Part shown: piece after piece, positions 1 through 39,045 of the stretch | How positions within the stretch are numbered: position 1 is the stretch's first letter | Layout: each line of letters starts with the position of its first letter | NCBI GenBank assembly: GCA_947584535.1 | Contig: CANPWO010000008.1 | Span: forward strand, 1-39,045 | DNA: 39,045 nucleotides | DNA from: an uncultured Clostridia bacterium | GTDB lineage: Bacteria > Bacillota > Clostridia > TANB77 > CAG-465 | Direction: 5' to 3' | Notes under the pieces: generated by a model | Told to the model about the DNA's origin: nothing | Databases searched by the model: none | Seen by the model: only the letters and a program-made list of their open reading frames with translations | Translations under genes and position numbers: made by a program

Positions 1-21
1 TAAAAAAATATACATGAATAT

Positions 22-46
22 CCCAGTTGAAATATAGTCAACTGGG
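22..46. other. Inverted repeat, possible terminator
   Basis: Nine-base perfect arms (CCCAGTTGA and TCAACTGGG) enclose a 7-base loop. Neither side has a clear T-tract, so it is not a convincing terminator on either strand. It lies beyond the ftsH terminator and may belong to a gene outside the window. Nothing else is seen in the first 117 bases. Confidence 0.35.
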
Positions 47-107
47 AATAAAGTGTTTGTCTAGTCTGAATAGTAACTAAAAAAATATACATATAAAATT
101 ATACATA

Positions 108-140
108 ATAAATAAAAGCAGGAATATATCTAATTCCTAC
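108..140 (-). terminator. Terminator after ftsH
   Basis: On the minus strand an 8-bp stem (GTAGGAAT with ATTCCTGC, one G-U pair) is followed by a T-rich run, 14 bases past the ftsH stop codon. It would end the gdpP-rplI-dnaB-tilS-ftsH transcript. Confidence 0.6.
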
Positions 141-153
141 TTTCTATTCTATA

Positions 154-1965
154 TTATCCATTCATAACTTCTTCAAATTCTTCAGCTGAAACTTTTTCTT
201 TTTCTAGTAACATTTCAGCAATCTTATGAAGTTTATCAATATTTTCTTTTAACACTCTTTCTGCAAAACTATACGCTCTTGAAATTATATCTTTTACTTC
301 ATCATCAATTTGTGCTGCAACTTTCTCACTATAATTTCTTTGAGTATTCATCTCTTTACCTAGGAATACTTCCTCTTGTGTTGAGCCAAATGTTATTGGT
401 CCAAGTTTATCTGACATACCATATTTTGTTACCATATCTCTTGCGATTTTACTTGCTCTTTCAATATCATTTGAAGCACCTGTACTTATATCATCAAGTA
501 TAAGTTGTTCTGCGACTCTACCACCAAGTAAAGATACAATATGCTCTTTCATCTCTGACTTAGAGTGGAAACTCTTATCTTCATTTGGTTTGTACATAGT
601 ATAACCGCCTGCCATTCCCCTTGGAATTATTGAAATTTGATGTACTGTATCATGTGTAGGCAAAAACTTAGAAACAACCGCATGACCTGCTTCGTGATAT
701 GCAGTAAGTTTTCTTTCTTTATCTGATATAACCTTACTTTTCTTTTCAGGTCCCATCATAACTTTAACCATTGCTTCTTCAACATCAGCTATATCAACAT
801 TACTTTTATTTTTCCTTGCAGCAAGTAGTGTAGCCTCATTTATCATATTTTCAAGATCTGCACCTGTAAATCCTGCTGTGTTTTTAGCTATAACTTTAAA
901 ATCAATACCATTTACAAATGGTTTGTTTTTAGCATGTAGTTTTAGTATCTCTTCTCTAGCACCAACATCTGGTACACCAACAACAATTTGTCTATCGAAT
1001 CTTCCAGGTCTAAGTAAAGCAGGATCAAGTATATCAGGTCTATTTGTTGCTGCCATTACTATAATACTTTCATTTGTAGCAAATCCATCCATTTCAACTA
1101 GTAATTGGTTTAATGTTTGTTCTCTTTCATCATGTCCTCCACCAACACCAGCACCTCTATGACGTCCAACTGCATCTATCTCATCTATAAATACTATACA
1201 TGGAGAATTAGCTTTAGCTTCTGCAAATAAATCTCTAACACGAGAAGCACCTACACCTACAAACATTTCAACGAAGTCAGAGCCACTTATAGAGAAGAAA
1301 GGTACATTTGCTTCCCCTGCTACTGCTTTTGCAAGAAGTGTTTTACCTGTACCAGGTCTACCAACAAGTAATATTCCCTTAGGTATTCTTGCGCCCATAT
1401 CTTGATATTTTTTAGGATTCTTTAAGAACTCTACTTCTTCTTCTAATTCTTCTTTTTCCTCTTTAAGTCCTGCTACTTTATCAAAAGTTATTTTCTTTTT
1501 ATCATCTTTATTTATCATTCTAGCTCTATTTTTGCCAAAACTCATTGCTTTGCTATTACCATCAGTTGTCTTTCTAATCATATATACAAAAATTAGCAAT
1601 GTTCCTAATAGCAAAATTAAATTTGGTATAAGAGGAGCTATCATTTCCCACGCAGATTCTTCATCTACAGTTAATTCAAACTCACCAGCTGTTACCTTAT
1701 CACTTACAGTGTCCATAAATGCGTTTGTAGCTGGTATTTTAACTATTCTTGTAATATCATCTTCATCTTTTAATTTTACTTCTGCTGTTTGTCTATCATT
1801 ACTTAACTTTACATTTGTAACTACTTTTTCTTCTATTTTTTGCATTAATTCTGTATATGACATCTCTTTTGTTTGTGTACTACTAAGTATTGAAATCATG
1901 TACATTGCAAGACCAATAATTAATATATAAGTAAGTATAGTTCCAAGTATTCCTTTTTTCTTCAT
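154..1965 (-). CDS. ftsH: ATP-dependent zinc metalloprotease FtsH
   Basis: Membrane-bound AAA+ protease that extracts and degrades misfolded membrane proteins and short-lived regulators. Seen in the 603 residues: two membrane segments (about 7-27 and 113-130) flanking a small extracytoplasmic domain; an AAA module with Walker A at 202-209, Walker B ending IDEID near 260-264, a pore motif MFVGVG, and the [24 protein letters not shown] region near 306-326; then the zinc site HEAGH at 424-428. Length is slightly below the usual 610-650. Walker A reads GRPGTGKT instead of the usual GPPGTGKT, which still fits the P-loop pattern. It is the last gene of the operon, 16 bases after tilS. The ribosome site AGGAGG supports the start. 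Confidence 0.97.
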
Positions 1966-1981
1966 AATTCCTCCTTAAAAT

Positions 1982-3004
1982 TTAGTATATAATCGCAGTA
2001 TTTTTCTTTAATATTAAAATAGTAAATTTACTTCCAAGTATATACTTCTTTTTAGTTATATTATTTTCAAGTAACTTTAATATATCTAAAATATGTATGT
2101 TTTCCACACCTTCAACATTTCCTATTCTCATGCTTATTAACTCTCTAATATATCTTAGCTTTATACTTTCATGTTCATTTAACATATTAGAAAAATTAAA
2201 TTTTATATACTCTTTACTATTTTCAATAATACTCTCATTTAAAACCTTTTTTGTATACTTTTCCAAAAAATCTTCGTCTAGTTCTAATATATGTTTCATC
2301 CTTATTATATTTTCCATTATATTAGAATTATATTCATTTTTTAACGTAGGTATTAAATTTAGTCTAACCTTATTTCTTTTGTAAATATCTTGTGTATTTG
2401 TTTTATCAAAACAAGGATTTAAATTTCTTAATTCATTATACATCAATATATCTTTTTTTTCAATATCAAGTAAAGGTCTAATTATATTATTTGTGTTATA
2501 TGACATGCCAATTAACCCTTTTAAACCACTGCCTCTAATCAAATTAAGTAATATTGTTTCAACATTATCATCTAAATTATGAGCTACAGCAATTTTCTTA
2601 GCACTTGTTTTTTGTTTTACTTCTTCAAAAAAATTATAACGTATATTTCTGCCATATGTTTCTTCTGACATATGATTTTTTTTAGCGTTTTGCACTACAT
2701 TTTCTTCTTTATAAAAAAAACTAATATCTCTTTCTTTACAAAAGTTTTCAACATATATTTTTTCTGCTTTTGACTCTTTTCTAATCATATGATTTACATG
2801 TGCTACAACAAGCGTATAATCTATGCCATATTCTTCTTTTATACTTTTTCTTAGGTTATATAGTATATCAAGTAAACACATAGAATCTGGTCCACCTGAT
2901 ACACCTACAACTATAACATCATTATTTTGTATAAGATTATTTTTAATTATAACATTTTTTATTTTTTCTTCAATATTATTTACTAAACTTTTTTCTTTAA
3001 CCAT
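1982..3004 (-). CDS. tilS: tRNA(Ile)-lysidine synthase TilS
   Basis: Cytoplasmic N-type ATP pyrophosphatase that converts C34 of the CAU-anticodon tRNA-Ile to lysidine so that it reads AUA, an important codon in an AT-rich genome. The PP-loop motif SGGPDS is at about residues 35-40, followed by the HVNH and the AHNLDDNVET segments typical of TilS. At 340 residues it is shorter than the usual 430-470: the C-terminal region is reduced. The start overlaps the dnaB stop by 8 bases, indicating translational coupling; a GAGG ribosome site lies inside the dnaB end. dnaB-tilS-ftsH is a housekeeping arrangement; the hpt gene often found between tilS and ftsH is absent. Confidence 0.92.
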   Translation of the reverse strand: MVKEKSLVNNIEEKIKNVIIKNNLIQNNDVIVVGVSGGPDSMCLLDILYNLRKSIKEEYGIDYTLVVAHVNHMIRKESKAEKIYVENFCKERDISFFYKEENVVQNAKKNHMSEETYGRNIRYNFFEEVKQKTSAKKIAVAHNLDDNVETILLNLIRGSGLKGLIGMSYNTNNIIRPLLDIEKKDILMYNELRNLNPCFDKTNTQDIYKRNKVRLNLIPTLKNEYNSNIMENIIRMKHILELDEDFLEKYTKKVLNESIIENSKEYIKFNFSNMLNEHESIKLRYIRELISMRIGNVEGVENIHILDILKLLENNITKKKYILGSKFTILILKKNTAIIY

Positions 3005-4343
3005 TTTCCTCTGGTCTCCTACTTAAATTAGCAAATTTAGTATAATTACCAAGCCATGCAAGTTCTATTGTACCTGTACTACCATGTCTATTTTTAGAGA
3101 TTATTACCTCTGCTACATTTTTCTTTTCTGTGTCAGGATTATAATAATCTTCTCTATGTATAAACATAACTATATCTGCATCTTGCTCAATAGAACCTGA
3201 CTCTCTTAAATCACTAAGCATTGGTCTATGATCTGAACGAGATTCAGTAGCACGACTTAATTGTGAAAGTGCTATAACAGGTATATCTAGCTCTTTTGCA
3301 AGTATCTTTAGTGAACGACTGATTTCAGATATCTCTTGTTGTCTTGATGCACTTCTAGTTTTTGACTCCATAAGTTGCAAATAATCTATAACTACAAGTC
3401 CAATACCTTTTTCAAGCTTTGCCTTCCTACATTTTGCTCTAAGTTCACTTGATGAAAGACCAGGTGTATCATCAATATATAATGGTATTGATGATAATTT
3501 ACCACTTGTAGTACCAAGCTTTAACCAATCTTCACTATCAAGATTAGCATTCCTAATTTTCATGCTATCAACTTCACTTTCACAAGCAAGTATTCTATTT
3601 GCCATTTGTTCTTTTGACATTTCCAAACTAAATACCATTACTGGTACTTTTGCATGCATTGCCACATGTGTAGCAATATTTAAAGCAAAAGATGTTTTAC
3701 CCATTGCAGGACGAGCAGCTAGTATAATCAAGTCTGAAGGATTTAATCCAGAAATTTTATTATCTAAATCAATAAAACCACTTTCTATACCAGATATTTT
3801 GTTTTTATTTTGGTACATTTTCTCGATATTATCAAAAGCTGTTATAAGTATTTCTTTTATGCTTGAATAATTTTTTGTATTTCTATTTTGCAGTACATCA
3901 AACACCTTTTTTTCAGTTTGCTCAATTATAGTTTCAACTTCTTCAGTTTGTGCATATCCCATTTGTAAAATATCTTGTGCTGTTTTTATTAACTGTCTTA
4001 ATACAGACTTTTCTTCAATTATCTTTACATAGCTTTCAACATTTGAAGTAGTAGGTACATTATCAATTAAAGTAGCAATAGTTTGCATTCCACCAACTTT
4101 TTCAAGTGTACCTCTTAATTTTAACTGTTCTTTTACTGTTATTGAATCTATATGCTTTCCAAGTCCATATAATTCGAACATTGCAGCATATATCTCTTTG
4201 TTATCTTCCCTATAAAAATCCTCAGGTTTTAAAAGTTCAACGGCAGATATAACAGCATCTTTATCTACAAGCATTGAGCCAAGTACTGCTTGTTCTGCTA
4301 ATGTATCATTTGGTTGTACCTTATTTACTATTTCATTTTCCAC
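2997..4343 (-). CDS. dnaB: Replicative DNA helicase DnaB
   Basis: Hexameric 5'-3' helicase at the replication fork. Visible parts: an N-terminal primase-interaction domain beginning TLAEQAVLGSML, a linker, and the RecA-like C-terminal domain with Walker A ARPAMGKT and the VIDYLQLM Walker B segment, ending in the SKNRHG..G motif. I chose the GTG at 4343 (448 residues) because AGGTG ends 6 bases upstream of it; a GTG at 4352 directly after the rplI stop would add three residues but lacks a proper ribosome site. It follows rplI immediately, a common pairing in Firmicutes, and overlaps tilS. Confidence 0.95.
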   Translation of the reverse strand: MENEIVNKVQPNDTLAEQAVLGSMLVDKDAVISAVELLKPEDFYREDNKEIYAAMFELYGLGKHIDSITVKEQLKLRGTLEKVGGMQTIATLIDNVPTTSNVESYVKIIEEKSVLRQLIKTAQDILQMGYAQTEEVETIIEQTEKKVFDVLQNRNTKNYSSIKEILITAFDNIEKMYQNKNKISGIESGFIDLDNKISGLNPSDLIILAARPAMGKTSFALNIATHVAMHAKVPVMVFSLEMSKEQMANRILACESEVDSMKIRNANLDSEDWLKLGTTSGKLSSIPLYIDDTPGLSSSELRAKCRKAKLEKGIGLVVIDYLQLMESKTRSASRQQEISEISRSLKILAKELDIPVIALSQLSRATESRSDHRPMLSDLRESGSIEQDADIVMFIHREDYYNPDTEKKNVAEVIISKNRHGSTGTIELAWLGNYTKFANLSRRPEENG

Positions 4344-4352
4344 GAAAAACAC

Positions 4353-4799
4353 CTACATTCCAACTACTACAATTTTTAGTTTTGCTACTACTCCTTCATG
4401 TAATTTTACATCTGCTATATAATTTCCAAGTTGTTTAATTTGTTCTTTTAATACTATTTTCTTTTTATTAACATCAATATTAAGTTTCTGCTTCAATTTC
4501 TCTGATATTTCTTTTTCTGTAACACTTCCAAAAAGTCTACTACCAGTTCCAACTTTTTCTTTAAACTCAATATATGTTTTCTCTATCTTTTCTTTATTTT
4601 TCTTAGCTTCTTCAAACTCTAAATCTTTTTTATATTTTATAGCCTCTTGTTTAGTCTTAGCTTCATTTAGACTTCTATTATCTGCAATATTTGCAATTTT
4701 TTTAGGAAGTAAAAAATTTCTTGCATACCCTTCACTTACTTCAACTATTTGAAGTTTTTTTCCTAGTCCTTTAACATCTTGATTTAATACAACTTTCAT
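4353..4799 (-). CDS. rplI: 50S ribosomal protein L9
   Basis: L9 binds 23S rRNA domain V and helps keep the reading frame. The 148-residue length is normal. The N-terminal domain starts with MKVVLNQDVKGLGKKL and carries the signature GYARNFLLPK; a long charged connecting helix (about 45-80) leads to the C-terminal domain. It lies 21 bases after gdpP and next to dnaB in one operon. An AATTGAA..GGGGG-type ribosome site precedes the ATG. Confidence 0.96.
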   Translation of the reverse strand: MKVVLNQDVKGLGKKLQIVEVSEGYARNFLLPKKIANIADNRSLNEAKTKQEAIKYKKDLEFEEAKKNKEKIEKTYIEFKEKVGTGSRLFGSVTEKEISEKLKQKLNIDVNKKKIVLKEQIKQLGNYIADVKLHEGVVAKLKIVVVGM

Positions 4800-4820
4800 T
4801 TTTTAATTCCCCCTCTTAAT

Positions 4821-6794
4821 TTATTCCTTACCATAATATTCATCAATACTTGCTAACAATTTTTGTTTTGCCTCTTCAAGTGTAATACCAGCAATTTGTG
4901 CCCCTGCAAAAGTTAAGTGTCCGCCACCACCTACAGTTTCTAAAATTGCTTGTACATTTATATCGCCCATAGAACGACCTGAAATCATTACAACATCATC
5001 TACTTTACAAAGTACAAATGATGCAAGTATTCCTGATATAGAAAGTAATTCGTCAGCTGCCTGTGCTGCAATTATTGGCATATCGTCATATTCTTCATTT
5101 GTAACAGAAACAGCTATTTGATCTTTTATAATCTCAGCATTTTTAACAATTTCCACTCTTGCAACATAAGTTTCAAAATCACTTTGGAATAATTGTTTTA
5201 CTTCTGCGAAATCTATTCCATATCTCTTTAAATATGCAGCTACTTCAAAAGTTCTAACTCCTGTTTTAAACATGAAGTTTTTTGTATCAACTACAATACC
5301 TGCATATAAACATTCAGCTTCTATAGAACTTAGTTCTATATCTTCTAAATATATAAGTAGCTCTGTAACAAGTTCTGATGCAGATGAGGCATATATTTCA
5401 TGGTATGTAAGTAAAGCATTTTCTATAAACTCTGGTCCTCTTCTATGATGGTCTATAACTATTATTTTTTCAAATTCATCTACAAAATCAGGATATGCTA
5501 CATATGATTTTTTATGTGTATCTACAACAATTAATAAAGCATTTGTTGTATCTTGCTTTTTTAAATCACTTTGGTTTATAAATACATCATCATATTCTTC
5601 TTGTAATTTAATCTTATCTATTACTCCTTTTGTACTATTATTACATTTTGAATCAACTACTATATATACTTCTTTATCTAAAGATTTTGCAATTTTATAA
5701 ACACCAATAGCAGCACCAATACAGTCAATATCAGTGTTCTTGTGTCCCATAATATATACTTTATCTGATTTTTGCATTACTTCTTTTAATGCTTGAGCAA
5801 TAGTTCTTGCACGAACTCTACTTGTTTTTTCAAGTCCAATATTTGAGCCACCATAAAAATCAAATTTCTTATCTTTTTTTACTACTACTTGATCTCCACC
5901 TCTACCAAGTGCAATATCTAGTGCTGAAGAACTAGCATTATATCTATCATCTAAATTACTTTCAGAGTAAGAAAGACCTATTGAAATTGTTATAGGTAAT
6001 TTAGTAGAATTAGAGATATTTTTTACTCTCTCAAGAATATTAAATGATTCACTTTCCATTTGATCAACATATTGTTTTTCAACAAAGAAAACAAATCTAT
6101 CTTTTTCAATTTTAGTCATTACTCCATGATTTTCAATAACCCATTGTCTTAACTCTTTTTCTATCATTGAAGCAATTTCTGCTTTTTTTATTTCTTCTAA
6201 GCCTTGCATTGTTTCATCATAATTATCAATAAATATTATACCTATTGATATTCTTGAATTATCTAGTACGTCTTTTAATTCAAATTCATCAGTTTTATTT
6301 AAAAAAGTTACTAAAGTGCAATCAAAATTATCAAAACGAATATGATTTCCTATTGCACTATAAAACTCACCATTTCCTATATCACAAGCTGATACAAATG
6401 CATCATTTTTTACTTTTTGTTTTTCTAGTTTTAATGCAACATCATGTATAAACTCTTTTGGAATAATATGTTTTGCTTTGTTATTTTGCCATATTATTTG
6501 TGTTGGAGATGATAACATTGCCATAGGTATATCTAACGAATTCAAACTATCTTTTAATACTATATCTACACTTTTAGATAGCTCGTTAATTCTATATTTT
6601 CTACTTTTTACCTCTTTAATACAAGTATAAATTGCAAATGCTGATACTACAAAAATTATGCATAAATCTACGTATATTGTAACAGGTTTAATTATTGCTA
6701 TTATAGTAGCAATTATAACTATACTTGCTAAATATGTAATTTGTACTGAAAATATACTTAGATCCAACCATTTATTTTTATTTATTTTCTTCAT
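4821..6794 (-). CDS. gdpP: Cyclic-di-AMP phosphodiesterase GdpP
   Basis: Membrane enzyme that hydrolyses c-di-AMP to pApA, controlling potassium and cell-wall homeostasis. Seen in 657 residues: two N-terminal membrane helices (about 14-56), a PAS-like region, a degenerate GGDEF domain (about 170-310), and DHH/DHHA1 phosphodiesterase domains from about 340, with GHKNTDIDCIG, IVVDTH and IDHHRRG metal-binding motifs and a C-terminal GGGGHLTFAGA. Length matches GdpP/YybT. It is the first gene of the operon, behind the SigA promoter at 6833-6861. Confidence 0.95.
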   Translation of the reverse strand: MKKINKNKWLDLSIFSVQITYLASIVIIATIIAIIKPVTIYVDLCIIFVVSAFAIYTCIKEVKSRKYRINELSKSVDIVLKDSLNSLDIPMAMLSSPTQIIWQNNKAKHIIPKEFIHDVALKLEKQKVKNDAFVSACDIGNGEFYSAIGNHIRFDNFDCTLVTFLNKTDEFELKDVLDNSRISIGIIFIDNYDETMQGLEEIKKAEIASMIEKELRQWVIENHGVMTKIEKDRFVFFVEKQYVDQMESESFNILERVKNISNSTKLPITISIGLSYSESNLDDRYNASSSALDIALGRGGDQVVVKKDKKFDFYGGSNIGLEKTSRVRARTIAQALKEVMQKSDKVYIMGHKNTDIDCIGAAIGVYKIAKSLDKEVYIVVDSKCNNSTKGVIDKIKLQEEYDDVFINQSDLKKQDTTNALLIVVDTHKKSYVAYPDFVDEFEKIIVIDHHRRGPEFIENALLTYHEIYASSASELVTELLIYLEDIELSSIEAECLYAGIVVDTKNFMFKTGVRTFEVAAYLKRYGIDFAEVKQLFQSDFETYVARVEIVKNAEIIKDQIAVSVTNEEYDDMPIIAAQAADELLSISGILASFVLCKVDDVVMISGRSMGDINVQAILETVGGGGHLTFAGAQIAGITLEEAKQKLLASIDEYYGKE

Positions 6795-6832
6795 ATTTTA
6801 CTTCCTTTTTTTAAATATATTTGTACTTGTAT

Positions 6833-6861
6833 ATTTTACTATGGAAATGGTGATTTGTCAA
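6833..6861 (-). promoter_or_regulatory. SigA promoter of the gdpP operon
   Basis: Minus-strand TTGACA (6856-6861), 17-base spacer, TAAAAT (6833-6838), about 40 bases before the gdpP start. It points away from the small RNA promoter at 6933, so the two are divergent across an inverted repeat. Confidence 0.75.
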
Positions 6862-6883
6862 GAAAAAAGGCGTTTTATGTAGA

Positions 6884-6923
6884 GTAATTTCATTGATGTA
6901 AAATATAACTTTAATGAAATTAC
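6884..6923. repeat. 11-bp inverted repeat between divergent promoters
   Basis: GTAATTTCATT (6884-6894) and AATGAAATTAC (6913-6923) form perfect 11-base arms, 18 bases apart. It sits between the gdpP promoter and the -35 box of the small RNA (6933). It lacks a T-tract, so an operator for a dimeric regulator is a better reading than a terminator. That is inference. Confidence 0.55.
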
Positions 6924-6932
6924 ATAAAAATA

Positions 6933-6961
6933 TTGACAATTACAAAAAAAATTGTTATAAT
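6933..6961 (+). promoter_or_regulatory. Consensus SigA promoter for small RNA
   Basis: TTGACA (6933-6938), exactly 17 bases, TATAAT (6956-6961): both boxes match the consensus fully. There is no coding gene in the downstream direction before a terminator at 7056-7093, so this promoter appears to serve a non-coding transcript starting near 6968. Confidence 0.85.
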
Positions 6962-6967
6962 TAAATT

Positions 6968-7093
6968 ACAAATAGAATATTGTTAATTTCCTTGCAAAAG
7001 GCTATCTAGTCTATTTGTATTGAGTTAAATATTATAGTTAATCTATGATGTAATCGAGAAGATAGAAGGCAAAATATATCTTCTCATTTTTTT
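6968..7093 (+). ncRNA. Putative free-standing small RNA, about 126 nt
   Basis: The transcript is bounded by a perfect SigA promoter and a Rho-independent terminator (9-bp stem 7056-7064/7077-7085, then a run of T). It holds no ORF with a ribosome site. Predicted folds: a 9-bp stem between 6967-6975 and 7011-7019 that encloses a small hairpin CCTT-GCAA-AAGG with a GNRA-type loop (6990-7001); a second hairpin ATTATAG/CTATGAT (7031-7050 region); then the terminator. I compared it mentally with 6S, SRP, tmRNA, RNase P and tracrRNA and saw none of their hallmarks. Ends are inferred, not measured. It converges with the small peptide gene at 7159-7227. Confidence 0.6.
7056..7093 (+). terminator. Terminator of the small RNA
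   Basis: GAGAAGATA (7056-7064) pairs with TATCTTCTC (7077-7085) around a 12-base loop, followed by A and seven T. A textbook intrinsic terminator on the plus strand. Confidence 0.8.
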
Positions 7094-7117
7094 GCATAAA
7101 ATTTTATAAAAACGAAT

Positions 7118-7150
7118 AAAATAATAGTGACTCGTGGGCAAACACGAGTC
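7118..7150 (-). terminator. Terminator of the 22-residue peptide gene
   Basis: On the minus strand GTGACTCGTG and CACGAGTCAC form a perfect 10-bp stem (7126-7152 region) with a TTTGCC-type loop, followed by TATTATTTTATT. It begins a few bases after the stop of the small peptide gene. The T-tract is interrupted but the stem is strong. Confidence 0.6.
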
Positions 7151-7158
7151 ACTTGAGC

Positions 7159-7227
7159 TTAGTTGTAGTTATGCAATTCTTTTACAAGAATTACAAGAAC
7201 AACTATAAATATTATAGCTTCTACCAT
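7159..7227 (-). CDS. 22-residue hydrophobic peptide, type I toxin-like
   Basis: A very short ORF with all the signs of a gene: promoter (7261-7288), a perfect AAGGAGGTGAT ribosome site (7235-7245) 7 bases from the ATG, and a terminator after the stop. The peptide starts MVEAII, has a continuous hydrophobic core of about 13 residues (FIVVLVILV) and a polar tail KELHNYN. Single-span peptides of this kind include holin-like and Fst/TxpA-type toxins, but also harmless membrane subunits. The ribosome site lies in an inverted repeat (7235-7258), as in many type I toxin mRNAs. No antisense RNA overlaps it, so the toxin idea is inference. Confidence 0.55.
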   Translation of the reverse strand: MVEAIIFIVVLVILVKELHNYN

Positions 7228-7234
7228 GAAGTAA

Positions 7235-7258
7235 TCACCTCCTTTAAGGTAGGTGATT
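7235..7258 (-). promoter_or_regulatory. Hairpin masking the ribosome site of the peptide gene
   Basis: In the minus-strand RNA AATCACCT (7258-7251) is complementary to AGGTGATT (7242-7235 region), with CCT/AGG pairs continuing inside. The 3' arm contains the Shine-Dalgarno sequence. The predicted start of transcription (about 7254) falls within the 5' arm, so the stem may be partly shortened in the real transcript. Confidence 0.5.
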
Positions 7259-7260
7259 TT

Positions 7261-7288
7261 ATTATACCATAAAAAATGAAAAATTCAA
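7261..7288 (-). promoter_or_regulatory. SigA promoter of the 22-residue peptide gene
   Basis: Minus-strand TTGAAT (7283-7288), 16-base spacer, TATAAT (7261-7266) with an upstream TGG making an extended -10. Leaves a 5' leader of only about 25 bases. Confidence 0.65.
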
Positions 7289-7342
7289 TAAAAATACAGA
7301 GTAGTTCAAGGTGATTTTATTTGAATTTAAAATTTTTTGAAA

Positions 7343-7388
7343 AATAATAGAGAATAATATCTTTATATAAATATCATTCTCTATTATT
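7343..7388 (-). terminator. Terminator after the 57-residue membrane protein
   Basis: An 18-bp arm pair (7343-7360 and 7371-7388, one G-U pair) with a 10-base loop, followed on the minus strand by a T-run. It begins right after the stop at 7390. Confidence 0.7.
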
Positions 7389-7389
7389 A

Positions 7390-7563
7390 TTAATTTTTAT
7401 TTAACATATTATAATATATAATTTCTAGATTTTTTGAAATTTCTTTCTCAACCTTTATTTTATTTTTTATTTCATTTAACTTATAATTATTATATAAATA
7501 TGCAATACTAAATAATAATATAGGTACAGCAAATAATATAGCTGATAATACAAAAATATACAT
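7390..7563 (-). CDS. Small membrane protein, 57 residues, unknown function
   Basis: I do not recognise this protein. An N-terminal membrane segment (about residues 2-24, MYIFVLSAILFAVPILLF...) is followed by a charged, probably helical cytoplasmic tail rich in Lys, Glu and Asn. The start at 7563 is chosen because GGGAGG lies 11 bases upstream; an upstream in-frame ATG at 7581 overlaps that site. It has its own promoter (7606-7634) and terminator, so it forms a single-gene unit between the peptide gene and spo0A. Confidence 0.6.
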   Translation of the reverse strand: MYIFVLSAILFAVPILLFSIAYLYNNYKLNEIKNKIKVEKEISKNLEIIYYNMLNKN

Positions 7564-7605
7564 TGATATAATTCCTCCCATATTATATATATTTTGTTAT
7601 ATGGA

Positions 7606-7634
7606 ATTATATCACAATACTATTAGTATTACAA
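7606..7634 (-). promoter_or_regulatory. SigA promoter of the 57-residue protein gene
   Basis: Minus-strand TTGTAA (7629-7634), 17-base spacer, TATAAT (7606-7611), preceded by TGA. About 43 bases before the chosen ATG. Confidence 0.6.
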
Positions 7635-7670
7635 TATATATATTAGATAAATATACTATATTTTTACCTT

Positions 7671-7698
7671 AAAAAATAGAAGTTCAATTTGAACTCCC
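7671..7698 (-). terminator. Terminator after spo0A
   Basis: On the minus strand GGGAGTTCAA pairs with TTGAACTTCT (two G-U pairs) around one base, followed by ATTTTTT. It starts about 10 bases after the spo0A stop. Confidence 0.6.
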
Positions 7699-7707
7699 AT
7701 TTTTATA

Positions 7708-8520
7708 TTATACGGCTACTGCTTTATCTTCAAGTCTTATTCTATCAGCTATCATTGCTATAAACTCTGAATTTGTTGGCTTTCCTTTATTAGAGTTAAC
7801 TGTATAGCCAAATATTTTATCATGCATTTCAATTTGACCTCTATTCCAAGCTACTTCTATTGCATGACGAATAGCTCTTTCTACCCTAGAAGGTGTTGTA
7901 CAAAACATAGAAGCAAGTGTAGGATATAATGTTTTTGTTATAGAATTTATCATTTCATCATCATTAATTGCAAGAATTATTGCTTCTCTTATATATTGGT
8001 ATCCTTTTATGTGAGCTGGTACCCCAACATCATGTATCATATTAGTTACTCTAACTTCAAGTGGCATACTTGTTTTTTTGCTTTTTTCACTAATAGTAGC
8101 TTTTCTATAACATGTATCAAGGTCTGAACCTTCATAACCTGTGCTATTTTCAAGTAAATCTCTAAGTCTATCAACTAATGTTTCCATATCAAATGGTTTT
8201 ACAACATAATATGTTGCACCTAAAGATATTGCTTTTTGAGTTATTTTTTCTTGTCCAATAGCAGACATCACAATCGTAGTAAGTTTTTTAATATCCTTTT
8301 CTTTTACTATGTCCTCTAAAACAGTTAAGCCATCTTTTTCTGGCATTATAATATCTAGTAACAAAACATCAGGACTGAACTTTTTAATTAATTCTACAGT
8401 GTTAGTTCCATCATATGCAGTTGCTACAACTTCCATATCACTTTGTGAATCAATGTAAGTACTTAATAGTTTAACAAAATCTTTATTATCGTCAACTATT
8501 AAAATTTTTGTTTTTTCCAT
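7708..8520 (-). CDS. spo0A: Sporulation master regulator Spo0A
   Basis: Response regulator that, when phosphorylated, switches on early sporulation genes by binding 0A boxes. The 270-residue protein has a receiver domain (1-125) with acidic residues D10-D11, phospho-acceptor D56 in LLLDIIMP, and the VVKPFD lysine; then a linker and the Spo0A DNA-binding domain (about 150-270) with the near-invariant recognition segment [26 protein letters not shown] ribosome site precedes the ATG. A SigA-like promoter and a perfect 0A box lie upstream, pointing to autoregulation. Monocistronic, with a terminator behind it. Confidence 0.98.
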
Positions 8521-8556
8521 TTACCCCTCCCTTGTTACCCATATCAGCGTAAGACT

Positions 8557-8585
8557 ATTATATATAATATTTTTAAAAAAATCAA
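8557..8585 (-). promoter_or_regulatory. Promoter of spo0A
   Basis: Minus-strand TTGATT (8580-8585), 17-base spacer, TATAAT (8557-8562), about 37 bases before the ATG. No convincing SigH promoter was seen in the 230-base gap. Confidence 0.6.
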
Positions 8586-8614
8586 GCTATTTTGTGCTTT
8601 TTTCGTGGACGACT

Positions 8615-8624
8615 TTTGTCGAAA
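8615..8624. promoter_or_regulatory. Spo0A box
   Basis: TTTGTCGAAA on the plus strand matches the 0A box consensus at every position. It lies 30 bases upstream of the -35 box of spo0A, so it is likely an autoregulatory site. Confidence 0.75.
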
Positions 8625-8702
8625 TTATCAATTTTTTAAAAAATTTTATTTCTTTGAAATAATTACCAGTATTTTTTTATAATAAAAACACAAATTAATA
8701 AT

Positions 8703-8726
8703 GAAAACATTTAAAAAAATGTTTTC
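8703..8726 (+). repeat. Perfect hairpin in the leader of the first SASP gene
   Basis: GAAAACATTT and AAATGTTTTC form a 10-bp stem with a 4-base loop, ending 14 bases before the AGGAGGTGA ribosome site. It lacks a T-tract and may stabilise the spore mRNA; that is a guess. Confidence 0.4.
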
Positions 8727-8753
8727 TAGTCTAATTTTAGGAGGTGAATTAAT

Positions 8754-8942
8754 ATGGCAAGAGGTGCAAAAAATAACCCACAAGCTAGAGAAAACCTTAA
8801 CAGATTTAAATATGAAGTTGCTAATCAATTAGGTGTTAACCTTAAAGAAGGTTATAATGGTGATTTAACTTCTAAACAAGCTGGTTCAATCGGTGGTGAA
8901 ATGGTTAAGAGAATGATAGAAAAAGCTGCTGGTCAAATGTAA
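8754..8942 (+). CDS. Alpha/beta-type small acid-soluble spore protein
   Basis: SASP that coats and protects DNA in the dormant spore and is degraded at germination. The 62-residue protein has the germination protease site region KYEVANQLGVNL (cut expected after Glu) and the C-terminal family signature LTSKQAGSIGGEMVKRMIE. A strong AGGAGGTGAA ribosome site precedes the ATG. It is a near duplicate of the next gene. SigG control is expected; a weak SigG-like pair (GTATT at 8669 and CAAATTA at 8691) is present but not convincing. Confidence 0.95.
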   Translation: MARGAKNNPQARENLNRFKYEVANQLGVNLKEGYNGDLTSKQAGSIGGEMVKRMIEKAAGQM

Positions 8943-8960
8943 TTTAGATTGAAATTAATC

Positions 8961-8994
8961 AGAGTATCTATAATTTACATTATATAGATACTCT
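8961..8994 (+). terminator. Terminator after the first SASP gene
   Basis: AGAGTATCTATA (8961-8972) and TATAGATACTCT (8983-8994) form a 12-bp stem with a 10-base loop, followed by a short T-rich stretch. Confidence 0.7.
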
Positions 8995-9088
8995 TTATAT
9001 TAAAATATTTTAGAAATTATATAAAAAAATGTATAAATTAGTTTATATGGATAAAACTATTAATGAAGATGATGGAGGTGAATAAATA

Positions 9089-9271
9089 ATGGCAAGTTCA
9101 AAAAATAAACAACATCAAGAAAACTTAAACAAATTAAAAATGGAAGTTGCTAGCCAAATCGGTGTTAACCTTAAAAATGGTTACAATGGTGACTTAACTT
9201 CTAAACAAGCTGGTTCTGTTGGTGGAGAAATGGTTAAAAGAATGATAGAAAAATCTGCTGGTCAAATGTAA
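9089..9271 (+). CDS. Alpha/beta-type small acid-soluble spore protein (paralogue)
   Basis: A 60-residue second copy. It shares the cleavage-site region (KMEVASQIGVNL) and the signature LTSKQAGSVGGEMVKRMIE with the gene at 8754; they differ mainly at the N-terminus (ASSKNKQHQ against ARGAKNNPQ). The ribosome site is GGAGGTGAA, 10 bases upstream. It has its own terminator, so the two genes are tandem duplicates with separate transcripts. Confidence 0.95.
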   Translation: MASSKNKQHQENLNKLKMEVASQIGVNLKNGYNGDLTSKQAGSVGGEMVKRMIEKSAGQM

Positions 9272-9303
9272 TTTAACTTTACTTACAAATAGAACAATAA
9301 ATG

Positions 9304-9335
9304 AAGTATCTAGTATTAAGCTAGGTACTTTTTTA
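9304..9335 (+). terminator. Terminator after the second SASP gene
   Basis: AAGTATCTAG (9304-9313) pairs with CTAGGTACTT (9321-9330, one G-U) and is followed by TTTTT. Confidence 0.75.
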
Positions 9336-9341
9336 TATACC

Positions 9342-9381
9342 AAAAATAGTTGACTTTACATTTGTAAAATCAACTATTTTT
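9342..9381 (-). terminator. Terminator after the nucleosidase gene
   Basis: Twelve-base arms AAAAATAGTTGA (9342-9353) and TCAACTATTTTT (9370-9381), with T-rich ends in both directions. It lies four bases after the stop of the minus-strand gene and may stop converging transcripts. Confidence 0.7.
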
Positions 9382-9384
9382 AAG

Positions 9385-10077
9385 TTAAATTAATTGTTCA
9401 AAAACATCAATGCACTTTTCTGACATCTCGTGCTTTAATCTTTCATAACTATTAATCGGATCTTTATCCTCTAATATGTTTGTAATAACACGTATTATAA
9501 CAAAAGGTATTTTACACCTTTTTGCTGTAATTGCTATTGCAACGCTTTCCATATCAGCACATACAGCACCAAACTCGTTATATATATTTTCGTTAAATGC
9601 TTTATCAATTATAAACTGATCAAATGTTGCAATATTTTCATATTTTACATTATAATTTAAAAAATCAAGTTTATTTTTTACATACTCTAAGACCTTATCG
9701 TCAGTTTTTATATAAAGCTCATCATCTTCATCAAATTTACCCTTTGGTACACCAAGTACACTACAATCTGCGTCAAATTGCACACATGATTTAGCTATAA
9801 TTACATCACCATAAGAAATTGACTTTTCTAGTCCTCCAGCTGTACCATAATTAATAATAATATCAATATTAAATTTATCAATTAGTACTTGAGTAGCTCT
9901 TGTAGCATTTATTTTGCCAGTGCCACATTTTACCATTATAACATCAATGTTTTTAATATTAAACAGATAAAATGTTAAATCATATATTTTTACATTTGCA
10001 TAACTTTTATATCTTTTAAAAAAAGCTTCCTTTTCAGCTTCAACAGCACAAATTACTCCAATTATTTTTTTATTCAT
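9385..10077 (-). CDS. MTA/SAH nucleosidase family protein, catalytic Asp replaced
   Basis: Homologue of 5'-methylthioadenosine/S-adenosylhomocysteine nucleosidase (MtnN/Pfs), which recycles SAM by-products. In 230 residues I see E15 (matching E12 of the E. coli enzyme), GTGKINA (52-58), NYGTAGGL (76-83) and ADMESVAIA with E177 (matching E174). The catalytic Asp of the usual RAISD motif (D197 in E. coli) is Asn here: RVITN, N200. SGDAF of typical enzymes reads TFDQF. Loss of this Asp abolishes activity in the E. coli enzyme as far as I recall, so this may be inactive or have another substrate. It lies 28 bases after the 184-residue gene, behind a GGGAGG site, in one operon. Confidence 0.82.
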   Translation of the reverse strand: MNKKIIGVICAVEAEKEAFFKRYKSYANVKIYDLTFYLFNIKNIDVIMVKCGTGKINATRATQVLIDKFNIDIIINYGTAGGLEKSISYGDVIIAKSCVQFDADCSVLGVPKGKFDEDDELYIKTDDKVLEYVKNKLDFLNYNVKYENIATFDQFIIDKAFNENIYNEFGAVCADMESVAIAITAKRCKIPFVIIRVITNILEDKDPINSYERLKHEMSEKCIDVFEQLI

Positions 10078-10105
10078 AAAAGTCTACCTCCCATCATGCA
10101 ATAAT

Positions 10106-10660
10106 TTAATTAATTGGTGGAATATATGGCATCACAAAGCCACAATAATCAAAGCTATCATCTATTTCCTCAGATTCTTCCTCTATAATTAGCCTTTCAA
10201 CAAGTTCTTCAAATTTATTTACTAAATCTTTATCCAAATGCTTTTTTATAGAATATCGTAAATCATTATATTTATCATCTAAACACATTGTCTGTATATA
10301 TTCTTTCTTTTTTAAACATTCAACAATTTCTTTTTCAAATTTTTTTGCTTTACATTTATCTATAAGCTCTTGTATTTGTGGACATACTTCTTTAGCATCT
10401 ATTCTCCATAAAGCATAATCTAATCTTTCTTTTTCTTTTATTTTTATAGCTTCTTTCAAAGTTTCTATTTTTTTTAGTGATTTTTCATTTTCTTTTTCAG
10501 CTCTTTCTTTATCAGACTTTATCTGACTTACCTTCCCAATCTCTTTTCTCCAATAATCTTCAATAGATTTGTAATATTTTATATCTATTCTATACTTGCA
10601 CGCCAGTATAACTATTGCAATAATTTGTATGAATATTATTACGAAACATATAACTATCAT
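10106..10660 (-). CDS. Membrane-anchored coiled-coil protein, unknown
   Basis: I do not recognise this 184-residue protein. It has one N-terminal membrane helix (about 2-21), then a highly charged helical region (about 45-95, rich in Lys and Glu) likely to form a coiled coil, and an acidic C-terminus ending in an aromatic/proline stretch MPYIPPIN. A GGAGGG ribosome site and a SigA promoter (10712-10740) precede it. It is the first gene of an operon with the nucleosidase homologue. Confidence 0.7.
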   Translation of the reverse strand: MIVICFVIIFIQIIAIVILACKYRIDIKYYKSIEDYWRKEIGKVSQIKSDKERAEKENEKSLKKIETLKEAIKIKEKERLDYALWRIDAKEVCPQIQELIDKCKAKKFEKEIVECLKKKEYIQTMCLDDKYNDLRYSIKKHLDKDLVNKFEELVERLIIEEESEEIDDSFDYCGFVMPYIPPIN

Positions 10661-10711
10661 ATTTATCCCTCCTAAAATTATTTACTTGGTTTTAAAAAAT
10701 ATATATGGATA

Positions 10712-10740
10712 AGTATAACATAATTTTACATGATTTTCAA
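10712..10740 (-). promoter_or_regulatory. SigA promoter of the coiled-coil/nucleosidase operon
   Basis: Minus-strand TTGAAA (10735-10740), 17-base spacer, TATACT (10712-10717), about 50 bases before the ATG. Confidence 0.65.
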
Positions 10741-10801
10741 TTAGTTATGATAACTTTAAAAAATAGTAATATTAATTTATTAGTAATTAATATTTTGTTA
10801 T

Positions 10802-10832
10802 AAAAAAGGGACTGTAAAAAAGCCCCTTTTTT
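10802..10832 (-). terminator. Terminator after the surface protein gene
   Basis: AAAAAAGGG (10802-10810) pairs with CCCTTTTTT (10824-10832), with two further inner pairs and one mismatch. It works in either direction and lies about 70 bases past the surface protein stop. Confidence 0.65.
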
Positions 10833-10900
10833 AGATTACATATAAAAATTGAAATTATTTATATTGTTTTTGTATATTAATTTTATTATATAAGTAGTAA

Positions 10901-12697
10901 TTAGTTTTCTCTTATGTTTTTATTTTTATTATATATAATAATACCACTTATAAAACCTACTAATACAATACTTAATAATACAATATATTTTATAAAATTG
11001 TTTCCTTTAGATGAATTATTTGATATTATATCAAATAATGTTGTACCACCTGTTTTTGGAGTTGAGTCCAATCCATTTTTTTTATCTGAAGTATTATTTT
11101 TATCATTATTCGTTGAACCTTCTTGTGGTTTTATAACTTTTTCTGGTTCAGAAATAACTTCTTCACCTGTTTTTACATTTATTCCATTAACATTAACATT
11201 ACCATTTCCTGAATTCTTTAATGTTAATCCAGTAGTTGCATTTTTAATAGTTAAATTTCCTTGTAAAACATCAATAATATTTTCTTTTTCTTTCTTAGCT
11301 TGTTCTACAATATTATTAGCATCATTTCCTACATACCATATTTTATCATCTTCTGTTTTTCCAACAGTAATTTCTAATTTTTCAGGTACAACGAAATTAG
11401 CATTAAATGGCTTGTTATAAATTCCACCACTTACTTCATAGTCTGTATCTTTATTTCCAACAGATATAAGTGAATTATCTGTTGCAGCACTAAACGTTCC
11501 ACCTGTAATTGTTGCTTTTGCATCTTTTCCTTCTTCATCATTAATTATTACAGCTGCTCCATTTATATCTCGGTATTCTGAAATATTTGTACTATCAGTA
11601 GTATATACCGTATATTTTTCTTGGTCTGTATTTGTTGCAATAATTTGTCCACCATCAATATTTACATTTCCATCAAGTGCGATTATTCCAATTTCTCCTT
11701 TTATTGTACCAGATTTTATATTTAATTCTTCAATACTTTTAGCTACAATAGCAGGACTAACTATGTTTGCTGGGTAATTAGTTCCAAGCCCTTCAACAGT
11801 TGAATTTTCAATATTTATTTTAGTTGTACTACTATCAACTAAAATGCCCCCTCTTCCACCTTTAACAGTAGAATCTGTAATATTTATTGTATTATTATTT
11901 CCAAGTATTTCTAGTGGCCAATTTGAACTATTAAAAACTTTGGAACCAGGTCTCAAATTTAATGTACCCCCTTCTCCTTCCATATGTATCGTATTAGTAA
12001 GTGTTCCATCAATATTAATAGTTGTTTGTTTTCCTTTATCTTCAATGCCGTCATAATAAGAGCCGTTTCCTGCTACTTCGGAATCTTTTGATATAGATAT
12101 TGTAGTATTTGTTGCTTGACTATCTACTTTAATTGCTGGATTTCCTTTTATATAACCATCTTCTACTAAAACTTTAGAGTTTTCTCCATCTACTGTTACT
12201 GTACTCTTTCCTTCAAAGTGTACATCATTTTTAAAAATAGCTGTAGAATTAGATCCTAAAACTATTTTTTTATTGTTTTGTCCTAATTTATATTGTCCAC
12301 CATCAAAAGTTATTGTTGAACCTTCTTTAATATTAAAAATTGTAGTAGCATATCCAGAATTATAAATTCCTGATAAAAATGTTATGTTACTGTTTGTTAT
12401 ATCAAGTGTAGCTTCAAATTCATGTCCACAAAAATCAAATTTAATCCCATTTTTTCCAGATATAGTTACAGTTTCACGAAATCTGTAATCAGTATCAAGT
12501 ATTTTTATGGTATCCCCTTCTTCAACCGCATTTATTGCTTCTTGCAATTTTGCATATTTATTTTCTGTTCCATCTTTTTTTTCTACTGATACACGCATGA
12601 CTGGAATTACTGTATTTGCTGATACTGTACTTCCTAAAAATAATATTATACTAATACATATTGCAAGTATTAATAATAAATTTTTAGTTGTTTTCAT
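10901..12697 (-). CDS. Sortase-anchored beta-helix surface protein
   Basis: A 598-residue secreted protein. The start at 12697 gives a clean signal peptide (MKTTKNLLLILA... ending VSA near residue 28) behind an AAGGTG site; an upstream in-frame ATG lies inside the promoter. The middle (about 40-480) is a series of short repeats with Asn/Gly turns and hydrophobic-polar alternation (for example INIENSTVEGLG, LNIKSGTIKG), typical of right-handed beta-helix folds in adhesins and polysaccharide lyases. No lyase active site is recognised. The tail has a Asn/Lys-rich linker, TPKTGG, a hydrophobic span and a basic end, a cell-wall sorting signal close to the SPKTG/PPKTG motif of clostridial sortases. 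Substrate or ligand cannot be told. Confidence 0.8.
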   Translation of the reverse strand: MKTTKNLLLILAICISIILFLGSTVSANTVIPVMRVSVEKKDGTENKYAKLQEAINAVEEGDTIKILDTDYRFRETVTISGKNGIKFDFCGHEFEATLDITNSNITFLSGIYNSGYATTIFNIKEGSTITFDGGQYKLGQNNKKIVLGSNSTAIFKNDVHFEGKSTVTVDGENSKVLVEDGYIKGNPAIKVDSQATNTTISISKDSEVAGNGSYYDGIEDKGKQTTINIDGTLTNTIHMEGEGGTLNLRPGSKVFNSSNWPLEILGNNNTINITDSTVKGGRGGILVDSSTTKINIENSTVEGLGTNYPANIVSPAIVAKSIEELNIKSGTIKGEIGIIALDGNVNIDGGQIIATNTDQEKYTVYTTDSTNISEYRDINGAAVIINDEEGKDAKATITGGTFSAATDNSLISVGNKDTDYEVSGGIYNKPFNANFVVPEKLEITVGKTEDDKIWYVGNDANNIVEQAKKEKENIIDVLQGNLTIKNATTGLTLKNSGNGNVNVNGINVKTGEEVISEPEKVIKPQEGSTNNDKNNTSDKKNGLDSTPKTGGTTLFDIISNNSSKGNNFIKYIVLLSIVLVGFISGIIIYNKNKNIREN

Positions 12698-12731
12698 AAT
12701 TTTCACCTTATTTAAATTTCCTTTCTTTGAT

Positions 12732-12760
12732 ATTATATCATAAACAAAAATGTATTGCAA
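12732..12760 (-). promoter_or_regulatory. SigA promoter of the surface protein gene
   Basis: Minus-strand TTGCAA (12755-12760), 17-base spacer, TATAAT (12732-12737) preceded by TGA. Its place inside the longer possible reading frame argues for the downstream start at 12697. Confidence 0.7.
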
Positions 12761-12824
12761 TATTAATACATAAGTCTTTTGGCTTTTATGCTTATATATT
12801 ATTTTTAAATGTCATAAAAAGGGC

Positions 12825-12856
12825 AAAAAAATAACACCAAAAAAGGTGCTATTTTT
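12825..12856 (-). terminator. Terminator of the S10-spc operon after secY
   Basis: AAATAGCACC pairs with GGTGTTATTT (one G-U) on the minus strand, followed by a long T-run, 15 bases past the secY stop. The operon therefore ends here. Confidence 0.75.
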
Positions 12857-12870
12857 ATTATATATCTATA

Positions 12871-14181
12871 TTAACTTAAAAAACCTGTGTAATGACGACT
12901 AACCATTTGTGTTTCAAGATTTTTAAGTACTTCAAGTGCAACACTTACTAAGATAAGTATTGATGTACCACCAAATGTTATTGACATTGGCATTAAACCT
13001 TGAAGAATAATTGGGAATACTGCAACAACTGCAAGGAATACTGCTCCTACAGCAGTTATATATTTAAGTACTCTTGCTATATAATCTGATGTATTTTTTC
13101 CTGCTCTAATTCCAGGAACAAATCCACCATTTTTCTTTAATTGGTTAGATATTTCAACTGGATTTACAATAAACATTGTATATACAAATGTAAATGCAAT
13201 TATTAATAACATATAAATTACTGCATAAGCAACTAGATAATACCAGTGACTACTGCTTGATACAGAGAATATATTATTAACTACACCCCAAAATCCAGTT
13301 GGGTTACCCTTTGTACATAAGTTAATTATTGTACTTGGGAACATCATAAATGACATTGCAAAGATAATTGGCATTACACCAGCCATTGCAAGTTTAATTG
13401 GAATATGAGTGTTTTGACCACCATACATTTTTCTTCCAACAACTCTTTTTGCATAATTAACAGGTATTCTACGCTCTGCTTGTTGTACATAGATTACAGC
13501 TGCTATTACAGCTACCATTACAAGTACAAGTGCAACTACTATTAATGTATTTGTTATACCACCTTTAGCATAATTAAATAATGTAGCAGCTCCACCAGGA
13601 ATTCCTGCAACTATACCAATAAATACTATCATTGATATACCATTTCCAATACCATATTCAGTAATCTTATCTCCAAGCCAAGTTAAAAGTGCAGTACCAG
13701 CTACAAGTGAGCCAATAAACAATATTGCTCCCATAACTGCTCCAGCTCCGTATTGTAATGATGGAAGAAGATATGCTTTATATGTTAAATAAAGACCTAA
13801 ACCTTCTATTATACTAAAAGCTATTGTTAAGTATTTAGTATATTTAGAAAGTTTTTTTCTTCCTTCTTCTCCTTCTTTTGCAAGTCTTTCAAGACTTGGT
13901 ATTACAACTTGAAGAAGATTTAAAATGATTGATGCAGTGATGTATGGCCCAATAGTCATTGCAAATATTGAAAGCCTACTAAATGCACCACCAGAAATTA
14001 GGTTTATCATACTTGTTAATCCATTACTGCTTGCACCTAACTGTTGCATAACAGTAACTTTGTCTATACCTGGAATTGTTATAAATGTTCCAAGTCTGTA
14101 TAATAAAATTATAAATACTGTAAATATAATTTTCTTTCTAATATCTTTTACAGAAAAAATATTTTTAATGGTTTGTAGCAT
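12871..14181 (-). CDS. secY: Preprotein translocase subunit SecY
   Basis: Channel subunit of the Sec translocon. The 436 residues contain ten hydrophobic segments; landmark stretches are the plug and TM2 region GGAFSRLSIFAMTIGPYITASI and the cytoplasmic loop with RRIPVNYAKRVVGRKMYGG. Length is normal. It starts one base after the rplO stop, so translation is probably coupled. It is the last gene of the operon: adk, map, infA, rpmJ, rpsM, rpsK, rpoA and rplQ, which often follow in Firmicutes, are not here. Confidence 0.97.
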   Translation of the reverse strand: MLQTIKNIFSVKDIRKKIIFTVFIILLYRLGTFITIPGIDKVTVMQQLGASSNGLTSMINLISGGAFSRLSIFAMTIGPYITASIILNLLQVVIPSLERLAKEGEEGRKKLSKYTKYLTIAFSIIEGLGLYLTYKAYLLPSLQYGAGAVMGAILFIGSLVAGTALLTWLGDKITEYGIGNGISMIVFIGIVAGIPGGAATLFNYAKGGITNTLIVVALVLVMVAVIAAVIYVQQAERRIPVNYAKRVVGRKMYGGQNTHIPIKLAMAGVMPIIFAMSFMMFPSTIINLCTKGNPTGFWGVVNNIFSVSSSSHWYYLVAYAVIYMLLIIAFTFVYTMFIVNPVEISNQLKKNGGFVPGIRAGKNTSDYIARVLKYITAVGAVFLAVVAVFPIILQGLMPMSITFGGTSILILVSVALEVLKNLETQMVSRHYTGFLS

Positions 14182-14182
14182 A

Positions 14183-14623
14183 CTACTTCACCTCAATCTT
14201 TCCACCTGCAGCTTGTATTTTTTCTTCTGCTGTTTTTGAGAATTTAGTTGCTACAACTGTAAGTTTTTTTGTTATTTCTCCGTTACCTAAAACTTTTAAT
14301 CCATCTAATTCTTTTCTTATAATACCCTCAGATATTAATGTATCGATATTTACTACTGCATTTTCTTCAAATCTTTCTAAATCACTTACATTGATAACTG
14401 CATATTCTTTAGCAAAATGATTTTTAAAACCACGTTTAGGGATTCTTCTATATAAAGGTGTTTGTCCTCCTTCAAATCCTCTTCTTATACTACCACCAGA
14501 TCTTGCTTTTTGTCCTTTATGTCCTTTACCTGATGTTTTTCCAAGACCTGATCCAGTACCTCTACCAACTCTTTTCTTAGTTGCAGTACTACCATAAGCT
14601 GGTCCTAAATCATGCATTTTCAT
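14183..14623 (-). CDS. rplO: 50S ribosomal protein L15
   Basis: Late-assembly 23S rRNA-binding protein. The 146 residues show the Gly/Arg-rich N-terminal tail ([20 protein letters not shown]) and the [20 protein letters not shown] signature. It follows rpsE with a gap of only 33 bases, leaving no room for rpmD (L30), which normally lies between them. Confidence 0.96.
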
Positions 14624-14656
14624 AAATTGGTTCCTCCCCTCTTTATATATTAGTTA

Positions 14657-15148
14657 TTACTTTAATATTTCTTCTACTGTTTTTCCTCTAAGGCGTGCAA
14701 CCTCTTCAGGTGTTCTCATAAGTTTTAAAGCTTTTATTGTAGCATAAACTACATTTCTGCTATTACGAGAGCCTAAAGTTTTTGCTGTTACATTTTTAAC
14801 ACCTGCAAGTTCTAATACTGGTCTTACAGCACCACCTGCGATAACACCTGTACCTTCAACTGCTGGTTTAATAATTACTTTAGAAGAGCCAAAGTTTGTA
14901 GTCATTTCATGTGGTAATGTACCATTAACAATTGATACTTCTATTAAATTCTTCTTAGCATCATCAGTTGCTTTTTTAATAGCTTCTGGAACTTCAGAAG
15001 ATTTTCCTGTTCCAACACCAATATGTCCATTTTCGTCACCAACAACAACTAGTACGCTAAATCTAAAAGTTCTACCACCTTTAACAACCTTAGCAACTCT
15101 ACTAACATTAACAACTTTTTCTTTTAATTCTTGTTTTGTTTCAGCCAT
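14657..15148 (-). CDS. rpsE: 30S ribosomal protein S5
   Basis: 16S rRNA-binding protein of the decoding-site region. The 163 residues include the N-terminal double-stranded RNA-binding segment [19 protein letters not shown] and [18 protein letters not shown]. Twenty bases after rplR. Confidence 0.97.
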
Positions 15149-15168
15149 TTTTGGTTTCTCCTTTTCTA

Positions 15169-15528
15169 TTAAAATTCTAATCCAGCTTCTCTTGCTGCAT
15201 CTGCTAAAGCCTTTACTTTTCCATGATAAACATATCCATTTCTATCAAAGACTACAGATTTAATATTCTTTTCTATTGCGCGTTTAGCAATAAGTGCTCC
15301 AACTTCCTCAGCTGCTTGCACATTTGATGCTTTAGTTTTTACTTCTTTATCTAAAGTAGATGCTGAAAGTAATGTAACTTGTTTGTCATCATCTATTAAT
15401 TGTACTGATATATTTTTTAAGCTTCTATAAACGCAAAGTCTTGGTCTTTGTTCAGTTCCTTTAACTTTAGCTCTAACTCTTCTTTGTCTTTTAGCTCTTG
15501 CGTCATTTCTACTTACTTTTTTTATCAT
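15169..15528 (-). CDS. rplR: 50S ribosomal protein L18
   Basis: Binds 5S rRNA with L5. The 119 residues show a basic N-terminus, [20 protein letters not shown] and the C-terminal [20 protein letters not shown] signature. Twenty-five bases after rplF. Confidence 0.97.
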
Positions 15529-15553
15529 TTAACATTCCCTCCTTCATTTAGGA

Positions 15554-16090
15554 TTATTTTTTACCGCCAGCTTTTCCTTCTTTTCTTCTAATTCTTTCGC
15601 CAACGTATTTTATACCTTTACCCTTATATGGTTCTGGTAATCTATATTCTCTAATATTTGCTGCTACTTGACCAACTAATTGTTTGTCAATACCTTTTAC
15701 AATAATAGAGTTTGGATTTGGTACTTCAATAGTTATTCCTTCACATTCTTCTACTTCAACAGGATGTGAGAATCCAAGATTCATAACTAATTTCTTACCT
15801 TGTTTTTGTGCTCTATATCCTATACCATTTATTTCTAAAGCTTTTTCGAACCCTTGAGTTACACCAATAATCATATTATTAATCAAAGTTCTTGTTAAGC
15901 CATGTATATTACCATTTTTTTCATCATTAATAGCAACTATTACTTTACCTTCTTCTACTTTTATATCTACAACTGGTAGAAATTCTTGAGTAAGAGTTCC
16001 CTTTGGTCCCTTAACAGTTACTGTATGATTATCTACTTTTAATTCTACACCTTGTGGTACAGTAATAGGGCTTTTACCTATTCTTGACAT
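15554..16090 (-). CDS. rplF: 50S ribosomal protein L6
   Basis: Binds near the factor-binding stalk of the large subunit. Two repeated domains in 178 residues, beginning [16 protein letters not shown] and ending with [19 protein letters not shown], the classic L6 signature. Confidence 0.97.
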
Positions 16091-16119
16091 TTGGTATTCC
16101 CTCCTTTTAATCTAATTTA

Positions 16120-16512
16120 TTACCAAATATATGCTAACACTTCTCCTGCTACGTTTTGTTTTCTAGCTTCTTTATCAGTCATAATACCTTTTGAAGTAGA
16201 AATTATAGCTACTCCTAGTCCATTTAATACTCTAGGTAATTCTTCAACACTAGCATATATTCTAAGACCTGGTTTACTAATTCTTTTTAATCCTTGTAAT
16301 ACTCTAGTCTTTCCTTGATATTTTAAAGTCATTCTTATAGTTTTGTGACTATCTTCAATTACTTCATAGCCTTCTACAAAACCTTCTGAAACTAAAATAT
16401 CAGCTATTGCTTTTTTTACTTTAGAATAAGGAATATCAACTGTTGCATGTCTTTCTCTATTTGCATTTCTTATTCTTGTTAACATATCTGCAATTGGGTC
16501 TGTTGTATTCAT
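16120..16512 (-). CDS. rpsH: 30S ribosomal protein S8
   Basis: Central-domain 16S rRNA binder; in E. coli it also represses the spc operon. The 130 residues start [19 protein letters not shown] and end in the [22 protein letters not shown] signature. Nineteen bases after rpsN. Confidence 0.97.
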
Positions 16513-16531
16513 TGACTATTTACCTCCTTTA

Positions 16532-16717
16532 TTACCAGCTTGCTTTTTTAACTCCTGGTATTTCGCCCTTATATGCTAAATCTCTAAAGCATAGACGGCA
16601 AATTCCATATTTTCTCATATAAGAATGTGGTCTACCACAAATCTTACATCTATTATAATATCTTGTGCTAAATTTAGGTTCTCTTTTTTGCTTAGCAATC
16701 ATAGATTTTTTTGCCAT
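16532..16717 (-). CDS. rpsN: 30S ribosomal protein S14, zinc type
   Basis: The short 61-residue zinc-binding form, with CKIC (about 24-27) and CRLC (about 40-43) holding the zinc. Its place between rplE and rpsH is the usual one. Two bases after rplE. Confidence 0.97.
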
Positions 16718-16719
16718 AA

Positions 16720-17268
16720 CTATTTATCCCCCTTTTCAGCGAATGGTAAGCCTAACATTTCAAGTAATGCTTTTGCTTCTTCATCAGTTTTTGCTGTTGT
16801 AACAAAAATGATGTCCATTCCTCTAATTTTATCAATTTTATCATATTCTATTTCTGGGAAAATTAACTGTTCTTTAACACCCATTGAATAGTTTCCTCTT
16901 GAGTCAAAAGAATTTGGATTAACTCCTTTAAAATCTCTTACACGAGGAAGTGCTACATTAAATAATTTATTAGCAAATTCATACATTTTTATATCTCTTA
17001 ATGTTACTTTACATCCAAGATCCATACCCTCTCTTACTTTAAAAGCAGCAATTGATTTTTTAGCTTTTGTAACAACTGGTTTTTGTCCAGCTATTAATGT
17101 TAAATCTCTCATTGCATTTTCTAAAGCTTTAGAGTTTTCTCTTATATCAGATATACCCATATTTATTACTATTTTTTCTAATTTAGGTACTTGCATAACT
17201 GATTTATAACCAAATTTTTCTTTTAATGCAGGTACTATTTCAGCTTTATATCTTTCTTTAAGGTTCAT
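16720..17268 (-). CDS. rplE: 50S ribosomal protein L5
   Basis: Binds 5S rRNA and contacts P-site tRNA. The 182 residues contain the signature [20 protein letters not shown] and the [20 protein letters not shown] end. Sixteen bases after rplX. Confidence 0.97.
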
Positions 17269-17284
17269 CTAATTTTTCCCCTCC

Positions 17285-17605
17285 TTACTTAACTTCATTA
17301 CATTTCTTACAATATCTTGTTTTTGTTCCATCTTCTGCAACATTTATACCAAGTCTAACACCTTTATCGCATTTATCACAATAAAAGCTAACTTTTGATA
17401 CTGGAATTGGACATTCTCTTTTAATAATTCCAGATTCTTGTCCTTGTTTTCTAGCTTTAACATGTTTTGTTCTTATATTAACTCCTTTAACAATTACTTT
17501 TCCTTCCTTTGGAGATAAAGCAATTATTTCTCCTTTTTTTCCTTTTTCAGAACCAGAGTTAACTATAACAGTGTCGCCTTTTTTTAATTTTAATTTTGCT
17601 ATCAC
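17285..17605 (-). CDS. rplX: 50S ribosomal protein L24
   Basis: Assembly initiator that binds the 5' end of 23S rRNA. The 106 residues have the KOW motif near the start (KKGDTVIVNSGSEKGKKGEI) and a C-terminal four-cysteine ribbon, CDKC...CKKC, found in many L24 proteins and likely to bind zinc. Twenty bases after rplN. Confidence 0.97.
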   Translation of the reverse strand: MIAKLKLKKGDTVIVNSGSEKGKKGEIIALSPKEGKVIVKGVNIRTKHVKARKQGQESGIIKRECPIPVSKVSFYCDKCDKGVRLGINVAEDGTKTRYCKKCNEVK

Positions 17606-17625
17606 TTTCTTTCACCTCCGAAATT

Positions 17626-17994
17626 TTAAAGAACTTCTGGTGCTAGAGATATTATCTTCATATAGTCTTTATCTCTTAGTTCTCTTGCTACTGGTCCAAA
17701 GATACGTGTTCCTCTAGGTGTTTTATCATCTTTGATTAAAACTGCTGCATTTTCATCAAATCTTATATATGATCCATCTTCACGTCTTAGACCTCTTTTA
17801 CTTCTAACTATAACGGCTTTTACAACATCACCTTTTTTTACAGCGCCTCCTGGTGCTGCTTTTTTAACAGAAGCAACGATAACATCACCAATGTTACCCC
17901 ATTTTCTATGATGTCCGCCTAAAACTCTAATACACATTATTTCTTTAGCGCCTGTGTTGTCGCCAACTTTTAATAATGTTTGTTGTTGTATCAT
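17626..17994 (-). CDS. rplN: 50S ribosomal protein L14
   Basis: 23S rRNA binder at the subunit interface. The 122 residues begin [18 protein letters not shown] and include the [20 protein letters not shown] end. Thirty-five bases after rpsQ. Confidence 0.98.
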
Positions 17995-18029
17995 AGTTTA
18001 GTCCTCCCTTCAATTATTTTTTTAACTAA

Positions 18030-18284
18030 CTATTTAACTTTTTCCACAACTCTTACAAGTCTATATCTTTTATCCTTACTTAGTGGTCTAGTTTCCATTA
18101 CTTCAACAATGTCTCCGATATTACATTCGTTGTTTTCATCATGAGCTTTAATTTTTAATGTCTTATTAACTATTTTTCCATATAGTCTATCTTTTGTCTT
18201 AGTATCAATTCTAACAACTATTGTCTTATCCATTTTATTACTAACAACTTTACCTTGTTTTGTTTTTCTTAAATTTCTTTCCAT
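18030..18284 (-). CDS. rpsQ: 30S ribosomal protein S17
   Basis: 16S rRNA-binding OB-fold protein of 84 residues, with the signature [20 protein letters not shown]. Twenty-two bases after rpmC. Confidence 0.97.
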
Positions 18285-18306
18285 CTGCCCTTATTCCTCC
18301 TTGTTA

Positions 18307-18510
18307 CTAATTATTAACACTTTTCTTTGTTATAACAGTATTTACTCTTGCAATATTCTTTTTAACAAGAGTGATTTTTTTAGGGTTATCAAGACCATTT
18401 AAGGCATGTTGAAATCTTAATTTGAAAAGTTCATTTTTTAGAGCTTTTAACTCTTTTTGTAAATCTTCTACTGACATATTGTTATATTCATTTATTTTAC
18501 TAGATTTCAT
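18307..18510 (-). CDS. rpmC: 50S ribosomal protein L29
   Basis: Two-helix protein at the tunnel exit, 67 residues, with the pattern LQKELKALKNELFKLRFQHA. It follows rplP with no gap. Confidence 0.95.
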   Translation of the reverse strand: MKSSKINEYNNMSVEDLQKELKALKNELFKLRFQHALNGLDNPKKITLVKKNIARVNTVITKKSVNN

Positions 18511-18963
18511 CTATTTCACTCCCCCTTCACTGTTATTTAAAGCTTCTTCTTGCTCTTTTTTACTTACTATTTTACATTTTATAGGAAGTTTGTGAATTGC
18601 TTTTCTTAAAGCTTCTTTTGCAACTTCTTCAGGAAGTCCTGCTATTTCAAACATTATTCTTCCTGGTTTAACAACAGCTACAAAATATTCTGGATTACCT
18701 TTACCTGAACCCATACGAGTTTCAGCAGGTTTTTTTGTAATAGGTTTATCTGGGAATATTTTTATCCAAGTTTTACCTACTTTTTTTGTATATCTTGATA
18801 ATGTTACTCTGGCAGATTCAATTTGGTTTGCTGTAATCCAAGCTGCTTCTAAAGCTTGTATTCCAAAATCACCATCTATAACTCTTGTACCACGAGTAGC
18901 AATACCATTCATTCTACCTTTTTGTACTTTTCTAAATTTTGTTCTTTTTGGTGCTAACATCAT
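18511..18963 (-). CDS. rplP: 50S ribosomal protein L16
   Basis: Near the A site, helps tRNA accommodation. The 150 residues include [10 protein letters not shown] at the start and [19 protein letters not shown]. Two consecutive ATG codons could start it; the first is 10 bases from AGGAGG. Three bases after rpsC. About 10 residues longer than the E. coli protein at the C-terminus. Confidence 0.97.
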
Positions 18964-18966
18964 AAT

Positions 18967-19623
18967 TTAGTTACCTCCTTTTTCTTCTTTTTTTGCAGGT
19001 AACACATCTCCTTTATATATCCAAACTTTAACACCGATAATTCCATATGTAGTTAATGCTTCTGCAAAACCATAATCAATATCTGCTCTTAAAGTTTGAA
19101 GTGGAATTGTACCTTCGCTATAATGCTCAGTTCTAGCTATTTCTGCTCCACCTAAACGACCAGAAACTGCTGTTTTAATTCCTAAAGCTCCTGCTTTCAT
19201 TGTTTTTTGCATTGAAGATTTCATAGCTCTTCTAAATGAAATTCTCTTTTCAAGTTGTAAAGCTATATTTTCTGCAACAAGTTGTGCAGACATATCTACA
19301 TCTTTTACTTCAACGATATTTAAAGCAACTTCCTTATTTATCATTTTATTTAATTTTGCTTTTAATTCTTCTATTTGAGCTCCACCTTTTCCAATTATCA
19401 TACCAGGTTTAGCTGTATTAATATCTATAAATACTTTATTGCCTTTTCTAGCAATTTTAATACTATCAATTCCTGATGTTTTTAAAGTTTTCTTCAAATA
19501 TTCACGAATTTTATGATCTTCTACAAGATTGTCTGAATAATCTTTTTTATTTGCATACCAAGTAGATGACCAATCTTTTATTATTCCAACTCTAAGTCCA
19601 TGTGGACTAACTTTTTGACCCAT
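18967..19623 (-). CDS. rpsC: 30S ribosomal protein S3
   Basis: mRNA entry-channel protein of 218 residues. The KH domain motif [14 protein letters not shown] and the C-terminal signature [12 protein letters not shown]...[15 protein letters not shown] are visible. Twenty bases after rplV. Confidence 0.98.
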
Positions 19624-19643
19624 TTATAGTTCCTCCTTAATTT

Positions 19644-19982
19644 TTATGCTTCTTTTTCTTTTAGCACAACTACAATGTGGCTTGTTCTTTTTCTTATTCT
19701 ATCAGCACTACCTTTTGCTCTTGGTAGAATTCTTTTCATTGTAGGGCCTTGATTTGCATAAATTTCTGAAATATATAATTTTGTTTCGTCCATTTTATTA
19801 TTATTTACTGCATTTGCAATAGCTGATTTTAATAATTTTTCTACTACTGGTGCAGCTGCTTTATTAGTATATTTTAAAATTGCTAATGCTTCTTTAGCAT
19901 CTTTTCCTCTAATTAAGTCAATAACAATTTTTACTTTTCTACTACTAATTCTTGCATGACGTAACTCTGCTCTTGCTTCCAT
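19644..19982 (-). CDS. rplV: 50S ribosomal protein L22
   Basis: 112-residue tunnel-wall protein with the long hairpin region and the signature [16 protein letters not shown]. Sixteen bases after rpsS. Confidence 0.97.
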
Positions 19983-19998
19983 TTAAAGCTCCTCCTTT

Positions 19999-20277
19999 TT
20001 ATTTCACTTTACTTTTCTTATCTCCAGCGTGTCCTCTAAATAATCTTGTAGGAGCAAATTCTCCTAATTTATGACCAATCATTTCTTCAGTTATATATAC
20101 TGGAACATGTTTCCTTCCATCATGTACTGCTATTGTGTGACCAACCATTTCAGGATATATTGTAGAGGGTCTTGACCAAGTTTTTATAACTTCTTTTTTA
20201 TCTTGTTCATTCATTTTTTCTATTCTTTTAAATAGTCTTTCATCTACGAAAGGTCCTTTTTTTAGTGATCTAGACAT
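19999..20277 (-). CDS. rpsS: 30S ribosomal protein S19
   Basis: Head-domain protein of 92 residues, starting [15 protein letters not shown] and carrying the [20 protein letters not shown] signature. Fourteen bases after rplB. Confidence 0.98.
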
Positions 20278-20291
20278 TTACTTATACCTCC

Positions 20292-21125
20292 CTATTTTTT
20301 ATTTCTTCTCTTTACGATATATTTATCAGTTCTATTATTAGCTTTTCTAGTCTTATATCCAAGTGCTGGTTTACCCCATGGAGTTCTTGGTCCAGAATGT
20401 CCAACTGGAGCTCTACCTTCACCACCACCATGTGGGTGATCAACAGGGTTCATAACACTACCACGAACAGTAGGTCTTATACCCATATGTCTTTTTCTAC
20501 CTGCTTTACCAAGATTTACATTTTCTTGGTCTAGATTTCCTACTTGACCAATACATGCTCTACAATCTACAAGTATAAGTCTCATTTCACCAGAAGGCAT
20601 TCTTACATGTGCATATCTACCTTCTTTTGCCATTAATTGTGCTGACATACCTGCACTTCTTACAAGTTGTGCTCCTTTTCCCTTATGTAATTCAATATTA
20701 TATATCATTGTACCAACAGGTATTGAGCTAATTGGCATACAGTTACCAGGTTTGATGTCTGCTTTTTCAGATGATATTACTTTATCTCCATCTGTAAGTC
20801 CAAGTGGAGCAATTATATATGCTCTTTCACCATCTTCATATTCTATTAAAGCAATATTTGCTGTTCTGTTTGGATCATATTCTATTCCAATTACAGTAGC
20901 TTCCATATCTACTTTATTTCTTTTAAAATCAATTACTCTATATTTTCTTCTGTTTCCACCACCATGATGTCTAACTGTTATTTTACCAGTATTATTTCTT
21001 CCTGCATTTTTCTTTAATGTAGAAAGTAATTTTTTCTCTGGCTCTTTCTTTGTAATTTCTTCGTTAGTTAGAACAGTCATATTTCTAAGTGATGGAGTAA
21101 CAGGTTTAAATGATTTTATTCCCAT
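20292..21125 (-). CDS. rplB: 50S ribosomal protein L2
   Basis: Peptidyl-transferase-centre protein of 277 residues. The C-terminal signature [15 protein letters not shown] and the conserved His of that loop are present. Thirteen bases after rplW. Confidence 0.98.
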
Positions 21126-21138
21126 TTTTTATTCCCTC

Positions 21139-21501
21139 CTAGTTTGTTCCAAATGCTGAACTTATTTCTTCTATTTCAGTTTTATATTTTTTATTTGATT
21201 TAGTTTCTTTTCCACCTTTAGCTAAATATTTGTTTTCTGCTGGATTTGTATCAATTTGAACAATTGCTTTTTTCCATGCTTTAGTTTTTCCTTGGTGTAC
21301 TCCAACTCTTTTATTCTTACCGTCATATCTCATAGTGTTAACTTTTTTTACTTTTACTCCAAATAGTTCTTCAACTGCATTTTTTATTTCAAGCTTTGTT
21401 GAATTAATTGCAACTTCAAAAGTATATTTACCTTCTGGAACATTTGAGTAAGTTCTTTCAGTCATTATAGGTCTTATTATAACATCTTCTGCGTGTTTCA
21501 T
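21139..21501 (-). CDS. rplW: 50S ribosomal protein L23
   Basis: Tunnel-exit protein that docks trigger factor and SRP. The 120 residues include IIRPIMTERTYSN and the KVKKVNTMRYDGKNKR loop. It is about 20 residues longer than the usual 95-100, because of a Lys-rich C-terminal extension (about 97-120). One base after rplD. Confidence 0.96.
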   Translation of the reverse strand: MKHAEDVIIRPIMTERTYSNVPEGKYTFEVAINSTKLEIKNAVEELFGVKVKKVNTMRYDGKNKRVGVHQGKTKAWKKAIVQIDTNPAENKYLAKGGKETKSNKKYKTEIEEISSAFGTN

Positions 21502-21502
21502 A

Positions 21503-22123
21503 TTAAGCGTACACCTCCTCTATCTTCTTAACTGCTTCTTCAGTTACTACTAATGAATCGTATTTTAATAAATCAAATACGTTTATAGTATTAACTAATG
21601 TTGTTTTTACATTTTCAATGTTTCTGCTTGATGCTTGAACATTTAAGTTCTTTTCATCTAATACGATTAATGCTTTATTTACTTTTAAATTTCCTAAAAC
21701 TTTAACCATTTCTTTTGTTTTGATTTCTTTAAGTTCTAATTTATCAACAACAATTAAATTATTTTCTTGTACTTTTGATGTTAATACAGATCTTAAAGCT
21801 TGTTTTCTCATTTTCTTAGGTATTGCATATTTATATGATCTTGGCTTTGGTCCAAGTGCTATACCACCTTTTGTCCATTGTGGAGCTCTAATACTACCTT
21901 GTCTTGCACGTCCTGTACCTTTTTGTCTCCAAGGTTTTCTTCCACCACCACGAACTTCTGCTCTTGTTTTTGTAGATTGTGTACCTTGTCTTTGATTAGC
22001 TAAATAATTAACTAGTGCTGTGTGTACTAAGATATCATTTACTTCTACTCCAAATACTGCTTCTTGAAGTTCTATATCTTTTACTTTTTTACCTTGCATA
22101 TTTAAAACGTCTACTTTAAGCAT
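21503..22123 (-). CDS. rplD: 50S ribosomal protein L4
   Basis: Tunnel protein of 206 residues with the long loop signature GGGRKPWRQKGTGRARQGS (about 65-83). In several bacteria L4 also represses its own operon through the leader. Twenty-nine bases after rplC. Confidence 0.97.
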   Translation of the reverse strand: MLKVDVLNMQGKKVKDIELQEAVFGVEVNDILVHTALVNYLANQRQGTQSTKTRAEVRGGGRKPWRQKGTGRARQGSIRAPQWTKGGIALGPKPRSYKYAIPKKMRKQALRSVLTSKVQENNLIVVDKLELKEIKTKEMVKVLGNLKVNKALIVLDEKNLNVQASSRNIENVKTTLVNTINVFDLLKYDSLVVTEEAVKKIEEVYA

Positions 22124-22152
22124 TTATAATTTCCTCCTTCCACTTACATCTC

Positions 22153-22779
22153 TTACTTTACAGATTTTCTTACTCTTACTATTGCACCTTTAGCTCCAGG
22201 AATTGATCCTTTTACTAAAATTACATTTTTGTCTGTATCTACTTTTACTACATCAAGATTAAGTATTGTAGATGTTGTACTTCCCATATGTCCTGGAAGT
22301 TTCTTTCCTTTAAATACTCTACCTGGTGTAGATGTAGCTCCCATTGAACCTGGTCTTCTATGATACATAGAACCATGAGCCATAGGTCCTCTATGTTGTC
22401 CATGTCTTTTAATATTACCTTGGAATCCTTTACCTTTTGAAGTTCCTTGAATATCAACTCTATCGTTTGTATCAAAAGCTTCAACTGTAATTTTACTTCC
22501 AATTTCATATTCATCAACATTTTCTACTTTGATTTCTCTTAAATATTTTTGTACTTCTAATTTTGCTTTTTCAAATACACCTTTTAAAGGTTTATTTGCA
22601 TTTTTTTCTTTTATTTCACCAAAGCTTACTACTATTGCGTTATATCCTTCTTTATCTGCTGTCTTTTTTCCAACAACTGTTAAGGGTTTTGCTTCAATTG
22701 CAGTAACAGGTATTGCGATACCATCTTCAGTAAATATTTGTGTCATTCCAACTTTTTTTCCGTAAATTTCTTTTACCAT
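22153..22779 (-). CDS. rplC: 50S ribosomal protein L3
   Basis: Early-assembly protein of 208 residues that reaches the peptidyl-transferase centre. Visible: GKKVGMTQIFTEDG at the start and the loop signature KGFQGNIKRHGQHRGPMAHG. A GGGAGG site precedes it. The gap to rpsJ is unusually wide (129 bases) and holds a weak hairpin but no ORF. Confidence 0.98.
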   Translation of the reverse strand: MVKEIYGKKVGMTQIFTEDGIAIPVTAIEAKPLTVVGKKTADKEGYNAIVVSFGEIKEKNANKPLKGVFEKAKLEVQKYLREIKVENVDEYEIGSKITVEAFDTNDRVDIQGTSKGKGFQGNIKRHGQHRGPMAHGSMYHRRPGSMGATSTPGRVFKGKKLPGHMGSTTSTILNLDVVKVDTDKNVILVKGSIPGAKGAIVRVRKSVK

Positions 22780-22908
22780 TTTTGTTTTCCTCCCTTTTAA
22801 CTTTTTTCATTATTTAAACTCTTAGATTTTCTAATTAAAACTTTTAGTATAGGGTATGTTATTGCCTAATTTATATATAGGATAACTACTAAATGTTTTT
22901 AGTTTAAA

Positions 22909-23226
22909 TTATAATTTTACTTCGATATCAACACCAGCTGGCATATCAATTGACATTAATGCATCAACTGTTGCTTGATTTGGTGCTAAAACATCAATAA
23001 CTCTTTTATGTGTTCTCATTTCAAATTGCTCTCTTGAATCTTTATGGTTGTGTGGAGAACGAAGTATTGTTATTATTTCCTTCTCTGTTGGTAGTGGAAT
23101 TGGTCCTGATACTTCTGAACCTGTTTTCTTTGCCACTTCAACAATCTTTGATGCTGCTTGTTCTAGCACTACATGGTCATAAGCTTTTAATCTTATTCTC
23201 ATTTTTTTTGTTTGTTCTTTTGCCAT
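22909..23226 (-). CDS. rpsJ: 30S ribosomal protein S10
   Basis: 105-residue head protein, also NusE of the antitermination complex. Conserved segments: [20 protein letters not shown] and the loop signature [20 protein letters not shown]. First gene of the operon, behind a leader of about 210 bases. rpsL-rpsG-fusA-tuf, often upstream, are not here. Confidence 0.98.
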
Positions 23227-23440
23227 ATGTAAAACACTCCTTTTCTATAATATTTCGGTGTTGCAAGTTTTACACTACCCCGTGTGTTCCTTTTTTACAT
23301 ATATTAAAACCAAGAATTTTTAACTTTTTATTCTTGGCAAATACACGTTTTACATACTTGCCGCCCGATTTAAAATCAGACATGCTCCATAAGAGTTCCC
23401 TACTTCAAAGAGTAGCCACATCTTACTTCAACGCAAATCA
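23227..23440 (-). promoter_or_regulatory. Structured 5' leader of the S10 operon
   Basis: The transcript from the promoter at 23447-23475 has about 210 untranslated bases before rpsJ. On the minus strand it contains a hairpin CTACTCTTTGAAGTAG, a stem GGCAAG...TTTGCC (about 23336-23362), and a terminator-like hairpin CCAAGAAT/ATTCTTGG (23310-23337) followed by TTTTAATAT. The last two share two C bases, so they cannot both form fully: the layout of an attenuator. No T-box hallmark was found. A ribosomal protein such as L4 is the likely ligand by analogy only. Confidence 0.5.
23310..23337 (-). terminator. Possible attenuator in the S10 leader
   Basis: Eight-base arms with a 12-base A/T-rich loop and a weak T-run (TTTTAATAT) on the minus strand. 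Weak as a full terminator, fitting conditional termination. Confidence 0.4.
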
Positions 23441-23446
23441 TTAAAT

Positions 23447-23475
23447 ATTATAACTTATGTTAAACAAAAAATCAA
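23447..23475 (-). promoter_or_regulatory. SigA promoter of the S10 operon
   Basis: Minus-strand TTGATT (23470-23475), 17-base spacer, TATAAT (23447-23452). The only good promoter before rpsJ; the upstream transcript is stopped by the hairpin at 23497-23527. Confidence 0.75.
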
Positions 23476-23496
23476 TAGTTTTTATAAAAAAAGTAC

Positions 23497-23527
23497 AAAA
23501 AAAGTCGAAGTTTTTCTTGCTTCGACC
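23497..23527 (-). terminator. Terminator before the S10 promoter
   Basis: GTCGAAG (23504-23510) and CTTCGAC (23520-23526) form the stem, followed on the minus strand by seven T. It ends the transcript of the 49-residue protein gene. The 100 bases between it and that gene show only two TTTGTAAC direct repeats. Confidence 0.75.
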
Positions 23528-23627
23528 ATTTTTGTAACAATTTTGTAACTTTTTATTTCGCTTATTCATTGAAAATATCAATTTTAATTCATAAAAAGTA
23601 TACATGAATAAAAATAGTACTATTAAA

Positions 23628-23777
23628 CTATTTTTTTAATATTCTTTTAAATTCAGCTATATTACATTTAATTTGCTCTTTAATAGAAATATTATTGTTA
23701 TTATCTTTATTCCACTTACAAGTAGCTATTAACGCAATACTTATACAAACAATCAGTACAGTTGCAGCAACATACAT
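23628..23777 (-). CDS. 49-residue membrane protein, unknown
   Basis: A short ORF with a GGAGTGAT ribosome site 5 bases before the ATG. It begins MYVAATVLIV and has one membrane helix (about 2-20) with Cys at 11 and 20, then a polar tail (KWNKDNNNNIS...) with a further Cys and a basic amphipathic end EFKRILKK. It lies 27 bases after the broken gene at 23805-24130 and probably shares its transcript. I do not recognise the family. Confidence 0.55.
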   Translation of the reverse strand: MYVAATVLIVCISIALIATCKWNKDNNNNISIKEQIKCNIAEFKRILKK

Positions 23778-23804
23778 AGTTATCACTCCTTTTTTATAGT
23801 AAAA

Positions 23805-24130
23805 TTAAAAGTCCAAATCATCTTGTAGATAAGTATATAATACTTGGTTTCTATTTACTTCTACCTCTGCTATAATAGTTTCTGATTCAACACTCATCAT
23901 TTCTATATGTGTTCCGTCTTCTTTCAAATGAACAAATGCATATTTAACATTCTCTGAATGTACACATTTTACATACTGTCTATAACAATCTTCTTGATTT
24001 TGATAAATGCCTACTATACCTATTTTTATGATTTTATTAGGTCCTATTTTTCCTTACTTCCTTAGTAATAATATAGATATCTTTTGTTTTTTTCCTCAGT
24101 AACTCTTTTTATAGGTAAATCAATAATCAT
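23805..24130 (-). pseudogene. Small gene broken by two frameshifts in A-runs
   Basis: A strong ribosome site (AAGGAGG) leads to an ATG at 24130 whose frame stops after 22 codons. Removing one A from the A7 run (about 24092-24098) and one from the A5 run (about 24048-24052) gives a single 107-residue frame down to a stop at 23805, starting MIIDLPIKRVTEEKTKDIYI and ending LYTYLQDDLDF. The restored protein is soluble, mixed alpha/beta by look (VKYAFVHLKEDGTHIEMM), and not recognised. Codon use in all three parts resembles neighbouring genes. Either a recent pseudogene or two homopolymer errors in the assembly. Confidence 0.6.
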
Positions 24131-24206
24131 ATTATCTTTTCCTCCTTAAAATTATTTTTAGAGTTTTAATATTTTTACCTATATTATAGCATATTTGTCA
24201 ATATAA

Positions 24207-24233
24207 TTAAGCCGTAACAATAAGTTACGACTT
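24207..24233 (-). terminator. Terminator after folA
   Basis: TAAGTCGTAAC and GTTACGGCTTA (one G-U pair) form an 11-bp stem with a 5-base loop, 10 bases past the folA stop. The minus-strand T-run is broken (ATTATATT), so some read-through to the downstream small genes is likely. An extended -10 (TGCTATAAT) around 24185-24193 may restart transcription for them. Confidence 0.55.
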
Positions 24234-24243
24234 AATTTTTCTA

Positions 24244-24720
24244 TTATTTTCTTACATACTCTACATGTTCAAAAGATATACCATTATCGCTGTTACTTCC
24301 CAACACTTTTCTATCGAAATCTTGTTTATTAAATTCAGGAAAATATGTATCAGCATCAGGACACTCTGCATTTATCTCTGTAAGAACTAATCTCTTGGCA
24401 TATGGTAGCATTTGTTTATATACCATACCGCCACCAATAACAAATATTTCTTCTTCGCTATTTAAGTGTTCTTTAACAAACTTATCTAAATCCCATACAA
24501 GATTTATTCCTTCGCTATCCATCTCTTCATCAGTTAAAACAAAGTGTTCTCTGTTTGGCAGTTTTCTAGGCAAAGATTCAAAAGTTCTTTTACCCATAAA
24601 TACCTTTTTACCAGTAGTTTGTTCTTTAAAAAATTTTAAATCACTTGGAAGTTGCCAAATTAATCCACCATTTTTACCAAGTTCCCTATTTTTTCCTATT
24701 GCTGCAATCATTGAAAACAT
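24244..24720 (-). CDS. folA: Dihydrofolate reductase
   Basis: Reduces dihydrofolate to tetrahydrofolate with NADPH; target of trimethoprim. The 158 residues contain the start MFSMIAAIGKNRELGKNG, the W..PSDLKFFK segment with the catalytic Asp, the NADPH motifs GKKVFMGKRTFESLP and FVIGGGMVYKQML. It follows thyA by 11 bases with a GAGGTGAT ribosome site: the dihydrofolate made by ThyA is handled by its operon partner. Confidence 0.97.
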   Translation of the reverse strand: MFSMIAAIGKNRELGKNGGLIWQLPSDLKFFKEQTTGKKVFMGKRTFESLPRKLPNREHFVLTDEEMDSEGINLVWDLDKFVKEHLNSEEEIFVIGGGMVYKQMLPYAKRLVLTEINAECPDADTYFPEFNKQDFDRKVLGSNSDNGISFEHVEYVRK

Positions 24721-24731
24721 GTTATATCACC

Positions 24732-25577
24732 TCACACAGAAACGGGCATCTTTATCTTGCCACAATGTTCATAATTAATAAGCTTAATATCTTTAAGTTC
24801 TTTTGAGTTATCAAATTCAAAGAAGTCTTTAATATCAGGATTAATCCATAATTTAGGAGCTTCTTTTGCATCCTTCATTCTATCAATTTGCTCTTTTATA
24901 CCATCAATCTGATTCTCATAGATATGTGCATTGTTAATAACCCAAGTCATTTTTCCTGGCTTTAAATTAGTAACTTGTGCAATTAAATTAACAAGAACAG
25001 CGTATTGTGATATATTAAAAGGTAGTCCAAGTGGCACATCACATGATCTTTGATTAACAAGACAATTTAAGTATCCATCTGTTACATCCCATTGAGTACA
25101 CCATACGCATGAAGGAAGTGATGCTGTTTCTAAAAATTCATTTTGCCACAAGCTCATAATCATTCTTCTATCATTTGGATTATTTTTTATAGTATTAATC
25201 AGATTTTGAGTAAGCTTGTACCTATTTACAATATAACCATAAGCAGTTCCTATAGTACCAGCATATTCTTTACCAAAATGCTTTCCCATATAATTACCAT
25301 CTTGATCAATTTCCCATTCATCCCAAATTTTAACTCCTCTTTCTTTTAGCCATGATACATCATTACTTTGTACTTGATAGAACCATAACATTTCAAGTAC
25401 TGCATGTTTAAAAGCTACAAATTTTGTAGTTAGAATAGGGAATTCATCTTGTAAATCAAAACTTAAAATCTGATGTGGTAGTTTATATGTGTTTACACCA
25501 GTTCTGTTTTCAGAATATGTTCCTTCATCTAAAATTCTTTGGCATAAATCAATATATGATTTATCAAATTTTGACAT
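24732..25577 (-). CDS. thyA: Thymidylate synthase ThyA
   Basis: Converts dUMP to dTMP using methylene-tetrahydrofolate. The start at 25577 (281 residues) has a GGGGTGAT site; an upstream ATG at 25661 would lie in and above the promoter. Visible: the R of [10 protein letters not shown], the folate region, catalytic Cys in [11 protein letters not shown], and the nucleotide motif [16 protein letters not shown]. The usual LPPC reads LPSC. The AHIYENQ motif has Asn before AH where Asp is common. First gene of the thyA-folA pair. Confidence 0.96.
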
Positions 25578-25628
25578 TTTTATCACCCCATTAATAATAA
25601 TTTTTAAGCACAAATAATTGTTAAGCAC

Positions 25629-25657
25629 ATTATAGCACCTTAAAAATAAAATTGCAA
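25629..25657 (-). promoter_or_regulatory. SigA promoter of thyA-folA
   Basis: Minus-strand TTGCAA (25652-25657), 17-base spacer, TATAAT (25629-25634) with TGC forming an extended -10. It lies directly behind the stop of the 269-residue gene; no terminator separates them. Confidence 0.7.
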
Positions 25658-25663
25658 TCACTT

Positions 25664-26473
25664 TTATATAAATTTTTCTTCTTTATTTTTATTTCTTTCA
25701 ATACTATTAATTGAATTAGAAGATTCTACATCTTTATTAGCTATTTCATCAGGTGCATTAACCATTCCTTTAAGTTCAGCTTGAAAACTATTTTCATGAC
25801 TTTTTTCTTCACTTTCATTTTCTTTAATACCTAACTCTTGCATAAGCTCATGTTTTATTTTTTCTTTATTTTCATACCATTCTTTTGAAAATAACTTTTC
25901 CTTTAAAAGATTTGCACTACCTAAATATTTTTTATCTTTAAAATGTTCATAAAATTTTGATAGTTCTTTATCATCCTTTGCTTTTAATATAGGTAAACAT
26001 CTTGTGTCAAATTCAAGTTTGTTAAACATATCTAATATAGGACCTCTAAGCAGACCTGAAACAGCATAAACTTGTTTTACATCCTTGCATTTTACATCAT
26101 TTTTTAGTATATCTTGTATTTTTTCTAGTGCATCAATTAGTTCTAAACTTAATCTCTTTCGTCCCTCTTTTGAAAGTGCATCTTTTAATTCTTCAGGCAT
26201 AACATGTATATGCAAAGTGTCTTCATTTGTGTTATAGCCAATTGTTTCATTTAATCTATTAAATTTCATATCTGTTGTTTGAGACATTCTTTCAGTTATA
26301 ACATCCCTTATTTGCTCATCATTACTTACTCCTAACTCATTTACTAAATTAGTAAAATCAGTATCGGGCATATTTTGTATTTTATTTATATAATTAGTAG
26401 CTAACACATCATTAATACTTTCTTCTACTACCATATCATTTATTACTTTTATAACATTTTCTTTTTCTATCAT
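25664..26473 (-). CDS. Soluble protein of unknown function, 269 residues
   Basis: I do not recognise it. No signal peptide or membrane segment. The N-terminal half is helical and acidic (about 1-75), a middle part (about 85-200) carries [14 protein letters not shown] and [16 protein letters not shown], which look like the conserved core, and the last 60 residues are low-complexity, rich in Glu, Lys, Asn and Ser. A AAGAGGTAGAAG ribosome site and a promoter at 26494-26521 support the start. It is upstream of and co-oriented with thyA-folA. Confidence 0.75.
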
Positions 26474-26493
26474 ATCTTCTACCTCTTAAGTAA

Positions 26494-26521
26494 ATTATAT
26501 CATATTAATTATAAATTACAA
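26494..26521 (-). promoter_or_regulatory. Promoter of the 269-residue gene
   Basis: Minus-strand TTGTAA (26516-26521), 16-base spacer, TATAAT (26494-26499) preceded by TGA. Confidence 0.6.
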
Positions 26522-26556
26522 TATTATTTAATATGATATTCCATTATTTATAATAG

Positions 26557-26585
26557 TTGATTTTATGTAAATTTTATGATATAAT
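26557..26585 (+). promoter_or_regulatory. Promoter of the membrane GNAT fusion gene
   Basis: TTGATT (26557-26562), 17-base spacer, TATAAT (26580-26585) preceded by TGA. Divergent from the promoter at 26494-26521, with 35 bases between the -35 boxes. Confidence 0.7.
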
Positions 26586-26617
26586 ATTAATTGTATAATC
26601 AAATATTGGAGGGAAAC

Positions 26618-27640
26618 ATGAATTTTAATGGATTATTTGGTATAGCATGGGAAAATATTTTTATTGGACTACTTGGAGCTGCACTTGTTAGTCTTATAAC
26701 TTACATTATTGAATTCATAAAAAATAAAGTTATTGAGAAAAAATTTCCGTTAAGTGGTAAATATATAACTAATTATGAAGATATAGTAGATGGGAAAAAA
26801 GTAGTTACAACTGCTCTTGCAGAGTTAAAACAAAAAGGGCATAAAATCAAAGGAAAAACTTGGTTTGGAGATAGAACTTGGTTATTAAATGGAGATATTA
26901 TGGACTCTGGCCATATATATGGAGTATATTATTCTGAAAATCCTTGGGATAAAGGAATAGGAGAATTCTTTTTATCAATTGATATAAACAAAAAAATGAC
27001 TGGACTTTGGTCTGGATATGATAGTGCTAATGATATAATAAACTCTGGAAAATATGTATTTAAACCTATTATAAATGATGTTGAGATTGTAGATTATAAT
27101 AGAAAATTCTCTTCACAAATATTAAAAATCTCTGACAAAGAACTTGGTAAAGATTACTTTGATATAAAAGACCTAGAATTTTTTACAGACGATAATACAA
27201 TGTCATTTTGTAAAATTGCAAAGATAGATAATAAAGTAGTAGGTTTTGCTATGAGTGTTGTTCTATCACTAAAAGAATTGGTAGATTACCTAAAAATTGA
27301 TAAGAAAGATTTGCCTAAATTTATCATTGCAGCTAAAAAAATATGTGTAATTAAAACAGTTTCTGTTGATAGTAATTTTCATGGAATGGGTATAGGTTAT
27401 AAATTAGTAAAATCATTAATTGATGATGGAACTTCTAATAATATAAATGATTTTGCTTGTGTAGCTTGGAAAAGTGGTGACAAAATCAATATAAAAGGAA
27501 TATTAGAAGCATTTGATTTTACTGCTTATAAAGAAATTGAGAATTATTGGACTGAAGATAGTATTAAAGATGGATTCCAATGTCCTTCATGTGGTAATCC
27601 ATGTCATTGTTCAGCTGTTATGTATTTTGCTACTTTCTAA
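26618..27640 (+). CDS. Membrane-anchored beta-rich domain fused to GNAT acetyltransferase and Cys-rich tail
   Basis: A 340-residue fusion. The start at 26618 has GGAGGG 5 bases upstream; an earlier in-frame ATG does not. Order: one membrane helix (about 10-33); a beta-rich domain (about 40-145) with Gly-aromatic patterns such as LSGKYITNYED, DSGHIYGVYYSENPWDKG and GLWSGYDSAND; then a GNAT domain (about 160-310) with the acetyl-CoA loop SVDSNFHGMGIGYKLV; and a tail CPSCGNPCHCSA that may bind zinc. The beta domain recalls membrane-tethered beta-barrels of bacterial defence effectors, but that is a weak resemblance. Substrate unknown. It is a single-gene unit, divergent from the 269-residue gene. 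Confidence 0.75.
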   Translation: MNFNGLFGIAWENIFIGLLGAALVSLITYIIEFIKNKVIEKKFPLSGKYITNYEDIVDGKKVVTTALAELKQKGHKIKGKTWFGDRTWLLNGDIMDSGHIYGVYYSENPWDKGIGEFFLSIDINKKMTGLWSGYDSANDIINSGKYVFKPIINDVEIVDYNRKFSSQILKISDKELGKDYFDIKDLEFFTDDNTMSFCKIAKIDNKVVGFAMSVVLSLKELVDYLKIDKKDLPKFIIAAKKICVIKTVSVDSNFHGMGIGYKLVKSLIDDGTSNNINDFACVAWKSGDKINIKGILEAFDFTAYKEIENYWTEDSIKDGFQCPSCGNPCHCSAVMYFATF

Positions 27641-27754
27641 ATTTTATATTTTATTAATACTATAAACACATTAAATTTTTACCTTTTATTTTAGTAAAAT
27701 TTATATAGTTTTTAAAAATTTATTATCTTTATATAAATTTTATGTTAAATGTGC

Positions 27755-27783
27755 TTGATTTTTTATAATTTTTGTGTTAAAAT
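27755..27783 (+). promoter_or_regulatory. Promoter of rpsT
   Basis: TTGATT (27755-27760), 17-base spacer, TAAAAT (27778-27783), followed by a short leader and AAGGAGGTG. Confidence 0.65.
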
Positions 27784-27831
27784 GTTTGAGTAATGTAACT
27801 TATTAAATAACAAGGAGGTGCCAAAAAAGTA

Positions 27832-28086
27832 ATGCCAAATATTAAATCAGCTAAAAAAAGAGTTAAAATAATCGAAAAGAAAACTGCTCAAAACAGAGCA
27901 ACAAAAAAAGCATATAAAGAAGCTATTAAAGCTTTCGAAGTTGCAGTTAAAGATAATTCAAAAGAAAAGGATGAATTATATAAAAAAGCTGTTAGCTTAG
28001 TAGATAAAGCATGGTCTAAAGGTGTACTTGCAAGAAATACTGCAAGTCGTAAAAAAGCTAGCCTAGCTAAAATGTTAAATAAGTAA
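27832..28086 (+). CDS. rpsT: 30S ribosomal protein S20
   Basis: Primary 16S rRNA binder of 84 residues, starting MPNIKSAKKRVKI, with the signature GVLARNTASRKKASLAKML. Very rich in Lys, helical. AAGGAGGTG precedes the ATG. Monocistronic with its own promoter and terminator. Confidence 0.97.
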   Translation: MPNIKSAKKRVKIIEKKTAQNRATKKAYKEAIKAFEVAVKDNSKEKDELYKKAVSLVDKAWSKGVLARNTASRKKASLAKMLNK

Positions 28087-28093
28087 AAATATT

Positions 28094-28121
28094 CTCTATA
28101 CATATGTATAGAGATTTTTTT
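28094..28121 (+). terminator. Terminator after rpsT
   Basis: CTCTATACAT and ATGTATAGAG form a palindromic stem, followed by A and seven T. It may serve the converging minus-strand gene as well. Confidence 0.8.
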
Positions 28122-28122
28122 A

Positions 28123-28887
28123 TTATATACTAAGATTATTTATCCTTTTTAATATCTTGTCTTTAGGTGTAAAAAAATTTGTTTTTATTACTATTTTTTG
28201 GAATGGATTAAAGTATCTTTTTATTAAAATCACATTTCTTGTATTAAAACTATAACCTTTTTTCTTTAGTGTATCACACATATACATTTTGCAAGTAATA
28301 CACTTTGCACTACATTTTTTATCCTTTTGATACTCACATAACATTAGTTCTTTTTCATATAACACACCAAACAACTTATTTTTATAATGGTGGCAACATC
28401 CCATTGTACAATTTGTATCTCTTTTTGCAATACATTTATCATCTTTAAAACCACAAGCATTAGTTTTTATAACTCTATCGTCTAAATAATCGCAAATACT
28501 ATCATATAATTTTTCATATCTATCCTTTTTATCATGTATATTTAATATTAAAGCACTTGTTATTACAAACTGTTCGTAAGGTGAATCATTTGATTTAATA
28601 TATATATACTTAGGTTTATTATTTAATTCTTTTATTTTTTCTAACTTTTTTATACTGCATACTAATTTATCAGATTGCTTAAGTGTTAACTTATCCCCTA
28701 AGAAATTAAAGTAAAAAATAATATATTTGTATTTTCTATTATATTTTTTTATATATTCAAATAATTTATCTAATTCTATATTTTGATTATTAATATTAAA
28801 TAAATCATCTTTTAAATTGTAACATATAACTAGACTTTTCTCTCTTATTTTTTCATACATTACTTCATCTATAATATATTTTTCCAC
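28123..28887 (-). CDS. Cysteine-rich protein of unknown function
   Basis: 254 residues with a GTG start, 8 bases after GGAGGAA. The first half looks like a small alpha/beta domain (YKYIIFYFNFLGDKL, KYIYIKSND). The second half has a dense Cys cluster: CGFKDDKC, CTMGCCHH, then C-x8-C-x3-C-x2-C-x4-C (CEYQ...KKCSAKCITCKMYMC). About twelve cysteines and two histidines within 75 residues suggest zinc or iron-sulfur binding. It is not a radical SAM CxxxCxxC enzyme by pattern. No family is named with confidence. Convergent to rpsT, with its own promoter. Confidence 0.72.
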   Translation of the reverse strand: MEKYIIDEVMYEKIREKSLVICYNLKDDLFNINNQNIELDKLFEYIKKYNRKYKYIIFYFNFLGDKLTLKQSDKLVCSIKKLEKIKELNNKPKYIYIKSNDSPYEQFVITSALILNIHDKKDRYEKLYDSICDYLDDRVIKTNACGFKDDKCIAKRDTNCTMGCCHHYKNKLFGVLYEKELMLCEYQKDKKCSAKCITCKMYMCDTLKKKGYSFNTRNVILIKRYFNPFQKIVIKTNFFTPKDKILKRINNLSI

Positions 28888-28916
28888 AAATATTCCTCCA
28901 AATAAGCTCTAGCAAA

Positions 28917-28944
28917 ATTATACCATATACAAAAAATTAGTCAA
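28917..28944 (-). promoter_or_regulatory. Promoter of the Cys-rich gene, overlapping a terminator
   Basis: Minus-strand TTGACT (28939-28944), 16-base spacer, TATAAT (28917-28922) with TGG before it. The -35 box is part of the downstream arm of the gerA operon terminator. Confidence 0.65.
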
Positions 28945-28978
28945 TTATCAAATTATTAATAAGATTGATAATTGACTA
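28931..28978 (-). terminator. Terminator of the gerA operon
   Basis: Fourteen-base perfect arms (28938-28951 and 28965-28978) with a 13-base loop, followed on the minus strand by ATTTTTT. Five bases after the gerAB-type stop. Confidence 0.75.
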
Positions 28979-28983
28979 TAATA

Positions 28984-30165
28984 TTAAGATTCTTTTTCTA
29001 GCTCACTTTGTATAAGTAAGTCATTACTTTTTTTATTAATTAAGTTACGAATAAATATAGTTATAGATGTAAGTAAAATAAATACACCTAATACTATTCC
29101 TACAATATATGGAATATATTTTAAAATAAATTCTGTTGCATAACTTGAATTTTCAAATATATAATTTGATAATACTAGTATTAAAATTCCAAGTAATGTG
29201 GGAATTAGTTCTTGTGACTTTAACTTATTAAACACCTTTTTTATACTTTTACTACATATATACACTATTAAAGTTAAAAATATAAACATACTAAATACAT
29301 TTTGTAGAGCAAGTGTATTTTCAATTCTTTCGATTATATCAAATAAAGAAAATTTCTTTAGCACCATATATTCTGGGTATTTATATATAGAGATAACTTC
29401 ATAACCAAGTACTCCTGTAATAATAAGAAATATTATAAATATAATTATAGAACTTATTATATACATTATACTACTGTTTCTCATAATATGCTCTTTGTTT
29501 TTTACTAACTTTGTTGGTATTATAGTAAGTAAAAATAAAGGAAGAACTCCAAATATCATATACTCTATCCCACCACATACTACAGGTTTAATTCCGTCTG
29601 AAAGTACTGGTAATAAATTGTTATAGTCAAATTCTGAAACTATACCTATACAAGAAAGTAAAAATAATGCTAAATTTATAATAAATATAATTTGACTTAT
29701 CCTACTTATTGTAGCAATGCTCTTTGAAGCAGCATATATAATAACAGTAATTAATAGTATTTTTACATATAAACTACTAGTATCTGGAATATACTGTGTA
29801 TCTAAAAATAAAGCTAGATTATATAGTATTAATGTAGCAAAAAGAATAAGTGCTATATTTAATATTGCATTAATTATTGTACCTACTACATTTCCAAAAA
29901 GTGAAATATTTAAGTCTATTATATCTTCACCACCACTATTTTTTAATATATACATTACAAGCAAAAATGGTATTATTCCTATTAAACTTCCTAATATAAC
30001 GCTTATATATGCATTAACTTGTGCTGTATGAAATATATTGTAACTTGCCATACCTAAGAAGCAAGAATATATTAAAGGAAAAATAAAACTTGAGACTCCC
30101 AGCCCTTGTATCTTATCAGAATCATTTAATTTTGATGTATCTATATCATTTTCTGTATTTACCAT
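28984..30165 (-). CDS. gerAB: Spore germinant receptor B subunit (GerAB/GerKB family)
   Basis: Inner-membrane subunit thought to bind the germinant; related to amino-acid permeases of the APC superfamily. The 393 residues hold about ten hydrophobic segments, starting at about residue 25 (GVSSFIFPLIYSCFLGMASY). The short polar N-terminus (1-22) and Lys/Glu-rich C-terminus are normal. The start overlaps the stop of the C-subunit gene by 7 bases. Last gene of an A-C-B operon. Confidence 0.9.
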   Translation of the reverse strand: MVNTENDIDTSKLNDSDKIQGLGVSSFIFPLIYSCFLGMASYNIFHTAQVNAYISVILGSLIGIIPFLLVMYILKNSGGEDIIDLNISLFGNVVGTIINAILNIALILFATLILYNLALFLDTQYIPDTSSLYVKILLITVIIYAASKSIATISRISQIIFIINLALFLLSCIGIVSEFDYNNLLPVLSDGIKPVVCGGIEYMIFGVLPLFLLTIIPTKLVKNKEHIMRNSSIMYIISSIIIFIIFLIITGVLGYEVISIYKYPEYMVLKKFSLFDIIERIENTLALQNVFSMFIFLTLIVYICSKSIKKVFNKLKSQELIPTLLGILILVLSNYIFENSSYATEFILKYIPYIVGIVLGVFILLTSITIFIRNLINKKSNDLLIQSELEKES

Positions 30166-31391
30166 TTCTTATTAATACCTCCATCATTTGGGAATTCTAT
30201 ATTAACATTAATATTTGTCTTTATATTCTTAAATATTTCTTTGTAAAATACATCTTTTACTTTTATATATTCTTTGTTTAGTTTTTCCCTAAATATCTTA
30301 CCATATCCCATCAAGTCAGAATCATATTCATTTGTACATTTATCAACATATTGTTTAATATATGTATATAGCTCTTGTGAAATAAGTTTTTCATACTCCT
30401 CTATACTTTTATAATCAACATTACCAAGTTTCTTTCCTGTTTCGGCAATATTACAAATGCCCTTTACTTCTATATCCATAATATACTGGCCATTCTCATA
30501 TTTTGGAGTTAAGTTTGCTTTACATTGTACAAACTCTGCTACAAGTCTATCTTCTTTATCTATCTGTATTACTCCACCTTTAAACTTGTTTCTTAATATC
30601 GTATAAGCCATACTTTCTTCTTTTGTCATATAGCCTTTAAATTCATTATCTTTAAAATACGCTAAAGTATCAACTAATATTTTTTCATCTTCTTGTGTAC
30701 TACTATTAGAACTTCCTTGTTCTTGTTCTCCACCAGTTGTGCCACTATTTTCTTGACCGGAACTTTCTGATTCATCCTTTTCATTTTTATCTGATTTTAC
30801 AACTACGATACTTGGCATTACAACTTCTTCACCTTCCTCAAGTAAATTTTCTAGAGTATCATCTAAAAGATTATTTGTAGTAATACCTACATATTTATTA
30901 CTTGCTTTTATACTTTTTACTATATTTTCTGTTGGTATTTCTTCTGCCTGTGTTTTCACCTGCAATGTCTGACTTGGACTTGTTCCTTTTGAAATAACAA
31001 ATAGAAAATCATTACTTCCTTCATTATCTCTAATAAAGAAATCTAAAGCATTAACTAAATCTTTTTTAGCCACTTCTTCAGATACTAGCAAAAGTTCCAT
31101 ATGTGCTAAATATAATCTTTTAGGAGATTCTAATATCATATTCCTAATAGCTTCTTGAACAGAAGGTGCCTCTCTTTCATATACTATCATTTTATTACTT
31201 GCAGAAGATGAGCTACTTCCACTATCTTGTTTTTCTGGATTAAGAACAATTGCTGAAACCTTAAAATTTCCATTTTCTACCTTATCTATACCTATAGCAG
31301 ATACAATAGCCAAATCATTTAATTCTCTTGAATTATTTAGTCCGTTAAGTAGTATCATTGCCATTATAATAACGATTATTTTATACCTCAT
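30159..31391 (-). CDS. gerAC: Spore germinant receptor C subunit (GerAC family), lipobox Cys missing
   Basis: Third germinant-receptor subunit, normally a lipoprotein on the outer face of the inner spore membrane. The 410 residues begin with a signal-like hydrophobic stretch (3-16). The usual L-x-G-C-W-D/N-x-x-E-L motif reads LLNGLNNSREL: Leu stands where the lipidated Cys is expected. The conserved continuation LNDLAIVSAIGID is intact, as is a Ser/Glu/Gln-rich insert (about 200-235) and a C-terminal domain. The start overlaps the A-subunit stop by 4 bases. It may stay anchored by an uncleaved helix. Confidence 0.9.
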   Translation of the reverse strand: MRYKIIVIIMAMILLNGLNNSRELNDLAIVSAIGIDKVENGNFKVSAIVLNPEKQDSGSSSSSASNKMIVYEREAPSVQEAIRNMILESPKRLYLAHMELLLVSEEVAKKDLVNALDFFIRDNEGSNDFLFVISKGTSPSQTLQVKTQAEEIPTENIVKSIKASNKYVGITTNNLLDDTLENLLEEGEEVVMPSIVVVKSDKNEKDESESSGQENSGTTGGEQEQGSSNSSTQEDEKILVDTLAYFKDNEFKGYMTKEESMAYTILRNKFKGGVIQIDKEDRLVAEFVQCKANLTPKYENGQYIMDIEVKGICNIAETGKKLGNVDYKSIEEYEKLISQELYTYIKQYVDKCTNEYDSDLMGYGKIFREKLNKEYIKVKDVFYKEIFKNIKTNINVNIEFPNDGGINKKW

Positions 31392-33016
31392 GAATTATTA
31401 CTCCTATTAACTTTATACTTAGTTATATTATTTGTTAACATTCTTTCTCTATACTTTACCTCAGATACATTCTCTCTTTTTATAAAACGATCTTTTAGCA
31501 CTTTAAAATTTATTGGAGATACAGGATAAGAATATGGTTTTGTAAAGCTACTAGTTGCAGATACTTTAGTAATTAAAAATAGTGTTGCAACTCCAACTCC
31601 AATAAGTCCTGCAAGACTTGCAAATATTAAAAATACTAGTCTCCAAATTCTAAGTGAATTACTCATGTTAATATCTGGGAACATTAAGCCCGATATTGTA
31701 GTTATTGCTATAACTATTATCATAATTGGTGAAACTATACCCGCACTAACAGCAGCGTCTCCAAGAATTAATGCACCTACAATGGAAAGTGTATTTCCTG
31801 CAGCATTTGGCACTCTATAATCGCCCTCTCTTAGTATTTCAAAAGAAAGTATCATAAGTATTGCTTCAAAAAATGCGGGAAAGGGCACGCCTTTTCTTTG
31901 CGATACAAACGAAAGTAATAATTCCGTAGGTATTGCTTCTTGGTTAAATGTTATAAGGGAAATATATACTGCTGGAGTAAATATTGTTATAAAAAAAGCA
32001 ATATACCTTACAATTTTAGTTATTGTAACATCTTGACTTTTTTGATAATAGTCATCCATATTATTTATGAAATCTTCCATAAATGCAGGAAGTACTAAAG
32101 TTAATGGACTGTTTTCAACAACTATTGCAACTCTTCCTTCTAATAAATAAAGAGATACTAAATCTGGCCTTTCTGTACTTATCATTGTTGGAAATGCACT
32201 TTTATTTGAGCTTTCAAGTATTTCAAGTATATAATTACTATCAAGTATTGCATCAATATCTATTTTTTTTAATCTCTTTTTTATATCAGCTACAAGTTCT
32301 CCTTTAGCTATATCAGATATATATAATACTCCTACTTTAGTTTTACTTCGTCTACCTATTTTACTTTCATCTAATACTAACTTTTCGCTTTTTATCCTTT
32401 TTCTTATAAGAGCTAAATTAATTTGATAGTTTTCTGTAAAAGAATCTTTTGGTCCTTTGATGGTATTTTCTGTCATAGGTGTACTTATTGCCCTATCAAT
32501 ATTTCCTTTAGTTTCTACTACTAATATATCTTTGTTATATATAATACAAGTAAAGCCTGAATAAATATAGTAAAAAATATCTTCTGAGCTTAAATCTATT
32601 TTTTTCACCTTACTTATTGATATTTTTTTACTTAGAGCATCTATAATATCATCCATATTTATTTCTTTATCTTGATACTTTTTATTTAGATTATCATATA
32701 CTCTTTGCTTTTTGTTAATTTTAGATTTATCTACTTTTAAGTTACTATCTATATAATTATCAAGTTCATTTGTAATAGTATTTAATTGCATCTCTTTTTT
32801 GTAATCATCAGATATTGATATAATACTCTTTACTACAAAATTTGATATAATATCGGTATCTGTCATTGCTTCGTTATACACTGCATATATTGTGTCATTT
32901 AATACATTTATCTCTCTATATACCATATCAGGACTATCAAATGTACTTTCTTTTATATACTTAATTATATCTTCTGATGTTTTTAAATTTCGTATTTTTT
33001 CTTCAATCTGTTCCAT
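31388..33016 (-). CDS. gerAA: Spore germinant receptor A subunit (GerAA/GerKA family)
   Basis: Large receptor subunit: a soluble N-terminal domain (about 1-300) and a membrane domain with about five helices. Family landmarks are TERPDLVSLYLLEGRVAIVV (near 285-305), the SPLTLVLPAFMEDF stretch, GVPFPAFFEAILM and the short basic C-terminus after ITKVSATSSFTKPYSYP. 542 residues, a normal length. AAGGAGAA precedes the ATG. A SigG-like promoter lies 20-50 bases upstream, fitting forespore expression. Confidence 0.95.
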   Translation of the reverse strand: MEQIEEKIRNLKTSEDIIKYIKESTFDSPDMVYREINVLNDTIYAVYNEAMTDTDIISNFVVKSIISISDDYKKEMQLNTITNELDNYIDSNLKVDKSKINKKQRVYDNLNKKYQDKEINMDDIIDALSKKISISKVKKIDLSSEDIFYYIYSGFTCIIYNKDILVVETKGNIDRAISTPMTENTIKGPKDSFTENYQINLALIRKRIKSEKLVLDESKIGRRSKTKVGVLYISDIAKGELVADIKKRLKKIDIDAILDSNYILEILESSNKSAFPTMISTERPDLVSLYLLEGRVAIVVENSPLTLVLPAFMEDFINNMDDYYQKSQDVTITKIVRYIAFFITIFTPAVYISLITFNQEAIPTELLLSFVSQRKGVPFPAFFEAILMILSFEILREGDYRVPNAAGNTLSIVGALILGDAAVSAGIVSPIMIIVIAITTISGLMFPDINMSNSLRIWRLVFLIFASLAGLIGVGVATLFLITKVSATSSFTKPYSYPVSPINFKVLKDRFIKRENVSEVKYRERMLTNNITKYKVNRSNNS

Positions 33017-33035
33017 AGTTTTTTCTCCTTATTTT

Positions 33036-33065
33036 TATTATGAAACTTTTACTATTTTACTATTC
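33036..33065 (-). promoter_or_regulatory. SigG-like promoter of the gerA operon
   Basis: Minus-strand TGAATA (GAATA at 33061-33065), 18-base spacer, CATAATA (33036-33042). Both boxes and the spacing fit the forespore SigG consensus (GHATR, 18 bases, CATWHTA). Confidence 0.7.
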
Positions 33066-33092
33066 AAAAAATCTTGTTTTATATATTAAAAA

Positions 33093-33121
33093 TTGACTTT
33101 TAAATTTTAGCATGATATACT
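33093..33121 (+). promoter_or_regulatory. SigA promoter of the HAM1-family gene
   Basis: TTGACT (33093-33098), 17-base spacer, TATACT (33116-33121) preceded by TGA. Divergent from the gerA promoter. Confidence 0.7.
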
Positions 33122-33174
33122 TAGTGCACAATAAATGTATCTAATTTTACTAAATAGTAAGGAGGAAAAAAATA

Positions 33175-33747
33175 ATGAATGAAGTAATTTTTGTAACAAA
33201 TAACAAAGGAAAAATTGCATCTGCTAAAAAACGTTTAAAAGAAGTTAATTTTAAAATTTTTGAATATGATCTTGAAGAACCAAGAAGTGATGATATAAAA
33301 TACATATCAAAATATAAAGTAATGGAAGCATACAAATTAGTAAAAAAGCCTTGTATCTCACTTGATTCTGGTTTTTGGATAGAAGAACTAAACGGTTTTC
33401 CAAGAGCTTTTGTTAATTTTACACTTGATACAATTGGAATAAAAGGAATTTTAAAATTAATGGAAGGTAAAACAAATAGAAATTGTAAATTTACTGAATG
33501 CTTATCATATTATGACGGTAAAGAATTACATCAATTTATGGGAGCAGATAATGGAACAATTTCAAAAGAAATCCTTGGAAATGATACTGATAAAAAATGG
33601 TCTGATTTATGGTATATTTATATACCTTACGGTTACAACAAAACATTAGCTCAAATGACTGATAAAGAACGAGATAGTAGAGTAAAATATAACTCTATAG
33701 ATTCTATGGCTGAATTTGCCAAATGGTACAAAGCAAATGTAAAGTAA
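33175..33747 (+). CDS. Divergent HAM1/RdgB-like (ITPase family) protein
   Basis: Member of the family that hydrolyses non-canonical purine nucleoside triphosphates such as ITP, XTP and dITP. The 190 residues begin with the nucleotide-binding VTNNKGK and have SLDSGFWIEELNGFPRAFVNF, matching the usual DDSGL..LGGxPG region. The first Asp of DDSG is Leu, and the C-terminal SHR base-recognition motif reads DSR, so substrate range may differ. AAGGAGGAA precedes the ATG. It has its own promoter and terminator. Confidence 0.82.
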   Translation: MNEVIFVTNNKGKIASAKKRLKEVNFKIFEYDLEEPRSDDIKYISKYKVMEAYKLVKKPCISLDSGFWIEELNGFPRAFVNFTLDTIGIKGILKLMEGKTNRNCKFTECLSYYDGKELHQFMGADNGTISKEILGNDTDKKWSDLWYIYIPYGYNKTLAQMTDKERDSRVKYNSIDSMAEFAKWYKANVK

Positions 33748-33756
33748 TAAATAAGG

Positions 33757-33796
33757 AGAATATTATATATTTTTAGCTATATAATATTCTTCTTTT
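33757..33796 (+). terminator. Terminator after the HAM1-family gene
   Basis: Thirteen-base perfect arms (33757-33769 and 33778-33790) followed by TCTTTT. Confidence 0.75.
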
Positions 33797-33868
33797 AATT
33801 TATTGTTAATATCTGCAAAACTCAAACGATTCTTAAATTAATTATAAAAGTATAGATAATAAAAATTT

Positions 33869-34390
33869 TTATTCATAACTATTCTCCAGATTATAATTAT
33901 CTATATTCCAAACTAAAACTTTATGACCTGAATAATCACACATATATACTTTTTTACATCTAATATTATCTAAATTTATTTCTAATCCTACTCTTTCTTT
34001 ATTAGATACTTTCTTTAAAAATACACTATTTTCAGATTGTCCATTATATGATTGTTTTTGAGCGTCATAATAATTTCCATCTTTATCAAAAAAATAAAAA
34101 TCATATAAATTATCACTAACTTGTTCTACCTTATACTCTATATTATCTACATTTGCATAGGCAAAATTAGAAAATAAATTTGTAATATTTGTTACAATAA
34201 CATTTACTATTGGCAATGAAAGAAATATTATTAATACTATTAAAATAGCTTTATTATTTTTTTTACTATTTTCTTTATTATTCTCATTTCCATTCTTTTT
34301 ATCAACTAAAGTGACAATTAAAATAACTATAATAACTAAACATACTACTGGTATAAGTAATAAACCTAGTACCCAAATACCACTATCCAT
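33869..34390 (-). CDS. Membrane protein of unknown function, 173 residues
   Basis: Not recognised. Start at 34390 chosen because GGAGTTGAT lies just upstream; an earlier ATG at 34462 falls inside the copA terminator. Two membrane helices (about 5-27 and 46-68) are joined by a charged Asn/Lys-rich loop. The C-terminal part (about 75-173) carries aromatic and polar residues (DNLYDFYFFDKDGNYY) and two Cys (CKKVYMC) and is probably outside the cell if both helices span. It lies behind copA, separated by a terminator. Confidence 0.65.
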   Translation of the reverse strand: MDSGIWVLGLLLIPVVCLVIIVILIVTLVDKKNGNENNKENSKKNNKAILIVLIIFLSLPIVNVIVTNITNLFSNFAYANVDNIEYKVEQVSDNLYDFYFFDKDGNYYDAQKQSYNGQSENSVFLKKVSNKERVGLEINLDNIRCKKVYMCDYSGHKVLVWNIDNYNLENSYE

Positions 34391-34460
34391 ATATATCAAC
34401 TCCAAACTATATACTATAAATTTTATAATAAATTTATTTTTTTGTAAACAAAAAATTTGC

Positions 34461-34494
34461 AAAAAAGCAGCTACTTACTTGTAACTGCTTTTTT
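34461..34494 (-). terminator. Terminator of the copper operon
   Basis: AAAAAAGCAGTTAC pairs with GTAGCTGCTTTTTT (one mismatch) on the minus strand, 8 bases past the copA stop, with a T-run at the end. Confidence 0.75.
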
Positions 34495-34502
34495 ACATCA
34501 AT

Positions 34503-34721
34503 TTACTTTATTTCCTTTACTTCAAAGCCTGCCTCTTTAATTACATCTTCTATTTTGCTATTTTCAATATCATCATTTGATTTAACAACTGCTTTTTTAC
34601 CTTCTAAATCAACATCCACTGAAACAACACCTTCAATACTATTTAATGCTTTTTCAACAGTCATTTTGCAATGATTACATTGCATTCCTTCAATAAATAC
34701 TATTTTTTCTTTTATATCCAT
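34503..34721 (-). CDS. copZ: CopZ-like copper chaperone, internal start within copA
   Basis: The last 72 codons of the copA frame are preceded by a full ribosome site (AAGGAGG, 34730-34736) 8 bases before an in-frame ATG. Translation from it would give a free single-domain heavy-metal chaperone, MDIKEKIVFIEGMQCNHC..., with the CxxC copper site at 15-18 of the short form and a typical 70-residue ferredoxin-like length. In many Firmicutes copZ is a separate gene after copA. Here no stop codon separates them. Real use of the internal start is inference. Confidence 0.55.
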   Translation of the reverse strand: MDIKEKIVFIEGMQCNHCKMTVEKALNSIEGVVSVDVDLEGKKAVVKSNDDIENSKIEDVIKEAGFEVKEIK

Positions 34722-37025
34722 TTTCTTTTCCTCCTTATATTTAATTTTAAAACTTCTAAGCCTTAATGCATTTGTAACTACACAAACCGAACTTAAACTC
34801 ATTGCTGCAGCTGCAAGCATAGGACTTAAACTTATACCAAATGGTAAATACAATATACCTGCTGCAATTGGAATTAGAATAATATTATATGCAAATGCCC
34901 AGAACAAATTCATTTTTATATTTCTAATTACCGACTTACTTAGATCAACTAAAGTAACTATATCTAACAAACTATTCTTCATAAGTACCACATCAGCTGA
35001 TTCAACAGCAATATCTGTACCAGAAGAAATTGCAACACCTACGTCAGCACTTACTAGCGCTATACTATCATTTATTCCATCTCCAACAAAAGCAACTTTT
35101 TTTCCTTCACTTTGTAATTTTCTTACAACGTCTTGCTTTTCTTGTGGTAAAACTTCTGACACAATATTATCTATTTTAACCTCTTTACCAATAGTTTCAG
35201 CTACTTTTTTATTATCTCCAGTTACCATTATAACATCTATATTTCTTTTCTTAAGTTCTTCTATAGCAGTATAACTTGTAGCCTTAATATTATCTGCAAT
35301 AGTAATAATCCCAAGTAATTGCTTATTATTAGCAAAATATATAACAGTTTTCCCCTGATGAAGAAATTTTTGCATCTCTTTATCAACACTATCCACATTT
35401 ATATTATTATCTTCCATAAAGATAGTATTACCTGCAAAATATCTAGTATTTTCTATTATACCTGATACTCCTCTACCTGATACATATCTAAAATCTTTCA
35501 CATCTAAAAGCTCTATATTTTGTTCTTTTGCTCTGTCAAGTATTGCAGTTGCAATTAAATGCTCTGAATTTTTTTCAAGACTTGCAATATATTTTAATAT
35601 GTCAGTATCATTTGCAATATTAATAACATCAATTACTTTTACATTGCCCTCAGTTATAGTACCTGTTTTATCTAATACAACAGTATCAACTAAATGCATA
35701 GTTTCCAAACTTTCAGCTGATTTTATAAGAATACCTTCTTTTGCACCTCTACCTGTTCCTACCATTACAGCTACTGGTGTTGCAAGTCCCAGTGCACAAG
35801 GACATGATATTACAAGTACAGATATTGCAAAATTTAATGCTTCCGCAACATTTTTTACGCTAAACATCCATATTAAAAATGTAATAATTGCAATTATTAT
35901 TACAACTGGCACAAATATACCACTTACCTTATCTGCAAGTTTAGAAATAGGCGCTTTAGAATTACTTGCTTCTTCTACTAATTTAATAATTTGTGATAAA
36001 GTAGTATCCTTACCAACTTTTGTAGCTTTTATTTCAATATATCCATTTTTATTTGTTGTTCCAGAAATAACTTTATCACCTATTTCTTTTTTAATAGGTA
36101 TACTTTCTCCAGTTATACTTGACTCATCTACAAAAGTGCTACCTTTAGTTACAATTCCATCAACTGCAATATTATTTCCAGGTTTTATAACTAAAATATC
36201 ATTTACTAATATCTCATCAATTTTTATTTCTATCTCTTTACCATCTCTAATTACTACCCCAGTACTAGGCACTAAATTTACAAGTTTACTTATTGCCTCT
36301 GTTGTTTTCCCTTTAGATTTAGTTTCTAAAAATTTCCCTACTGTAATTAAAGTAAGTATCATAGCTGAAGATTCAAAGTATAAATTAGCAGAATATCTAT
36401 TTACTATATCATAATTTAAATGTCCAAGCCCATATCCTATCATAAATATAGCAAATATGCCCCATATACAAGAAATACTACTACCAAGGGCTATAAGCGA
36501 GTCCATATTAGGACTTCCTTTAAATAGTTTTTTAAATCCAACAATAAAATACTTTCTATTAACATATATTATTGGAAGTAATAATATAAACTGTGTAAAC
36601 GAATATATTAAAGCATTTTCTGTCCCATCAAATATTATTTTTATAATATCAGGTACTGGTATCTTAAAAAACATATATAACATATGATGCATTGAAACAT
36701 ACATAAGAGGTATAAGGAAACAAATCGAAATAATAAGTCTTTTTTTCATAGATTTTATTTCATTATCAATACTATCAACTTTAGTTATTTCCTCTTTCTT
36801 TTCTTCATTACTACTAATCTTAGCATTATAACCAGCACTTTCTACACTATTAATTATACTATCATTATTTGTAATACTTTCATCATACTCAACTATCATA
36901 TTATTTAAAAGTAGATTAACATTTACACTTTTTACACCTTCAAGTTTTGAAACTGCTTTTTCTACATGTGAAGAACAACTACTACATGTCATTCCTATAA
37001 CATCAAACTTTTCTTTTTTAATCAC
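34503..37025 (-). CDS. copA: Copper-exporting P1B-type ATPase with C-terminal CopZ domain
   Basis: Exports Cu(I) at the expense of ATP. In 840 residues: an N-terminal HMA domain with GMTCSSC (C14, C17); membrane helices from about 97; TGES at 305-308; the Cu(I) motif CPC at 408-410; DKTGT with D452; hinge GDGIND at 648-653; membrane Cu ligands in AFAYN and AMSLSS (about 741-746). The HP motif SEHP reads SEHL (487-490), and NDAP/NDSP reads NDSI (652-655). From residue 769 a second HMA domain (CNHC, 783-786) is fused to the C-terminus, which is unusual for this family, whose extra domains are normally N-terminal. It lies 12 bases after csoR in one CsoR-controlled operon. Confidence 0.95.
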   Translation of the reverse strand: MIKKEKFDVIGMTCSSCSSHVEKAVSKLEGVKSVNVNLLLNNMIVEYDESITNNDSIINSVESAGYNAKISSNEEKKEEITKVDSIDNEIKSMKKRLIISICFLIPLMYVSMHHMLYMFFKIPVPDIIKIIFDGTENALIYSFTQFILLLPIIYVNRKYFIVGFKKLFKGSPNMDSLIALGSSISCIWGIFAIFMIGYGLGHLNYDIVNRYSANLYFESSAMILTLITVGKFLETKSKGKTTEAISKLVNLVPSTGVVIRDGKEIEIKIDEILVNDILVIKPGNNIAVDGIVTKGSTFVDESSITGESIPIKKEIGDKVISGTTNKNGYIEIKATKVGKDTTLSQIIKLVEEASNSKAPISKLADKVSGIFVPVVIIIAIITFLIWMFSVKNVAEALNFAISVLVISCPCALGLATPVAVMVGTGRGAKEGILIKSAESLETMHLVDTVVLDKTGTITEGNVKVIDVINIANDTDILKYIASLEKNSEHLIATAILDRAKEQNIELLDVKDFRYVSGRGVSGIIENTRYFAGNTIFMEDNNINVDSVDKEMQKFLHQGKTVIYFANNKQLLGIITIADNIKATSYTAIEELKKRNIDVIMVTGDNKKVAETIGKEVKIDNIVSEVLPQEKQDVVRKLQSEGKKVAFVGDGINDSIALVSADVGVAISSGTDIAVESADVVLMKNSLLDIVTLVDLSKSVIRNIKMNLFWAFAYNIILIPIAAGILYLPFGISLSPMLAAAAMSLSSVCVVTNALRLRSFKIKYKEEKKMDIKEKIVFIEGMQCNHCKMTVEKALNSIEGVVSVDVDLEGKKAVVKSNDDIENSKIEDVIKEAGFEVKEIK

Positions 37026-37037
37026 AAACTCACCTTC

Positions 37038-37343
37038 TTACTGTAGCTTTTTAACAAGATTCATAACTTCATCTATTATTTCAAGATTATCCTCTTTAAT
37101 TTCACGAGTAACACAAGTTCTAAGATGTCTATCTAATATATTATTCCCCAAACTTTTCAAAGCATTAGTAACAGCTGCAATTTGTATTAATATATCATTA
37201 CAATATCTATCTTCTTTAATCATTTGATTTATTCCTCTAACTTGCCCTTCTATAATGTTTAATCTTTTTATTAATTTATCTTTTTCTTCATCACTTCTAT
37301 ATGTGCTTTTATTACTACACATTTTACACTCTTGTTTATTCAC
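37038..37343 (-). CDS. csoR: CsoR-family copper-sensing repressor
   Basis: All-helical repressor released from DNA by Cu(I). The Cu ligands Cys-His-Cys are in RYCNDIL and HLRTC; the core RLNIIEGQVRGINQMI is the family signature. A further CxxC-like pair (ECKMC) lies at the N-terminus. The start is uncertain: an ATG at 37355 is only 4 bases from the -10 box and cannot be used by that promoter; I prefer the GTG at 37343 behind GGTGAT; an ATG at 37322 is also possible. First gene of the csoR-copA operon. Confidence 0.92.
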   Translation of the reverse strand: MNKQECKMCSNKSTYRSDEEKDKLIKRLNIIEGQVRGINQMIKEDRYCNDILIQIAAVTNALKSLGNNILDRHLRTCVTREIKEDNLEIIDEVMNLVKKLQ

Positions 37344-37359
37344 TAAAATCACCATAATT

Positions 37360-37389
37360 ATTATATACCCCTATAGGGTATGTTGTCAA
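37360..37389 (-). promoter_or_regulatory. Promoter of csoR-copA with embedded operator
   Basis: Minus-strand TTGACA (37384-37389), 18-base spacer, TATAAT (37360-37365). The spacer is almost wholly the CsoR-type operator, so binding would block RNA polymerase. Confidence 0.8.
37365..37381. promoter_or_regulatory. CsoR-type operator
   Basis: ATACCC-CTATA-GGGTAT: 6-base inverted arms with the C-run/G-run pattern of CsoR sites (TACCCC...GGGGTA). It sits between -35 and -10 of its own operon. Confidence 0.8.
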
Positions 37390-37412
37390 GTATAATTTTA
37401 ATATTATCATAG

Positions 37413-38555
37413 TTAAAATTCTATTACTTTTTCATAGCTTAAATTAGATTTACCAAAATGTCCATAATTTGTTGTTTTACGGTATATAGGTTCAAGTAAA
37501 TTTAATTCGTTTATTATACCATTAGGTGTTAAGTCAAATTTATCTTCTATTTTTTCAAGTATTTTTTCTTCTTCTATCATATTAGTACCAAAAGTATCAA
37601 TATATATAGCAACAGGTTTTGCTACTCCTATTGCGTAGGCAAGCTGTATTTCACATTTTTTGGCGTATTTATTTGCGACTACATTTTTGGCAATATATCT
37701 TGCCATATATGAGGCAGATCTATCAACTTTTGTAGCATCTTTTCCTGAAAAAGCACCGCCACCGTGTCTTGCATACCCACCATATGTATCAACGATTATT
37801 TTTCTACCAGTTAAACCACTATCTCCAAGTGGGCCTCCAATTACGAATCTACCTGTTGGATTAATATAGTATTTAGTATTACTATCTAACAAGTTTATAG
37901 GTACAATTTGTCTAATAACTTTTTCTATTATATCTTTTCTTAAAGTTCCCATATCAATACTTTCTAAATGTTGCGTAGATACAACTATTGTATCTACTCT
38001 TAAAGGGATGTTATCTTCATACTCTACAGTTACCTGAACTTTACCATCAGGTCTTAAGTAATTAATAATACCTTCTTTTCTAACTTGCGTAAGTCTTTTT
38101 GCAAGTTTATGAGCAAGCATAATAGGAAGTGGCATATATTCTTCTGTTTCATCACAAGCAAAGCCAAATATAATACCTTGGTCTCCTGCGCCTTGTAACT
38201 GTTGCAAACTTCCCTCTTTTGTTTCTAATGATTTATCAACGCCAAGAGCAATGTCCTCTGATTGTTTAGATATATTTATCTTTATATTGCATGTCCTATA
38301 ATCTATATCTAAATTTTCATTATCGTACCCCACTTCTTTTATAACATCTCTTACTACTTTTTCAATATCTATATTTGCCTTTGATGTTATCTCTCCTGTT
38401 ACATATATTTCTCCTTTTGAAGCAACACTTTCACAAGCAACTCTTGAGTATTTATCATTACTTAAATATGCATCAAGTATGCTATCTGATATATAATCAC
38501 AAAGTTTGTCAGGGTGTCCTTCTGTAACACTTTCAGATGTAAATAATTTTCTCAT
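37413..38555 (-). CDS. metK: S-adenosylmethionine synthetase
   Basis: Makes SAM from methionine and ATP. The 380 residues carry the ATP motif [15 protein letters not shown] near the start, [15 protein letters not shown] (about 120), and the phosphate loop [17 protein letters not shown] (about 255-272). The preceding ribosome site is AAAGGA. A SAM-I riboswitch with terminator controls it, so SAM shuts off its own synthesis. Confidence 0.98.
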
Positions 38556-38580
38556 AATCTCTCATTCCTTTCTACACATG

Positions 38581-38615
38581 AAAAAACCTTTGCAGTATAA
38601 AAACTTACAAAGGTT
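38581..38615 (-). terminator. Riboswitch expression-platform terminator before metK
   Basis: AACCTTTG (38615-38608) pairs with CAAAGGTT (38592-38585) in the minus-strand RNA, followed by TTTT. It lies between the aptamer and the metK start, so termination prevents metK expression. Confidence 0.8.
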
Positions 38616-38633
38616 AATAATTACTATTTTTAA

Positions 38634-38735
38634 TTATCAGCCAAAGTAATTTTATACTTTGTCGGTATTAGCACCTTATTTTTAAACAGGTTGCTGTGGA
38701 GTCATAAAGCCGATTCTCTCGTCCACTCTTGATAA
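38634..38735 (-). ncRNA. SAM-I riboswitch (S-box) aptamer
   Basis: The minus-strand RNA starts TTATCAAGAGTGG and has the S-box core elements: the kink-turn TATGA, CAGCAACC, AAGGTGCTAATACCGAC, and closes with TGATAA pairing to the 5' TTATCA (helix P1). About 102 nt, directly before the terminator and metK. SAM binding stabilises P1 and allows termination in this class. Confidence 0.93.
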
Positions 38736-38753
38736 TATATTTTTTCATTAATT

Positions 38754-38782
38754 AGTATAATATCTTTTTGTTATAATGTCAA
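38754..38782 (-). promoter_or_regulatory. SigA promoter of metK
   Basis: Minus-strand TTGACA (38777-38782), 17-base spacer, TATACT (38754-38759), about 20 bases before the aptamer. It starts just 4 bases behind the stop of the upstream gene. Confidence 0.8.
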
Positions 38783-38785
38783 TAT

Positions 38786-39045
38786 TTATTCATGTAATGT
38801 ACTTTCTAAATATCCTTTTTCAATCTGTTCATTACAAGTATCTTCTATTTGTTTAGCTACTTGTTCTGCTGTCATCTCTCCATATAGTAAATCTTTAATA
38901 TTTGGATAGAACACTTCTCTTACACTACGCCAATTTGGGTTATTACCAGTAAAATTCCAACCGTTTTCACTATTTAATCTATATTTTGTTACTTTATCTA
39001 ACTTACTAGCATATTTTTCATAAACCTTATTACTACATGGTATTT
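38786..39045 (-). CDS. ABC transporter solute-binding protein, C-terminal fragment
   Basis: Only the last 85 codons are in the window; the gene runs past the right edge. The end reads NIKDLLYGEMTAEQVAKQIE, then CNEQIEKGY, which matches the closing helix of extracellular sugar-type (family 1) solute-binding proteins, where a G-x-h-S/T-A-E-E-A pattern is typical. An upstream stretch NGWNFTGNNPNWRSVREVFYP is consistent with the ligand-binding domain. The ligand cannot be told. No terminator was seen between it and the metK promoter. Confidence 0.65.
   Translation of the reverse strand, partial: IPCSNKVYEKYASKLDKVTKYRLNSENGWNFTGNNPNWRSVREVFYPNIKDLLYGEMTAEQVAKQIEDTCNEQIEKGYLESTLHE

Follow-up and report, generated by a model that had tools for sequence, protein, structure and literature searches.

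In Escherichia coli, the gene copA gives rise to a free copper chaperone, CopA(Z), which corresponds to the N-terminal HMA domain and is produced via a -1 frameshift at the slippery heptamer CCCAAAG. This programmed frameshift in copA was described by Meydan et al. (2017) and Drees et al. (2017), both cited in PMC7558416. A different origin of small proteins is known for Cas11, which is derived from internal starts in cas8 and cas10 genes (PMC11899642 and works cited there). Furthermore, internal-start proteoforms of ArcB, ClpB, IF2, and MrcB were reported for E. coli (Meydan et al., 2019, according to the account in PMC11005335). In the tcr/cop operons of Enterococcus, pump and chaperone are encoded side by side, with a stop codon separating copA and copZ, and copZ or tcrZ was found annotated beside the ATPase in plasmid matches. 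In addition, a copper pump with a CopZ-like domain at its C-terminus is known. To our knowledge, no internal start has been reported for this pump. The paper which treats it describes two MBDs (PMC11970713). No description of a fused CopA-CopZ with an internal start was found in the literature searched, in which the coverage of subscription journals was thin.

The locus described here is located in a window of 39,045 nucleotides, which is the whole stretch of DNA analyzed, from an uncultured Clostridia bacterium. The copper genes and their signals are as follows:

34458..34497, minus strand: intrinsic terminator directly 3′ of the copA-copZ stop.
34503..37025, minus strand: fused ORF copA-copZ, 840 aa, GTG start and TAA stop, with N-terminal HMA, P1B-type ATPase core, linker, and CopZ domain.
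34503..34721 (stop codon included), minus strand: nested copZ, predicted 72-aa product with the motif GMQCNHC, assigned by fold and motif.
34719..34721, minus strand: internal in-frame ATG, residue 769 of 840, predicted start of free CopZ, at a position conserved in relatives.
34722..34760, minus strand: linker from TM8 (NALRL) to the CopZ start, in relatives variable in length and sequence with the exception of the Shine-Dalgarno (SD) sequence.
34730..34736, minus strand: internal SD AAGGAGG, anti-SD duplex of -12.2 kcal/mol, 8 nt 5′ of the ATG.
36828..37007, minus strand: N-terminal HMA domain (GMTCSSC) in copA-copZ, the only other HMA of the genome besides the CopZ domain.
37038..37355, minus strand: metal-sensitive repressor gene of the csoR type, immediately upstream of copA.
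37360..37389, minus strand: promoter-like site TTGACA-18-TATAAT upstream of csoR, a consensus match only (12 of 12 positions).
37366..37380, minus strand: CsoR-operator-like inverted repeat TACCCTATAGGGGTA between both promoter hexamers.

The repeat TACCCTATAGGGGTA upstream of csoR is taken by us to resemble CsoR operators. Another minus-strand region of the window (28984-33016) contains three genes in a row (542, 410, and 393 aa) which resemble a GerA/GerK-type spore-germination receptor operon.

The copA-copZ ORF contains no internal stop from its GTG to its TAA, and the view of a preliminary description, that the copA frame enters a CopZ domain without a stop, was thereby confirmed. The protein reaches 588 bits with TIGR01511 (cut-off 397) and 626 bits with TIGR01525 (cut-off 346), and it contains the CPC metal site and a PF00403 HMA domain. 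Based on this family and the csoR neighbor, it can be assumed that the CopA of the window exports Cu+. An assembly artefact at the copA-copZ junction was rejected because many genomes agree, as the same junction is present in a genome of the same genus (88% protein identity) and in several at 61-63%.

The AAGGAGG located 8 nt before the in-frame ATG at 34721, which had likewise been pointed out before, was verified, and this ATG opens a complete 72-aa CopZ. With -12.2 kcal/mol, its SD is the best among the 23 in-frame ATGs of the gene, the next best reaching -5.7, and it exceeds that of copA's own GTG start (-6.5 kcal/mol). AGGAGG-N4..10-ATG pairs occur 15 times in the window, and only the copA-internal one is located deep within a long open frame, with 772 open codons upstream vs. 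0-19 for the other 14.

The 72 residues from the ATG form a complete CopZ fold (AlphaFold2 mean pLDDT 90) and match solved CopZ chains. They comprise one HMA domain of approximately 70 aa with a GMxCxxC motif and the fold strand-helix-strand-strand-helix-strand. The curated CopZ models of NCBIfam score below their cut-offs (NF047957 with 64.6 bits vs. 85, TIGR00003 with 54.8 vs. 62), and the nested product is named by fold, motif, and context in the sense of "works like CopZ", not as a formal member of these models. A second CopZ was not found in the genome of the window (98.8% complete), in which HMA matches are limited to the two of the CopA-CopZ protein.

In all likelihood, copA carries a nested copZ which is translated by internal initiation. 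csoR followed by copA-copZ would then form a copper-export operon with a second gene nested inside copA. Ribosomes starting at GTG 37025 would synthesize the 840-aa pump with the CopZ domain tethered at its C-terminus, for which the open frame was observed, and ribosomes that bind the internal AAGGAGG and initiate at ATG 34721 would synthesize the free 72-aa CopZ, to which strong comparative evidence points. By analogy to CopZ elsewhere, the free protein may collect cytosolic Cu+ and pass it to CopA. The stronger internal SD (-12.2 vs. -6.5 kcal/mol) may favor an excess of the chaperone over the pump, and copper would induce both through CsoR.

The outcome would resemble that of E. coli, where a single copA gene likewise yields the copper ATPase together with a free copper chaperone of one domain. 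However, CopA(Z) is N-terminal and depends on a frameshift, whereas in the window it is the C-terminal domain for which in-frame internal initiation is predicted. The slippery heptamer CCCAAAG is absent from the copA ORF of the window, which does not belong to the frameshift type. The parallel to E. coli by another mechanism, drawn before from the window alone, is apt. With Cas11, the nested copZ shares the in-frame internal start with an SD-like site, by which a C-terminal part becomes a separate small subunit. The two cases differ in gene family and function, as the large product of copA is a transporter in the membrane, to which the small one would donate the metal. In ArcB and the similar cases, in-frame internal initiation also leads to a C-terminal proteoform, but these were discovered experimentally and in a small number of species, whereas the predicted nested copZ emerged from sequence comparison and shows conservation over many families. 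Compared to the tcr/cop operons, the frame runs through and the copZ start is retained.

The conservation of the internal start was analyzed in 213 non-redundant fused genes, whose linkers between TM8 and GMxCxxC are 19 to 87 aa long. In a strict test, the block of codons -14 to -6 before GMxCxxC was compared with 15,484 equally sized control blocks from the same genes. A start codon is present in the block of 208 of the 213 fused genes (44.6% of the control blocks), a start with an SD of at most -5 kcal/mol in 205 (9.5%), and a strong SD of at most -8 kcal/mol in 165 or 77% (1.3%). The enrichment has a Fisher p of ~1e-241, which serves as a guide only, since the genes are related. In about 30 of the 213 genes, the SD is weak or absent (above -7 kcal/mol). 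Among the best start sites (n = 211) there are 200 ATG, 10 GTG, and 1 TTG, and the start lies exactly 8 codons before GMxCxxC in 145 of them despite the wide range of linker lengths. Where residue -8 is a valine, its codon is GTG in four of four cases, too few to carry weight. A second N-terminal HMA domain, taken as a negative control, yielded no case with the pattern used. The fused genes show what is expected of a nested gene, namely an internal in-frame start that has an SD of its own, is located within a longer open frame, and is conserved among relatives. The proposal, made originally for the window, that one gene leads both to a long CopA-CopZ and to free CopZ is very probably right by comparison of these 213 fused genes.

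Bacteroidota mostly start translation without SD sites. They were considered as a natural control, and a single fused, stop-free case was found among the matches covering the whole query (L135 in the Bacteroidota bin G1141), in which the ATG at -8 is kept and the SD is missing (energy +2.2). The lack of an SD is as expected for this phylum, but the contig could be misbinned, and the case is anecdotal because it is the only one.

The fusion itself had previously been ascribed to a recent loss of a stop codon between two genes. This part of the earlier interpretation turned out to be wrong, whereas the two products and the parallel to E. coli were upheld. The fusion is old, common in Clostridia, and shared by relatives at 61-63% identity. 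When the nearest relatives were checked for a stop between the copA and copZ parts, it was found in one genome only (G016), a near relative with split genes, where the stop is followed by a copZ gene that stands apart and carries an SD of its own. Fused CopA-CopZ proteins were found through the order, in many families of the class, elsewhere in the phylum, and beyond Clostridia, including the named isolates Acetobacterium tundrae, Megasphaera massiliensis, Butyrivibrio, and Gemmiger. In A. tundrae (L100), the fused gene also possesses the internal start. Most genomes of the relatives are metagenome-assembled. In one relative (L010, G026:C69), the copA frame is broken upstream with seven stops within the match, while the junction is open and the SD weak, which indicates a pseudogene or an assembly error.

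A FastTree tree was calculated from 259 CopA cores without the linker. Several of its clades are purely fused, the largest with 96 tips (support 100) and a mean depth of 0.59 substitutions per site, the others with 27 tips, 10 tips, and fewer. By these large clades and the relatives, a recent stop loss is ruled out. On the same tree, at least nine changes between the fused and the split state are required. This number would fit recent and repeated fusions of copA and copZ, after which SD and ATG are useless leftovers and only the long protein matters. The gene order of split relatives fits as well, since their copA and copZ are separate, adjacent, and in frame and share SD and start position with the fused genes, most copZ starting 8 codons before the motif, and the loss of a stop would yield exactly the observed arrangement. 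Such an origin as a relic is nevertheless highly unlikely. Within the 96-tip clade, whose median pairwise distance is ~0.96 substitutions per site, start and SD are kept in 92 tips. Moreover, stop-free linkers of up to 87 aa exceed the gaps of the split genes listed and are unalignable, yet SD and start persist in them. That the internal start coincides with the true start of the copZ genes in split relatives is also in favor of a nested copZ. The internal start does not seem to be a leftover because it is conserved in fused clades as if under selection. The unalignable linkers and the tree argue that this conservation is not plain inheritance, and the tests across genomes are partly corrected for shared ancestry.

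Codon usage at the SD shows a strong bias, which also speaks against useless leftovers. The mean SD energy is -9.4 kcal/mol, compared with -5.0 after synonymous resampling of the same residues (p 5e-36), and in 97% of the genes the observed SD surpasses the mean of the resampled sequences. Glutamate at position start-4 is encoded by GAG in 133 and by GAA in 14 cases (90% GAG), whereas the other glutamates of the linkers show 157 GAG and 601 GAA (21%). The same numbers bear on the idea that only the protein demands a K/E-rich tether and the methionine with which the CopZ fold begins, the SD being a by-product of the amino acids. Lysine and glutamate codons can indeed spell AAGGAGGA by chance, and the resampled mean still amounts to -5.0 kcal/mol, but this constraint does not account for the surplus in the observed energies or for the preference for GAG at the SD. 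In addition, other linkers encode the SD through different residues, e.g., GG, RR, or QE. A purely protein-level constraint is thus hardly credible, and it appears that the codons, beyond the residues alone, are selected for the SD.

In the shortest linkers, the SD follows shortly after the last transmembrane helix, and it might act as a pause site which slows ribosomes for the insertion of the last transmembrane helices, the ATG being incidental. This is very improbable. The distance between TM8 and the SD varies widely with the linkers, whereas the spacing between SD and ATG and between ATG and CopZ is fixed, and pausing requires no start codon, yet 208 of the 213 genes have one. Two CopA proteins (L280 in G583, and L165) were also observed to carry a tandem pair of HMA domains at the C-terminus. 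In L280, start and SD precede only the second and last of these domains, so that the site has shifted to the last domain, which argues against pausing and in favor of a nested copZ. In L165 they precede the first. The predicted short product would comprise one domain in L280 and two in L165.

Free CopZ may also, or mainly, be translated from a short mRNA that begins at an internal promoter, so that the internal start serves only this transcript, or be released by proteolysis of the linker. An internal promoter would employ the same SD and ATG, and promoter-like sites exist within the gene, but 28 were found vs. 23.4 expected, which is no excess. Proteolysis requires neither an SD nor a start codon. 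Either of these routes seems unlikely, although less so than the explanations discussed above. Regarding the preferred explanation of internal initiation, the nested-copZ design is, as judged by these comparisons, old and used across Clostridia, with the start codon and the SD codons apparently held by selection.

A fused gene without a working start was found in five genomes of four lineages (L240/G456, L275/G483, L249/G611, L194/G720, and L330/G517). All five also encode a soluble GMxCxxC CopZ in a separate gene that starts from an SD of its own, in comparison to 2 of 69 genomes with the start (G628 and G398). This complementarity, which favors a nested copZ, has a Fisher p of 1.3e-6, or 1.4e-5 if two genomes of the same genus count once, under criteria for free CopZ (GMxCxxC, at least 30 bits to a purpose-built CopZ profile, soluble, start near the domain) that were set after viewing the candidates. 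The count leaves out LDCANC-type and membrane-anchored Cys-rich small HMA proteins as well as two ORFs of anchored length (G599, G458), and it combines two genome batches with slightly different E-value limits (1e-5 and 1e-7). A missing copZ may represent an assembly gap, because most genomes are metagenome-assembled. In a further genome (L229/G746), a good start is absent from one fused copy, but the other fused copy (L184) has one. Why startless cases possess another CopZ would be left unexplained if the internal start were a relic. The need for the nested start is not absolute, since the SD is weak or absent in about 30 of the 213 genes, and a separate CopZ accompanies the internal start in G628, G398, and some named genomes.

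It is probable that copA hides a copZ with a conserved internal start in Clostridia and some other bacteria, that this is a second, independent, and so far undescribed pump-plus-chaperone solution beside the frameshifting of E. coli, and that the start is lost mostly when another free CopZ exists. If so, gene callers which report one ORF at this locus would overlook a copper chaperone in many Clostridia. Two translational routes from one copA to pump and chaperone would also have arisen in unrelated bacteria, and such independent routes suggest a strong pressure to keep the two together. The family offers a clean natural test of internal initiation, because its many unalignable linkers conserve little except the SD and the start codon.

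Finally, other small HMA proteins were observed in these genomes. Four of them (L401 in G457, L396 in G628, and L409 and L410 in G1152) appear to be Cys-rich, membrane-anchored proteins with a GM(H/Q)CxxC HMA domain at their C-terminal end, the genes of G457 and G628 being located just upstream of the fused copA. A further family comprises soluble HMA proteins of 72-93 aa with a (L/V)DCANCA motif and a strong SD (L382, L384-L389, L391-L394, and others), which is widespread in the same genomes and clearly distinct from CopZ.
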